Of a stretch of 42,894 nt of DNA, positions 1-42,894 are shown piece by piece. The DNA is from Oscillospiraceae bacterium (lineage in GTDB: Bacteria > Bacillota > Clostridia > Oscillospirales > SIG627). The notes beneath the pieces were generated by a model that was not told where the DNA came from, searched no databases, and was given only the letters and a program-made list of their open reading frames with translations. Location: the NCBI GenBank assembly GCA_015063605.1, contig SVTV01000025.1, positions 1-42,894 on the forward strand, written 5' to 3'. Every line of letters begins with the position of its first letter. The first letter of the stretch is position 1. The position numbers and the translations under genes were made by a program.

Positions 1-27
1 TCGGTTGACCTTGATTTGTATGCTTAT

Positions 28-56
28 ATTATACCATAATTCCTGCTATTTGTAAA
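28..56 (-). promoter_or_regulatory. Outward-facing promoter in the left repeat
   Basis: On the minus strand TTTACA (51-56) and TATAAT (28-33) are separated by 17 bases, a near-consensus sigma-A promoter. It fires off the left edge of the window, so its gene is not visible. The mirror copy lies at 42839-42867. On the plus strand the same stretch also holds TTGACC (5-10) and TATTAT (27-32) at 16-base spacing, a weaker inward candidate. Confidence 0.7.
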
Positions 57-84
57 GATGTTTGTTCAAAATACATGCTTTTTT

Positions 85-123
85 GCAAAAAAATTACCGC
101 TGACTTTTTACTTTGTCAGCGGT
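85..123 (-). terminator. Outward hairpin terminator in the left repeat
   Basis: ACCGCTGAC (96-104) pairs with GTCAGCGGT (115-123); on the minus strand the stem is followed by a run of U residues (plus-strand A run 86-93). It would stop leftward transcription just before the outward promoter. Confidence 0.7.
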
Positions 124-127
124 CTGA

Positions 128-160
128 AGGTCGCTTTTACGGCGACCTTTCTTTTCTTTT
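128..160 (+). terminator. Inward hairpin terminator next to the left repeat
   Basis: AGGTCGC (128-134) pairs with GCGACCT (142-148) and is followed by a T-rich tract to 160. It begins one base after the 127-bp repeat ends and would block read-through from outside into the vWA gene. Confidence 0.55.
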
Positions 161-236
161 TGCGGTGTATAATATAGTCACAAAAGAAAAAATGTCCGAA
201 AAAACGGACATAAATACGAAAGGAACGGTCACGAAT

Positions 237-884
237 ATGAATAAGAATCTTACGGAAATAGTTTACATCCTTGACAGAAGCGGCTCTATGTCGGGGCTTG
301 AAGCGGATACCATAGGAGGCTACAATGCTTTTCTCGGAAAGCAGAGAGCCGAAGAGGGGGAAGCTGTGGTAACAACGGTGCTTTTCGATGACAAATACGA
401 AATGGTACACGACCGTGCGGATATCAAAAAGGTTGAACCGCTGACGGACAAGGAATATTATGCCAGAGGCTCCACGGCTCTTCTCGACGCTGTCGGAAAG
501 ACGGTGAATTACGTATCGGGAAGACACAGGACCTGTCTTGAAAGCGAGATCCCCGCAAAGACGATAGTGGTCATCACAACAGACGGCTTTGAAAATGCAA
601 GCCGTGAATACGATTCGGCAAAGGTCAAGGAAATGATAGAGCATCGCAAGAAGGAGCACGGATGGGAATTCATTTTCCTCGGAGCAAATATTGATGCCGT
701 TGAAACGGCAAAGGATTTCGGCATCTCCAAGGATTTTGCGGCATCGTATTCCGCAGACAGAGAGGGAACGGCGCTTAATTTTGATGCGGTAAGCTGTGCG
801 GTATCCGATATGAGAGCATCCCGCAAGGTAAACGCAGGCTGGAAGAGAAGAATAGAATCTCATTTAAAAAACACAAAAAAATAA
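237..884 (+). CDS. Small von Willebrand factor A (vWA) domain protein
   Basis: A 215-residue soluble protein that is essentially one vWA fold. The metal-ion-dependent adhesion site is complete: D13-R-S15-G-S17 near the N terminus, T80 in GSTALLD, and D117 in TTDG. Such stand-alone domains bind a divalent metal and usually mediate protein contacts; the partner is unknown. There is no signal peptide or membrane segment, so it is likely cytoplasmic. The reading frame is open from 75, but the start at 237 is preferred because AAAGGA lies about 12 bases upstream and the extra residues look unrelated. A TATAAT box is present at 168-173 without a good -35. A small hairpin (TGTCCG/CGGACA, 193-211) sits in the leader. 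The closest described group is TerY-like vWA proteins, but no ter genes are nearby. Confidence 0.85.
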   Translation: MNKNLTEIVYILDRSGSMSGLEADTIGGYNAFLGKQRAEEGEAVVTTVLFDDKYEMVHDRADIKKVEPLTDKEYYARGSTALLDAVGKTVNYVSGRHRTCLESEIPAKTIVVITTDGFENASREYDSAKVKEMIEHRKKEHGWEFIFLGANIDAVETAKDFGISKDFAASYSADREGTALNFDAVSCAVSDMRASRKVNAGWKRRIESHLKNTKK

Positions 885-903
885 AAAAAATCGCTTTCAA
901 GTA

Positions 904-932
904 TTGACACGGGCGGCTTTAAGTGATATAAT
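904..932 (+). promoter_or_regulatory. Sigma-A promoter for the T-box leader
   Basis: TTGACA (904-909) and TATAAT (927-932) with exactly 17 bases between. It lies directly upstream of the T-box RNA, 20 bases after the vWA stop codon, so the symporter is transcribed separately. Confidence 0.85.
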
Positions 933-938
933 AAGCCC

Positions 939-1253
939 ATCAAAAGCAAAGTGGAGATATGCTTTGCGAACATAACCTTATAAATGCGTTTGAACAGGAA
1001 CAAGTAGGCATGATACGGACCGGACAGAGAGCTGTCGGTTGGTGCGAGACAGAGGAAAGGTCGTGACCGAATACATCCTGCGAGCAGTGCACCGAAATTA
1101 TCAGTAGGCTGCAACGGGAGTTCCCGTAACAGAACGGTAGTGTTGTTTGACACTCGGAAAGGCCGCTGTCGTGAGAAAGCGGTAAATAGAGGTGGTACCA
1201 CGGGTATTTCTCGTCCTCTGTATTCTAAAACGGAATACGGAGGGCGTTTTTTT
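939..1253 (+). promoter_or_regulatory. T-box riboswitch (tRNA-sensing leader)
   Basis: The leader shows the T-box order. Stem I has an AGTA (loop E) side at about 1003-1006 and the conserved distal AG-bulge/loop segment at 1025-1050 (GAGAGCTG, GGTTGGTGCGAG). The specifier side GAATACA sits before TCCTG, which pairs with CAGGA. Then come the T-box sequence AGAGGTGGTACCACGG (1188-1203) and a terminator, CCTCTGTATTC pairing with GAATACGGAGG and followed by seven T (1215-1253). Uncharged tRNA should stabilise the antiterminator and switch on the symporter. Aligned to the usual GAA-N-codon spacing, the specifier reads ACA (Thr), but TAC (Tyr) is one base away and cannot be excluded. The TGGT bulge predicts a tRNA with discriminator base A. 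Confidence 0.9.
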
Positions 1254-1291
1254 GCATCTTACTCCGCATTTCAAAATAAGGGGGAATCCTG

Positions 1292-2842
1292 ATGACAGAT
1301 GCACAAATTTACACAATAGTAGCGCTTGCGGCTTATGCGGTTGCAATGGTGCTGATCGGCTTTATAAGCTACGGCAAATCGAAAACTCTCGATGCCTTCC
1401 TCATCGGAGGAAGAAATATCGGAGCATGGGTAACTGCTTTTTCTTACGGAACCACCTACTTTTCCGCAGTTGTATTCGTAGGATATGCGGGACAGCACGG
1501 ATGGAATATAGGTATCGGTGCTGTCTGGATAGGCATCGGCAACGCCATTATCGGCTGTCTGCTTTCGTGGATACTGTTTGCCGACCGCACAAGAAGAATG
1601 ACAAAAAAGCTCAATGCGAAGACTATGCCCGAATTCTTTGAGGGCAGATACGATTCGAAATTCATGAAGCTTCTTGCTTCCGTCGTTATCTTCGTATTTC
1701 TCGTTCCTTATTCCGCAGCTGTGTACAAGGGACTCGGATCGCTTTTCAATGCGGTATTTCCCGGCGTTGAAACTTGGGTATGGATGCTTCTTATAGCATG
1801 CCTTACCGCCGTTTACCTTGTAGCCGGAGGCTTGATGGCAACAAAGTATACCGACCTCGTTCAGGGAATCGTAATGATCTCCGGCGTGGTATGTCTCATA
1901 TGCGTGGTATTGAACCATGAAAATGTGGGCGGTCTCAAGGGATTTTTAGAAAATCTCGGTGCTTTTGAATCGGCTGTCGACGACCCGTATCCAACAACAG
2001 GCGCTCAGCTTACTGATATCTTCGGCGGAAGCTCCTTCAAGTTCCTTTGCTTCAATATAATGCTTACAAGCTTCGGTACATGGGGATTGCCTCAGATGAT
2101 AGGAAAATTCTATGCAATAAAGGATACTGCTGCTATCAAACGAGGCACTATCATTTCCACGATCTTCTGCACTGTCATCGGTTGCGGTGCATATCTTGTC
2201 GGAAGCACGTCGAGACTTATCCTCGGAGGACAGCTTCCCGAGGGCGGAATAGATGCGATAATTCCCACTCTTCTTCTGAAGGTACTGGCTAATGATGCCT
2301 TCGGAATGGTGATCCTTGCCATTATCATGATACTTCTTCTTTCCGCATCGATGTCAACGCTTCAGTCTCTCGTTCTTACTTCCGCTTCCGCGGTTTCCGT
2401 AGACTTTATTCCCTGCGTTATCAAAAAAGAGATAGAGCCCAAAAAACAGATGCTTCTTACAAGGGTATTCTGCTTCCTTTTTGTCGTATGCTCCTTCGTT
2501 TTTGCAACGGGTAATATTCCCATAATAGTAAGCCTCATGTCATTTTCATGGGGTGCCGTTTCCGGCTGCTTCATAGGTCCGTACATCTGGGGTCTTTTCT
2601 CCAAAAAGGTAACGAAGGCAGGAGCATGCGCAGGCATGATCTCCGCACTTCTCACCATCGGCATTGCAACCCTCGTCATCACGCTGAATTCAAGCTTTTC
2701 CGTTGCGGCTTCCCACTCTCCCGAAATGGGCGTTGCCGCCATGGCGGTCTCCTTTGTAACCGTTCCCATAGTAAGCGACTTTACAAAGAAGTATGAAGAC
2801 GGCAGAGTCGAAAAGCTCTTCGCAGCATATAAAGAGGATTAG
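1292..2842 (+). CDS. Sodium:solute symporter (SSF family), T-box regulated
   Basis: A 516-residue integral membrane protein with about 13 hydrophobic helices and the SSF signature around residues 25-60 (K-T-LDAFLIGGRNIG followed by SYGTTYFSAVVF). The family couples Na+ entry to uptake of amino acids, sugars, pantothenate or other small solutes; Na+ ligands come from TM1 and TM8. The start has a GGGGG-type ribosome site and lies 39 bases after the terminator of the T-box leader. Because that leader senses an uncharged tRNA, an amino acid or a precursor is the most likely substrate, but the protein sequence alone does not name it. It is a single-gene unit; the isomerase-like gene that follows begins 119 bases later. 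Confidence 0.85.
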   Translation: MTDAQIYTIVALAAYAVAMVLIGFISYGKSKTLDAFLIGGRNIGAWVTAFSYGTTYFSAVVFVGYAGQHGWNIGIGAVWIGIGNAIIGCLLSWILFADRTRRMTKKLNAKTMPEFFEGRYDSKFMKLLASVVIFVFLVPYSAAVYKGLGSLFNAVFPGVETWVWMLLIACLTAVYLVAGGLMATKYTDLVQGIVMISGVVCLICVVLNHENVGGLKGFLENLGAFESAVDDPYPTTGAQLTDIFGGSSFKFLCFNIMLTSFGTWGLPQMIGKFYAIKDTAAIKRGTIISTIFCTVIGCGAYLVGSTSRLILGGQLPEGGIDAIIPTLLLKVLANDAFGMVILAIIMILLLSASMSTLQSLVLTSASAVSVDFIPCVIKKEIEPKKQMLLTRVFCFLFVVCSFVFATGNIPIIVSLMSFSWGAVSGCFIGPYIWGLFSKKVTKAGACAGMISALLTIGIATLVITLNSSFSVAASHSPEMGVAAMAVSFVTVPIVSDFTKKYEDGRVEKLFAAYKED

Positions 2843-2961
2843 GTCCGGTAAAAGAGAATTGATAAATTTGAAAAAGTATTGATTACTGCATCATATTGGT
2901 GTATAATGTTACCGATAATGCGATTTACATGCGCTTAAATAAATTTGAAAGGATAGTTATC

Positions 2962-3744
2962 ATGAGAATTGGCAGAATACAAAACGATTATTCCGCATCG
3001 GGCTTTGATCTTGTAAAAAACAGCGGTCTTGAATTTGTTGAGATATGCAGAAATGACGACAATGAAGCCGAGAGACTCATTGCCGATAAGGAAAGCGTTA
3101 AGGAACAGATAATAAGAACGGGTATAGATGTTTCATCTGTGGGAAGATGGAATCACAATATACTGAAGAACGGAAAAATAGATGAGGAACGCTTCGAAAG
3201 ATATGCGGCGCTTCTCGATACAGCTATTTATCTTAATGCGAAGACCTTTGTATGCGGCTGTAATTATGATGATTCTTTAAGTCTTTTCAAGAATTATTGC
3301 AATGCAATAGAGTTTTTCGGAAGACTCATTGAAAGAGCCGACGGAAGGATCAATGTTGCCATACATAATTGTGAATGGGGAAATTTCGTTTATTCTCCCA
3401 AGCAGTGGGAAGTAGTTCTCGGCGAGCTTTCAAAGCTTTATATCAAGTTTGACCCGTCCCATGCATACAACAGAGGAAGCGATTATCTTTCCGAGCTTTC
3501 CGATTGGTGCGAAAGAGTTGCTCACATACACATAAAAGGAACCGTACACGCAGGTAAGAGACACGTAGACGATCCTCCGGCGGGAATGGACGATATCAAT
3601 TGGAGAGCGTTCTTTGCCATCCTCTATTCAAGAGGATATGACGGAGACCTCAGCATAGAGCCCCATTCCGGCGCATGGCTTGGCGAAAGAGGTAATGCAG
3701 GTGTTAAGTTTACGGCGGATTACATGAGACAATTTATTATGTAG
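2962..3744 (+). CDS. Sugar phosphate isomerase/epimerase-like TIM barrel
   Basis: A 260-residue protein of the xylose-isomerase-like (AP endonuclease 2) TIM-barrel superfamily. Visible metal-site elements in order are HNCEW, KFDPSHA, HIHIKG and SIEPH near the C terminus, matching the E/D/H/E ligand pattern of sugar epimerases. The likely reaction is isomerisation or epimerisation of a sugar, keto-sugar or inositol derivative; the substrate is not deducible. No signal peptide, so cytoplasmic. The ATG at 2962 is chosen over an upstream in-frame ATG at 2896 because AAAGGA lies about nine bases before it and the barrel's first strand (MRIGRIQ) begins there. It stands alone; no sugar kinase or dehydrogenase is adjacent. 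Confidence 0.8.
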   Translation: MRIGRIQNDYSASGFDLVKNSGLEFVEICRNDDNEAERLIADKESVKEQIIRTGIDVSSVGRWNHNILKNGKIDEERFERYAALLDTAIYLNAKTFVCGCNYDDSLSLFKNYCNAIEFFGRLIERADGRINVAIHNCEWGNFVYSPKQWEVVLGELSKLYIKFDPSHAYNRGSDYLSELSDWCERVAHIHIKGTVHAGKRHVDDPPAGMDDINWRAFFAILYSRGYDGDLSIEPHSGAWLGERGNAGVKFTADYMRQFIM

Positions 3745-4063
3745 AGATGTTGCTTGCATCCGAATAATAAAAAGGAAAACGTATACACCAATATCATTAA
3801 ATATAGCGGCATCATTTTCACGAAATTGTGCCCATAAAGCAGCATTTTCGAAAAATAAAAAACACTATAGTAAAAGCGGTTATAATTTATAAACATAAAA
3901 TTAGATTATTAAAATTAAGTTTGAGGTTGATCCACTAATGGTCAACCTCATACACGTTATATAATGCAATACAAAGAAAAGTATACATTACGTTAAATTC
4001 TGATTGTTTTGCTTGATTTCTGCATATTATTTTCTATGTTTTTTAAAAATGACTAAAAACCTA
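3745..4063. other. AT-rich intergenic region
   Basis: No convincing gene. It contains one perfect 9-bp stem (TGAGGTTGA / TCAACCTCA, about 3921-3950) without a following T run, and several A/T-rich stretches. Base composition is clearly more AT-rich than the flanking metabolic genes, and the same character continues to about 6260. Confidence 0.6.
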
Positions 4064-4092
4064 TTGACAAACGAATAAAACTACTGTATAAT
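4064..4092 (+). promoter_or_regulatory. Consensus sigma-A promoter
   Basis: TTGACA (4064-4069), 17-base spacer, TATAAT (4087-4092). It drives the small membrane protein at 4223 and perhaps the following two genes. The 130-base leader includes a small hairpin (ATTTGA / TCAAAT, near 4108-4129). Confidence 0.85.
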
Positions 4093-4222
4093 AAAAATGT
4101 AAATAGGTATTTGAGTAACAGTATTCAAATCACAACACATAGATAATATCGGTTCACCCTTCGGTCAAATACGTAATAATAACTTAAACAAGTCATGCTA
4201 CGCAAAAAGGAGGTGTAAAATT

Positions 4223-4396
4223 ATGGAAATGATACTTTTGTTGGTGTCATGGCTTGCCATTATTTTATGCAGTGCCTTTTTGCGGTTTTTTGTTGGTGCG
4301 AACATCAAACGGTGTAAAAAGAGTAAACGGCTTTCAAAGCTTTACTTGCTTTACATGCGGAACAAGGCAGGGATTAATTTCTGCGCCGTCAGGTAG
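4223..4396 (+). CDS. 57-residue single-pass membrane protein, unknown
   Basis: A short reading frame with an unusually strong ribosome site (AAGGAGGTG, 8 bases before the ATG) and a perfect promoter 130 bases upstream, which is why I accept it. The product has a hydrophobic segment at about residues 4-25 followed by a very basic tail (about one third K/R between residues 29 and 49). This is the pattern of a small membrane-anchored regulator, a leaderless secreted peptide or a toxin-like peptide; nothing in the sequence decides between them. No recognised family. It sits at the head of a small AT-rich locus that also holds a secreted protein and a lipoprotein. Confidence 0.65.
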   Translation: MEMILLLVSWLAIILCSAFLRFFVGANIKRCKKSKRLSKLYLLYMRNKAGINFCAVR

Positions 4397-4507
4397 AATC
4401 AATACCCGATACTCTTTTTGATTTCATCTGCGGCGCGGTATAAGTTAAAATGCCACCTTTCGGGATTTAAAATAACTAAAATTATAACAATCGAAAGGAG
4501 TTTCAAT

Positions 4508-4951
4508 ATGAAACTGATTTTTAAATTTAAAAGATTGATATCTATAGCTTTACTTGCAGTAATGATGAGTACGATGCTTATTGTCCCTGCATCGGCTTAT
4601 GGCGATACTTATTCTATGGGCGGAGTTGCATTCACAAGAAGTAATGGGAGCGTGTATGCATGGGGAAATATATGGAGCTATGGAGAACGCAATCGTTCGT
4701 TAGCCGGTGAAATCCGTTCCACTTATTCTGCTGATCTTACGTTGTGGTTATACATTTATGCCCGAAATATGGAAACTCGAGAGTTTGAGGATATTCCTGC
4801 TTGTTTTATAGACTACGATTCGACTTTGGTTGAGGGATATTGTCCGTTAGATCCATATTTGTATGAACCAAGTGGTGCTTCAGCTGATTTTTATGTAGAC
4901 AGCAATGTTATTTTCTATGAATATGAGGAAGGTTGGAATCCCCTTTTCTAA
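4508..4951 (+). CDS. Secreted protein of unknown function
   Basis: A 147-residue protein with a clear Sec signal peptide: basic N terminus (KLIFKFKR), hydrophobic core, and a signal-peptidase-I site after ASA at about residue 31. The mature 116 residues are rich in Tyr, Ser, Trp and acidic residues, with alternating patterns typical of a beta-sandwich, and lack Cys except one. No catalytic motif is visible. The start at 4508 is chosen for its GAAAGGAG ribosome site and because the signal peptide begins there; the frame is open further upstream to 4418. It lies 111 bases after the small membrane protein. I do not recognise a family. Confidence 0.75.
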   Translation: MKLIFKFKRLISIALLAVMMSTMLIVPASAYGDTYSMGGVAFTRSNGSVYAWGNIWSYGERNRSLAGEIRSTYSADLTLWLYIYARNMETREFEDIPACFIDYDSTLVEGYCPLDPYLYEPSGASADFYVDSNVIFYEYEEGWNPLF

Positions 4952-5017
4952 TAATTGATCATGGTACAGCGTAGTTGCGTTCAAGCGAATGTTGATTAAT
5001 TTTTTTACAGGAGTAGG

Positions 5018-5047
5018 CACAGAGTTGTTTTATAAGGCAACTCTGTG
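5018..5047 (+). terminator. Hairpin between secreted protein and lipoprotein genes
   Basis: CACAGAGTTG (5018-5027) pairs perfectly with CAACTCTGTG (5038-5047). No T run follows, and the lipoprotein ATG is only 13 bases downstream, so it may act as an mRNA processing or translation-control stem rather than a true terminator. The only ribosome-site candidate after it is the weak GGGA at 5051-5054. Confidence 0.4.
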
Positions 5048-5060
5048 CTTGGGATAGATT

Positions 5061-6254
5061 ATGAAAAAGTTTTTAATTTTGTTACTTACTTTCTCTCTCA
5101 CCCTCTCCCTTTTCTCATGCACAACACCTCCGGAGACGTTATCCGGATCGAGTGATGATACAGAGGAAACAAGAGAAATCAAATACAGCGATGAGTCGGA
5201 TTATGATTATCTGATCGTTCTGTTGAATAATTCAATGATGCATAAGCTTTATCCCGAAGAGGGTATCGTTGTGCCTCTTTGCCCTGATCCGTTGTGTAAA
5301 CATAATTCCCAATCATGCCCGTTTTTTCAAGCATCTCCTTCGATTTGCAAAAGGGGAAATATAATATATTACTTGCGAAAAGGCAATTCACAAGCGTATT
5401 ACCTTGATATCTGTAAATTCGACCTTGATTCAGGCAAATATGAAGTGCTGTATGGAGCGAATGGGTTTACTATCAGTGGACTTTACGCAACAGAAGACTA
5501 TCTCTTTTTTAAAGCTATGAGTGTAAGGCCCAATGAGGGAACGGGATATAAGGTCATGCGGTATGACATTAAAACAAAAGAAGTGGTTGAACTTATGACA
5601 GAATATGTTGTAGGTGATCTTACTTTGTTGAATCATGATGCGGAAAGGCTTTATTGGAGTGAAAGCAGAATATATTACAGTACTGATTATGATTATAAGA
5701 ACAAGAAGGAGAACGACAGAGGCTTTCATGCCAATATGAGCACAGGTGATTACTCCTTTTCTATTGATTTCCCGGATGCGGTAAGCAATTTAAGACAGAT
5801 AACCAGTTTTAACCGTAAAACCGGTGAAGAAAAGGTTATCGTTGAATCAACGCGGGGACTGCTTATAGCTTACAAAGGTAAGGTTATATATACATTGCCC
5901 GATGAAGTTGTATTTATCGGAAATAAAATAAGTGGGTCCAGTGAAAAAACTGTGGGAGTATACGATAAATACGGAGGAAAGCTGTATATATCAAATGCTG
6001 ACGGAAGCGATGCTAAATTGTTATGTGATCTAACCGGTAATAATTGCGCTTTGGATATGGGCCCCACTACAGTAGGAGGGTGCGACGGCGTCGGAGATTA
6101 TATCGTATGGCCTTTATGGTATTACGAAACCGTTGACGAGGAAAATAACATAGTTAAGCGCAGACCTTTTACCGGACGCTTTGATTTCCCAGATAAATTC
6201 GCCGTTATAAATTATAAAACCGGTGAATATAAGATAATAGACACGGTTGAATAA
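5061..6254 (+). CDS. Lipoprotein with CPDPLCKH motif, propeller-like
   Basis: A 397-residue protein with a lipoprotein signal peptide (lipobox LFSC, lipidated Cys20). Shortly into the mature part it carries C74-PDPL-C79-K-H81 and C86, a cysteine/histidine cluster I recall from many clostridial surface lipoproteins of unknown function; it could bind a metal. The rest consists of repeated strands with motifs such as GDYIVWPLW and MRYDIKTKEV that suggest a beta-propeller similar to DUF5050-type proteins. It would be anchored on the outer face of the membrane. The preceding stem-loop and weak ribosome site suggest low or regulated translation. Base composition is AT-rich like its two upstream neighbours, consistent with a separately acquired block. 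Confidence 0.75.
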   Translation: MKKFLILLLTFSLTLSLFSCTTPPETLSGSSDDTEETREIKYSDESDYDYLIVLLNNSMMHKLYPEEGIVVPLCPDPLCKHNSQSCPFFQASPSICKRGNIIYYLRKGNSQAYYLDICKFDLDSGKYEVLYGANGFTISGLYATEDYLFFKAMSVRPNEGTGYKVMRYDIKTKEVVELMTEYVVGDLTLLNHDAERLYWSESRIYYSTDYDYKNKKENDRGFHANMSTGDYSFSIDFPDAVSNLRQITSFNRKTGEEKVIVESTRGLLIAYKGKVIYTLPDEVVFIGNKISGSSEKTVGVYDKYGGKLYISNADGSDAKLLCDLTGNNCALDMGPTTVGGCDGVGDYIVWPLWYYETVDEENNIVKRRPFTGRFDFPDKFAVINYKTGEYKIIDTVE

Positions 6255-6272
6255 ATAATTCTACAAAAAAAG

Positions 6273-6308
6273 AACGTATGCACTCGTAATTTGTGCATAC
6301 GTTTTTTT
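6273..6308. terminator. Bidirectional terminator between convergent genes
   Basis: AACGTATGCAC (6273-6283) pairs with GTGCATACGTT (6292-6302). T run after it on the plus strand and A run before it (T run on minus), so it serves both the lipoprotein gene and the histidine kinase gene. The stem shares AACGTATGCA with the terminator at 37094-37128. Confidence 0.85.
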
Positions 6309-6319
6309 AAGTTAAAATG

Positions 6320-7573
6320 TTATTTATCGGACAAATGAAGCATGACGCTTATGGACAAAAGCTTTCCGTCCGGGGAAAACGCAGATATCTTTCCCTTGTG
6401 GGCATTGACCACGGCTTTTGCAATGGAAAGACCTATTCCGTGACCTCCCGTTGACGAATTACGTGATGAATCCGCACGGTAGAATCTGTCAAAGAGATGG
6501 GGTATATCGTCATTTGATATTCCGTCCGTCATATTGCTGACATTGAGGATAACGTATTTCCCCTGACTTTGAAGCGTAAGAGAGATACTTGAACTTTCGG
6601 ACGAATACTTTATCGCATTGTCAAGAAGCACCGAGATAAGCTGACGGATGGCTTTTTCATCGCCGTTTACCGTTATCATGGGCTCAATGTCGCATACGAT
6701 GGTCTTATTCTTGTTTATGGCAAGGGATTGGAAGGAGCTTGCAGTTTCCGAGGTGACATCGGAAAGAGGAAAGTCTATTGTCTGAAGCTTCATGTTTTCC
6801 TCTTCCATACGTGAAAGGTATATAAGATCCCCTGTAAGTGTTGCCAGACGCTTTGTCTGAGCTTTTATATCCTTTATCCACTCGTTTTCTTCACCGAGCT
6901 CCATTTCAAGTATCTCAGCATCCGCATCTATTATAGTCAGCGGAGTTTTCAGCTCATGTCCCGCATCGGTAATAAACCGTTTCTGCTTTTCATAGCTTTC
7001 GGAAACGGGTCTCACTATTCTTCCCGAAAGGAAAAATATGAGTATGAATACAGAGATAAGTCCTATTGCCGATATGGCAATACTTGCTATGAAGAATGAT
7101 TCGAATGTATCAAGGTCCCTTGTGCAGTCAAGGAAAATAACACGGGTGTAAGTTTCATGCTCTTTTATGAGGTAACGGTATTTTTCCGTGAATCCCTTTA
7201 TGCTTTCGCTTGTCAGCGCTTGAATGGCATATTCACCTGCTGTTTTGGCATCTATGGCGGCAATATGCGCTGTGTCTATTGACAGTATCTTTTTGCCGTT
7301 TTTGTTTTCCACCATAACGACGGAGAAAAAACGTGATTCATAAGGGATCTCGGGAGACATCTGATCTCTGCCGAAAAATCCGTCGAAAAAGGAATCCAAT
7401 CCGCTTGACGGAAATCGTCCGTTGTTATCGGCGAGGACTGTAAGTATATCATCGGCTTTATCGATAATGCTTGTGTAATTGAGATAATTGACCGTTCCCA
7501 TAATGGAGAAGAGAACTGCCATCAAAGAGATCATTGAAGCCGCTACAAGCTTTATACGCAGTTTTTTTATCAT
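6320..7573 (-). CDS. Sensor histidine kinase
   Basis: A 417-residue two-component sensor kinase. Order of parts: TM1 (8-30), extracytoplasmic sensor loop of about 130 residues, TM2 (161-183), short linker, HisKA dimerisation domain with phospho-accepting H206 in GHELKTP, and an HATPase domain with N box (DNAIKYS), DRFYRAD and the G box (GGHGIGLSIAKAVV). It would autophosphorylate H206 and pass phosphate to the response regulator encoded just upstream. The two genes overlap by four bases (ATGA type), implying translational coupling. The extracytoplasmic loop has no named domain, so the signal is unknown. Terminated by the hairpin at 6273-6308. Confidence 0.93.
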   Translation of the reverse strand: MIKKLRIKLVAASMISLMAVLFSIMGTVNYLNYTSIIDKADDILTVLADNNGRFPSSGLDSFFDGFFGRDQMSPEIPYESRFFSVVMVENKNGKKILSIDTAHIAAIDAKTAGEYAIQALTSESIKGFTEKYRYLIKEHETYTRVIFLDCTRDLDTFESFFIASIAISAIGLISVFILIFFLSGRIVRPVSESYEKQKRFITDAGHELKTPLTIIDADAEILEMELGEENEWIKDIKAQTKRLATLTGDLIYLSRMEEENMKLQTIDFPLSDVTSETASSFQSLAINKNKTIVCDIEPMITVNGDEKAIRQLISVLLDNAIKYSSESSSISLTLQSQGKYVILNVSNMTDGISNDDIPHLFDRFYRADSSRNSSTGGHGIGLSIAKAVVNAHKGKISAFSPDGKLLSISVMLHLSDK

Positions 7574-8244
7574 TCGGTCTCCTCCAGGGAATAGCCCGCA
7601 TTACGTGCCGCCTTTATCCGTACGGTTCCGTTCAGAGCGGTAATCTTTTTACGCAGATAAGAAATATATACCCATACCACATTAATTTCCGCCTCGCTGT
7701 CATATCCCCATATACGCTCCATGAAATGCTCTGTGGGAATCAGCTTTTTCGGGTTTTTCATCAGCATCTCCATCATCTGGAATTCCTTATTCGCAAGCTT
7801 AAAACTTCCCGAAGGTGAGGATAATTCATATGAGGCACAGTCAAGGGTTATATTTCCGAAGTGAAGACGGGAATCCTGCTGAACGGAAAGCGTTCTCGTC
7901 ATGGCTCTTATTCTGGCAAGTAACTCCTTGACATTGAAGGGCTTTGTCAGATAGTCATTTGCTCCGCTGTCAAGACCAAGGACCTTGTCATCTATTTCGG
8001 ATCTTGCGGTGAGCATCATGACGGGAGTAGTGTTTCCCTCGGCTCTTATCTGTTTCAGGACAGATATTCCGTCAAGCTCGGGCATCATTATATCGAGGAT
8101 TATGCCGTCATAATTTTCACTTCGTATATAATTCAACGCTTCTTTTCCGTCGTAGACAGCATCGACGGAATAATTGTTTTTTTCAAGTATGGTTACGATT
8201 GCTCTTGAAAGAGAGCGTTCGTCTTCAGCAAGAAGTAATCTCAT
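7570..8244 (-). CDS. OmpR/PhoB-family response regulator
   Basis: A 224-residue DNA-binding response regulator. The receiver domain has the acidic pair E7/D8, phospho-acceptor D51 (IILDIMMPELDG), T79 and K101 (LTKPF). The C-terminal winged helix of the OmpR type runs from about residue 128 to the end (ANKEFQMMEMLM, WVYISYLRKKI). The start at 8244 gives the family's normal N terminus (MRLLLAEDE). An in-frame ATG at 8304 exists and an AAGGAG lies 27 bases before 8244, inside that extension, so the true start is not fully settled. It overlaps the histidine kinase gene by four bases and follows the RyR-domain gene by 124 bases on the same strand. Confidence 0.92.
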   Translation of the reverse strand: MRLLLAEDERSLSRAIVTILEKNNYSVDAVYDGKEALNYIRSENYDGIILDIMMPELDGISVLKQIRAEGNTTPVMMLTARSEIDDKVLGLDSGANDYLTKPFNVKELLARIRAMTRTLSVQQDSRLHFGNITLDCASYELSSPSGSFKLANKEFQMMEMLMKNPKKLIPTEHFMERIWGYDSEAEINVVWVYISYLRKKITALNGTVRIKAARNAGYSLEETE

Positions 8245-8368
8245 TTTCGGTGATAGTCTTTGATTAGGGTGCTCCTTTTGTATGATATATTGGTTACATA
8301 TCAATGATACAATACGAACCTTAGAAGTAATTAAAAATAAAAGATAGATTTATGCATAAAACAGATAG

Positions 8369-10306
8369 TTACACGTCCTTTTTCAAAATCTCTCTTCCGT
8401 TTTCGGTCTCCTCCAGCTTATGTACCGAGACAAGACAGCTATGCTTCTTTGAAAGGTGATCTGTTGCGGTGCCGTAAGAATATCCCTCGGTCCTCATGTA
8501 AGCATTCCACCTTATATGCTCTATAAGTCCTATTTTCAAGCACAGATTGGGATCTTTGAGAATGCTTTCACGGGGCATATCAATACCCGGAAAGTCTACT
8601 CCCATTTTTTCGTACATATCCTTTCGGAGCTTTTCATGTATAGCCTTTGATATGGATGAACGGTAATTGTATTCATATTTATCGAATTTTTCTTTATCGT
8701 TGTTGATGGATGACGGATCGTTTTCTTTTGCCCATCTGATATTTATTTCTCTGCCTCTTTCGATAAGGTCGGAATCCAAAAATGTTTTTTCGGAATAAAA
8801 ATTATCAAGATCTCCGATCATATGTAAATTATAATGCTGCTTTTTGAAATTCGTAACGCCGTCATTATTGCTTTCCGATGAAGAAGAGCGTTCTTCTCCC
8901 CATTTCATCCCCATAAGATTGCGGATGTTGGAATCGTAAATTACGGTTTCAATATCCGGTTTATGATGGTCGCCTGTGTAATGTATTCTTTCGCAGGCGG
9001 ATCTTATTTTTACGGAAGTGGAAAGATTTATTTCATCATTGCCCAGGCAGACGAAAATATAAGTAGCATCTTTGATCTGTGACATTTTATCGAAAAATTC
9101 CGGAGTATTGGTATCAATACCGTTATGGATATTGATTTCATAATGAGGTTCGCCGGGAATATCCTGACCGTTGAATTTCGAACTCATTAACTCGGGACAT
9201 ATATTTGTAAATTTTTCCTCGGCTTTTTCGTCTATATCAAAAACGTTGATCTTTACACGGTAGCCCGGAAGCTGACAGAACCATGTCAATGCTTTTGTCA
9301 TTTCCAATCCGTATTTGCCGAAGCCTACTATAACTGCGGATATGACTTTTTCCGAAGGGGTTATGTCACGCGCATTTTCAAAAAGCCGTATTCCGTGAAC
9401 GTCAAGATTATGATAGATCAGAGATTGTATATCGTTTACGCGTATTGCTCTCATAAGCTTAACTTTTTTACTTGCCAAAAGAAGCTCGCTCCGTATATCA
9501 TCGGAAAACAATCGAAGTTCTACATTCGGAAAATCATATTCCTTCATAATGCTTTCTGCATGACGGAGTTTTTCTTCTTCGTCTTCGGATATAAGATAGA
9601 AATTCAGCTTTCTGACGGATAAATAACGTTTTCTGTATCTTATGGATTCCAGATCCTTTGAGAATAATACAGCACCGATTTCTTTGGCTTCTTCGATGAG
9701 TTCAATATTATCTTCGTCATTTTTGTTTACCACATCGGTAAAAACTATCAGAGCTTTTTTAAAGAATCTATATCTTCTTTTTTGACCTTTTCTATTATGA
9801 ACAACATCAATGCTTTTTGCCAGTGCGAGAGACCGCTCATTCAGCTCGGAAAAAACATGAGTGTGATTCCAGAACGAAAAAATATAATAAATATAGGAAG
9901 TCAGGTTCTGAAAGAATGACAATATGATACCTACTGTCAATATCGGAGCGGCAAGGTACAGAACAGAACCGAGCAAAGTATAGAGCGTCTGTACTTCGGG
10001 GTCCAATCCTTCAACCATCCTGACAATATCCATATAACCGCCATCGAATGCGAAGATACGTATCGAATGCTGTATCGATACCAATCCTGCCTGTATATAT
10101 TCCGCAATACTTGCGGCACTATCGATCTCTCTAAGATACAGCGGATAAAAAAGTACACATGCCGACCCCCACGTTCCGAGAATGAGAGCTCTGTTCGGCG
10201 TGATGATGCGCTTTCTTTTGTATCTGAAAAAGAGCACTGCTATTGCATCAAGAAATGCAATACCCAATATTGCCAGTGCTGCGATAAACCAACCGTACCA
10301 ATACAT
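8369..10306 (-). CDS. Three-TM protein with nucleotide-binding and RyR-like domains
   Basis: A 645-residue membrane protein. TM segments at about 5-27, 37-57 and 107-130; then two cytoplasmic regions that resemble TrkA-N/RCK Rossmann folds: 150-270 (FSELNERSLALAKSI followed by IVFTDV) and 322-445, with the dinucleotide-type loop G328-F-G330-x-x-G333. The C-terminal 100 residues contain EHIRWNAYMRTEGY (596-609), which fits the small RyR domain found in bacterial proteins. No K+ selectivity filter (TVGYG) is visible, so it is not a standard channel. It could be a ligand-gated membrane effector or a transport regulator; this is inference. GGAGG ribosome site at the proper distance. Gene order queA, this gene, response regulator, kinase on one strand. 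Confidence 0.7.
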   Translation of the reverse strand: MYWYGWFIAALAILGIAFLDAIAVLFFRYKRKRIITPNRALILGTWGSACVLFYPLYLREIDSAASIAEYIQAGLVSIQHSIRIFAFDGGYMDIVRMVEGLDPEVQTLYTLLGSVLYLAAPILTVGIILSFFQNLTSYIYYIFSFWNHTHVFSELNERSLALAKSIDVVHNRKGQKRRYRFFKKALIVFTDVVNKNDEDNIELIEEAKEIGAVLFSKDLESIRYRKRYLSVRKLNFYLISEDEEEKLRHAESIMKEYDFPNVELRLFSDDIRSELLLASKKVKLMRAIRVNDIQSLIYHNLDVHGIRLFENARDITPSEKVISAVIVGFGKYGLEMTKALTWFCQLPGYRVKINVFDIDEKAEEKFTNICPELMSSKFNGQDIPGEPHYEINIHNGIDTNTPEFFDKMSQIKDATYIFVCLGNDEINLSTSVKIRSACERIHYTGDHHKPDIETVIYDSNIRNLMGMKWGEERSSSSESNNDGVTNFKKQHYNLHMIGDLDNFYSEKTFLDSDLIERGREINIRWAKENDPSSINNDKEKFDKYEYNYRSSISKAIHEKLRKDMYEKMGVDFPGIDMPRESILKDPNLCLKIGLIEHIRWNAYMRTEGYSYGTATDHLSKKHSCLVSVHKLEETENGREILKKDV

Positions 10307-10354
10307 TTACACTTCCTCCGTTATTTTGATCCGAAATGAGCTTACAGCGGGATT

Positions 10355-10383
10355 TTATACTATCAACATCGCGTCGCCGATGT
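10355..10383 (-). pseudogene. Degenerate echo of the queA 3' end
   Basis: About 22 of 28 bases match the last codons of queA (10509-10537) in the same orientation. Read on the minus strand it encodes IGDAMLIV-stop, against FGDAMLIR-stop in queA. It lies on the far side of the palindromic element, as if that element had displaced an older queA end. The match is short, so chance is not excluded. Confidence 0.45.
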
Positions 10384-10385
10384 GT

Positions 10386-10489
10386 ACGGGAAGTAAGAAG
10401 TAAAAGTGAATAGTGAATAAGTTCGGTTGATTTTCGCCACGGGCGAAAATCTTCATTACCTCTTCACTTTTCACTCTTACCTTTTACCT
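10386..10489. repeat. Palindromic MITE/REP-like element
   Basis: A central perfect stem GATTTTCGCC / GGCGAAAATC with a four-base loop is flanked by imperfect inverted arms rich in the words GTGAATAGTGAA and TTCACTTTTCAC. Overall about 100 bases, no coding capacity. This style resembles small non-autonomous palindromic repeats of clostridial genomes; copy number elsewhere cannot be seen here. Confidence 0.55.
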
Positions 10490-10521
10490 GCTGATACGAT
10501 AAAATCTTTTATCGTATCAGC
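10490..10521 (-). terminator. Perfect hairpin spanning the queA stop codon
   Basis: The last bases of queA, including its stop codon, are repeated in inverted form right after the gene: GCTGATACGATAAAA (10490-10504) against TTTTATCGTATCAGC (10507-10521) with a two-base loop. It may serve as the queA transcript end, but no T run follows on the minus strand. Confidence 0.5.
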
Positions 10522-11597
10522 ATTGCGTCTCCGAAGGAGAAGAACCTGTACTTTTCCTTAACCGCTTCGTTATATGCCGCCATAGTCCTGTCATAGCCGA
10601 GGACGGCGCATACGAGCATGATAAGAGTGCTTTCGGGAAGGTGGAAATTCGTTATGAGGCAGTCAACCACATTCAATTCGTAACCCGGGTATATAAAAAT
10701 GCTCGTTTCTCCCGAGGATTCCTTCACTTCGCCTTCCTTCGCAAACGCTCCTTCAAGAGTTCTTGCGGAGGTAGTTCCCACCGCAAAAACACGCTTACCG
10801 TTTTTCTTTGCGGTATTGATCTTTTCCGCTGTTTCAGCACTTATCTCATAGTGCTCCGAATGCATTATATGGGCGGTTATATCCTCCTCCTTTACGGGAC
10901 GAAATGTGCCCAAACCGACATGTAAGAGAACATCGGCAATAACCACGCCCTTGGCTTCAAGCTTTTCAAGAAGCTCCTTTGTGAAATGAAGCCCTGCCGT
11001 GGGAGCTGCCGCCGAGCCTTCCTTATTTGCGTATACCGTCTGATATCTCGAGGGATCCTCCGGCTTTTCCTTTATGTAAGGGGGCAGGGGGGCTTCACCT
11101 ATCCTGTCAAGGAGAGAAAAGAAGCTTTCGCAGTCATCGTATATGAATTTCACTATTCTGTTTCCGTTTTCAAGGACCTCTTCAACGCTTATACGTACCG
11201 AAGGATCATTTTTGGCAAAGAATATCTTACCCGGCTTGAATTTTTTTCCGGGATGGACTATGCATTCCCACAAAGCCTCGCCGCGGAAGTCGCCCGTGCT
11301 TCTGTCACGGAGTATAAGACATTCGTAATCTGTTTCCGCATTCTGTGAACGGAGGAATACTCTTGCGGGAATGACCTTGCTCCTGTTTATAACAAGAACG
11401 TCGCCCTGTTCAAAATAATCGGTAACATCGCAAAAATGCTTATGGGATATACTTCCGTCTCTGCCGCAGACAAGGAGGCGGGACATATCTCTTTTTTCCT
11501 CCGGATGCTGGGCGATAAGCTCCTCGGGAAGGTCATAAAAGTAAGATTCCTTCTTTAAAAGGTCTTTTCTTGCGGAATTATTCAAATCTTTATACAT
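10509..11597 (-). CDS. queA: tRNA preQ1(34) S-adenosylmethionine ribosyltransferase-isomerase
   Basis: A 362-residue QueA, which transfers and isomerises the ribosyl part of S-adenosylmethionine onto 7-aminomethyl-7-deazaguanine at tRNA position 34 to form epoxyqueuosine. Family hallmarks in order: YFYDLPEELIAQHP near the N terminus, RLLV, the GDVLVINRSKVIPARVF block, TAGLHFT, HVGLGTFRPV and the C-terminal TNFHLPESTLIMLVCA. Start at 11597 is preferred (AAGGA about 11 bases upstream); 11606 is also possible. Its 5' end faces the lysine-operon promoter at 11625. No other queuosine gene (tgt, queG) is adjacent. The 3' end is unusual: a perfect hairpin covers the stop codon and a degraded copy of the gene end lies beyond a palindromic element. 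Confidence 0.95.
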   Translation of the reverse strand: MYKDLNNSARKDLLKKESYFYDLPEELIAQHPEEKRDMSRLLVCGRDGSISHKHFCDVTDYFEQGDVLVINRSKVIPARVFLRSQNAETDYECLILRDRSTGDFRGEALWECIVHPGKKFKPGKIFFAKNDPSVRISVEEVLENGNRIVKFIYDDCESFFSLLDRIGEAPLPPYIKEKPEDPSRYQTVYANKEGSAAAPTAGLHFTKELLEKLEAKGVVIADVLLHVGLGTFRPVKEEDITAHIMHSEHYEISAETAEKINTAKKNGKRVFAVGTTSARTLEGAFAKEGEVKESSGETSIFIYPGYELNVVDCLITNFHLPESTLIMLVCAVLGYDRTMAAYNEAVKEKYRFFSFGDAMLIR

Positions 11598-11624
11598 TTT
11601 CTTCATTATCCTTATAAAAAGTAT

Positions 11625-11653
11625 TTGACAAAGCGGTATATTCCTGCTATAAT
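11625..11653 (+). promoter_or_regulatory. Sigma-A promoter of the lysine-riboswitch operon
   Basis: TTGACA (11625-11630), 17-base spacer, TATAAT (11648-11653). Perfect hexamers and spacing, starting 28 bases from the divergent queA start. A hairpin with TATGCA/TGCATA arms follows at 11663-11697, before the riboswitch. Confidence 0.9.
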
Positions 11654-11705
11654 ATTTATGTATGCAAAAGCTCCCGTCGGGGCTCTTATGCATAGAATAA
11701 CAAAA

Positions 11706-11886
11706 CAGAGATAGAGGCGCGTTTGACAAGAGTAGTACCGCATAGCCGTCGGGCTGTGACGCGGTATAAAAGGGGAAAACGCCGAAGAGACTGCCGCGAT
11801 CATCTGATCGAACGAGAACGGCATTCTCTGGCCCGTGTGTTAAGAGTGTACGGGCTGTCGCCGAAACCGGCGGAGAGCTATCATGA
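11706..11886 (+). promoter_or_regulatory. Lysine riboswitch (L box)
   Basis: The conserved lysine aptamer core is readable in order: AGATAGAGGCGCG, AAGAGTA, AAAGGGG, CGCCGAAG, CTGGCC, GGGCTGTCG, GGAGAGCTATC. The closing helix P1 is GATAG (11710-11714) with CTATC (11878-11882). Downstream lie a terminator hairpin and dapA, so lysine binding should favour premature termination and repress lysine synthesis. Confidence 0.95.
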
Positions 11887-11952
11887 TGTATAGAGGATAT
11901 TCAGCGTCCGGCGCGAGGCGTTTTTACCTTAATCCTATTATATACCATGCGG

Positions 11953-11982
11953 AGCCGGTTTTCAACCGGTTTTTTATTTTTT
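11953..11982 (+). terminator. Riboswitch-controlled intrinsic terminator
   Basis: AGCCGGTT (11953-11960) pairs with AACCGGTT (11964-11971, one G-U pair), followed by a long T tract. This is the expression platform of the lysine riboswitch. About 170 further bases with small hairpins separate it from dapA; no gene is evident there. Confidence 0.8.
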
Positions 11983-12152
11983 CTTAAAATTAAGGACAAA
12001 AAACCTCATGCGCTTCACATCTCACGCAAGGATCACATAATATATACTGCCCGAATATCGGGCGTGCGGTATATACACCGCATACCATCTCCATTTCAAC
12101 GAAAGGAAAAACGGCTTCCTCATACAATGACGGATGCCGGAGCGTCAAAACA

Positions 12153-13043
12153 ATGAAGCTTTCAAAACCCATTTTCAAGGGTGCCGCAACGGCACTTATC
12201 ACCCCGTTCAAGGACGGAAAAATAGACTACCCGGCTTTTAAGAATATAATAGAGCAGCAGATCAGCGGAGGAATTGACGCATTGGTAGTATGCGGTACCA
12301 CAGGCGAATCGGCTACTCTCAACGACACGGAGCACAAGGAATCCGTAAGATTCGTTATAGACTGCGTTAACGGCAGAGTTCCCGTTATTGCAGGTACCGG
12401 AAGCAACGATACCGATTATTCAATCCAGCTTTCCAAGCACGCTTGCGCAGACGGAGCAGATGCTCTTCTTCTCGTAACGCCTTACTATAACAAGGCTACT
12501 CAGCAGGGACTTATAAAGAGCTTTTCAAAAATTGCGGATGCTTGCGATAAGCCGGTAATACTTTACAACGTTCCCTCCAGAACAGGCGTAAACATCAAGC
12601 CCGAAACTTATTACGAGCTTTCCAAACACGGCAATATTGCCGCTGTCAAGGAAGCTAACGGAGATATCTCCTCCATAGCTCAGACAATGGAAATGTGCGG
12701 AGATTCGATAGACCTTTACTCCGGAAACGATGACCAGATACTTCCTATTCTCTCTTTGGGCGGAATCGGCGTTATATCCGTTCTTTCAAACGTTGTTCCC
12801 AAGATCACCCACGACATCTGTGAAGAGTTTTTCAAGGGCAATGTAGCAAAGAGCCGTGAGCTTCAGCTCGGTTATCTCGAGCTTATCAACTCGCTTTTCT
12901 GCGAGGTCAACCCCATTCCCGTAAAAGCTGCTATGGCTATGATGGGATACTGCAGCGAGGAGATACGTCTTCCTCTCTGTACTCCCGAAGAAAAGAGTGC
13001 ACAGCGCATCCGTGCGGCTCTCAAGGACAAGGGACTTTTATAA
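12153..13043 (+). CDS. dapA: 4-hydroxy-tetrahydrodipicolinate synthase
   Basis: A 296-residue DapA that condenses pyruvate with aspartate semialdehyde in the diaminopimelate/lysine pathway. The class I aldolase fold is complete: pyruvate-binding CGTTGESATL (residues about 49-58), catalytic tyrosine in VTPYYNK, the arginine of NVPSRTG, and the Schiff-base lysine in IAAVKEANGD. Cytoplasmic tetramer by family. Ribosome site GGAG lies 10 bases before the ATG; a nine-codon frame (12127-12156) ends across the dapA start but has no good ribosome site of its own. It is the first gene after the lysine riboswitch and is followed by dapB, as expected for lysine-repressed synthesis. Confidence 0.97.
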   Translation: MKLSKPIFKGAATALITPFKDGKIDYPAFKNIIEQQISGGIDALVVCGTTGESATLNDTEHKESVRFVIDCVNGRVPVIAGTGSNDTDYSIQLSKHACADGADALLLVTPYYNKATQQGLIKSFSKIADACDKPVILYNVPSRTGVNIKPETYYELSKHGNIAAVKEANGDISSIAQTMEMCGDSIDLYSGNDDQILPILSLGGIGVISVLSNVVPKITHDICEEFFKGNVAKSRELQLGYLELINSLFCEVNPIPVKAAMAMMGYCSEEIRLPLCTPEEKSAQRIRAALKDKGLL

Positions 13044-13102
13044 TTTACATATGAGGATATCTTAAAAGGAAGGATACCGTAATTACGAAAGGAATCGTAA
13101 AC

Positions 13103-13879
13103 ATGACAAGAGTTATTATGAGCGGCTGCTGCGGACGCATGGGTAAATGTATAGTTTCCATGTGCGATGATCCGTCAAAGGATTGCAAGATTGCTGCAGG
13201 CGTGGATATAACAAAGGGAACGGGCAATGAGTCTTATCCCATATACGAAAAAATATCCGATGTTGCGGAGGAAGCCGATGTAATAATCGACTTCTCCTTC
13301 CACGGTATAACGTCGGAAATTCTCGCTTATGCCGAGAAAAAGAGTATTCCCGTCGTTCTCTGCACCACAGGACACACTCCCGATGAGCTTGAGATGATAA
13401 AGGAATATTCAAAGAAGGTCGCTATCTTCAAGAGCGCCAATATGTCTGTGGGAATTTCCCTTATAACCGAGCTTTGCAAGCGTGCCGCCGCTTTATTGGG
13501 CACGGATTACGATATAGAGCTTATCGAAAAGCACCATAATCAGAAGCTTGATGCTCCCAGCGGAACGGCTCTCATGATAGCAAACGCCATAAACAATGCA
13601 TCTGATAATTCTTACGAATATATTTACGACAGAAGCACAAGACGTGAAAAGAGAGACAAGAAGGAGCTTGGTATAAGTTGTGTGCGTGCAGGCACGATAG
13701 TAGGCGAGCATGAGGTTATATTCGGCGGCAGAGATGAGATTATAACCATATCCCACAGCGCCCTTTCCAGAGATGTTTTTGCAGCAGGTGCTTTGCGTGC
13801 GGGCATTTATATGAGCTCTTCCAAGAAAGCTCCCGGCATATACGATATGGAAAAAATGCTCAATGAGCAGTTTATGTAA
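13103..13879 (+). CDS. dapB: 4-hydroxy-tetrahydrodipicolinate reductase
   Basis: A 258-residue DapB, next enzyme after DapA, reducing with NAD(P)H. N-terminal Rossmann loop SGCCGRMG (residues 7-14), then the catalytic/substrate segment [16 protein letters not shown] in the C-terminal domain, both intact. Length is normal for the family. ATG preceded by GAAAGGA at about 10 bases. It lies 59 bases after dapA with no terminator between, and argG starts 35 bases after its stop. The N-terminal loop has two cysteines where many DapB proteins have Ala or Ala/Gly, a conservative oddity. Regulation is expected through the upstream lysine riboswitch. Confidence 0.97.
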
Positions 13880-13914
13880 AGTTTAATATTTCACCGAAAG
13901 GATCTAAGATAAAA

Positions 13915-15141
13915 ATGAAAAACAACATTAAAAAGATAGTTCTTGCTTATTCCGGCGGTCTTGATACATCCATTATCATTCCGTGGCTTAAGGAAAATTA
14001 CGAAGGCTGCGAGGTTATCGCCGTTGCTGCCGATGTAGGACAGGGAAAGGAGCTTTCCGGCCTTAAGGAAAAGGCTATAAAGACAGGCGCTTCCAAGATA
14101 TACATTGAAGATCTTACAAAGGATTTCGTAGAAAACTATATCTTCCCTACAGTAAAAGCAGGCGCTAAGTACGAAAACAAGTACCTTCTCGGTACATCCT
14201 TCGCACGTCCCGTTATCGCAAAGAGAATCGTTGAGATCGCTCTTGCGGAAGGCGCTGACGCCATCGCTCACGGATGCACAGGTAAGGGTAATGACCAGGT
14301 TCGTTTCGAGCTTACAATAAAGGCATTTGCTCCCGAAATGAAGATCATAGCTCCCTGGAGAGAATGGTCCATCAAGTCCCGTGACGAAGAGATCGATTAC
14401 GCTATAGCAAAGAATATTCCTCTTAACATAACAAGAGAAACAAATTACTCCAAGGATATGAACCTCTGGCACCTTTCCCATGAGGGTCTCGACCTTGAAA
14501 GCCCCGCAAACGAACCCGATTACGATAAGATTCTCGAATTGGGCGTATCCCCCGAAAGAGCTCCCGATAAGCCCGAATACGTAAAGATCTCCTTTGAAAA
14601 AGGAGTTCCCGTAGCTATCGACGGCGAAAAGATGGATGCTGTTGCTCTCGTAACAAAGCTCAATGAGCTCGGCGGAAGAAACGGTATAGGTATACTCGAT
14701 ATGGTTGAAAACCGTCTCGTAGGTATGAAGAGCCGCGGCGTATATGAAACTCCCGGCGGAGAGATCCTTTATGCAACACATGAGCTTCTCGAAAGCATTA
14801 CGATCGACCGTGACACAATGCATACAAAGCAAATGCTCTCCGGTAAGTTTGCAGATCTCGTATACTTCGGTCAGTGGTTCACACCTCTCCGTGAGGCTCT
14901 CAGCGCATTCGTTGACAAGACTCAGGAAAATGTTACGGGTGATGTTACCGTTAAGCTTTATAAGGGCAATATAATCCCCGCTTCCATCACATCTCCTTAC
15001 AGCCTCTACGACGAAGAAATCGCTACATTCGATGAAGACAATGTATACGATCAGAAGGATTCCGCAGGCTTCATCAACCTCTTTGGTCTTCCCATCAAGG
15101 TAAAGGCTATGGCTGACAGAAGAAACAGCGAAAAGAAATAA
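13915..15141 (+). CDS. argG: Argininosuccinate synthase
   Basis: A 408-residue ArgG joining citrulline and aspartate with ATP to give argininosuccinate. The N-terminal P-loop-like pyrophosphatase motif AYSGGLDTS (residues 9-17), [14 protein letters not shown], and the C-terminal [10 protein letters not shown] block are all intact. GAAAGGA ribosome site about 12 bases before the start. It begins only 35 bases after dapB and I see neither a promoter nor a terminator in the gap, so it probably shares the dapAB transcript and hence lies under the lysine riboswitch. That linkage is unusual because arginine genes normally answer to arginine. argH follows after a perfect stem-loop. Confidence 0.97.
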
Positions 15142-15168
15142 GACAAAACAATAAATATTAAGTAAGAT

Positions 15169-15201
15169 AACAGCGCGTAAGAGATACTTTTACGCGCTGT
15201 T
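15169..15201 (+). other. Perfect 12-bp stem-loop between argG and argH
   Basis: AACAGCGCGTAA (15169-15180) pairs with TTACGCGCTGTT (15190-15201), loop of nine. No T run follows, so read-through into argH is expected; it may stabilise or process the mRNA between the two genes. Confidence 0.6.
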
Positions 15202-15223
15202 CGGAAAGAATGGGACAGAAAAT

Positions 15224-16606
15224 ATGAAAATGTGGGCAGGACGCTTTCAGAAGGAAAGCGACAAGGCACTCGATGCCTTCAACAGTTCTATCGAATTCGA
15301 TAAAAGATTATATAAAGAGGATATCACGGGCAGTATAGCCCATGCTACCATGCTCGGCGAACAGAATATAATCTCAAAGGAAGCTTCTCTTGAGATCATA
15401 GAGGGACTTGAAAAGATACTTGAGGATATCGAAAACGGTTCTCTTGAGATATCTCCCGATGCGGAAGATATACATATGTTTGTAGAGCAGGTCCTTTCCG
15501 AACGCATCGGCGACAACGGAAAGCGCCTTCACACGGGAAGAAGCAGAAACGATCAGGTAGCAGTTGATATAAAGCTTTACCTCAAGAGAATGGTCGGTGA
15601 AGTAAAGGAAGAGCTTATAACCTTGCTTGAGACTATCCATGCATTGGCATCCGATCACACAATGACGGTCATGCCCGGTTATACTCATCTGCAGAGAGCA
15701 CAGCCTATATCCTTCTCCCATCATCTTCTCGCTTATGCACAGATGTTCATGAGAGATATTACCCGCCTTACCGACGCATATAACAGAGCGGACGTTATGC
15801 CTTTGGGTTCGGGTGCATTGGCAGGAACGACTTATCCCATCAACAGATACCGTACAGCCGAACTTCTCGGATTTGCGGATGTAACGAAAAACAGTCTTGA
15901 CGGTGTATCCGACAGAGACTCCCTTATGGAGGTCACCTTCTGTCTTTCCATGATAATGTCTCACCTTTCCCGCTTCTCCGAGGAAATTATCCTTTGGTCG
16001 AGCCACGAATTTGCATTTATCGAGCTTGACGATGCATTCTCTACAGGCTCATCCATAATGCCGCAGAAGAAGAATCCCGACATTCCCGAGCTTATCAGAG
16101 GAAAAACGGGCAGAGTGTACGGAGATCTCACCACACTTCTCGTTATGATGAAGTCTCTCCCCCTTGCATACAACAAGGATATGCAGGAGGATAAGGAAGC
16201 CTTCTTCGACGCTCTCGATAATACTATCGCTTGTATTTCCATTTTCACAAAGCTCCTTGCTACCATCAAGGTAAACAAGGACAAGATGCGTGCTGCAGCC
16301 TCCAAGGGCTTTATCAATGCTACGGACTGTGCGGATTATCTTACAAAGAAAAATGTTCCCTTCAGAACAGCTTATAAGATAGTCGGAACGATGGTAGCGT
16401 ACTGCTCCGAAAAGAAGATCGGCTTCGAGGATCTTTCCCTTGACGAGTATAAAGAATTCTCCGAGCTTTTCGAGGAGGATGTATTCACGGCAATAAGCCT
16501 CGACGAGTGCGTAATGCGCCGCGATATCGTGGGAGGACCCGGTCCCGGATCTCAGAAAACACAGCTTTGCGAGCTTTCGGAATTCATCGCATCGGCAAAG
16601 AAATAA
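15224..16606 (+). CDS. argH: Argininosuccinate lyase
   Basis: A 460-residue ArgH that splits argininosuccinate into arginine and fumarate, completing arginine synthesis begun by the upstream ArgG. The fumarase/aspartase superfamily signature GSSIMPQKKNPD is present near residue 280, with the usual N terminus MKMWAGRF, the HTGRSRNDQVA segment and the histidine loop GYTHLQRAQP. Normal length. The start fits the family although the ribosome site (GGGACAG) is modest. A weak terminator-like hairpin with T run is at 16658-16688. Confidence 0.97.
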   Translation: MKMWAGRFQKESDKALDAFNSSIEFDKRLYKEDITGSIAHATMLGEQNIISKEASLEIIEGLEKILEDIENGSLEISPDAEDIHMFVEQVLSERIGDNGKRLHTGRSRNDQVAVDIKLYLKRMVGEVKEELITLLETIHALASDHTMTVMPGYTHLQRAQPISFSHHLLAYAQMFMRDITRLTDAYNRADVMPLGSGALAGTTYPINRYRTAELLGFADVTKNSLDGVSDRDSLMEVTFCLSMIMSHLSRFSEEIILWSSHEFAFIELDDAFSTGSSIMPQKKNPDIPELIRGKTGRVYGDLTTLLVMMKSLPLAYNKDMQEDKEAFFDALDNTIACISIFTKLLATIKVNKDKMRAAASKGFINATDCADYLTKKNVPFRTAYKIVGTMVAYCSEKKIGFEDLSLDEYKEFSELFEEDVFTAISLDECVMRRDIVGGPGPGSQKTQLCELSEFIASAKK

Positions 16607-16657
16607 CCAAGAAACGAAAAATCGATCACATATTGCATCCCGGAAGAAATTCGTCGG

Positions 16658-16688
16658 AAAACTTTGTTGTATAAACAGGAAGTTTTTT
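16658..16688 (+). terminator. Probable terminator after argH
   Basis: AAAACTT (16658-16664) can pair with AAGTTTT (16680-16686), and T residues follow to 16688. Short, AT-rich stem, so only moderately convincing; it is the only candidate before the next promoter. Confidence 0.5.
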
Positions 16689-16698
16689 CAAAAAAGCA

Positions 16699-16727
16699 TT
16701 GATTTTTTTCGTTTATTATGTTATACT
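16699..16727 (+). promoter_or_regulatory. Sigma-A promoter for the DegT-family gene
   Basis: TTGATT (16699-16704), 17-base spacer, TATACT (16722-16727). The leader after it can form a stem from ATGTGTG and CACACAT (about 16744-16775). Confidence 0.75.
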
Positions 16728-16811
16728 GATACCGTCAAAGTCATATGTGTGGTATATTGAAAAATGTCACACATTTAGAAAATGATTACAATCACAGAGA
16801 GGTAAAAAACT

Positions 16812-18080
16812 ATGTGTAATGAAGCTACAAAGGCTCTCGCTATCAACGGTGGCGAAAAAGCCGTAAAATCTCCCCTTGCTGCAAGACATCACTTCGGCGC
16901 TGAAGAAAAGGCCGCTTGCAACAGAATAATCGACGCTGCTATAGCTGCAGGTGTTGCTCCCGGATACAACGGTCCCGAAAGAGGACTCCTCGGAAAAGAA
17001 TTTGCTGAGCTCCTCGGCGGCGGATATGCAGAATGCGTTAACAGCGGTACAACATCCGTATACGTAGCTCTCCGTTCCCAGAACATTCAGCCCTTTACAG
17101 AAATCATCTGCGGTCCCGTAACCGATCCCGGCGGATTTATGCCTATCGTTATGATGAACTGCATTCCTGTTGTTGCTGACAGCATGCCCAACAGCTTTAA
17201 CATCAGCCTTGAAGGCGTTAAGAAGTGCTATTCCGAAAGAACAAGCGCTATCGTAGTTGCTCATATCGCAGGCGAACCTTGCGAAGATATCGAAGCTATC
17301 TGCGAATTCGCTAAGGAAAAGGGTCTCAAGGTTATAGAAGACTGTGCTCAGGCTCACGGTGCTGCTTATAACGGCAAGCCCGTTGGTACATTCGGCGATG
17401 CTTCCGGATTCTCCATGATGTTCGGTAAGCACACTTGCGTTGGCGGACAGGGTGGTCTCGTTTGGACAAGAACAGAGGAATCCTACTACAGAGCAAGACA
17501 GAGCGCTGACAGAGGTAAGCCCTACGGTGCAACAGGCAACAACGGTAACGTTTGCGCTTCTCTTAACTATAACATGGATGATATGCACGCCGCTATAGGT
17601 CGCGTACAGATCCAGAAGATGTTCCCCATAGCTGAAGGACGCCGCAAGGTAGTTTCCGCTCTTCTCGAAGGCATCAAGGACTGCAAGGCAGTTTCCGCTT
17701 CTCCCGTTTCCGAAAAGGCTGACGCTTCCTATTGGTTCCTCCGCCTCATCTTCAATGCTGACGCAGTTACATGCGACAAGGCTACATTCGCTAAGGCTCT
17801 CGCAGCTGAAGGCATCGGCGCTAACACATACTACGCTGCTACACCTTTCACATCCGATTGGTATCAGAACAGCATAGTATTCGGCGACAGCGGATATCCT
17901 TGGGCAGCTCCCGAGTACACAGGCGACAAGGCTAAGAGATACAACCTTGATGATGTTCCCGTAGCTAAGAAGGCTCTTGAAGATACACTCATCATATACC
18001 CCAACGAAAGCTGGACAGAAGCTAACGTAAACGAAGTTGCTGAAGCTTTCAATAAGGTATACGCTGCATACAAGAAATAA
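16812..18080 (+). CDS. DegT/DnrJ/EryC1/StrS-family PLP aminotransferase
   Basis: A 422-residue fold-type-I aminotransferase of the DegT family, whose members aminate keto-sugars or keto-inositols. PLP site residues are in place: D177 in EDCAQAHGA and Schiff-base K206 in FSMMFGKHTCVGGQGG; NSGTTS (77-82) binds the cofactor phosphate. It stands alone, with its own promoter and a strong terminator, not in a polysaccharide cluster. Codon use is very biased compared with neighbours (Ala almost all GCT/GCA, Gly GGC/GGT, Thr ACA, Leu CTC/CTT), the pattern of a highly expressed gene, which is odd for an antibiotic- or surface-sugar enzyme. Its keto-sugar substrate cannot be read from the sequence; a role in carbon metabolism is plausible. 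Confidence 0.85.
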   Translation: MCNEATKALAINGGEKAVKSPLAARHHFGAEEKAACNRIIDAAIAAGVAPGYNGPERGLLGKEFAELLGGGYAECVNSGTTSVYVALRSQNIQPFTEIICGPVTDPGGFMPIVMMNCIPVVADSMPNSFNISLEGVKKCYSERTSAIVVAHIAGEPCEDIEAICEFAKEKGLKVIEDCAQAHGAAYNGKPVGTFGDASGFSMMFGKHTCVGGQGGLVWTRTEESYYRARQSADRGKPYGATGNNGNVCASLNYNMDDMHAAIGRVQIQKMFPIAEGRRKVVSALLEGIKDCKAVSASPVSEKADASYWFLRLIFNADAVTCDKATFAKALAAEGIGANTYYAATPFTSDWYQNSIVFGDSGYPWAAPEYTGDKAKRYNLDDVPVAKKALEDTLIIYPNESWTEANVNEVAEAFNKVYAAYKK

Positions 18081-18103
18081 TCAATAGTTTATTTCGTAAT
18101 TTA

Positions 18104-18142
18104 CATGCACCTGCCGCTATATACGGCGGGTGCATTTTTTTG
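18104..18142 (+). terminator. Intrinsic terminator after the DegT-family gene
   Basis: ATGCACC...GCCG pairs with CGGC...GGTGCAT around a short loop, followed by seven T. A strong classical terminator 25 bases after the stop codon. Confidence 0.85.
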
Positions 18143-18158
18143 ATAATATCAATTACTT

Positions 18159-19307
18159 ATGAAAGTAGATCGAAAAATGAATACAAAATATATTATCGAT
18201 TATATTGAAAATGTCCTCCGCAAGGAAAAGGGCGTCCCGGGATGCGCCGTAAAAGTCACCCTCGATCAAAAAGAAGTGTTTGCTTATACAAGCGGTGAAA
18301 GTGACTACGAAAAAAGCATTCCCGTTTCGGAAAACGATATATACCATATATATTCCTGCTCAAAGCCCTTTACATGTACTGCGGCAATGCAGCTTGTGGA
18401 ATCGGGCGATATCTCACTTGACGATCCCGTAAGCAAATATCTTCCCGCTTTTGAAAATGTATTTATTATGAAGGATCAAAAGAAATGCGCTCCCGAAAGG
18501 ACTATGACCGTCCGTCATCTTTTCATGATGAGCGGCGGACTTGATTACGATCTCAATGCCAAGCCCATATGTGATTTGATAAATAATGATCCGGAAGCTT
18601 CCACAATGGATATAATAAATACACTTCCCCTTTCTCCGTTGAAATTTGAGCCCGGTGAAAGATTTCTTTACAGCTTATGCCATGACGTTCTCGGAGCGGT
18701 AGTGGAATCGGCAACAAAAATGAAGCTGTCCGAATATATGGAAAAGAATATTTTTGCGCCTCTCGGTATAACGGATACCTGCTTCAAATTAAGCGGAGAA
18801 AAGGAAAAACGCCTTTCGGCGCAGTATATCTATACGGATGGGAAGGGGCTTTCGCCGTTAAGCGGAAATAATTACAGATTGGCGGTAAATTATGAAAGCG
18901 GAGGAGCGGGACTTTGCTCTACGGTAAAGGATCTGAGTCTTTTTGCCGATGCAATGACAAACGGCGGTGTCGGCATTTCCGGCAACTGTATCCTCAGGTC
19001 GGAAACCATCGACCTTATGCGTACGGAACAGCTTTCCAAGCACCTTGTTGATCCCTCCTTCTCTTGCGCCGTAGGACCGGGATACGGATACGGTCTCGGT
19101 GTAAGGACAATGATGGACAGATCCGAGGGTCAGCGAAGTGCTGTCGGTGAATTCGGATGGGATGGAGCGGCAGGCTCGTTTATTCTCATGGATCCCGAAA
19201 ACAGAGTTTCAATAGCGTATACCATGCACGTGCGCTCATGGCCCTTGATGCTCGGAAGCGGTCACGGACCGTTGAGAGACGTAATATATGAGGGATTGGG
19301 TATATAG
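18159..19307 (+). CDS. Serine hydrolase of the class C beta-lactamase family
   Basis: A 382-residue protein of the beta-lactamase/transpeptidase-like fold (esterase EstB / penicillin-binding type). The nucleophile motif SxxK is S66-C-S-K69; the second motif is Y171-S-L in place of the usual Y-x-N; the third region near the C terminus reads EFGWDGAAGS, comparable to the HxG/ KTG-like segment. No signal peptide is present, so unlike true beta-lactamases it is probably cytoplasmic and may act as an esterase or amidase. The start could be 18159 or 18177 (MNTKYII); both have weak ribosome sites. It begins 17 bases after the preceding terminator, with no clear promoter of its own. Confidence 0.82.
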   Translation: MKVDRKMNTKYIIDYIENVLRKEKGVPGCAVKVTLDQKEVFAYTSGESDYEKSIPVSENDIYHIYSCSKPFTCTAAMQLVESGDISLDDPVSKYLPAFENVFIMKDQKKCAPERTMTVRHLFMMSGGLDYDLNAKPICDLINNDPEASTMDIINTLPLSPLKFEPGERFLYSLCHDVLGAVVESATKMKLSEYMEKNIFAPLGITDTCFKLSGEKEKRLSAQYIYTDGKGLSPLSGNNYRLAVNYESGGAGLCSTVKDLSLFADAMTNGGVGISGNCILRSETIDLMRTEQLSKHLVDPSFSCAVGPGYGYGLGVRTMMDRSEGQRSAVGEFGWDGAAGSFILMDPENRVSIAYTMHVRSWPLMLGSGHGPLRDVIYEGLGI

Positions 19308-19323
19308 AAAATACGTTCTGATG

Positions 19324-19359
19324 AAAAAAACGGATCGGGGCGCATCTGCACTCCGATCC
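19324..19359 (-). terminator. Terminator for the HAD phosphatase gene
   Basis: GGATCGG (19332-19338) pairs with CCGATCC (19353-19359); on the minus strand the stem is followed by seven U (plus-strand A run 19324-19330). It may also act weakly for the plus-strand serine hydrolase gene. Confidence 0.75.
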
Positions 19360-19378
19360 AAACTGTAAGCTGTTATAT

Positions 19379-20029
19379 TTATTCTGCTTTTATGTAGTCA
19401 AGCAATTCCTCGGGAGTGGTAACGATATTTTCAACTCCGCTTTCCTTTAACTGCTCTGCGGTACGCATACCCCAGGATACGCATACAAAATCCACAGATG
19501 CCTTCTTTGCCTTTTCTGCATCGTTCTCGGTGTCGCCTACATAGAGAACACGATCCTTTGAGACCGCAACACCTGTTGTGACCTGAGTTATAACGTCATT
19601 TTCGGCAAGACCGTCTTCATTGAGCTGTTCGCTTGCCACATACTTTATAAGTCCGCCCAAAAATCTGCGGCAAAGGGATCTTGTGGTATATTCCTCCTTA
19701 TCGGATACCATAGCCGCCTTGCATCCGGATTTCTTCAAAAACTGCAAAACATCCTTCATTCCGGGGAAAGGTGATGTTTTATCGGCGCAATGCTTTCTGT
19801 AATAATCCATATATTCATTCAGCATACTTTGCTTGTCAAAAGACGTAACTCCCGCAACACAATTGCTAATGAGATACGATACGCCCTTTCCGCTATGCTG
19901 TCTTATATCACTCATTGTAGCTACGGGATACCCGTTTTTCGACAAAATATGTCCCATAGTGCTGTATATATCGTCTATAGTATCAAGTACCGTTCCGTCA
20001 GCATCAAAAATAACAAGATCGTATTTCAT
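19379..20029 (-). CDS. HAD-family hydrolase (phosphoglycolate phosphatase-like)
   Basis: A 216-residue haloacid-dehalogenase phosphatase with a helical cap. Motif I is FDADGTVLDT (nucleophile Asp at the first D), motif II is the serine of AAMVSDKE, motif III lysine is in the AVSKDRV region and motif IV is VGDTENDAEKA. The family hydrolyses small phosphate esters such as phosphoglycolate; the exact substrate is not visible. The ATG at 20029 is preferred (GGAGG 11 bases upstream) over a TTG at 20038. It has its own promoter at 20113-20141 and its own terminator, so it is an independent unit although it lies downstream of a same-strand four-gene set. Confidence 0.88.
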   Translation of the reverse strand: MKYDLVIFDADGTVLDTIDDIYSTMGHILSKNGYPVATMSDIRQHSGKGVSYLISNCVAGVTSFDKQSMLNEYMDYYRKHCADKTSPFPGMKDVLQFLKKSGCKAAMVSDKEEYTTRSLCRRFLGGLIKYVASEQLNEDGLAENDVITQVTTGVAVSKDRVLYVGDTENDAEKAKKASVDFVCVSWGMRTAEQLKESGVENIVTTPEELLDYIKAE

Positions 20030-20112
20030 CTTCCTCAAAGCCTCCTCTTTTCTTCTATCGCTGTCATTTCTGCAAAGCCGTTTCTAATCTGATTATTTGT
20101 CTCGTAACTTAT

Positions 20113-20141
20113 ATTATAGTACTTTTTCACGCTGTTGTCAA
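20113..20141 (-). promoter_or_regulatory. Sigma-A promoter for the HAD phosphatase gene
   Basis: On the minus strand TTGACA (20136-20141) and TATAAT (20113-20118) with 17 bases between; perfect hexamers. The leader to the ATG is about 75 bases. Confidence 0.88.
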
Positions 20142-20224
20142 GACTATAAATGTTAACATTTTTTGAATAATCAGTAAGTGAATGATCGGTATATGTGCTC
20201 GAATTTGAAAATAGAAAATACAAA

Positions 20225-20270
20225 AAGCGGAAACCCATACAAAACGGTATGATAGGGTATCCGCTTATTT
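20225..20270. terminator. Terminator of the GT4-DUF5685-DnaJ-membrane protein set
   Basis: AAGCGGA and ACCCATAC pair with GTATG, GGGT and TCCGCTT across a short interrupted stem. T-rich sequence flanks both sides, so it can work in either direction; on the minus strand it ends the gene at 20305. Confidence 0.75.
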
Positions 20271-20304
20271 TTAATATGTCAGACCGTGTTATATATACAA
20301 AATC

Positions 20305-20841
20305 TTAAAACAGATCCTTTTTGAATCCCAGGCGCTTTCTTATTTTGAAGATATAGAAGGGAATAAAAATATTTAATGCTATATCGAAAAAAATGAAGGC
20401 GACATTTGCAAGAAGAAAATACAAGAGCGTCATTTCCACAAGCTCATATTCCAGCGATAAGATCTTTACCGTAACAAGATATATAAGAAGAATCGCTGTA
20501 TTGTATGCGCTTAGCTTTACTATCCATGCAAAAAAGGGCTTTATCTTTTCCACGTGCTTTTTGAATATGGGATACCAACCCATAAAGAAAGCGAAAATAA
20601 AAGCGGGTGATTTCTGAGGCAGAATGATAAAGGCAAGTACCGATGTACAGAAGTAAACTGAAAAAGCCATCTTGTCACCGCCTTCAATAGTTATGAAAAG
20701 TATGACAAATCCTGCATATGCCGCAAGGGAAATGTCGAGTGTGGTTATAATTGAGCCTACGCCGAGCATTATGGTGCACAGTGCAGTAAGCACAGCACCG
20801 TATGCTATTTTTTTTGTTTTATTACCGATGTCTCTGTTCAT
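20305..20841 (-). CDS. Small polytopic membrane protein
   Basis: A 178-residue, very hydrophobic protein with about five to six membrane segments (starting AVLTALCTIMLGVGSII at 16) and a basic C-terminal tail (KIRKRLGFKK). The length, the N-terminal KKIAYGAVLTAL segment and the arrangement are reminiscent of substrate-binding S components of ECF transporters, but no ECF ATPase genes are near, so I leave the function open. It starts 33 bases after the DnaJ-like gene; the ribosome site is weak, suggesting translational coupling. It is the last gene of a four-gene set and is followed by a terminator at 20225-20270. Confidence 0.65.
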   Translation of the reverse strand: MNRDIGNKTKKIAYGAVLTALCTIMLGVGSIITTLDISLAAYAGFVILFITIEGGDKMAFSVYFCTSVLAFIILPQKSPAFIFAFFMGWYPIFKKHVEKIKPFFAWIVKLSAYNTAILLIYLVTVKILSLEYELVEMTLLYFLLANVAFIFFDIALNIFIPFYIFKIRKRLGFKKDLF

Positions 20842-20874
20842 AGTTCAACCATTGTGTATGAAAATACGCTGTCC

Positions 20875-21504
20875 TTAACAGCAGCTTATAAGATCGCCGC
20901 CGCAGCATTCGCACATACAATCGGCACAGAGAAGCCCCGTGCAGATATCACATCCGGAGCATGTGCTCATTGTCTGACTCTGATTGAAGCTGCCGTATTT
21001 CTTCTGTGCATTCTGAAGGCTTTGATATGCCGCCGCATATTCCTGATTTCCGGGAGCAAGCTGACATGCTATCTTGAAGGATTCTGCCGCATTGGCGTAT
21101 TGACCGCGCTGCTTCTGTATGACTCCGTAAAGATAATACCATTCCGCTGAACGGTTGTTTAAGGGAATATTTGCACAAAGGATCTCTGCCTCCGTGAATC
21201 TTCCTGTGGCTATCATTTCACGTATCTTTACATATGGAGATGAAGATGAAGAATTATCGGAATATGAATAGCCTCCCGAGCTTCCGGAACTGCCGGATGA
21301 AAAGCTTGATCCGGAGGCACGCATCTTCTGTATTTCATCGTATGCGGCGTTTATTTCCTTCATCTTTTCGGTGGCAAGCTCGCCCAAAGGATTGTCGTGG
21401 AAATTATCGGGATGATACTTTTTAGCAAGTTCTCTGTATGCTTTTTTTATTTCGTCGTCGGTGGCGTTGGGAGAAACTCCCAAGATCTTATAAGGATCTG
21501 TCAT
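20875..21504 (-). CDS. J-domain (DnaJ-like) protein with TPR-like and Cys-rich tail
   Basis: A 209-residue protein. Residues 4-65 are a J domain with the HPD triad at 31-33, which stimulates Hsp70 (DnaK). After a Ser/Gly-rich linker a pair of TPR-like helices follows ([37 protein letters not shown]). The last 30 residues hold ten cysteines in CxxC-type spacing, plausibly a metal-binding end. No classical DnaJ zinc domain or client-binding domain is present, so this is a specialised co-chaperone. It overlaps the upstream DUF5685 gene by 17 bases, a tight pairing that points to a shared function; DnaK itself is not in the window. Confidence 0.85.
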
Positions 21505-22402
21505 TTAAGTTGCCTTTCTTTGATTTTTTATGTGATTTATCCGTTACTTTTTTTATGATTGAGGCAGATTGCGCTGAAAGCCCCATTGATGCTATGTTTC
21601 TTAATATATGTGTTACCTCGGAATCCGCAGGCAAAAGCGCCGATATGTTGTCTGCCTTTTCTATGTACATGCTTATTGTCAAATCAAGAATATCCATGTT
21701 TGCGATTGCGTTTTCCGACGAGCCGTATTTGTTCAAAAGAGGATTGAAGGATGAGTTCTTTTCATCATTGCGTACATCATCCAACGCATCGAAAATGTAG
21801 ATCAATCTGCCGATAACGTCGGAAAGCTCGCCTGCAATAAGCTTGCTGTTTCCTTCAAGTCCAAATGAGCACAGCTCTTTTAATGTTGATGAAAATACAG
21901 CAGATACATCATCAATGGAATCGCATTTTTCCGTTTCAAGCTCCACCAGCTTATCCAAAGAGCTTTTGGATGATTCGTAGATCTCCTTGAAGCATGGCTC
22001 CGATATCATAAGCTTTTTAAGCTTTTTCATCAATATGCTTCTGTATATGCGGAAAACAAGCTTTTTGAAAAAAGGAGTGTCGCAGTCTCTTATGTCGTCA
22101 TCAAGCTTTTCCACCGTCAGTATGAGAGCCGCCTTGGCGGTATGATCTATCGACGGGGAGGAGACCGCCATCTTTCTTTTTTTGAAGGGATGAGCAATAC
22201 AGCGTTTTGTTTTGAAGGTGAATTTTTCTCCGCAAAGAGAAGAGCGCACCATGGCAAGGTAAACGAAATCGTAGCTTAAAGCCAAAGATAGAAACGGCGT
22301 TATTCTCCCCGTTGCCTCGCATATACCGCAGTATACTGCCTTGTACAGCTCATATTGCTTTACGAGAAGCTCGGGATATGCGGGCTTTATGTAACCGAAC
22401 AT
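21488..22402 (-). CDS. DUF5685-family protein
   Basis: A 304-residue, mostly helical soluble protein of the uncharacterised DUF5685 family. The N-terminal MFGYIKP, the motif [13 protein letters not shown] (about 21-33) and the later ALDDVRND segment are characteristic as I recall the family. The paired cysteines of CGIC plus C in KRCIAHPF could bind a metal. It may be a partner of the J protein whose gene overlaps its 3' end by 17 bases; its own start overlaps the last base of the glycosyltransferase gene. Function unknown; the family assignment rests on recall of these motifs. Confidence 0.7.
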
Positions 22403-23637
22403 TATCTATCACCCTCGTCATTTTCAATAAGCTCTATGAATTTATCGATCTCGCTTTCATTGGAGAAGGATGACTCCGATAAGACTTTTACGTATGCATC
22501 GGAGTTTTCCTTTTTTGAGAGGAAATAAAGCTTTTCCGCAAGCTCGTTTTCGTCAAACGGGGATACCATACCGTATTTTCCTCCGCCGAGCTGTTCGTTT
22601 GCTGAAAGATAATCACAAACGACTATAGGCTTGCAAAGTATTTTTGCCTCTTCAACGGAGATCGGCTTACCCTCGAATCTTGAAGGCAAAGCGAAAATAT
22701 CGCATTTTTTAATATACGGATAAGGGTTTGAACGGGTTCCCATGAAAACAAAATCGTTTTCAACACCGTATTCTTTTGAAAGGGAAATAAGCTGAGACTT
22801 CAATTCCTCGTCCCCATCTCCTATAACGTACCACCTTGCATCAATGCCCTTTTCACGCAATATCTTCAGAGCGCGTATACCGAGATCGAGACCCTTCTGG
22901 TATGCGATACGGGCAACGGAAAGAATTCGGAGACCGCAGTATTCCGGATCGGGAAATTCCGCTTCTTCCTCCGCCATTTTCCTGATAAGAGCTTCACTCT
23001 GTATGTTTTCTATGACTACACATTTGCCGGATACTGAGGGAAGAGAAGCCTTCAAGGCATCGTCAACGGTTGCGGAGACATTTACTATGGAATCGCACTT
23101 TTCAAAATACGGAAGATATATTGAATCGTCACGCTTGGGATGCGCATAATCGAAGTGCATCCATGTAATATACTTATCGGCTTTTATCTTGTCAAGCATA
23201 TAGAACATTGTACGATCGCCCCAATATGCCACGGCTATATCGTACTTTTCCTTCAATTCGGGAAGGTACGAGCGGCAAAGCTCTATCCACAGCTTTGTTG
23301 CAAGAGATGATACCTTGTCCTTATCATCACCCGCCTTGATTATTTCCCTGTAGTAGGGATATACTTTGAATGCGGAAAAAGGATTCTTCTTTATGAATGT
23401 ATTGAGAATGTTGCTTTTTGCATTTGCTCCCGATTGAAGAAAATGATCTCCATATTTGGCAAGCTCTATGACCTTCAGCTTATCGGGAAGCATTGAAAGG
23501 AAGGGCCCCGATCTTTTTGCGAGAAGCAGAGTTGCATCATACTTATCGAGATCAAATGTATTTATGAATGAGAGAAAGCTTTTTTCGCTTCCGGCGCAAT
23601 TCATCGTTATTCCGACGAAGATGATCTTTTTTTTCAC
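22402..23637 (-). CDS. GT4-type glycosyltransferase
   Basis: A 411-residue GT-B fold retaining glycosyltransferase. N-terminal acceptor domain starts KKKIIFVGITMNCAGSEKS; the C-terminal nucleotide-sugar domain has VARIAYQKGLDLGIRAL, YVIGDGDEE, VFMGTRSNPYPYI and the E-x7-E motif in RFEGKPISVEEAK. The start is GTG at 23637 with AAAGGG about 14 bases upstream. Probably transfers a sugar in cell-surface glycan assembly; donor and acceptor are unknown, and no other surface-glycan genes are close. It heads a tight same-strand set with the DUF5685, J-domain and membrane protein genes. Confidence 0.88.
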   Translation of the reverse strand: MKKKIIFVGITMNCAGSEKSFLSFINTFDLDKYDATLLLAKRSGPFLSMLPDKLKVIELAKYGDHFLQSGANAKSNILNTFIKKNPFSAFKVYPYYREIIKAGDDKDKVSSLATKLWIELCRSYLPELKEKYDIAVAYWGDRTMFYMLDKIKADKYITWMHFDYAHPKRDDSIYLPYFEKCDSIVNVSATVDDALKASLPSVSGKCVVIENIQSEALIRKMAEEEAEFPDPEYCGLRILSVARIAYQKGLDLGIRALKILREKGIDARWYVIGDGDEELKSQLISLSKEYGVENDFVFMGTRSNPYPYIKKCDIFALPSRFEGKPISVEEAKILCKPIVVCDYLSANEQLGGGKYGMVSPFDENELAEKLYFLSKKENSDAYVKVLSESSFSNESEIDKFIELIENDEGDR

Positions 23638-23769
23638 GCTTGTGACCGTGCCCTTTCTATCATATTGCCTATAAGGAACAATATTCCGCGGATCTGTCGA
23701 AGATAATGAGAATTTTTTACGAATCCCGAGTATTATTTTGAAAAAATAATTATTTTTTTAATATAACTG
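23638..23769. other. Divergent intergenic region, AT-rich
   Basis: Lies between the divergent glycosyltransferase and SPFH genes. An all-A/T stem (ATTATTTT / AAAATAAT, about 23733-23751) with a T run on the plus strand is present. No clear minus-strand promoter for the glycosyltransferase could be picked out. Confidence 0.5.
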
Positions 23770-23798
23770 TTGAAAAAATCCTGCGGATATTATATAAT
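23770..23798 (+). promoter_or_regulatory. Sigma-A promoter of the SPFH operon
   Basis: TTGAAA (23770-23775), 17-base spacer, TATAAT (23793-23798). It is followed by an unusually long leader of about 160 bases that begins with a small hairpin (AATGTAC / GTACATT, 23808-23825). No small gene is evident in the leader. Confidence 0.8.
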
Positions 23799-23966
23799 AT
23801 TAACTGTGAAATGTACTTTCGTACATTCGGGATGTTTTTTTCGGGTGAAAAACCGCTTACCGTATTATTATATAATATATCCGCTGAAAAGTAAAGCGTT
23901 TTTTGAAAAAACATTCATAAGGCATGAGATAATAAGAAATTCTAAATATATAAAAGGAGAATAAAA

Positions 23967-25337
23967 ATGGGTTTAATTAAAGCTGCTATATCAAGTATAG
24001 GCTCGGTTTTCGGCGATCAGTGGTTGGATGCCATAAAGTGCCCTGATCTTTCAAATGATATTCTCGTTAAGAGAGTATCCGACTCAAACGGAAGAAGTAT
24101 TATTTCCAAGGGAAGCAGAATAATCGTAAATCCCGGACAGATGGCTCTGATAGTTGATAACGGAGCCGTTCTTGACGCTACCGCAGAGCCCGGTGCGTTT
24201 ACTTATGATTCCTCCTCATCCCCCAGCTTCTTCGGAGGCGATTTCGGTCCCGTATTCAAGGAAATGTGGGAGCGCTTCAAATTCGGAGGCGGCGTTTCCA
24301 AGGAACAGGCTGTATACTTCTTTAATGCAAAAGAAATAATAGACAATAAATTCGGTACCGCTACCCCTATTCCTTATTCCGATTGGGGTCATCCTACATT
24401 CAATCCCAGAACTCAAAAGCTTTACGGCATGGCTGTGAACATAAGAATGTACGGTACATTTACATTCAAAATCGGCAATCCCTTCGAGCTTTTGAAGAAC
24501 ATCGCAGGCACAGGCGACGAATATACAAAGGGCGATCTCGTAGAACAGATGAAGTCCGAGTTCATCGCTTCACTTCAGAGCACCCTCAACCTTCTCGGTA
24601 CAGAGGAGCATAAGGTCGCCGCTCTCGATCTTCCCAGCCGTTCCGAAAGCCTCATTGATATGATGCAGGAAAAGGATTTCGATGAAAAGATCAAGGCGAG
24701 AGGTATTGAGCTTAAGTCTATCTCCATTCAGAGCGTATCCTTTGATGACGATTCCAAGAAAAAGGTCGATCAGTACGAGCTGTCCGATCCTCTTTCTCAG
24801 AATGCGTACCTCGCTCATTCTCAGGGCGAAGCTCTCAAGACCGCTGCGGCTAATCCCAACGGCGGCGGAATGACCATGATGGGCATGGGTATGGGATTCG
24901 GTGCCATGGGTATGAATCCCATGTCTGCAATGCAGCAGAACGGTGCTCAGAATCAGATGGATATGGGCGCTCAGATAGCGGCGGCTGTTAATAATTCCGC
25001 AGCTAAGGCTCCTGCCGAAGGAAGCTGGAAGTGCTCCTGCGGAGCTGAGAATACGGGAAATTTCTGCAGTCAGTGCGGAAGCAAGAAGCCTGAGCAGAAG
25101 AGTGCGGATTCATGGACATGCTCCTGCGGTAAGGAAAATACGGGAAAATTCTGCTCCGAGTGCGGAAGTAAAAAGCCTGAGAGCACCACATGGACATGCT
25201 CCTGCGGTAAGGAAAATACGGGAAATTTCTGCTCCGACTGCGGTAGCAAAAAGCCCGAGAAGCTTGTGTGCGCGGGATGCGGCAAGGAACTTGCTCCCGG
25301 AACAAAATTCTGTCCCGATTGCGGAACAAGATCATAA
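23967..25337 (+). CDS. SPFH-domain protein (YdjI type) with C-terminal zinc ribbons
   Basis: A 456-residue protein. Residues 1 to about 270 are the SPFH/band-7-like domain of the YdjI group, often labelled virion-core-like; the typical start is GLIKAAISSIGSVFGDQW. A Met/Gly/Asn-rich linker (about 290-335) follows. The tail has three tandem copies of a W-x-C-S-C-G ... F-C-S-x-C-G-S-K-K-P-E zinc-ribbon unit and a fourth, different ribbon (CAGCGKELAPGTKFCPDCG). No membrane segment is obvious. In Bacillus the relative works with PspA-type proteins in membrane-stress response, a role known from the family, not from this sequence. AAGGAG ribosome site; first gene of an operon with a CBM9-like protein, HflK, HflC and an acetyltransferase. 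Confidence 0.88.
   Translation: MGLIKAAISSIGSVFGDQWLDAIKCPDLSNDILVKRVSDSNGRSIISKGSRIIVNPGQMALIVDNGAVLDATAEPGAFTYDSSSSPSFFGGDFGPVFKEMWERFKFGGGVSKEQAVYFFNAKEIIDNKFGTATPIPYSDWGHPTFNPRTQKLYGMAVNIRMYGTFTFKIGNPFELLKNIAGTGDEYTKGDLVEQMKSEFIASLQSTLNLLGTEEHKVAALDLPSRSESLIDMMQEKDFDEKIKARGIELKSISIQSVSFDDDSKKKVDQYELSDPLSQNAYLAHSQGEALKTAAANPNGGGMTMMGMGMGFGAMGMNPMSAMQQNGAQNQMDMGAQIAAAVNNSAAKAPAEGSWKCSCGAENTGNFCSQCGSKKPEQKSADSWTCSCGKENTGKFCSECGSKKPESTTWTCSCGKENTGNFCSDCGSKKPEKLVCAGCGKELAPGTKFCPDCGTRS
25026..25262 (+). repeat. Three tandem zinc-ribbon coding repeats
   Basis: Units begin with TGG at 25026, 25113 and 25191 (87 and 78 bases apart). Units two and three are nearly identical at the DNA level, units one and two less so, which indicates recent in-frame duplication inside the SPFH gene. 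Each encodes a four-cysteine ribbon. Confidence 0.85.
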
Positions 25338-25390
25338 AAGCGTTTTTCGGATCATAAAGATAAAGATTATAAATAAGGTGAGGAAATATT

Positions 25391-25996
25391 ATGAACTCTT
25401 ACAAAATAAAGATAAAAGACAAGCCCTGCTTCTGCGGCGTTGAAAAGGCTCTTATCAACAATTCCGTATGGGATAAGGAATACCGTCCTATGACGTACGG
25501 TCAGATCATATTCGTTCCCAGTGACGGATTCTACGTAAAGCTTACCTGCAAGGAAACTTATCCGCTTGCACGCTTCACGGAATTTTATGAGCCCGTGTAC
25601 AAGGATAGCTGTATGGAGTTTTTCGCAAACTTCAATCCCGAAGAAAGCGATATTTATGTAAACTTCGAAATGAACTCCTTCGGAACTCTTCTTTGCGGAG
25701 TTGGTGATAACAGACACGGCAGAAAGAAGATAACGGAATACGGTCTTCCCGCTCCCGAGGTAGAAGCATCCTCCGATGAGGATTCCTGGTCGGTTACGCT
25801 TCACGCCACATTGTCTTCTCTTGAAAGCGTTTACGGCAAGCTTGATTTTAAGGCAGGCTATAAGTTCAAGGGCAATATGTATAAGTGCGGCGATGAGACT
25901 CCCGTGCTCCACCATCTCATGTGGAATCCCGTTGAGGTCGAAGAGCCCGATTTCCATGTTCCCGCATTCTTCGGAGATTTCGAAATAGTAGAATAA
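25391..25996 (+). CDS. Carbohydrate-binding family 9-like protein
   Basis: A 201-residue beta-sandwich protein resembling the CBM9-like/DOMON-type family common in Clostridia: strands around YGQIIFVPSDGFYVKLTC, the DSCMEFFANFNPEESDIYVNFEMNSFGTLL core and a C-terminal WNPVEVEEPDFHVPAFFG. There is no signal peptide, so it appears cytoplasmic, unlike CBMs of secreted enzymes. By homology it could bind a sugar or glycoconjugate, but the ligand is unknown. It starts 53 bases after the SPFH gene with a GAGGA ribosome site and precedes hflK by 71 bases, so it is likely co-transcribed. Its place between three SPFH-domain genes is the notable point. Confidence 0.7.
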   Translation: MNSYKIKIKDKPCFCGVEKALINNSVWDKEYRPMTYGQIIFVPSDGFYVKLTCKETYPLARFTEFYEPVYKDSCMEFFANFNPEESDIYVNFEMNSFGTLLCGVGDNRHGRKKITEYGLPAPEVEASSDEDSWSVTLHATLSSLESVYGKLDFKAGYKFKGNMYKCGDETPVLHHLMWNPVEVEEPDFHVPAFFGDFEIVE

Positions 25997-26067
25997 ATAT
26001 AACTTATTATCGGCGGCAGGTAGGTGTTTAACTCTGCCGCTTTAAGCTTAAAAAAGAGGTGTAGAAA

Positions 26068-27042
26068 ATGTACAATAATTTTAATCAATCAAATTCGGGG
26101 TTTCCCAAAGGAACACCAAAGGAACCGATCGAACCCGGAAAGATAATAAAGAGAGTGCTTCTCGTTTTCGTTCTGATCGTGGCAATAGCTTTAGTATCAA
26201 CTTGTTGGTATACTGTCAACGATAATCAGCAGGCGGTAATAACCACCTTCGGTAAGGTGACCTCCACAAATGAAGCCGGTATCCATTTCAAGCTTCCCTT
26301 CGGAATCCAGAATGTTAAGCTCGTTGATGTCCACAATATACAGAAAATTGAAATAGGATATTCAAGCAAGGGTGAAACGGTCGAATCCGAAAGTAAGATG
26401 ATCACCGGCGATTTCAACATAGTAAATGTTGATTTCTTCGTCGAATATAAGATATCCGATCCGATAAAGTATCTCTATTCATCACAGAAGCCCGCACTTA
26501 TCCTCAAAAGCCTTGCACAGAGTCAGATAAGAAACGTAATAGGCTCATTTGATGTTGACAGCGTTCTCACAAACGAAAAGACGGCAATTCAGATGCAGAT
26601 CAAGGAGCTTATAATTGAAGAGCTTGAGGATTACGATATCGGTCTTTCTCTTCTTGCAGTAATGATCCAGGATGCCGAGCCTCCCACGGAGCAGGTAAAT
26701 CAGGCATTCAAGAATGTCGAAACGGCACGTCAGGGAATGGAAACGGCAATAAACGATGCAAATGCATATAAGAACAAGATGCTTCCCGAAGCGATTGCGA
26801 AGGCGGATAAGCTCATTCAGAATGCTGAATACTTAAAGCAGAACAGAATAAATGAAGCTGTAAAGCAGGTTGCGATGTTTGAAGCTATGTTCAGTGAGTA
26901 CGCACTCAATTCCGCAATAACCAAGAGCAGAATGTATTTCGAAGCTATGGAATCGGTGCTTCCCGGAGTTAAGGTAATCATAGATACAAGCTCCGAAGCA
27001 TCCGATATAAACAAGCTTCTTCCCATCGACAAACTGTCGTAA
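26068..27042 (+). CDS. hflK: HflK, SPFH subunit modulating FtsH
   Basis: A 324-residue membrane protein: short Pro/Asn-rich cytoplasmic N terminus, one TM segment (about 28-50), then the SPFH domain beginning WYTVNDNQQAVITTFGKV and a long helical C-terminal part (QAFKNVETARQGMETAINDANAYKNK). With HflC it forms a large cage around the FtsH protease that restrains degradation of membrane proteins, as known for the family. Residues GIHFKLPFGIQ match the conserved substrate-facing loop. It lies 29 bases before hflC. The C terminus ends in TSSEASDINKLLPIDKLS, typical of HflK. FtsH is not encoded in the window. Confidence 0.93.
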   Translation: MYNNFNQSNSGFPKGTPKEPIEPGKIIKRVLLVFVLIVAIALVSTCWYTVNDNQQAVITTFGKVTSTNEAGIHFKLPFGIQNVKLVDVHNIQKIEIGYSSKGETVESESKMITGDFNIVNVDFFVEYKISDPIKYLYSSQKPALILKSLAQSQIRNVIGSFDVDSVLTNEKTAIQMQIKELIIEELEDYDIGLSLLAVMIQDAEPPTEQVNQAFKNVETARQGMETAINDANAYKNKMLPEAIAKADKLIQNAEYLKQNRINEAVKQVAMFEAMFSEYALNSAITKSRMYFEAMESVLPGVKVIIDTSSEASDINKLLPIDKLS

Positions 27043-27071
27043 GGAAAAATCAAGGAAAGGAAAAGCTAAAA

Positions 27072-27965
27072 ATGAAATTGAAGCATAAGGTAGGCGTTCT
27101 TGCCGCAGTTATCATAATAATAGCTGTATTTTTGTTAAGCAATTCATTCTTTACGGTTGCGGAAAACGAATATGCATGCGTGGTAAGATTCTCAAAGATA
27201 GAAAAAGTGGTCGATCAAGCAGGACTTAATTTCAAAATACCCTTTATCGAATCCATAAAGTATTATCCCAAGACGATAATCCATTACGATATATCTCCCT
27301 CGGAGGTTCTCACATCCGATAAAAAATCAATGATAGTTGACTGCTATATTCTTTGGAAGATATCTGATCCACTCACATTCTATAAGACCATCGGTACGAT
27401 AAACGAGGCGGAGGTTAGAATAGACGCCACCACATTCCATGTTCTCAAGACTACAATGGGTAATATAGAGCAGTCTGCAGTTATCAATCAGGAAAGCGGT
27501 GCCGAAAGAAACGATCTTTACGAAATGATTAACACAGAGGTCTCGGCATCTGCCGATGCTTACGGTATCGAGGTAGTTGACGTTAAGATAAAGCGCCTCG
27601 ACCTTCCCTCCGATAACGAAGCCGCTGTATATACAAGAATGATCTCCGAAAGAAATCAGATGGCTGCAAGCTATACTGCCGACGGTGAAAAGGAAGCAGC
27701 TATGATAAAGAACGAGGTGGACAAGGAAGTAAATATAACCGTTTCCAATGCTGAGGCGAAGGCGGCTCAGATAGAAGCGGAAGGCGAAAAAGAATATATG
27801 CGTATCCTCGGTGAAGCGTATAATACGGATGAAAAGAAGGAATTTTATCACTTTATACGTGCTCTTGAAGCGTTAAAGGCATCCCTTAACGGAGAAGAGA
27901 AGACGGTGATCCTCGGTTCCGACAGCGAGCTTGCGAAGATTTTGAAAGGCGATACCGTTGAATGA
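27072..27965 (+). CDS. hflC: HflC, SPFH partner of HflK
   Basis: A 297-residue membrane protein: one N-terminal TM (about 7-27), an SPFH domain with FTVAENEYACVVRFSKIE and GLNFKIPFIESI, then the coiled-coil region ISERNQMAASYTADGEKEAAMIKNEVDKE. Partner of the upstream HflK in the FtsH-regulating cage. Good ribosome site (GAAAGGA) and tight spacing to hflK show co-expression. Its stop overlaps the next gene by four bases (ATGA), coupling the acetyltransferase to it. Length and domain order are normal. Confidence 0.94.
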   Translation: MKLKHKVGVLAAVIIIIAVFLLSNSFFTVAENEYACVVRFSKIEKVVDQAGLNFKIPFIESIKYYPKTIIHYDISPSEVLTSDKKSMIVDCYILWKISDPLTFYKTIGTINEAEVRIDATTFHVLKTTMGNIEQSAVINQESGAERNDLYEMINTEVSASADAYGIEVVDVKIKRLDLPSDNEAAVYTRMISERNQMAASYTADGEKEAAMIKNEVDKEVNITVSNAEAKAAQIEAEGEKEYMRILGEAYNTDEKKEFYHFIRALEALKASLNGEEKTVILGSDSELAKILKGDTVE

Positions 27966-28573
27966 TAAAGGAATACTTCTCGGGACTTTTGTCCGAGGTG
28001 AAGCGGTATTTTTCGAAAATACCAACCCTTGAGACCGACAGACTTGTTTTGAGAAAAATAAAGATGTGCGATGTTGATGATATGTATGAGTACTCAAAGC
28101 TTGCCGATGTTACCAAATACCTGCTTTGGAGTCCTCATCCCGATAAGTATTATACATCAGCATATATCAGATCGCTTCAGGGCAGATACCGCCGCGGCGA
28201 CTTTTTCGACTGGGCGGTAGTCTTGAAGGACAGCGGTAAGATGATAGGCACTTGCGGTCTCACTTCCGTCGATCCCGATAATAATTTCTGCGAAATAGGA
28301 TATGTCATTTCTCCCGCATATCAGAATAAGGGATATGCAACGGAGGCGGTTTCCCGTGTTCTTGAGATATGCTTTGACCGATTCGGATTCCACCGTGTGG
28401 AGGCGATGCATATCGAAGGAAACGATGCATCCGCAAAGGTAATGATAAAATGCGGTATGAAAAAAGAGGGAACTCTCAGGGATCATATCTTTTCAAAAAA
28501 CGAGTATAAGACGGTATCCGTCTATTCAATACTTGCCAACGAATATCACTCAAAAAGACGTGGCGGAGATTAA
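27962..28573 (+). CDS. GNAT acetyltransferase (RimJ/RimL type)
   Basis: A 203-residue protein of the GNAT superfamily, RimJ/RimL-like subgroup that acetylates protein N termini or small amines with acetyl-CoA. Landmarks: LETDRLVLRKIKMCD, IGTCGLTSVDPDNNFCEIGYVISP, the acetyl-CoA loop QNKGYATEAV and the terminal NDASAKVMIKCGMKKEGTLRD. No membrane segment. It overlaps hflC by four bases, so it is last in the SPFH/HflKC operon; a link to HflKC function is suggested by context only. The gene converges with the CmpB-type gene at 28594; only 20 bases lie between the two stops, and I see no strong terminator there. Confidence 0.88.
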   Translation: MIKEYFSGLLSEVKRYFSKIPTLETDRLVLRKIKMCDVDDMYEYSKLADVTKYLLWSPHPDKYYTSAYIRSLQGRYRRGDFFDWAVVLKDSGKMIGTCGLTSVDPDNNFCEIGYVISPAYQNKGYATEAVSRVLEICFDRFGFHRVEAMHIEGNDASAKVMIKCGMKKEGTLRDHIFSKNEYKTVSVYSILANEYHSKRRGGD

Positions 28574-28593
28574 GAAGTGCAGCTGGATCCCTC

Positions 28594-29028
28594 TTAACCC
28601 TTTTCGAATATGTTTTTTACGGCTTGTGATATCATTCTGCTGATAAATAAAGCGGGAACGGAGATCACAAACCATACAAATGTGAACTGCGGACATATCT
28701 GACCGAGAACGTTAAATTTCAATTCGGAATAATCCCAGATATCCATTTTCAATGCGATATTCAGAATGCATCCGAGTAGAAATTCCGTTTCCGTAATGAA
28801 TACCGCCGAAGCCGCACATTTTATAAGAAGAGGCGAACTTCCGAGAGCCGTGTTTATCAAATGAACGGCACAAAGACATATGCCTCCCGCAAGAGCCATA
28901 CTCCAATGGGAATAGCCTCTGTAGACTGATTCCATCAGCGGATACAATATTCCGCCGACGGTGAAAAGCAGCAGATATTCGGTTGCCAGACGTTTTTTTG
29001 AACATTTTTTAATCAGATAGTTGGGCAT
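28594..29028 (-). CDS. CmpB-type membrane protein (putative ABC transporter permease family)
   Basis: A 144-residue protein with four membrane segments (about 19-33, 43-62, 67-87, 118-136). The motif MESVYRGYSHWSMALAGGIC and WDYSELKFNVLGQICPQFTFVWFVISVPALF fit the short polytopic family sometimes called putative ABC permease (ABC_trans_CmpB); a transport role has never been clear for it. The start at 29028 is decisive: GGAGGAG lies five bases upstream, whereas upstream in-frame ATGs have no site. The ribosome site sits inside a 12-bp hairpin (29035-29063), so its translation may be self-limiting. It follows the GH-like gene by 66 bases on the same strand. Confidence 0.75.
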   Translation of the reverse strand: MPNYLIKKCSKKRLATEYLLLFTVGGILYPLMESVYRGYSHWSMALAGGICLCAVHLINTALGSSPLLIKCAASAVFITETEFLLGCILNIALKMDIWDYSELKFNVLGQICPQFTFVWFVISVPALFISRMISQAVKNIFEKG

Positions 29029-29034
29029 AAAAAC

Positions 29035-29063
29035 TCCTCCGCATGATAACTTCATACGGAGGA
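29035..29063 (-). promoter_or_regulatory. Hairpin that buries the ribosome site of the CmpB-type gene
   Basis: TCCTCCGCATGA (29035-29046) pairs with TCATACGGAGGA (29052-29063). In the minus-strand RNA the one imperfect pair is G-U, while in plus-strand RNA it would be a C-A mismatch, so the RNA is meant to fold on the minus strand. The 3' arm contains the GGAGGA ribosome site and runs into GTTTTTATG, so the same element can act as terminator of the upstream gene or as translational gate. Confidence 0.65.
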
Positions 29064-29093
29064 TATTTTTTACATATTTTATGTATTTTAAAC

Positions 29094-30146
29094 TTATTTG
29101 TTCAGATATAATTCTCTGTTCTGACGGAGAAGGATATCTCTTTCCATGTTGTACACTCTTTCCATAGCGTCGCAGGTCTTCTTCCATACGAGAGGACAGT
29201 TCTGTGCGCCGTAGTCATTGGACTGGCTTCCGTAATAGCCCCATGCGATGATAGTTCTTGCACCTGCATCGTATGCTGCCTCTGTAGCCGCAATGATCTC
29301 TTCCTCACGTCCGCGGGGAGTGTTGTATGTCTGGATCCAGATGTTGTGATCCTTGCCGCATTTTTCACTTACCGCAAGGTTAGCCTTTGTTCCGTCGTAT
29401 ACGAACTTATAGGGATTAACTCCGGCATGACCGAGCCAATAGGGGTCGGAACCGATGTTCTGAAGTGTGGGAATGCTGCAGAGACGTTCGATGTTTTCAA
29501 GGCTGATGCCGTGATGTGCGCCGAGCATTACGCAGATAGTATTTGTAATACCTTTGGAGGCTGCATAAGCTGTAACCTCGCTGAAGTAATCGATGATGGA
29601 ATCTACGCGGAAAGCGGCAGCATCATCATCCATTGTTTCGGGCATGGGTCTTCCGTACTTTTCTTCGAAAAGCTTCTTGCATCTGGGGCATGTGCAGGAG
29701 TAGTATACCTTTCCGTCAACATTCTTCTGAGGAAGATGAGGCTCATCCCAGAAAATAGTCTTACATCCGGTGAATACAACAGCGTCGATCCACTCTTTTG
29801 TGAATTTTCTGAAGTCGGGGCTGTTGAGACATGCTCTTACGGGGTCCATATCGCCGTTGGAATAATACTGATGGCTGTCGGGATAGTATGCGAGGAAGTG
29901 GGACTTATCGCCGGGAGGACCTCCGATTCCCCAGTTATCCATCCAGGTCTCAAGACCTTCGGCTTCGGACATTGCAACGAGATCTTTCATTACTCTGAGA
30001 TGTCTGTCCCAGTCTGTATGGGAAAGCATGTGAACCACAAGGTTCATGTTGTGATTAGCGATGTCACGAAAGTCCTGCTGTGCGTGGAAGGGCATTCTGT
30101 TGCCGTGATATGCAACGCCCAGCTTTAATGGTTTTTTGTTTTCCAT
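29094..30146 (-). CDS. Glycoside-hydrolase-like TIM-barrel protein
   Basis: A 350-residue cytoplasmic protein with the look of a (beta/alpha)8 glycoside hydrolase: FWDEPH (132-137) is a likely catalytic acid strand end, followed by the cysteine pair C151-T-C153-P-R-C156, of the kind found after the fourth strand in several barrel hydrolases. Other barrel strands are KLGVAYHGNRMPFHA, NIWIQTYNTP and TIIAWGYYG. I cannot place it in a numbered GH family, and no signal peptide is present, so it may act on imported oligosaccharides. AAAGGA ribosome site. Upstream lie three tandem 91-bp palindromic repeats, which occupy its whole promoter region. Confidence 0.7.
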   Translation of the reverse strand: MENKKPLKLGVAYHGNRMPFHAQQDFRDIANHNMNLVVHMLSHTDWDRHLRVMKDLVAMSEAEGLETWMDNWGIGGPPGDKSHFLAYYPDSHQYYSNGDMDPVRACLNSPDFRKFTKEWIDAVVFTGCKTIFWDEPHLPQKNVDGKVYYSCTCPRCKKLFEEKYGRPMPETMDDDAAAFRVDSIIDYFSEVTAYAASKGITNTICVMLGAHHGISLENIERLCSIPTLQNIGSDPYWLGHAGVNPYKFVYDGTKANLAVSEKCGKDHNIWIQTYNTPRGREEEIIAATEAAYDAGARTIIAWGYYGSQSNDYGAQNCPLVWKKTCDAMERVYNMERDILLRQNRELYLNK

Positions 30147-30168
30147 GGTTGGTTTCCTTTCAAGTTTT

Positions 30169-30460
30169 TATATTATAACTGCAGTAGGAAAATTGTGCGC
30201 ACGGGCGCACAATTTTGTTAAGCGCATGTTTTTGTTAGCACCGCAGTTATTTGTGCTACTATATTACAACTGCAGTAGGAAAATTGTGCGCACGGGCGCA
30301 CAATTTTGTTAAGCGCATGTTTTTGTTCGCACCGCAGTTATTTGTGCTACTATATCACAACTGCAGTAGGAAAATTGTGCGCACGGGTACACAATTTTGT
30401 TAAGCGCATGTTTTTGTTCGCACCGCAGTTATTTGCGCTTATTATATCATAACTGCATCA
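30169..30460. repeat. Three tandem 91-bp palindrome-bearing repeats
   Basis: Units start at AACTGCAG 30177, 30268 and 30359 (periods 91 and 91), with a fourth partial AACTGCA at 30451 (92). Each unit has a 12-bp stem AAAATTGTGCGC / GCGCACAATTTT with loop ACGG (the third is altered to GGGTACAC, breaking part of the stem), then GCGCATGTTTTTG and CCGCAGTTAT, which mirrors ATAACTGC at the unit start. Differences between units are only a few bases. The array fills the space between the LCP gene and the GH-like gene. At each unit junction the minus strand carries a TATA-like word (TATAAT, ATATAG, ATATAA). Confidence 0.93.
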
Positions 30461-30511
30461 TTGAAAATATCTTGTGAAAAAATATTCGCCGGATGCGGTT
30501 TTGAAAGCATA

Positions 30512-31441
30512 TTATCTGTAGGGTGTGTAAAGCTCAAGAGCTTTTTCAACATTCGGTGTAAAATAAGTGACATCGTTTTCAGTAAAGGATGAACCCGGAT
30601 ATGCAATATCTTTTACCGTGTATTCCGAAAGGGAAAAGATTATATCGGAGTTTGCTATAAGAGTTTGCGAATTGAACGACGTATTTATGTTATTGTACAG
30701 AACCGAGATGATCTCGGGAAGCTTTGTGGCATTTTCGGGCTTAAAAAATGCTTGGAAAAATGCCGCAATGAATTTCCGCTGAACGGCTGTTCTCGAGGTG
30801 TCTCCCGACGCATACCCCTTGAATCGGAGAAGATCAAGTGCTTCTTTACCGTAGAGAGTCTGTTGACCGCGCTTGAGATCGATCTTGAGATCCTGCAGCG
30901 GGTCACTGTAATACATATCCTGCTGAACGTAATATGATATGCCGCCGATTGCATCGATTATTTCAATAAATCCCTTTGAGTTTACCGAAATATAATAATC
31001 CACGTTTATTCCCGTCATGGCTCTCACCTTTCCCGCAAGAAAAGCTTCGTCGTGTGTGGAAAGAGCCGTACACAATCTTTTGTACTCGCCGTCAAAGAAA
31101 ACTCTTGAATCGGCGGGAATTGATGTCATCATTATGGTTTTGGATAGCTTGTCGATCTTCACAAGAAGCATCATATCCGCATTTCCGAATGTGTCATCCT
31201 TTCCAATGAGAAGAAATGAGAGAGAATCCTTCTTCTCAACAGAACCGCCTTCCGAGGTTTCCGGGGGAACGGATGTATCGGGAGCGGTAGAAGGTACTTC
31301 TCCGGTTTCGATAGGCTTTGCCGCACCGAACATTTCATCCATGAAGCCCTCAACGTAATTTACGCAAAAGAACGCCGCGGCAATAAAAACGGTCAGCGAA
31401 AGTATAAATACCAATAAAAAGTTTCGTATAGAATATTTCAT
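30512..31441 (-). CDS. LytR-CpsA-Psr (LCP) family protein
   Basis: A 309-residue membrane-anchored protein: one N-terminal TM (about 7-28), a Pro/Thr-rich spacer (43-65) and the LCP domain starting SFLLIGKD. Landmarks are the arginine in IPADSRVFF, the GGISYYV strand and the conserved DTSRTAVQRKF segment. LCP enzymes attach secondary wall polymers (teichoic acids, capsule) from undecaprenyl carriers to peptidoglycan outside the cell, per family knowledge. The start at 31441 has AAGGGA seven bases upstream, and a consensus promoter lies 86 bases further out. Single-gene unit; no wall-polymer synthesis genes nearby. Confidence 0.9.
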   Translation of the reverse strand: MKYSIRNFLLVFILSLTVFIAAAFFCVNYVEGFMDEMFGAAKPIETGEVPSTAPDTSVPPETSEGGSVEKKDSLSFLLIGKDDTFGNADMMLLVKIDKLSKTIMMTSIPADSRVFFDGEYKRLCTALSTHDEAFLAGKVRAMTGINVDYYISVNSKGFIEIIDAIGGISYYVQQDMYYSDPLQDLKIDLKRGQQTLYGKEALDLLRFKGYASGDTSRTAVQRKFIAAFFQAFFKPENATKLPEIISVLYNNINTSFNSQTLIANSDIIFSLSEYTVKDIAYPGSSFTENDVTYFTPNVEKALELYTPYR

Positions 31442-31526
31442 TTAAAGATCCCTTATTCAATAATTTGCGGAGAAAACAAAAAAACAAATTCCGAACAGCG
31501 TAAACACAACACTCCGCAATATACAT

Positions 31527-31555
31527 ATTATAATGCTTTTTTGTGAGAATATCAA
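31527..31555 (-). promoter_or_regulatory. Sigma-A promoter of the LCP gene
   Basis: On the minus strand TTGATA (31550-31555), 17-base spacer, TATAAT (31527-31532). Confidence 0.8.
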
Positions 31556-31661
31556 TACAAAAATGTAAAAAAATTTCTTAAATACGCAAATGTACTTGTT
31601 TAATGTAAGAAAATATGATAAAATTACGGTGAACAGTATATTTTGAAAGGATATATGCGAA

Positions 31662-32447
31662 ATGTCACTTAAAATAGATGGAATAAAACAGTTTATTCTT
31701 GATATGGACGGAACGGTGTACCTGGGAGAAACTCCCATAAGGGGAGCTAAGGAATTCGTGGACCGTGTAAAGCAAAGCGGAAGAAGGGTAATGTTCTTCA
31801 CAAATAACACATCCAAGTCGAAGAAGATATATTTCAACAGACTTAAGAGAATGGGATTCGATGTGGAAGAAAGCGATGTATATTCTTCGGGGGATGTTAT
31901 GGCTCACTTCCTTACCACGGAAAGAAAAGGAAAGACGGTTTACGTTGTGGGTACTCCCGATCTCGAAGCTCTTCTTGAAGAAGCCGGCATAAAGCTTGCC
32001 AAGATCGGTGAGCCTGCTGATATCGTTGTTTCAAGCTTTGACACGACTCTGACATATGAAAAGCTCGTCAATGCCTGCGACCTTATCAGAGGAGGAAGCG
32101 AGTATCTCTGTACGCATCCCGATATCAATTGCCCTACGGAAACGGGATTTATTCCCGACAGCGGCGCGATAGCCGCACTCATAAACCTTTCCACCGGAAA
32201 AACTCCCAAGACGTTGGGAAAGCCCTATAAGGAGACAGCCGATTTTATAATAGCAAACTGCGGATGTGCGAAAAATGAGATAGCCTTTGTAGGTGACAGA
32301 CTTTATACAGATATAGCTCTCGGAGTGAATAACGATATGATGGGTATCCTTGTTCTCTCGGGGGAAAGCACTCTTGAGGACGTTGAAAGCGCACCGGAAA
32401 AGCAGAGACCTACTTATGTTATAGGATCTGTTGCCGAAATAGACTAA
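31662..32447 (+). CDS. HAD-IIA phosphatase, NagD/AraL type
   Basis: A 261-residue haloacid-dehalogenase phosphatase with the C2-type cap. Motif I FILDMDGTVYLGETPIRGA, motif II TNNTSKS, the lysine/DD region VAFVGDRLYTDIALG near the C terminus are all as in NagD/AraL proteins, which dephosphorylate nucleotides or sugar phosphates in the cytoplasm. AAAGGA ribosome site about 11 bases upstream. The 220-base gap upstream is shared with the divergent LCP gene; only a weak plus-strand promoter candidate is visible. The M55 peptidase gene follows after 148 bases with its own ribosome site. Confidence 0.9.
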   Translation: MSLKIDGIKQFILDMDGTVYLGETPIRGAKEFVDRVKQSGRRVMFFTNNTSKSKKIYFNRLKRMGFDVEESDVYSSGDVMAHFLTTERKGKTVYVVGTPDLEALLEEAGIKLAKIGEPADIVVSSFDTTLTYEKLVNACDLIRGGSEYLCTHPDINCPTETGFIPDSGAIAALINLSTGKTPKTLGKPYKETADFIIANCGCAKNEIAFVGDRLYTDIALGVNNDMMGILVLSGESTLEDVESAPEKQRPTYVIGSVAEID

Positions 32448-32595
32448 GGTGCATACATTACGGAAATTTTTTTAAAGTTTGTAAAATGATTGGTAAATAT
32501 CCATAAAACTATTTATTGGATTTATATTGCTTTTTCTTTTGCTAAAGGTTAAAATTATTATATAACTGCTTATTAATGAAAGGACGGTATTTACA

Positions 32596-33417
32596 GTGAA
32601 GTACTTTATTGTGACAGATATAGAAGGAACAAGCGGCGTTCTTGACGCTCCCCACTGGATATACGAACACAGCCAATACAAGGATAAGGCAATACGCCTT
32701 ATGACATTGGAGCTCAATGCCGTTATAGAGGGTATATATGAAGCTGATCCCGATGCCGAGGTAACTGCGGTTGACGGACACGGCTCGGGCGCTATCGATA
32801 CGGAACTTCTTGACGAAAGAGCACTTTATCTCAATATGCGGGGCTTAAAGCGTCCCTTCGGACTCACAGCGGATTACGATGCCGCAATGTGGGTAGGACA
32901 GCATGCGAGAGCGGGTGCGAAGTTCGCCCATCTTGCACATACAGGATCATTCAATGTTGTTTACAAGAAGATAAATGATTACATTTCAAGCGAGTTCGGA
33001 GATGTGGCTCTTTGTGCGGAGGAGCTCGGAGTTCCCGTTATCTTCGGTGGCGGAGATGAAGCGTTCGGAGAAGAGATGCATGAGCTTGTACCGGGAGCTG
33101 TTACGGTTGCAGTAAAGCGAGGCTTACAGGAAAATGACGGTGCAGGTCTTACCACCGAGCAGTATGAAAATTACAATGTAGCTTCGATCCACATCCACCC
33201 TAATAAGGCAAGAGCTCTTCTGAAGGAGGGCGCTTATAATGCGGTTATGAAGCTTAAGACAGAGGGTAAGGAATCATTTAAAATGGTGAATGCTCCCAAG
33301 GCTCCATATGCTGTAACAATGAAATTCAGGGGCAACGAGGATATTCTTGAGGCAAGAGATGATACAAGTGTTATTAAGGCACTTAATGCTCCCGCAAAGT
33401 GGATAAAGTCCGAATAA
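32596..33417 (+). CDS. M55 family D-aminopeptidase (DppA-like)
   Basis: A 273-residue zinc aminopeptidase of family M55, which releases D-amino acids from short peptides such as wall-derived D-Ala peptides. The DppA-type site is intact: D8 and E10 in TDIEGTSG, H62 in VDGHGSGA, H103 in GQHARAG and H115 in AHLAHTG. Such enzymes are large ring-like decamers by family knowledge. The start is GTG at 32596 with GAAAGGA about 13 bases upstream. No dpp transporter genes are adjacent; the neighbours downstream are two propeller-like paralogues, so a role in peptidoglycan turnover is inference from the family. Confidence 0.9.
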   Translation: MKYFIVTDIEGTSGVLDAPHWIYEHSQYKDKAIRLMTLELNAVIEGIYEADPDAEVTAVDGHGSGAIDTELLDERALYLNMRGLKRPFGLTADYDAAMWVGQHARAGAKFAHLAHTGSFNVVYKKINDYISSEFGDVALCAEELGVPVIFGGGDEAFGEEMHELVPGAVTVAVKRGLQENDGAGLTTEQYENYNVASIHIHPNKARALLKEGAYNAVMKLKTEGKESFKMVNAPKAPYAVTMKFRGNEDILEARDDTSVIKALNAPAKWIKSE

Positions 33418-33481
33418 CGGTTTTTCCGAAAAAACGGAATTGAAAAAGACTGTTGAGAAATTCGAAAGGAATAACAGCGAT

Positions 33482-35269
33482 ATGGAAAACTTGAAGAATG
33501 CAAGATATATTGAATCACCAAGCAGAAATTTCTGTGTATTGAACAGCTCCGTAATGAATGACCCCAAGGACGGAAGGGATAAGCTTATGTTTACAAGCTT
33601 TGTTGCGGGCGGAACGGGCATCTTTGCAATAGTGGATCCCGTAACCAACGAGGGCGAATCATACGACCTTCCCTGCGATAACGGTGCATGGGCTGTTTGC
33701 CGTGTTGATGAAAGACGAGTCGCCATCGGAACCTGCGGTGCGAGAGGCGCCATCCATACCTTCGACCTTATAGACAGAAAATTCATAAAGACGACCTTCG
33801 CCAAGGACAATCAGTATGTCTGGAATCTTGTGAAGGCATCTGACGGGAATCTCTACGGCGGTACATATCCCGGTAATGTGATAGTTAAATATTCTCCCGA
33901 TACGATGGAAGCGGAAATAGTGACACGCTGCGACGACGATCCCGAAAACCTTTATTCGAGAACCGTTTATCCCGATTACGAGGGAAGCGGAAATATTAAG
34001 GTCGCTTGCAGCCAGAAAACTCCCAATATCTGCATATACAACATATACGATAAGCGGGTTGTGAAGAATATTCCCGGAAGGTTGCTTTCTGCCGGGGCAG
34101 TGCATATTAACGAAAAATTCTTTGCCGTTACAACGGGTGACGGATATTCCGAATATACAAAGGACGGTATCACATATTTCGATTCCGTTACCTGCGAGCC
34201 CATATCTTCCGAGGATCTTCCCGAAATCCCCGTACAGAAGGATAATTATGCCATGTCAAACGGCGGAAGAGCGGTAGTATACAAGCAGGGCTACAAATAT
34301 ACCGATTCCGAGGGAAAGACAGTTCTCAGAAGATTTCCCGTTATACCTCCCGCAACGGCAATGCATACGCTCACATGTGACGCAAACGGTAAGCTCTGGG
34401 GCTCCTCCGGCTTCGGTCAGACCATATGCTCTCTCGATCCCGATACGGGAGAATTCATGAATACCAATGTCGTTACAAATAACGGCGGCGAGGTCTACGG
34501 TATAGTTCCCTATGAAGACAGAATATATCTTACTGCATATGCGGGTGGTATGCATATCGTATACTATCCCGACAAGGAATGGAATCAAGAGGATAATATA
34601 AATCCCAATACCTTCAGACTTCTTTCCGGCGACGGATACATCCGTCCCGAAACACGCTCGTATATAGGACCGGGTGGTTACATCTATACGGGATTCCTTG
34701 CAAACTACGGTGTATACGGCGGCGCTATGACAAGAACAGATCCCAAAACGAACGAGGTCTTGCTGTGGAAGAATACGGAAAACGACTGCGGTATAACAAG
34801 TCTCTTTACCGACAGTAACTATATTTATGCCGTTACCACCACAAGAGGAAACGGCTTGCCTCCCAGAAAGGGAGTTCCCACATACGTTATCAAACTTGAC
34901 TGCAATTTCAATGTGATCAAAACCGAATCTTTTGATAATTTCACTCTTCTCGGCAAGGATTTCATAAACGGCAAGGTTTACCTTGGTATATTTGCGAAGG
35001 ATAAGTCATATTTCGTTACGGGCGATGACGGAATGGAAAGCTATCAGGTCAAGGAGATAGAGGATCTGAGACTTAATAACCTTACACATCTTTGCGGAAC
35101 GGATAAGCTTATATTCCACAGCGGAAACCGCATATATACAATGGACTTCGACGGAGAAAATATCACTCCCGTATGCGAAGCGGATGAGAGAATAACTCAC
35201 TTTACCGTTTCCTCAAAGGGACGTGTGTTCTTTGCCTGCCAATGCAAGGTATTTGAAGCTATGATATAA
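33482..35269 (+). CDS. Propeller-like protein, first of two tandem paralogues
   Basis: A 595-residue soluble protein with repeated beta-rich blocks. Sequence similar throughout to the next gene: opening SPSRNFCVLN, KLMFTSFVAGGTGIFAIVDP, DNGAWAVCRVDERRVAIGTC, DGNLYGGTYPGN, WGSSGFGQTICSLDPDTGEF and GNRIYTMDFDGENI near the end. The repeated G-x-x-x-G-T / D-x-x-x-L-Y patterns suggest a seven- or eight-bladed beta propeller of SMP-30/PQQ-type. No signal peptide, so cytoplasmic or non-classically exported. Start ATG 33482 has AAAGGA 11 bases upstream and gives exactly the same length as its paralogue. Function unknown. It lies 64 bases after the M55 gene. Confidence 0.8.
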   Translation: MENLKNARYIESPSRNFCVLNSSVMNDPKDGRDKLMFTSFVAGGTGIFAIVDPVTNEGESYDLPCDNGAWAVCRVDERRVAIGTCGARGAIHTFDLIDRKFIKTTFAKDNQYVWNLVKASDGNLYGGTYPGNVIVKYSPDTMEAEIVTRCDDDPENLYSRTVYPDYEGSGNIKVACSQKTPNICIYNIYDKRVVKNIPGRLLSAGAVHINEKFFAVTTGDGYSEYTKDGITYFDSVTCEPISSEDLPEIPVQKDNYAMSNGGRAVVYKQGYKYTDSEGKTVLRRFPVIPPATAMHTLTCDANGKLWGSSGFGQTICSLDPDTGEFMNTNVVTNNGGEVYGIVPYEDRIYLTAYAGGMHIVYYPDKEWNQEDNINPNTFRLLSGDGYIRPETRSYIGPGGYIYTGFLANYGVYGGAMTRTDPKTNEVLLWKNTENDCGITSLFTDSNYIYAVTTTRGNGLPPRKGVPTYVIKLDCNFNVIKTESFDNFTLLGKDFINGKVYLGIFAKDKSYFVTGDDGMESYQVKEIEDLRLNNLTHLCGTDKLIFHSGNRIYTMDFDGENITPVCEADERITHFTVSSKGRVFFACQCKVFEAMI

Positions 35270-35288
35270 TTACCGGGAGTAAACGATC

Positions 35289-37076
35289 ATGAAAGAAATA
35301 AGATATATAGCATCACCCAGCAGAAATTTCTGCATACTCAATTACAATGTGATGCAAGACCCCAAGGATAACATTGAAAAGCTTATGTTCACAAGCTTCG
35401 TTTCGGGCGGAACGGGTATGTTTGCCATCGTAGATCCCATTGCCAACGTTGGCGAATCCTATGAATTCCCCTGCGACAACGGTGCATGGGCAGTTTGCCG
35501 TGTGGACGAAAGAAGAGTTGCCATAGGTACTTGTGCCGCAGTGGGTGTTATACACACCTTCGATCTTATAGACAGAAAATTTATCAAGACCTCCAAGGTA
35601 GAGGGTAACACATATGTGTGGAATCTTGCCAAGGCATCCGACGGAAATCTTTACGGCGGTACATACGGCGGAAACTCTCTCGTAAAGTATCATGCCGATA
35701 CTATGGAGGCAGAGGTCGTTGCAAGATGCGACGATAATCCGAAGAATATGTACAGCAGGACGGTATATCCCGACGTTAACGGAAGCGGAAAGATAATCGT
35801 CACCTCGGGTATGGAAGAAAATCACCTGTTGGTATACGATATCTATGAGCAAAAGCCCGTAAAGAGTATTCCCGGAACAATGCTTTCCTATAATTGTGCA
35901 TATTTTGCGGTGAACGCTTCCGCTTTGGGCGACGGAAAGACTCCCGAGCATACAAAGGAAGCAAAGGAGATACGTTATTTCAATTCCGAAACATGCGAGG
36001 AGATATCGAAGGATGAGCTTCCCGAGGCTGTGCCCGTACGTGATAAGCTTCTTATGTCCGACGGAACACGTGTTTCGGGCTACAAGCAGGGATATAAGGT
36101 CACTTTCCCGGACGGAAGCTTTGAAATAAAGAACTATCCCGTTCTTGCACCCGCTACGGGCATACATACCATGGTATGTGATGACAATGAAAAGATATGG
36201 GCATCCTCGGGCTTCGGTCAGACCGTGGCACACCTCGATCCCGACACGGGAGAATTCAAAAATACAAACAGCGTCACGAATAACGGCGGAGAGGTCTACG
36301 GTATCGTTCCTTACGAGGACAGAGTGTATTTTACCGCATACAATGGCGGTATCCATATAGTCTATTATCCCGACAGAGAATGGAATCAGGAGGAGAATGT
36401 TAATCCCAATACATTCAGACTTATAAACAAGGAAGGTTATATAAGACCCAATTCGCGCTCCCATATAGGACCGGGCGGATACATCTATACGGGCTTTACT
36501 GCCGATTACGGTGTATACGGCGGTGCGGTTTCGAGGATAGACCCGAAGACCAATGAAGTCAAGCTTTGGGAAAACAAGGTTAATGACTGCGGTATAACCG
36601 CTTTGGGCTTCGATAAGGAACATATCTATGCCGTGACAACAAGCGGAGGAAACGGCTTGCCCGAAAGACGTGATATCCCCACTTATATATTCAAGTTGAA
36701 TTCCGAGCTTGAGCTTATAGAGTATAAGGATATCGGTAAGACATATTTCTACGGTACTGTATACAGCGAAGGAAAGATATATATCACCGGAGTTACCGAC
36801 GGTAAGTATTTCTTTGCCATCGGCGAGGAGGGAATGAAGGAATACACCGTCAAGTATTTCGATAATATTACGATCGCATTGAACCTTTCCTTACTTCACG
36901 GAACGGATAAGCTTATCTTTACATGGGGCAATAAGGTGTGCACCATGGACAAGGACGGAGAGAACATAGAGATCATAGCCGAAGCCGAAAAGCACATAAA
37001 TCATATGTGTGTTACAAAGAGCGGAAGAGTATTCATCGGATGCGTTGAAAAGGTATATGAGGTCTGCATGAAATAA
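35289..37076 (+). CDS. Propeller-like protein, second tandem paralogue
   Basis: A 595-residue paralogue of the preceding gene, clearly a tandem duplicate: blocks such as SPSRNFCILN, DNGAWAVCRVDERRVAIGTC, NTNSVTNNGGEVYGIVPYEDRVYFTAYNGGIH and RPNSRSHIGPGGYIYTGF match position by position, while the 200-260 region has diverged. GGGAG ribosome site; only 19 bases separate it from the first copy. No signal peptide and no catalytic motif that I recognise. It ends with a terminator at 37094-37128. Retention of equal length with local divergence suggests both copies are functional, perhaps with different ligands. Confidence 0.8.
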   Translation: MKEIRYIASPSRNFCILNYNVMQDPKDNIEKLMFTSFVSGGTGMFAIVDPIANVGESYEFPCDNGAWAVCRVDERRVAIGTCAAVGVIHTFDLIDRKFIKTSKVEGNTYVWNLAKASDGNLYGGTYGGNSLVKYHADTMEAEVVARCDDNPKNMYSRTVYPDVNGSGKIIVTSGMEENHLLVYDIYEQKPVKSIPGTMLSYNCAYFAVNASALGDGKTPEHTKEAKEIRYFNSETCEEISKDELPEAVPVRDKLLMSDGTRVSGYKQGYKVTFPDGSFEIKNYPVLAPATGIHTMVCDDNEKIWASSGFGQTVAHLDPDTGEFKNTNSVTNNGGEVYGIVPYEDRVYFTAYNGGIHIVYYPDREWNQEENVNPNTFRLINKEGYIRPNSRSHIGPGGYIYTGFTADYGVYGGAVSRIDPKTNEVKLWENKVNDCGITALGFDKEHIYAVTTSGGNGLPERRDIPTYIFKLNSELELIEYKDIGKTYFYGTVYSEGKIYITGVTDGKYFFAIGEEGMKEYTVKYFDNITIALNLSLLHGTDKLIFTWGNKVCTMDKDGENIEIIAEAEKHINHMCVTKSGRVFIGCVEKVYEVCMK

Positions 37077-37093
37077 AGCTTTGGAACAATAAG

Positions 37094-37128
37094 AACGTAT
37101 GCATCTTATCTTCGGTGCATACGTTTTA
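37094..37128 (+). terminator. Terminator after the paralogue pair
   Basis: AACGTATGCA (37094-37103) pairs with TGCATACGTT (37116-37125), then T-rich sequence. The stem is nearly the same as that at 6273-6308, suggesting a recurring terminator family. Confidence 0.8.
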
Positions 37129-37166
37129 TTGTTTTGATCCTTTATCTGTTTTTCATCATTACTGTA

Positions 37167-37195
37167 TTGACAAACAGTTCATTCAATGTTAAAAT
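37167..37195 (+). promoter_or_regulatory. Sigma-A promoter of the first solute-binding gene
   Basis: TTGACA (37167-37172), 17-base spacer, TAAAAT (37190-37195). Confidence 0.8.
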
Positions 37196-37239
37196 AAGAT
37201 ATACACTTTTTAACAAACAAAAAGAAAGGCGGCACAATT

Positions 37240-38748
37240 ATGAACAGAAAAATATCCATAGCTCTCGTAGTGATCCTGATGCTTTCGCTTCTGGTCTCCT
37301 GCGGAGAAGGAAACGTAAAAACAGAAGAGCAGAGCCCCGTTGCTTCGGGAACATCTTCCACGGCTCCCGTATCCACAGAAGATCCGAATGAACGTAAGTT
37401 TATCGAGGACAGTCTTCCCGATGATATTGACTTCGGCGGAGAAACGATAAAGATCTACTGCAGAACGGCTCTTGAACCACATATCACAGTTCCCGAAAAG
37501 ATCGAGGACATAATCAACGATGCTATTTATGACCGTATTGAACGTGTCAAGGAGCGCTTGAATATCGAAGTGGAAACGGTTCCCGTCGGTGCCAATAAGG
37601 GCGAAGCGTACAACGGCGTAAAGAATGTTATCAAGGCAGGCTCCGATCAGATGGATCTTGCATTTCTCAATCCCTTCGGAGGCACATTCAATCTCGCCAT
37701 GGAGGGGGCGCTTATCAATCTCTCCGATTATACCGATATTATCGATTTTGATAAGCCCTGGTGGTCCGAGGCTTACAGACAGTATTCCTCTCTCAACGAA
37801 GAAGCAAACTTTATCGCCACAGGTCACAGCTCTCAGTCATTTATTACCTTCGGAACGGGTCTTGCCTTGAATACAACTCTTTACGAAGATAAAATAGGTG
37901 ATGTGTCCGATCTTTATAAGCAGATCTTGGACGGAAAGTGGACCCTCGATGCATTCAAGACTATGCTCAAGGATTCGTATGAGGATCTTAACGGCGACGG
38001 TGCAGAAGATGAAAATGACATTTACGGTCATTACACAACTATGAACGGCTTGACAGCCAACGGTCTTGCAATAGCTTTCGGTGTTCAGTATACTGCCAAC
38101 AACGAGGAAAATATCCCCGAGCTTTGTTTGAATTCAACCAAGAGTGTTGAGATCGTAGATAAGCTTACAGAGCTTTTCTATAATACCGACGGTTTTTATC
38201 TTACAAAAGAAGCTACCCAGACGGCATTTGACAGCAGATTTACAAAATTCAAAGAGGGAACAGCTCTTACAACATTCAACTATATCCAGCACATGACTCA
38301 GTTCAGGGATATGGAAGACGATTACAGTATGATACCGTATCCCAAGTACGATGAGGAGCAGGAAGAATACAGAACTTATCTGTCTCCGGATATCGCCGTA
38401 TGGATGATACCTACCATATGTGACGATCCCGAGCGTGCGGCTTCGTTCCTTGAAGCTTTTTCCTCCGACTCTTACAACTATGTAACACCTCAGATATACG
38501 AGACGGCGTTCAAGGAGGCTTACAGCCGCGATCCCATGATGGGAAGAATGCTTGACATTATAGTAAATTCCCAGTATACGGATTTCGGTCTTCTTCATTC
38601 CGAGCTGATCACGGGACTTTACAATTTCCTTGCAGGCGAAGTTCTTAACACAAGCAGCAATAATTTCGTTTCCGCATATTCCAAGAAGGAAGATTCCTGG
38701 AATACCGCTCTTCAGGGAATTATAGAACAGTATCAACTTTCCGAATAA
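37240..38748 (+). CDS. Extracellular solute-binding lipoprotein (first)
   Basis: A 502-residue ABC-type sugar-binding lipoprotein. Signal peptide with lipobox LVSC (lipid on Cys21), a Ser/Thr/Pro linker, then the two-lobe substrate-binding fold of family 1-like clostridial proteins, e.g. GGETIKIYCR (66-75) and AVWMIPTICDDPERAASFLEAFS. A calcium-loop-like DLNGDG at 249-254 follows WTLDAFKTMLKDSYE, a common feature of these proteins. It would capture an oligosaccharide at the cell surface. No permease or ATPase gene is adjacent, so it must share a transporter encoded elsewhere. GAAAGGCGG ribosome site; own promoter and terminator. Second similar gene at 41259. Confidence 0.88.
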   Translation: MNRKISIALVVILMLSLLVSCGEGNVKTEEQSPVASGTSSTAPVSTEDPNERKFIEDSLPDDIDFGGETIKIYCRTALEPHITVPEKIEDIINDAIYDRIERVKERLNIEVETVPVGANKGEAYNGVKNVIKAGSDQMDLAFLNPFGGTFNLAMEGALINLSDYTDIIDFDKPWWSEAYRQYSSLNEEANFIATGHSSQSFITFGTGLALNTTLYEDKIGDVSDLYKQILDGKWTLDAFKTMLKDSYEDLNGDGAEDENDIYGHYTTMNGLTANGLAIAFGVQYTANNEENIPELCLNSTKSVEIVDKLTELFYNTDGFYLTKEATQTAFDSRFTKFKEGTALTTFNYIQHMTQFRDMEDDYSMIPYPKYDEEQEEYRTYLSPDIAVWMIPTICDDPERAASFLEAFSSDSYNYVTPQIYETAFKEAYSRDPMMGRMLDIIVNSQYTDFGLLHSELITGLYNFLAGEVLNTSSNNFVSAYSKKEDSWNTALQGIIEQYQLSE

Positions 38749-38768
38749 TCGAAAATAACTGATATAAT

Positions 38769-38801
38769 AAGGCATCCCACCGATATTTGGTGAGATGCCT
38801 T
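38769..38801 (+). terminator. Terminator after the first solute-binding gene
   Basis: AAGGCATC and CACC pair with GGTG and GATGCCTT; moderately T-rich sequence follows. Confidence 0.7.
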
Positions 38802-38828
38802 GCTTATCTTTTGGTAATAAACATATTG

Positions 38829-38861
38829 AAAAGGGGCTTGCCTTCGCTCAGGCTGCCCCTT
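38829..38861 (-). terminator. Terminator of the MORN lipoprotein gene
   Basis: AAGGGGC and GCCT pair with AGGC and GCCCCTT; on the minus strand a T run follows (plus A run 38829-38832). Confidence 0.7.
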
Positions 38862-38876
38862 GTCTTTTGCTGTGTC

Positions 38877-39833
38877 TTATCTTACGGATACTACCTTTCC
38901 GTCCTTGAATACAACATTGTTGTCACCGTGATTCAGCTTGAAGAATTTTCCGTCATCGGTCTCGCCGTAAACTGAATCTCCGTTGAGCGTGTATACTCCG
39001 TTGCCTTGAATAACGCCGTCGGTAAATGTTCCTTTGGCAATATCACCGTTTTCATACTTAAGAGAACCGGAACCTGTCATGACACCGTTTTCTACATTAC
39101 CGGTGTAAATGCTGCCGTTTGAAAACGTGATGGTAGCATTTGTGTCGGTCTGCTTTCCTTCAACGAAAGTGCCTGTGTAGACAGTACCGTTGGGGTATGT
39201 CATTTTGCCTTTTCCGGATGCCACATTGTTCTCAAAGCTGCCTTCGTAAATACGTCCGTCAGCCCATGTGAATTTTCCTTCACCGACAATAACATTGTCC
39301 TTCCACGCACCTGTGTATGTATCACCGTTTGTGTATTTCAACGTACCGGTACCGTTTCTTTTATCATTTGCATATTCACCGTCATAAACGTTTCCGTTCG
39401 TCCAGGTATAAGTGCCTTTTCCGGAGCGGATATTGTTTTCGTACTGTCCCGTAAATTTGTCACCTGACTTGTACTCCATTGTACCCTGACCGGATATCGT
39501 GTTATCGGCAAACTTGCCCGTGAACACATCACCGGAAGCATAATAAATTTTTCCGTTACCGCATCTTTTGTCGTTTTCGTAATCGCCTTCGTATTTATCA
39601 CCGTTAAGATACGTGAAAGTACCTTTTCCGTGACGCATATCGTCCTTATAATCTCCCGTATAGAATCCGTTTGTGTATTCGACATTTTCAAGATAACCGT
39701 TCTTTACGGTCTCCTCCGTGGATCCTATCGTCTGTGTATTTTCCGATGTCGTCGGAGCAGTGCCACAGGAAACGATCAGAAGCGCCGACAATACTATAAG
39801 AAATGCCGTGAATATTATTTTCTTTGATGACAT
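38877..39833 (-). CDS. MORN-repeat lipoprotein
   Basis: A 318-residue protein: lipoprotein signal with lipobox IVSC at about residue 23, then roughly eleven MORN repeats of 23 residues (G-x-Y-x-G-x-[FWY]-x-[DN]-x-x-x-x-G-x-G-x-x-x-[YWF]) from about residue 56 to 285, such as GDYKDDMRHGKGTFTYLNGD and GSFENNVASGKGKMTYPNGT. MORN arrays form elongated beta structures that bind lipids or proteins; here the array would sit outside the membrane. The start at 39833 has AAAGGA about 10 bases upstream; the upstream in-frame ATG at 39851 has no site. Function unknown. It is a single gene with its own terminator. Confidence 0.88.
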   Translation of the reverse strand: MSSKKIIFTAFLIVLSALLIVSCGTAPTTSENTQTIGSTEETVKNGYLENVEYTNGFYTGDYKDDMRHGKGTFTYLNGDKYEGDYENDKRCGNGKIYYASGDVFTGKFADNTISGQGTMEYKSGDKFTGQYENNIRSGKGTYTWTNGNVYDGEYANDKRNGTGTLKYTNGDTYTGAWKDNVIVGEGKFTWADGRIYEGSFENNVASGKGKMTYPNGTVYTGTFVEGKQTDTNATITFSNGSIYTGNVENGVMTGSGSLKYENGDIAKGTFTDGVIQGNGVYTLNGDSVYGETDDGKFFKLNHGDNNVVFKDGKVVSVR

Positions 39834-39950
39834 TTTTAATTTTCCTTTCATTTTCGAATGAATATCAAAAATTATGAATGTAAATGTGAAGCAATACACT
39901 ATATTCTATCACAAATCAAGGAAAAATGCAATGAATTTCTTTAAGTTTAT

Positions 39951-40985
39951 TTATTTCATCATTGCCTGTTCGTTGAGAATGGAATTAAGCTTTTTCTTTC
40001 CTTCGAAGAATTTCAGAGAGAATTTGCAGGAGACAGTCTCACCGGGAGCAATGAATTTAAGATCTCCGTTTTGTCTTGACAGGTCTCTTCCGTCTACCTT
40101 ACCGTTGCCGGGCTCAAGTCCTACAACGTATTCGCCGCTTCCGCATACCTTCCAGTTTACAAAGGTATCAAGCTTTACGGCGTCGTATCTGTAGCAGGAG
40201 CCTATGCCGAGCTTGTGGTTGTATATAACAGCAGTGCTTTCGCCCTTTTCATTCTTACGCATCTTGTGGTAGTAGCATACCTCATCCTCGCCGTCAACGG
40301 GAGAGGTGAGCACATCCCAGCCTGCCTTGCGTTCCTCGGAGAAGGGAGAACGGGAGGTTACCTCATCTGTAGGAAGATATATCCTTGCATCCTCGGAAAT
40401 GAAGGGGTAACCGAAATTGAAATGGTAAAGCTGCATATGGGGTACCGTACGGTATCCCTTATTTGTTACCGTGTCGGTGAATATTATCTCGTTGGAGGCG
40501 TACTTTATTACGTATTCTCTCTTCAGGGTGAGATTCTCACCGAAAAGACGCCATTGACGCATGATACCGCTTATTTTTACGATGTCGCCGTCACGTGTTA
40601 CGGAATATTCGTCAGCGGGAATGTTACCTATTCTGCCGTGAAGACCCAATTCCTCGCCGTCATCCGTTGTGGGACTACCTATGGAGGTCAGACCGCATGT
40701 GGTGAGAGATCCGGGAGTGAATGCACGAAGAAACTCAAAGCCGTCATGTGTAAAGTAAACGGGAGATACCGTACCTGCCTCTCCTATGTAAGCCGTGCCG
40801 TAGCCCTTGTATCTTATCTGCTGGAGATCCATGCATTTGTCTGCGGCGATGACTACATTCATGCCTGCACCGTCATCTATTTCGGTGCACAATACACCCT
40901 CTGCCTTGCCTCCGCAAAGCTTATATGTCTTTACATCAAAAAGCTGATTGATATTACCTATGTATTTGGAATCTGTTTTTGCCAT
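39951..40985 (-). CDS. DUF4432 family (galactose mutarotase-like) protein
   Basis: A 344-residue soluble protein of the aldose-1-epimerase-like fold, DUF4432 group. Motifs are RYKGYGTAYIGEAGTVSP, FLRAFTPGSLTTCGLTSIGSP, GLHGRIGNIPADE, and PHMQLYHFNFGYPF, typical of the family as I recall it. Catalytic-type His/Glu residues of mutarotases are plausible (H in GLHGR, H in YHFNFG and E in GLEPGNG). It may act on an unusual sugar or on a glycan end. Start 40985 has AAAGGA eight bases upstream; two earlier in-frame starts lack one. A promoter candidate lies at 41027-41055. Confidence 0.82.
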   Translation of the reverse strand: MAKTDSKYIGNINQLFDVKTYKLCGGKAEGVLCTEIDDGAGMNVVIAADKCMDLQQIRYKGYGTAYIGEAGTVSPVYFTHDGFEFLRAFTPGSLTTCGLTSIGSPTTDDGEELGLHGRIGNIPADEYSVTRDGDIVKISGIMRQWRLFGENLTLKREYVIKYASNEIIFTDTVTNKGYRTVPHMQLYHFNFGYPFISEDARIYLPTDEVTSRSPFSEERKAGWDVLTSPVDGEDEVCYYHKMRKNEKGESTAVIYNHKLGIGSCYRYDAVKLDTFVNWKVCGSGEYVVGLEPGNGKVDGRDLSRQNGDLKFIAPGETVSCKFSLKFFEGKKKLNSILNEQAMMK

Positions 40986-41026
40986 TTTTATCATCCTTTC
41001 CCGGCACAAAAGCCGCTTATAGTAAT

Positions 41027-41055
41027 ATATTAACACAACACGGAGCAAATGTAAA
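41027..41055 (-). promoter_or_regulatory. Candidate promoter of the DUF4432 gene
   Basis: On the minus strand TTTACA (41050-41055), 17-base spacer, TAATAT (41027-41032); the -10 is imperfect. Confidence 0.55.
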
Positions 41056-41177
41056 TAGGAAAATCAAAGGATTTTGAAAAACCGATCAAAATCGTCTTTT
41101 CTTATAATCAATTCGTGCAGAGCAAGATTTTCATAAAAATGAGCAAGAAAATTAAAGAAAAAATTTTATTTTTTTGT

Positions 41178-41206
41178 TGACCTTTAGTTCATAATAGTGT
41201 AAAATA
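41178..41206 (+). promoter_or_regulatory. Sigma-A promoter of the second solute-binding gene
   Basis: TTGACC (41178-41183), 17-base spacer, TAAAAT (41201-41206). Confidence 0.75.
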
Positions 41207-41258
41207 TAGTTAGGCGTAATATACGTAATTATAATTTAATATTAAGGAGAATCAAGTA

Positions 41259-42719
41259 ATGAAAAAGTTTTCAAGCATTATGCTTATCGTACTGTCTGTT
41301 GCCATGATCCTTTCCATGGCATCTTGCGGCGATGAGACACCGAAAACGAATCCTGCAGGCGGCACACAGTCAACGGCTCCCGTAAGCTCTGAAGAAAAGC
41401 CCTATCTGCCCGATTCTTATCCGGCAGTTGAAGGTATGGAATTCAACATTCTCACAAGAGACGGCGAAACAGGCTTCTGGGCTGTAATGGACCTTGTATC
41501 GGAAGAGCTCAACGACGAACCTATCAATGATGCGGTATTCGAAAGAAACGCTGCTCTTGAGTCAAAATACGGCTTCAAGATCAACCGTATAACCGATGAT
41601 GCATCCGCTTATGCTGCATGCATAACAAAGATCGAAAACGTAAACAAATCAGGAACGGAAACATATCATGCAGTAGCGATCAACGCTATGTACACTGCAG
41701 GTCCTTTGGCAAAGAGCAACAACCTCGTTGACCTTAAGACTATTTCCACTCTCGACCTTGAGCAGGATTTCTGGAACCAGAGATTCATAAAGAATATGTC
41801 TATAGGCAATAAGCTTTTCACTCTCACCGGTGACCTTACCGTAACATATCACGACGTTGCGTGGATACAGCTCTTCAATAAAGACCTTCTTGAAGAAAAG
41901 GGTATAGATGAAGAGATAGGTAACCCTCATGACTTCGTTAACGAGGGAACGTGGACTCTCGAGGTTATGGATAAGATGGGCGCTTTGGCTAAGGAAGACC
42001 TTAACGGCGACGGAAAAATGAGTGCTACCGACCGCTTCGGTTATGCATACGCTCCCTTCAACAACTACGCTCTCTACTATGCGGGCGGCAATCAGGTTCT
42101 CGGCAAGGATGAAAATGACCTTCCCGTTCTCACGGTTTACTCCACAAAGGCTGTTGAAACTGTAGAAAAGATCAAGGAAATGGTCTCCAAGACAGATTCC
42201 AACCGTTCCGACTACGGCGGACCTAACACGATCATATTCAACGAGGGCAGATCCTTGTTCGTAAATGCACAGATGATGGGCGTAAGAACAGACCACAGAG
42301 GAGTTGAGTTCGACTTCGGTATAGTTCCCACTCCCAAGATCGACGAATCCCAGGAAGAGTATACAAACGTAGTAAGTATGTCCGCTACCGTTTATGCTAT
42401 CCCCACATCCTGCGAGCATCGCGAAGAAACAGGCTTCCTTCTCAACGCTCTTTCATATGCGTCTCAGGATACCCTTCTCCCCGCTTACTTTGATACAACA
42501 TTCGGTATAGTGACACGTGACCCCGACTCCGAGGCAGCATTGCATAAGATACTCGATGCATCTTACTTCGACCTTTCCTTCATGTATGAAGTAGGCTGGA
42601 TGGTTCCTTTGATGAATGAAATGTCATCCTTGGATCTCTCCTCCAAGTATGATTCCTTGAAGGATTCCTCTCAGGCTATCATTGATGAGATCGTAGAAAG
42701 CTTGAATAAAACAGAATAA
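41259..42719 (+). CDS. Extracellular solute-binding lipoprotein (second)
   Basis: A 486-residue surface lipoprotein of the same broad sugar-binding class as the gene at 37240. Lipobox MASC (Cys23), a linker rich in Ser/Thr/Pro, NILTRDGETGFWAV as the first strand, DLNGDG at residues 247-252 after WTLEVMDKMGALAKE, and AIPTSCEHREETGFLLNALS near the C terminus. The two share layout and the Ca-loop, but identity is low, so they probably bind different ligands. AAGGAG ribosome site; own promoter. Again no permease or ATPase follows; the gene ends in a strong hairpin directly abutting the terminal 127-bp repeat. Confidence 0.88.
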   Translation: MKKFSSIMLIVLSVAMILSMASCGDETPKTNPAGGTQSTAPVSSEEKPYLPDSYPAVEGMEFNILTRDGETGFWAVMDLVSEELNDEPINDAVFERNAALESKYGFKINRITDDASAYAACITKIENVNKSGTETYHAVAINAMYTAGPLAKSNNLVDLKTISTLDLEQDFWNQRFIKNMSIGNKLFTLTGDLTVTYHDVAWIQLFNKDLLEEKGIDEEIGNPHDFVNEGTWTLEVMDKMGALAKEDLNGDGKMSATDRFGYAYAPFNNYALYYAGGNQVLGKDENDLPVLTVYSTKAVETVEKIKEMVSKTDSNRSDYGGPNTIIFNEGRSLFVNAQMMGVRTDHRGVEFDFGIVPTPKIDESQEEYTNVVSMSATVYAIPTSCEHREETGFLLNALSYASQDTLLPAYFDTTFGIVTRDPDSEAALHKILDASYFDLSFMYEVGWMVPLMNEMSSLDLSSKYDSLKDSSQAIIDEIVESLNKTE

Positions 42720-42741
42720 AATAAAATATCTTTAAGATCCG

Positions 42742-42769
42742 GACTCTGCCGCTTTTATGCGGCAGAGTC
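42742..42769 (+). terminator. Hairpin after the second solute-binding gene
   Basis: GACTCTGCCGC (42742-42752) pairs perfectly with GCGGCAGAGTC (42759-42769), loop TTTTAT. Its last two bases run into the terminal repeat, whose own hairpin (42772-42799) follows with a T run. Confidence 0.85.
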
Positions 42770-42771
42770 AG

Positions 42772-42810
42772 ACCGCTGACAAAGTAAAAAGTCAGCGGTA
42801 ATTTTTTTGC
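42772..42810 (+). terminator. Hairpin terminator in the right repeat
   Basis: Mirror of the left copy: ACCGCTGAC with GTCAGCGGT, followed by AATTTTTTT. Second terminator after the solute-binding gene. Confidence 0.8.
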
Positions 42811-42838
42811 AAAAAAGCATGTATTTTGAACAAACATC

Positions 42839-42867
42839 TTTACAAATAGCAGGAATTATGGTATAAT
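42839..42867 (+). promoter_or_regulatory. Outward-facing promoter in the right repeat
   Basis: TTTACA (42839-42844), 17-base spacer, TATAAT (42862-42867); drives an unseen gene beyond the right end. Confidence 0.7.
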
Positions 42868-42894
42868 ATAAGCATACAAATCAAGGTCAACCGA

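Follow-up and report, generated by a model that had tools for sequence, protein, structure and literature searches.

The window, by which we mean the whole 42,894-nucleotide stretch analysed, carries a tandem array of short repeats between two genes of the minus strand. The array was first described as filling a promoter region between an LCP gene and a GH-like gene; it does lie in a promoter or leader region, downstream of the LCP gene. The name GH-like given to the gene that follows the array is unproven, since this gene has no Pfam match; its homologues occur in many rumen and gut Clostridia and in Paenibacillus. The features of the locus, all on the minus strand, are the following.

29094–30146, minus strand: downstream gene, 350 amino acids, ATG at 30146, no Pfam family
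30168–30177, minus strand: 3′ terminal −10-like word TATAATATAA, 21 bp ahead of the start codon
30169–30441, minus strand: tandem array of three 91-bp units of a dispersed repeat, the minus strand being the functional reading direction
30189–30216, minus strand: hairpin 2 of the gene-proximal unit, perfect 12-bp stem
30220–30258, minus strand: hairpin 1 region of the gene-proximal unit, degenerate 5′ arm
30280–30307, minus strand: hairpin 2 of the middle unit, perfect 12-bp stem
30311–30349, minus strand: hairpin 1 region of the middle unit, degenerate 5′ arm AGCACA
30371–30398, minus strand: hairpin 2 of the promoter-proximal unit, AAAATTGTGTACCCGTGCGCACAATTTT, two mismatches
30402–30440, minus strand: hairpin 1 of the promoter-proximal unit, AAGCGCA...TGCGCTT, 7-bp stem
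30441–30449, minus strand: extended −10 box TGATATAAT at the 5′ end of the array in reading direction
30442–30457, minus strand: 16-bp remnant of the 3′ end of a fourth unit, 5′ of the first complete unit; it reaches the end of the array in TRF, and ATGCAGTTATGATATAAT on the minus strand matches the 3′ end of the unit
30512–31441, minus strand: upstream gene, LytR-CpsA-Psr (LCP) family, PF03816, 309 amino acids

The units follow one another head-to-tail at 30169–30259, 30260–30350 and 30351–30441, units 2 and 3 being 98 and 91% identical to unit 1. TRF run on the window returned a period of 91 with 3.2 copies at 30169–30457 and a score of 506, so the array is not a product of chance. Unit alignment and TRF thus agree with the first-pass annotation on three near-identical 91-bp units and on their positions, and the distance of 22 bp that it gave between the array and the ATG is exact. 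Units 1 and 2 form the 12-bp stem AAAATTGTGCGC/GCGCACAATTTT perfectly, and unit 3 forms it with two mismatches. For the ends ATAACTGC/GCAGTTAT, described as mirrored in each unit, the symmetry comes mostly from a CTGCAG word and is not kept in other copies. The TATA-like words reported at every junction of the minus strand are real and match −10 boxes: after the first box, the word is degenerate (TATAGT) in the two downstream units and is TATAAT again at the last junction. No convincing −35 hexamer precedes the array, the best one at a spacing of 17 being TATTTT. If transcription started from the first box, the leader of the downstream gene would be about 290 nt long with up to six hairpins.

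Elsewhere in the window, a T-box leader (980–1221, plus strand) and a lysine riboswitch (11704–11888, plus strand) reach the Rfam gathering score. The coding sequence of a 456-residue protein contains a 78-bp tandem repeat at 25111–25260, by which a zinc-ribbon-like motif, CxCG...CxxCG, is doubled at the protein's end. Two adjacent genes of about 600 codons (33440–35269 and 35289–37076) are clearly similar and look like a tandem duplication.

Read on the minus strand, the unit consists of TGATATAAT, hairpin 1 (AAGCGCA...TGCGCTT), hairpin 2 (AAAATTGTGCG...CGCACAATTTT) and a right end finishing in TTATGATATAAT, the terminal stretch after hairpin 2 being CCAACTGCTRTTATGATATAAT. Across the family the unit is non-coding and measures about 80–92 bp. 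The word TATRATATAAT sits at both unit ends, which is why most arrays of n units contain about n+1 copies of it. The segment GCGAACAAA is almost invariant among units, and no terminal inverted repeat is conserved.

Compensatory changes are seen in both hairpins. When pairs were counted against the named structure in 26 distinct units, 87% of the cells were paired and seven pairs had changed on both sides. In six sequences the hairpin 1 stem has G-C in place of A-U where it meets the loop. Hairpin 2 is rebuilt with other arms in the divergent subfamilies, namely AAAATTGAGTGCA/TGCACTCAATTTT in L021, GAAATAATGCC/GGCATTATTTC in L028/L031 and GAAATATTGTC/GACAATATTTC in L030; what is kept is therefore single-strand pairing and no single fixed sequence. 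RNAalifold alone, applied to the full alignment, called only hairpin 1 because the subfamilies differ in hairpin 2, whereas counting against the named structure backs both. Two other readings of the unit were discarded. An attC-like reading of GTTAAGC fails because a partner core site is missing and subfamilies differ in the motif, and hairpin 2 gave only weak matches to a terminator, on both strands.

The repeat is not confined to this locus. With the array as query, matches were found on many contigs of the host genome (2.67 Mb in 61 contigs, 96% complete), and a single unit as query gave 43 matches. An iterated profile search over the retrieved loci brought the total to at least 47 units in 26 arrays; this is a lower bound, as contigs break at the repeats and the copies were collected by search, so that the set may be incomplete. 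Several contigs start or end near such repeats, and C10 and C40 both end within one array and may represent one locus. The flanks of the arrays are unrelated and the downstream genes share no function. They encode a PALP protein of the cysteine-synthase type, a formate/nitrite transporter, MFS, histidine phosphatase, AAA/DUF4143 and NUDIX proteins, as well as GH38, rhamnosidase, SSF symporter, class V aminotransferase and response regulator families. The first-pass annotation had itself named dispersed arrays beside unrelated genes as the mark of a mobile repeat, and this is essentially what the genome contains, the copies being similar rather than identical. Many non-coding copies at unrelated sites of one genome are what defines a dispersed non-autonomous repeat of the MITE or REP type. 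Copy number was also suspected to vary, and it does, from one to five units between loci of the same genome. For 22 of 32 units from arrays the nearest relative lies in the same array, and the arrays therefore grow locally.

A second family of tandem repeats was seen in the same genome, with 90–96-bp units forming several nested hairpins (AAAGTTTGCACTTTGCTGTC...GACAGCAATTTTGCATACGCAAAAGCGTGCAAACTTT). Its loci are L201:720–1079 (C48), L202:150–409 (C57), L204:560–880 (C27) and L203:780–850 (C31), and those in L201 and L202 also directly precede gene starts. At L031:1–300 and L028:1–180, the two hairpins of the window family are combined with a unit of the second family into a composite of about 176 bp; both contigs (C10 and C40) end within this composite array. 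A common sequence (...CCCGCCTTTTTGAGGCGGGTTTGTCAGTAGTCTGA) is found at three contig ends, L019:1–126 (C5), L202:1–126 (C57) and the end of L203 (C31), probably because the assembly has collapsed a longer repeat.

Most arrays are associated with sigma-70 promoters. Among the 22 arrays whose first TATAAT could be placed, 14 have TTG, the first three positions of a −35 box, in the unique flank at a spacing of exactly 17, whereas every other spacing from 8 to 27 occurs 0–2 times (binomial P ≈ 5e-18); the window array itself, with its poor −35, is an exception. A perfect TTGACA is present in the unique flank of six arrays, at 17 nt in five and at 18 nt in one. A −35 box with at least four of six matches precedes 64% of the arrays (14/22), against 62% of ordinary TGNTATAAT sites (23 of 37, taken from other examined DNA of the same genome) and 25% of plain TATAAT sites. 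As the share is the same for arrays and ordinary TGNTATAAT sites, no extra selection would be needed. The simplest reading of these counts would be that the copies sit at extended −10 boxes that existed before them.

The repeat could also bring its own −10 box, as the Neisseria element does at the Snyder promoter, selection then keeping those insertions that have a native −35 box 17 nt upstream. The presence of TATRATATAAT at both unit ends and the direct Neisseria precedent (PMC2649163) speak for this explanation, which we nevertheless hold to be rather unlikely, because 14 of 22 arrays at exactly 17 nt would demand very strong selection. Insertion at existing boxes is simpler, given that plain TGNTATAAT sites show the same share of −35 boxes.

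In about 19 of the 26 arrays, the repeat forms part of the leader of a same-strand gene, and most of these arrays begin at the −10 box. With the array removed, the distance from the −10 box to the start codon is about 20–60 nt at most loci, which corresponds to an ordinary leader. There are exceptions. In L013, two units are reversed between the TTGAAT-17-TATAAT promoter of the gene and its start codon; in L016, a unit lies upstream of the intact promoter; no promoter was seen at L019 and L024; and in L028/L031 the repeat seems to lie between two same-strand genes. These exceptions fit a mobile repeat and not a leader RNA.

The bias towards leaders could nonetheless reflect a cis-acting function, and the unit might be a regulatory leader RNA (riboswitch-like, or acting by processing or stabilisation) that coordinates a regulon, tandem copies giving a stronger response. 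The leader position, the structure kept by compensatory changes and the near-invariance of GCGAACAAA are in its favour. This explanation is unlikely, as the downstream genes have no common function and some copies are reversed or outside leaders. Moreover, transcription starts about 7 nt past a −10 box, so the 5′ arm of hairpin 1 of the first unit would be outside the transcript, yet it is well kept. The unit also has no relevant match in Rfam, where weak sub-threshold matches were set aside, and so corresponds to no structured RNA family modelled there. Finally, homologous genes in relatives lack it: no unit was found in 55 loci of homologues of the window gene, which come from rumen and gut Clostridia and reach 74% identity, and some of these loci have an ordinary −35/−10 promoter with a short leader.

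A tandem operator for a DNA-binding regulator of the palindrome AAAATTGTGCGC-N4-GCGCACAATTTT is highly improbable. Long perfect palindromes do stand at fixed spacing in a promoter region, but their arms vary by subfamily while pairing is kept, the opposite of what a sequence-reading regulator needs, and copies are dispersed beside unrelated genes, some away from promoters. Of the roles initially proposed, a series of transcript hairpins is possible, whereas a dedicated array of operators or promoters finds no support in a repeat scattered in this way.

Beyond the host genome, BLAST did not find the repeat in 21 further genomes of the family, nor did a covariance model with strict filters in 393 other genomes of the order. 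One 22-base pattern had no match in a collection of 84,980 species, and no match was found in viral contigs (IMG/VR). Taken together, these searches, each of limited reach and with this genome as the sole representative of its genus in the comparison set, suggest that the repeat is lineage-restricted.

Enzymes that could mobilise the repeat were sought in the genome. Its single Y1_Tnp gene is of the IS200 type and belongs to a single-copy element at L115:3200–3990 (C7) with end hairpins ACCACCCGCTAAGCGGGTGGT and CCACCGGCTAAGCCGGTGG. This resident IS200 was rejected as the source of the repeat, as its end hairpins differ. The repeat accordingly shares its ends with no autonomous Y1 element of the assembly, from which a copy could be missing, and no RAYT flanked by the repeat is present in the genome. 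Because the sole Y1 transposase has other end hairpins, membership in the IS200/IS605 or REP-RAYT groups is not claimed. No autonomous long version carrying the 5′ end of the repeat was found in the genome: exact TATAATAAGCGC sites are known units or chance matches, those at C21 and C60 lacking the remainder of the unit and looking like chance. A search for an IS91-type Y2 transposase gave no match, but neither did its control, which makes this negative uninformative. The unit has neither the conserved inverted ends of a MITE derived from a DDE transposon nor the TATAG[CT]GGATTAA... ends of a Correia element. The TGATATAAT word is near-constant at all sites, and the bases preceding it differ between the two ends. 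The absence of terminal inverted repeats, the two hairpins near the ends, the common word at both ends and the lack of a longer target duplication together resemble single-strand (HUH) elements.

The array is probably one locus of a lineage-restricted, non-autonomous mobile repeat, of a kind with REP, Correia and BOX elements, that targets extended −10 boxes and is amplified locally in tandem. The element would insert next to an extended −10 box TGNTATAAT so that the left hairpin follows the box immediately, and its right end would bring its own copy of the word, TTATGATATAAT; by this arrangement the gene would keep its promoter and the element would join the 5′ leader. Tandem duplication at the locus then multiplies single units, up to five per array. 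That the units move, and that the −10 box is their target rather than a later acquisition, is inferred. What moves may be a hairpin in single-stranded form, processed by an HUH-type or some other enzyme, and the effect of the element on expression is presumably mild. More tentatively, the box TGNTATAAT might itself be the integration site, the left hairpin entering behind it and the right end restoring it. Insertions would in that case be tolerated by expression and each copy would supply a further target, from which the tandem arrays would follow.

If the preferred reading of a mobile repeat targeting −10 boxes is true, the promoter −10 box serves as a safe harbour where the host gene is still transcribed and the target is rebuilt at the far end. 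Hairpin-rich leaders on some twenty unrelated genes of one species would then be a natural experiment on leader structure and expression. Arrays of hairpins ahead of genes should be checked for dispersal before an operator or a riboswitch is named.

Elements derived from IS200/IS605 have end hairpins and no terminal inverted repeat, and they carry the target word at each end without truly duplicating the target. The present repeat is like them in these end features, but the ends of the resident IS200 differ and no link in sequence was seen. REP and REPIN-BIME elements mobilised by RAYT are likewise short, hairpin-bearing, non-autonomous, species-specific and clustered (PMC2817692, PMC3116915); unlike them, the present repeat is found in a genome without a repeat-flanked RAYT, and its units are co-directional within arrays. 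The BOX elements of Streptococcus pneumoniae are structured and modular, grow in copy number locally, occupy 5′ leaders among other sites and have an unclear mobilising enzyme (PMC3049150), all of which recalls the present family. Their build is A-B(n)-C with the middle module alone repeated, whereas here whole units are repeated with a −10-like word at each junction, and the sequences differ. The CREE of Neisseria is also a small, dispersed, non-coding element found in leaders without its own transposase, and in the Snyder promoter the −10 box lies in its terminal bases and the −35 box is native (PMC2649163). CREE are bounded by terminal inverted repeats, usually target TA and do not form tandem arrays, whereas the present repeat lacks conserved inverted ends, has two separate hairpins and occurs in arrays of up to five units. 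The −35/−10 spacing is exact in 14 of 22 present copies; in the gonococcal strain FA1090, by comparison, 123 CREE give 15 potential Snyder promoters. As far as a shallow survey of the literature goes, in which an earlier description may have been overlooked, the family is different from CREE and BOX in its sequence, in its ends and in the consistency with which it is anchored at the −10 box.
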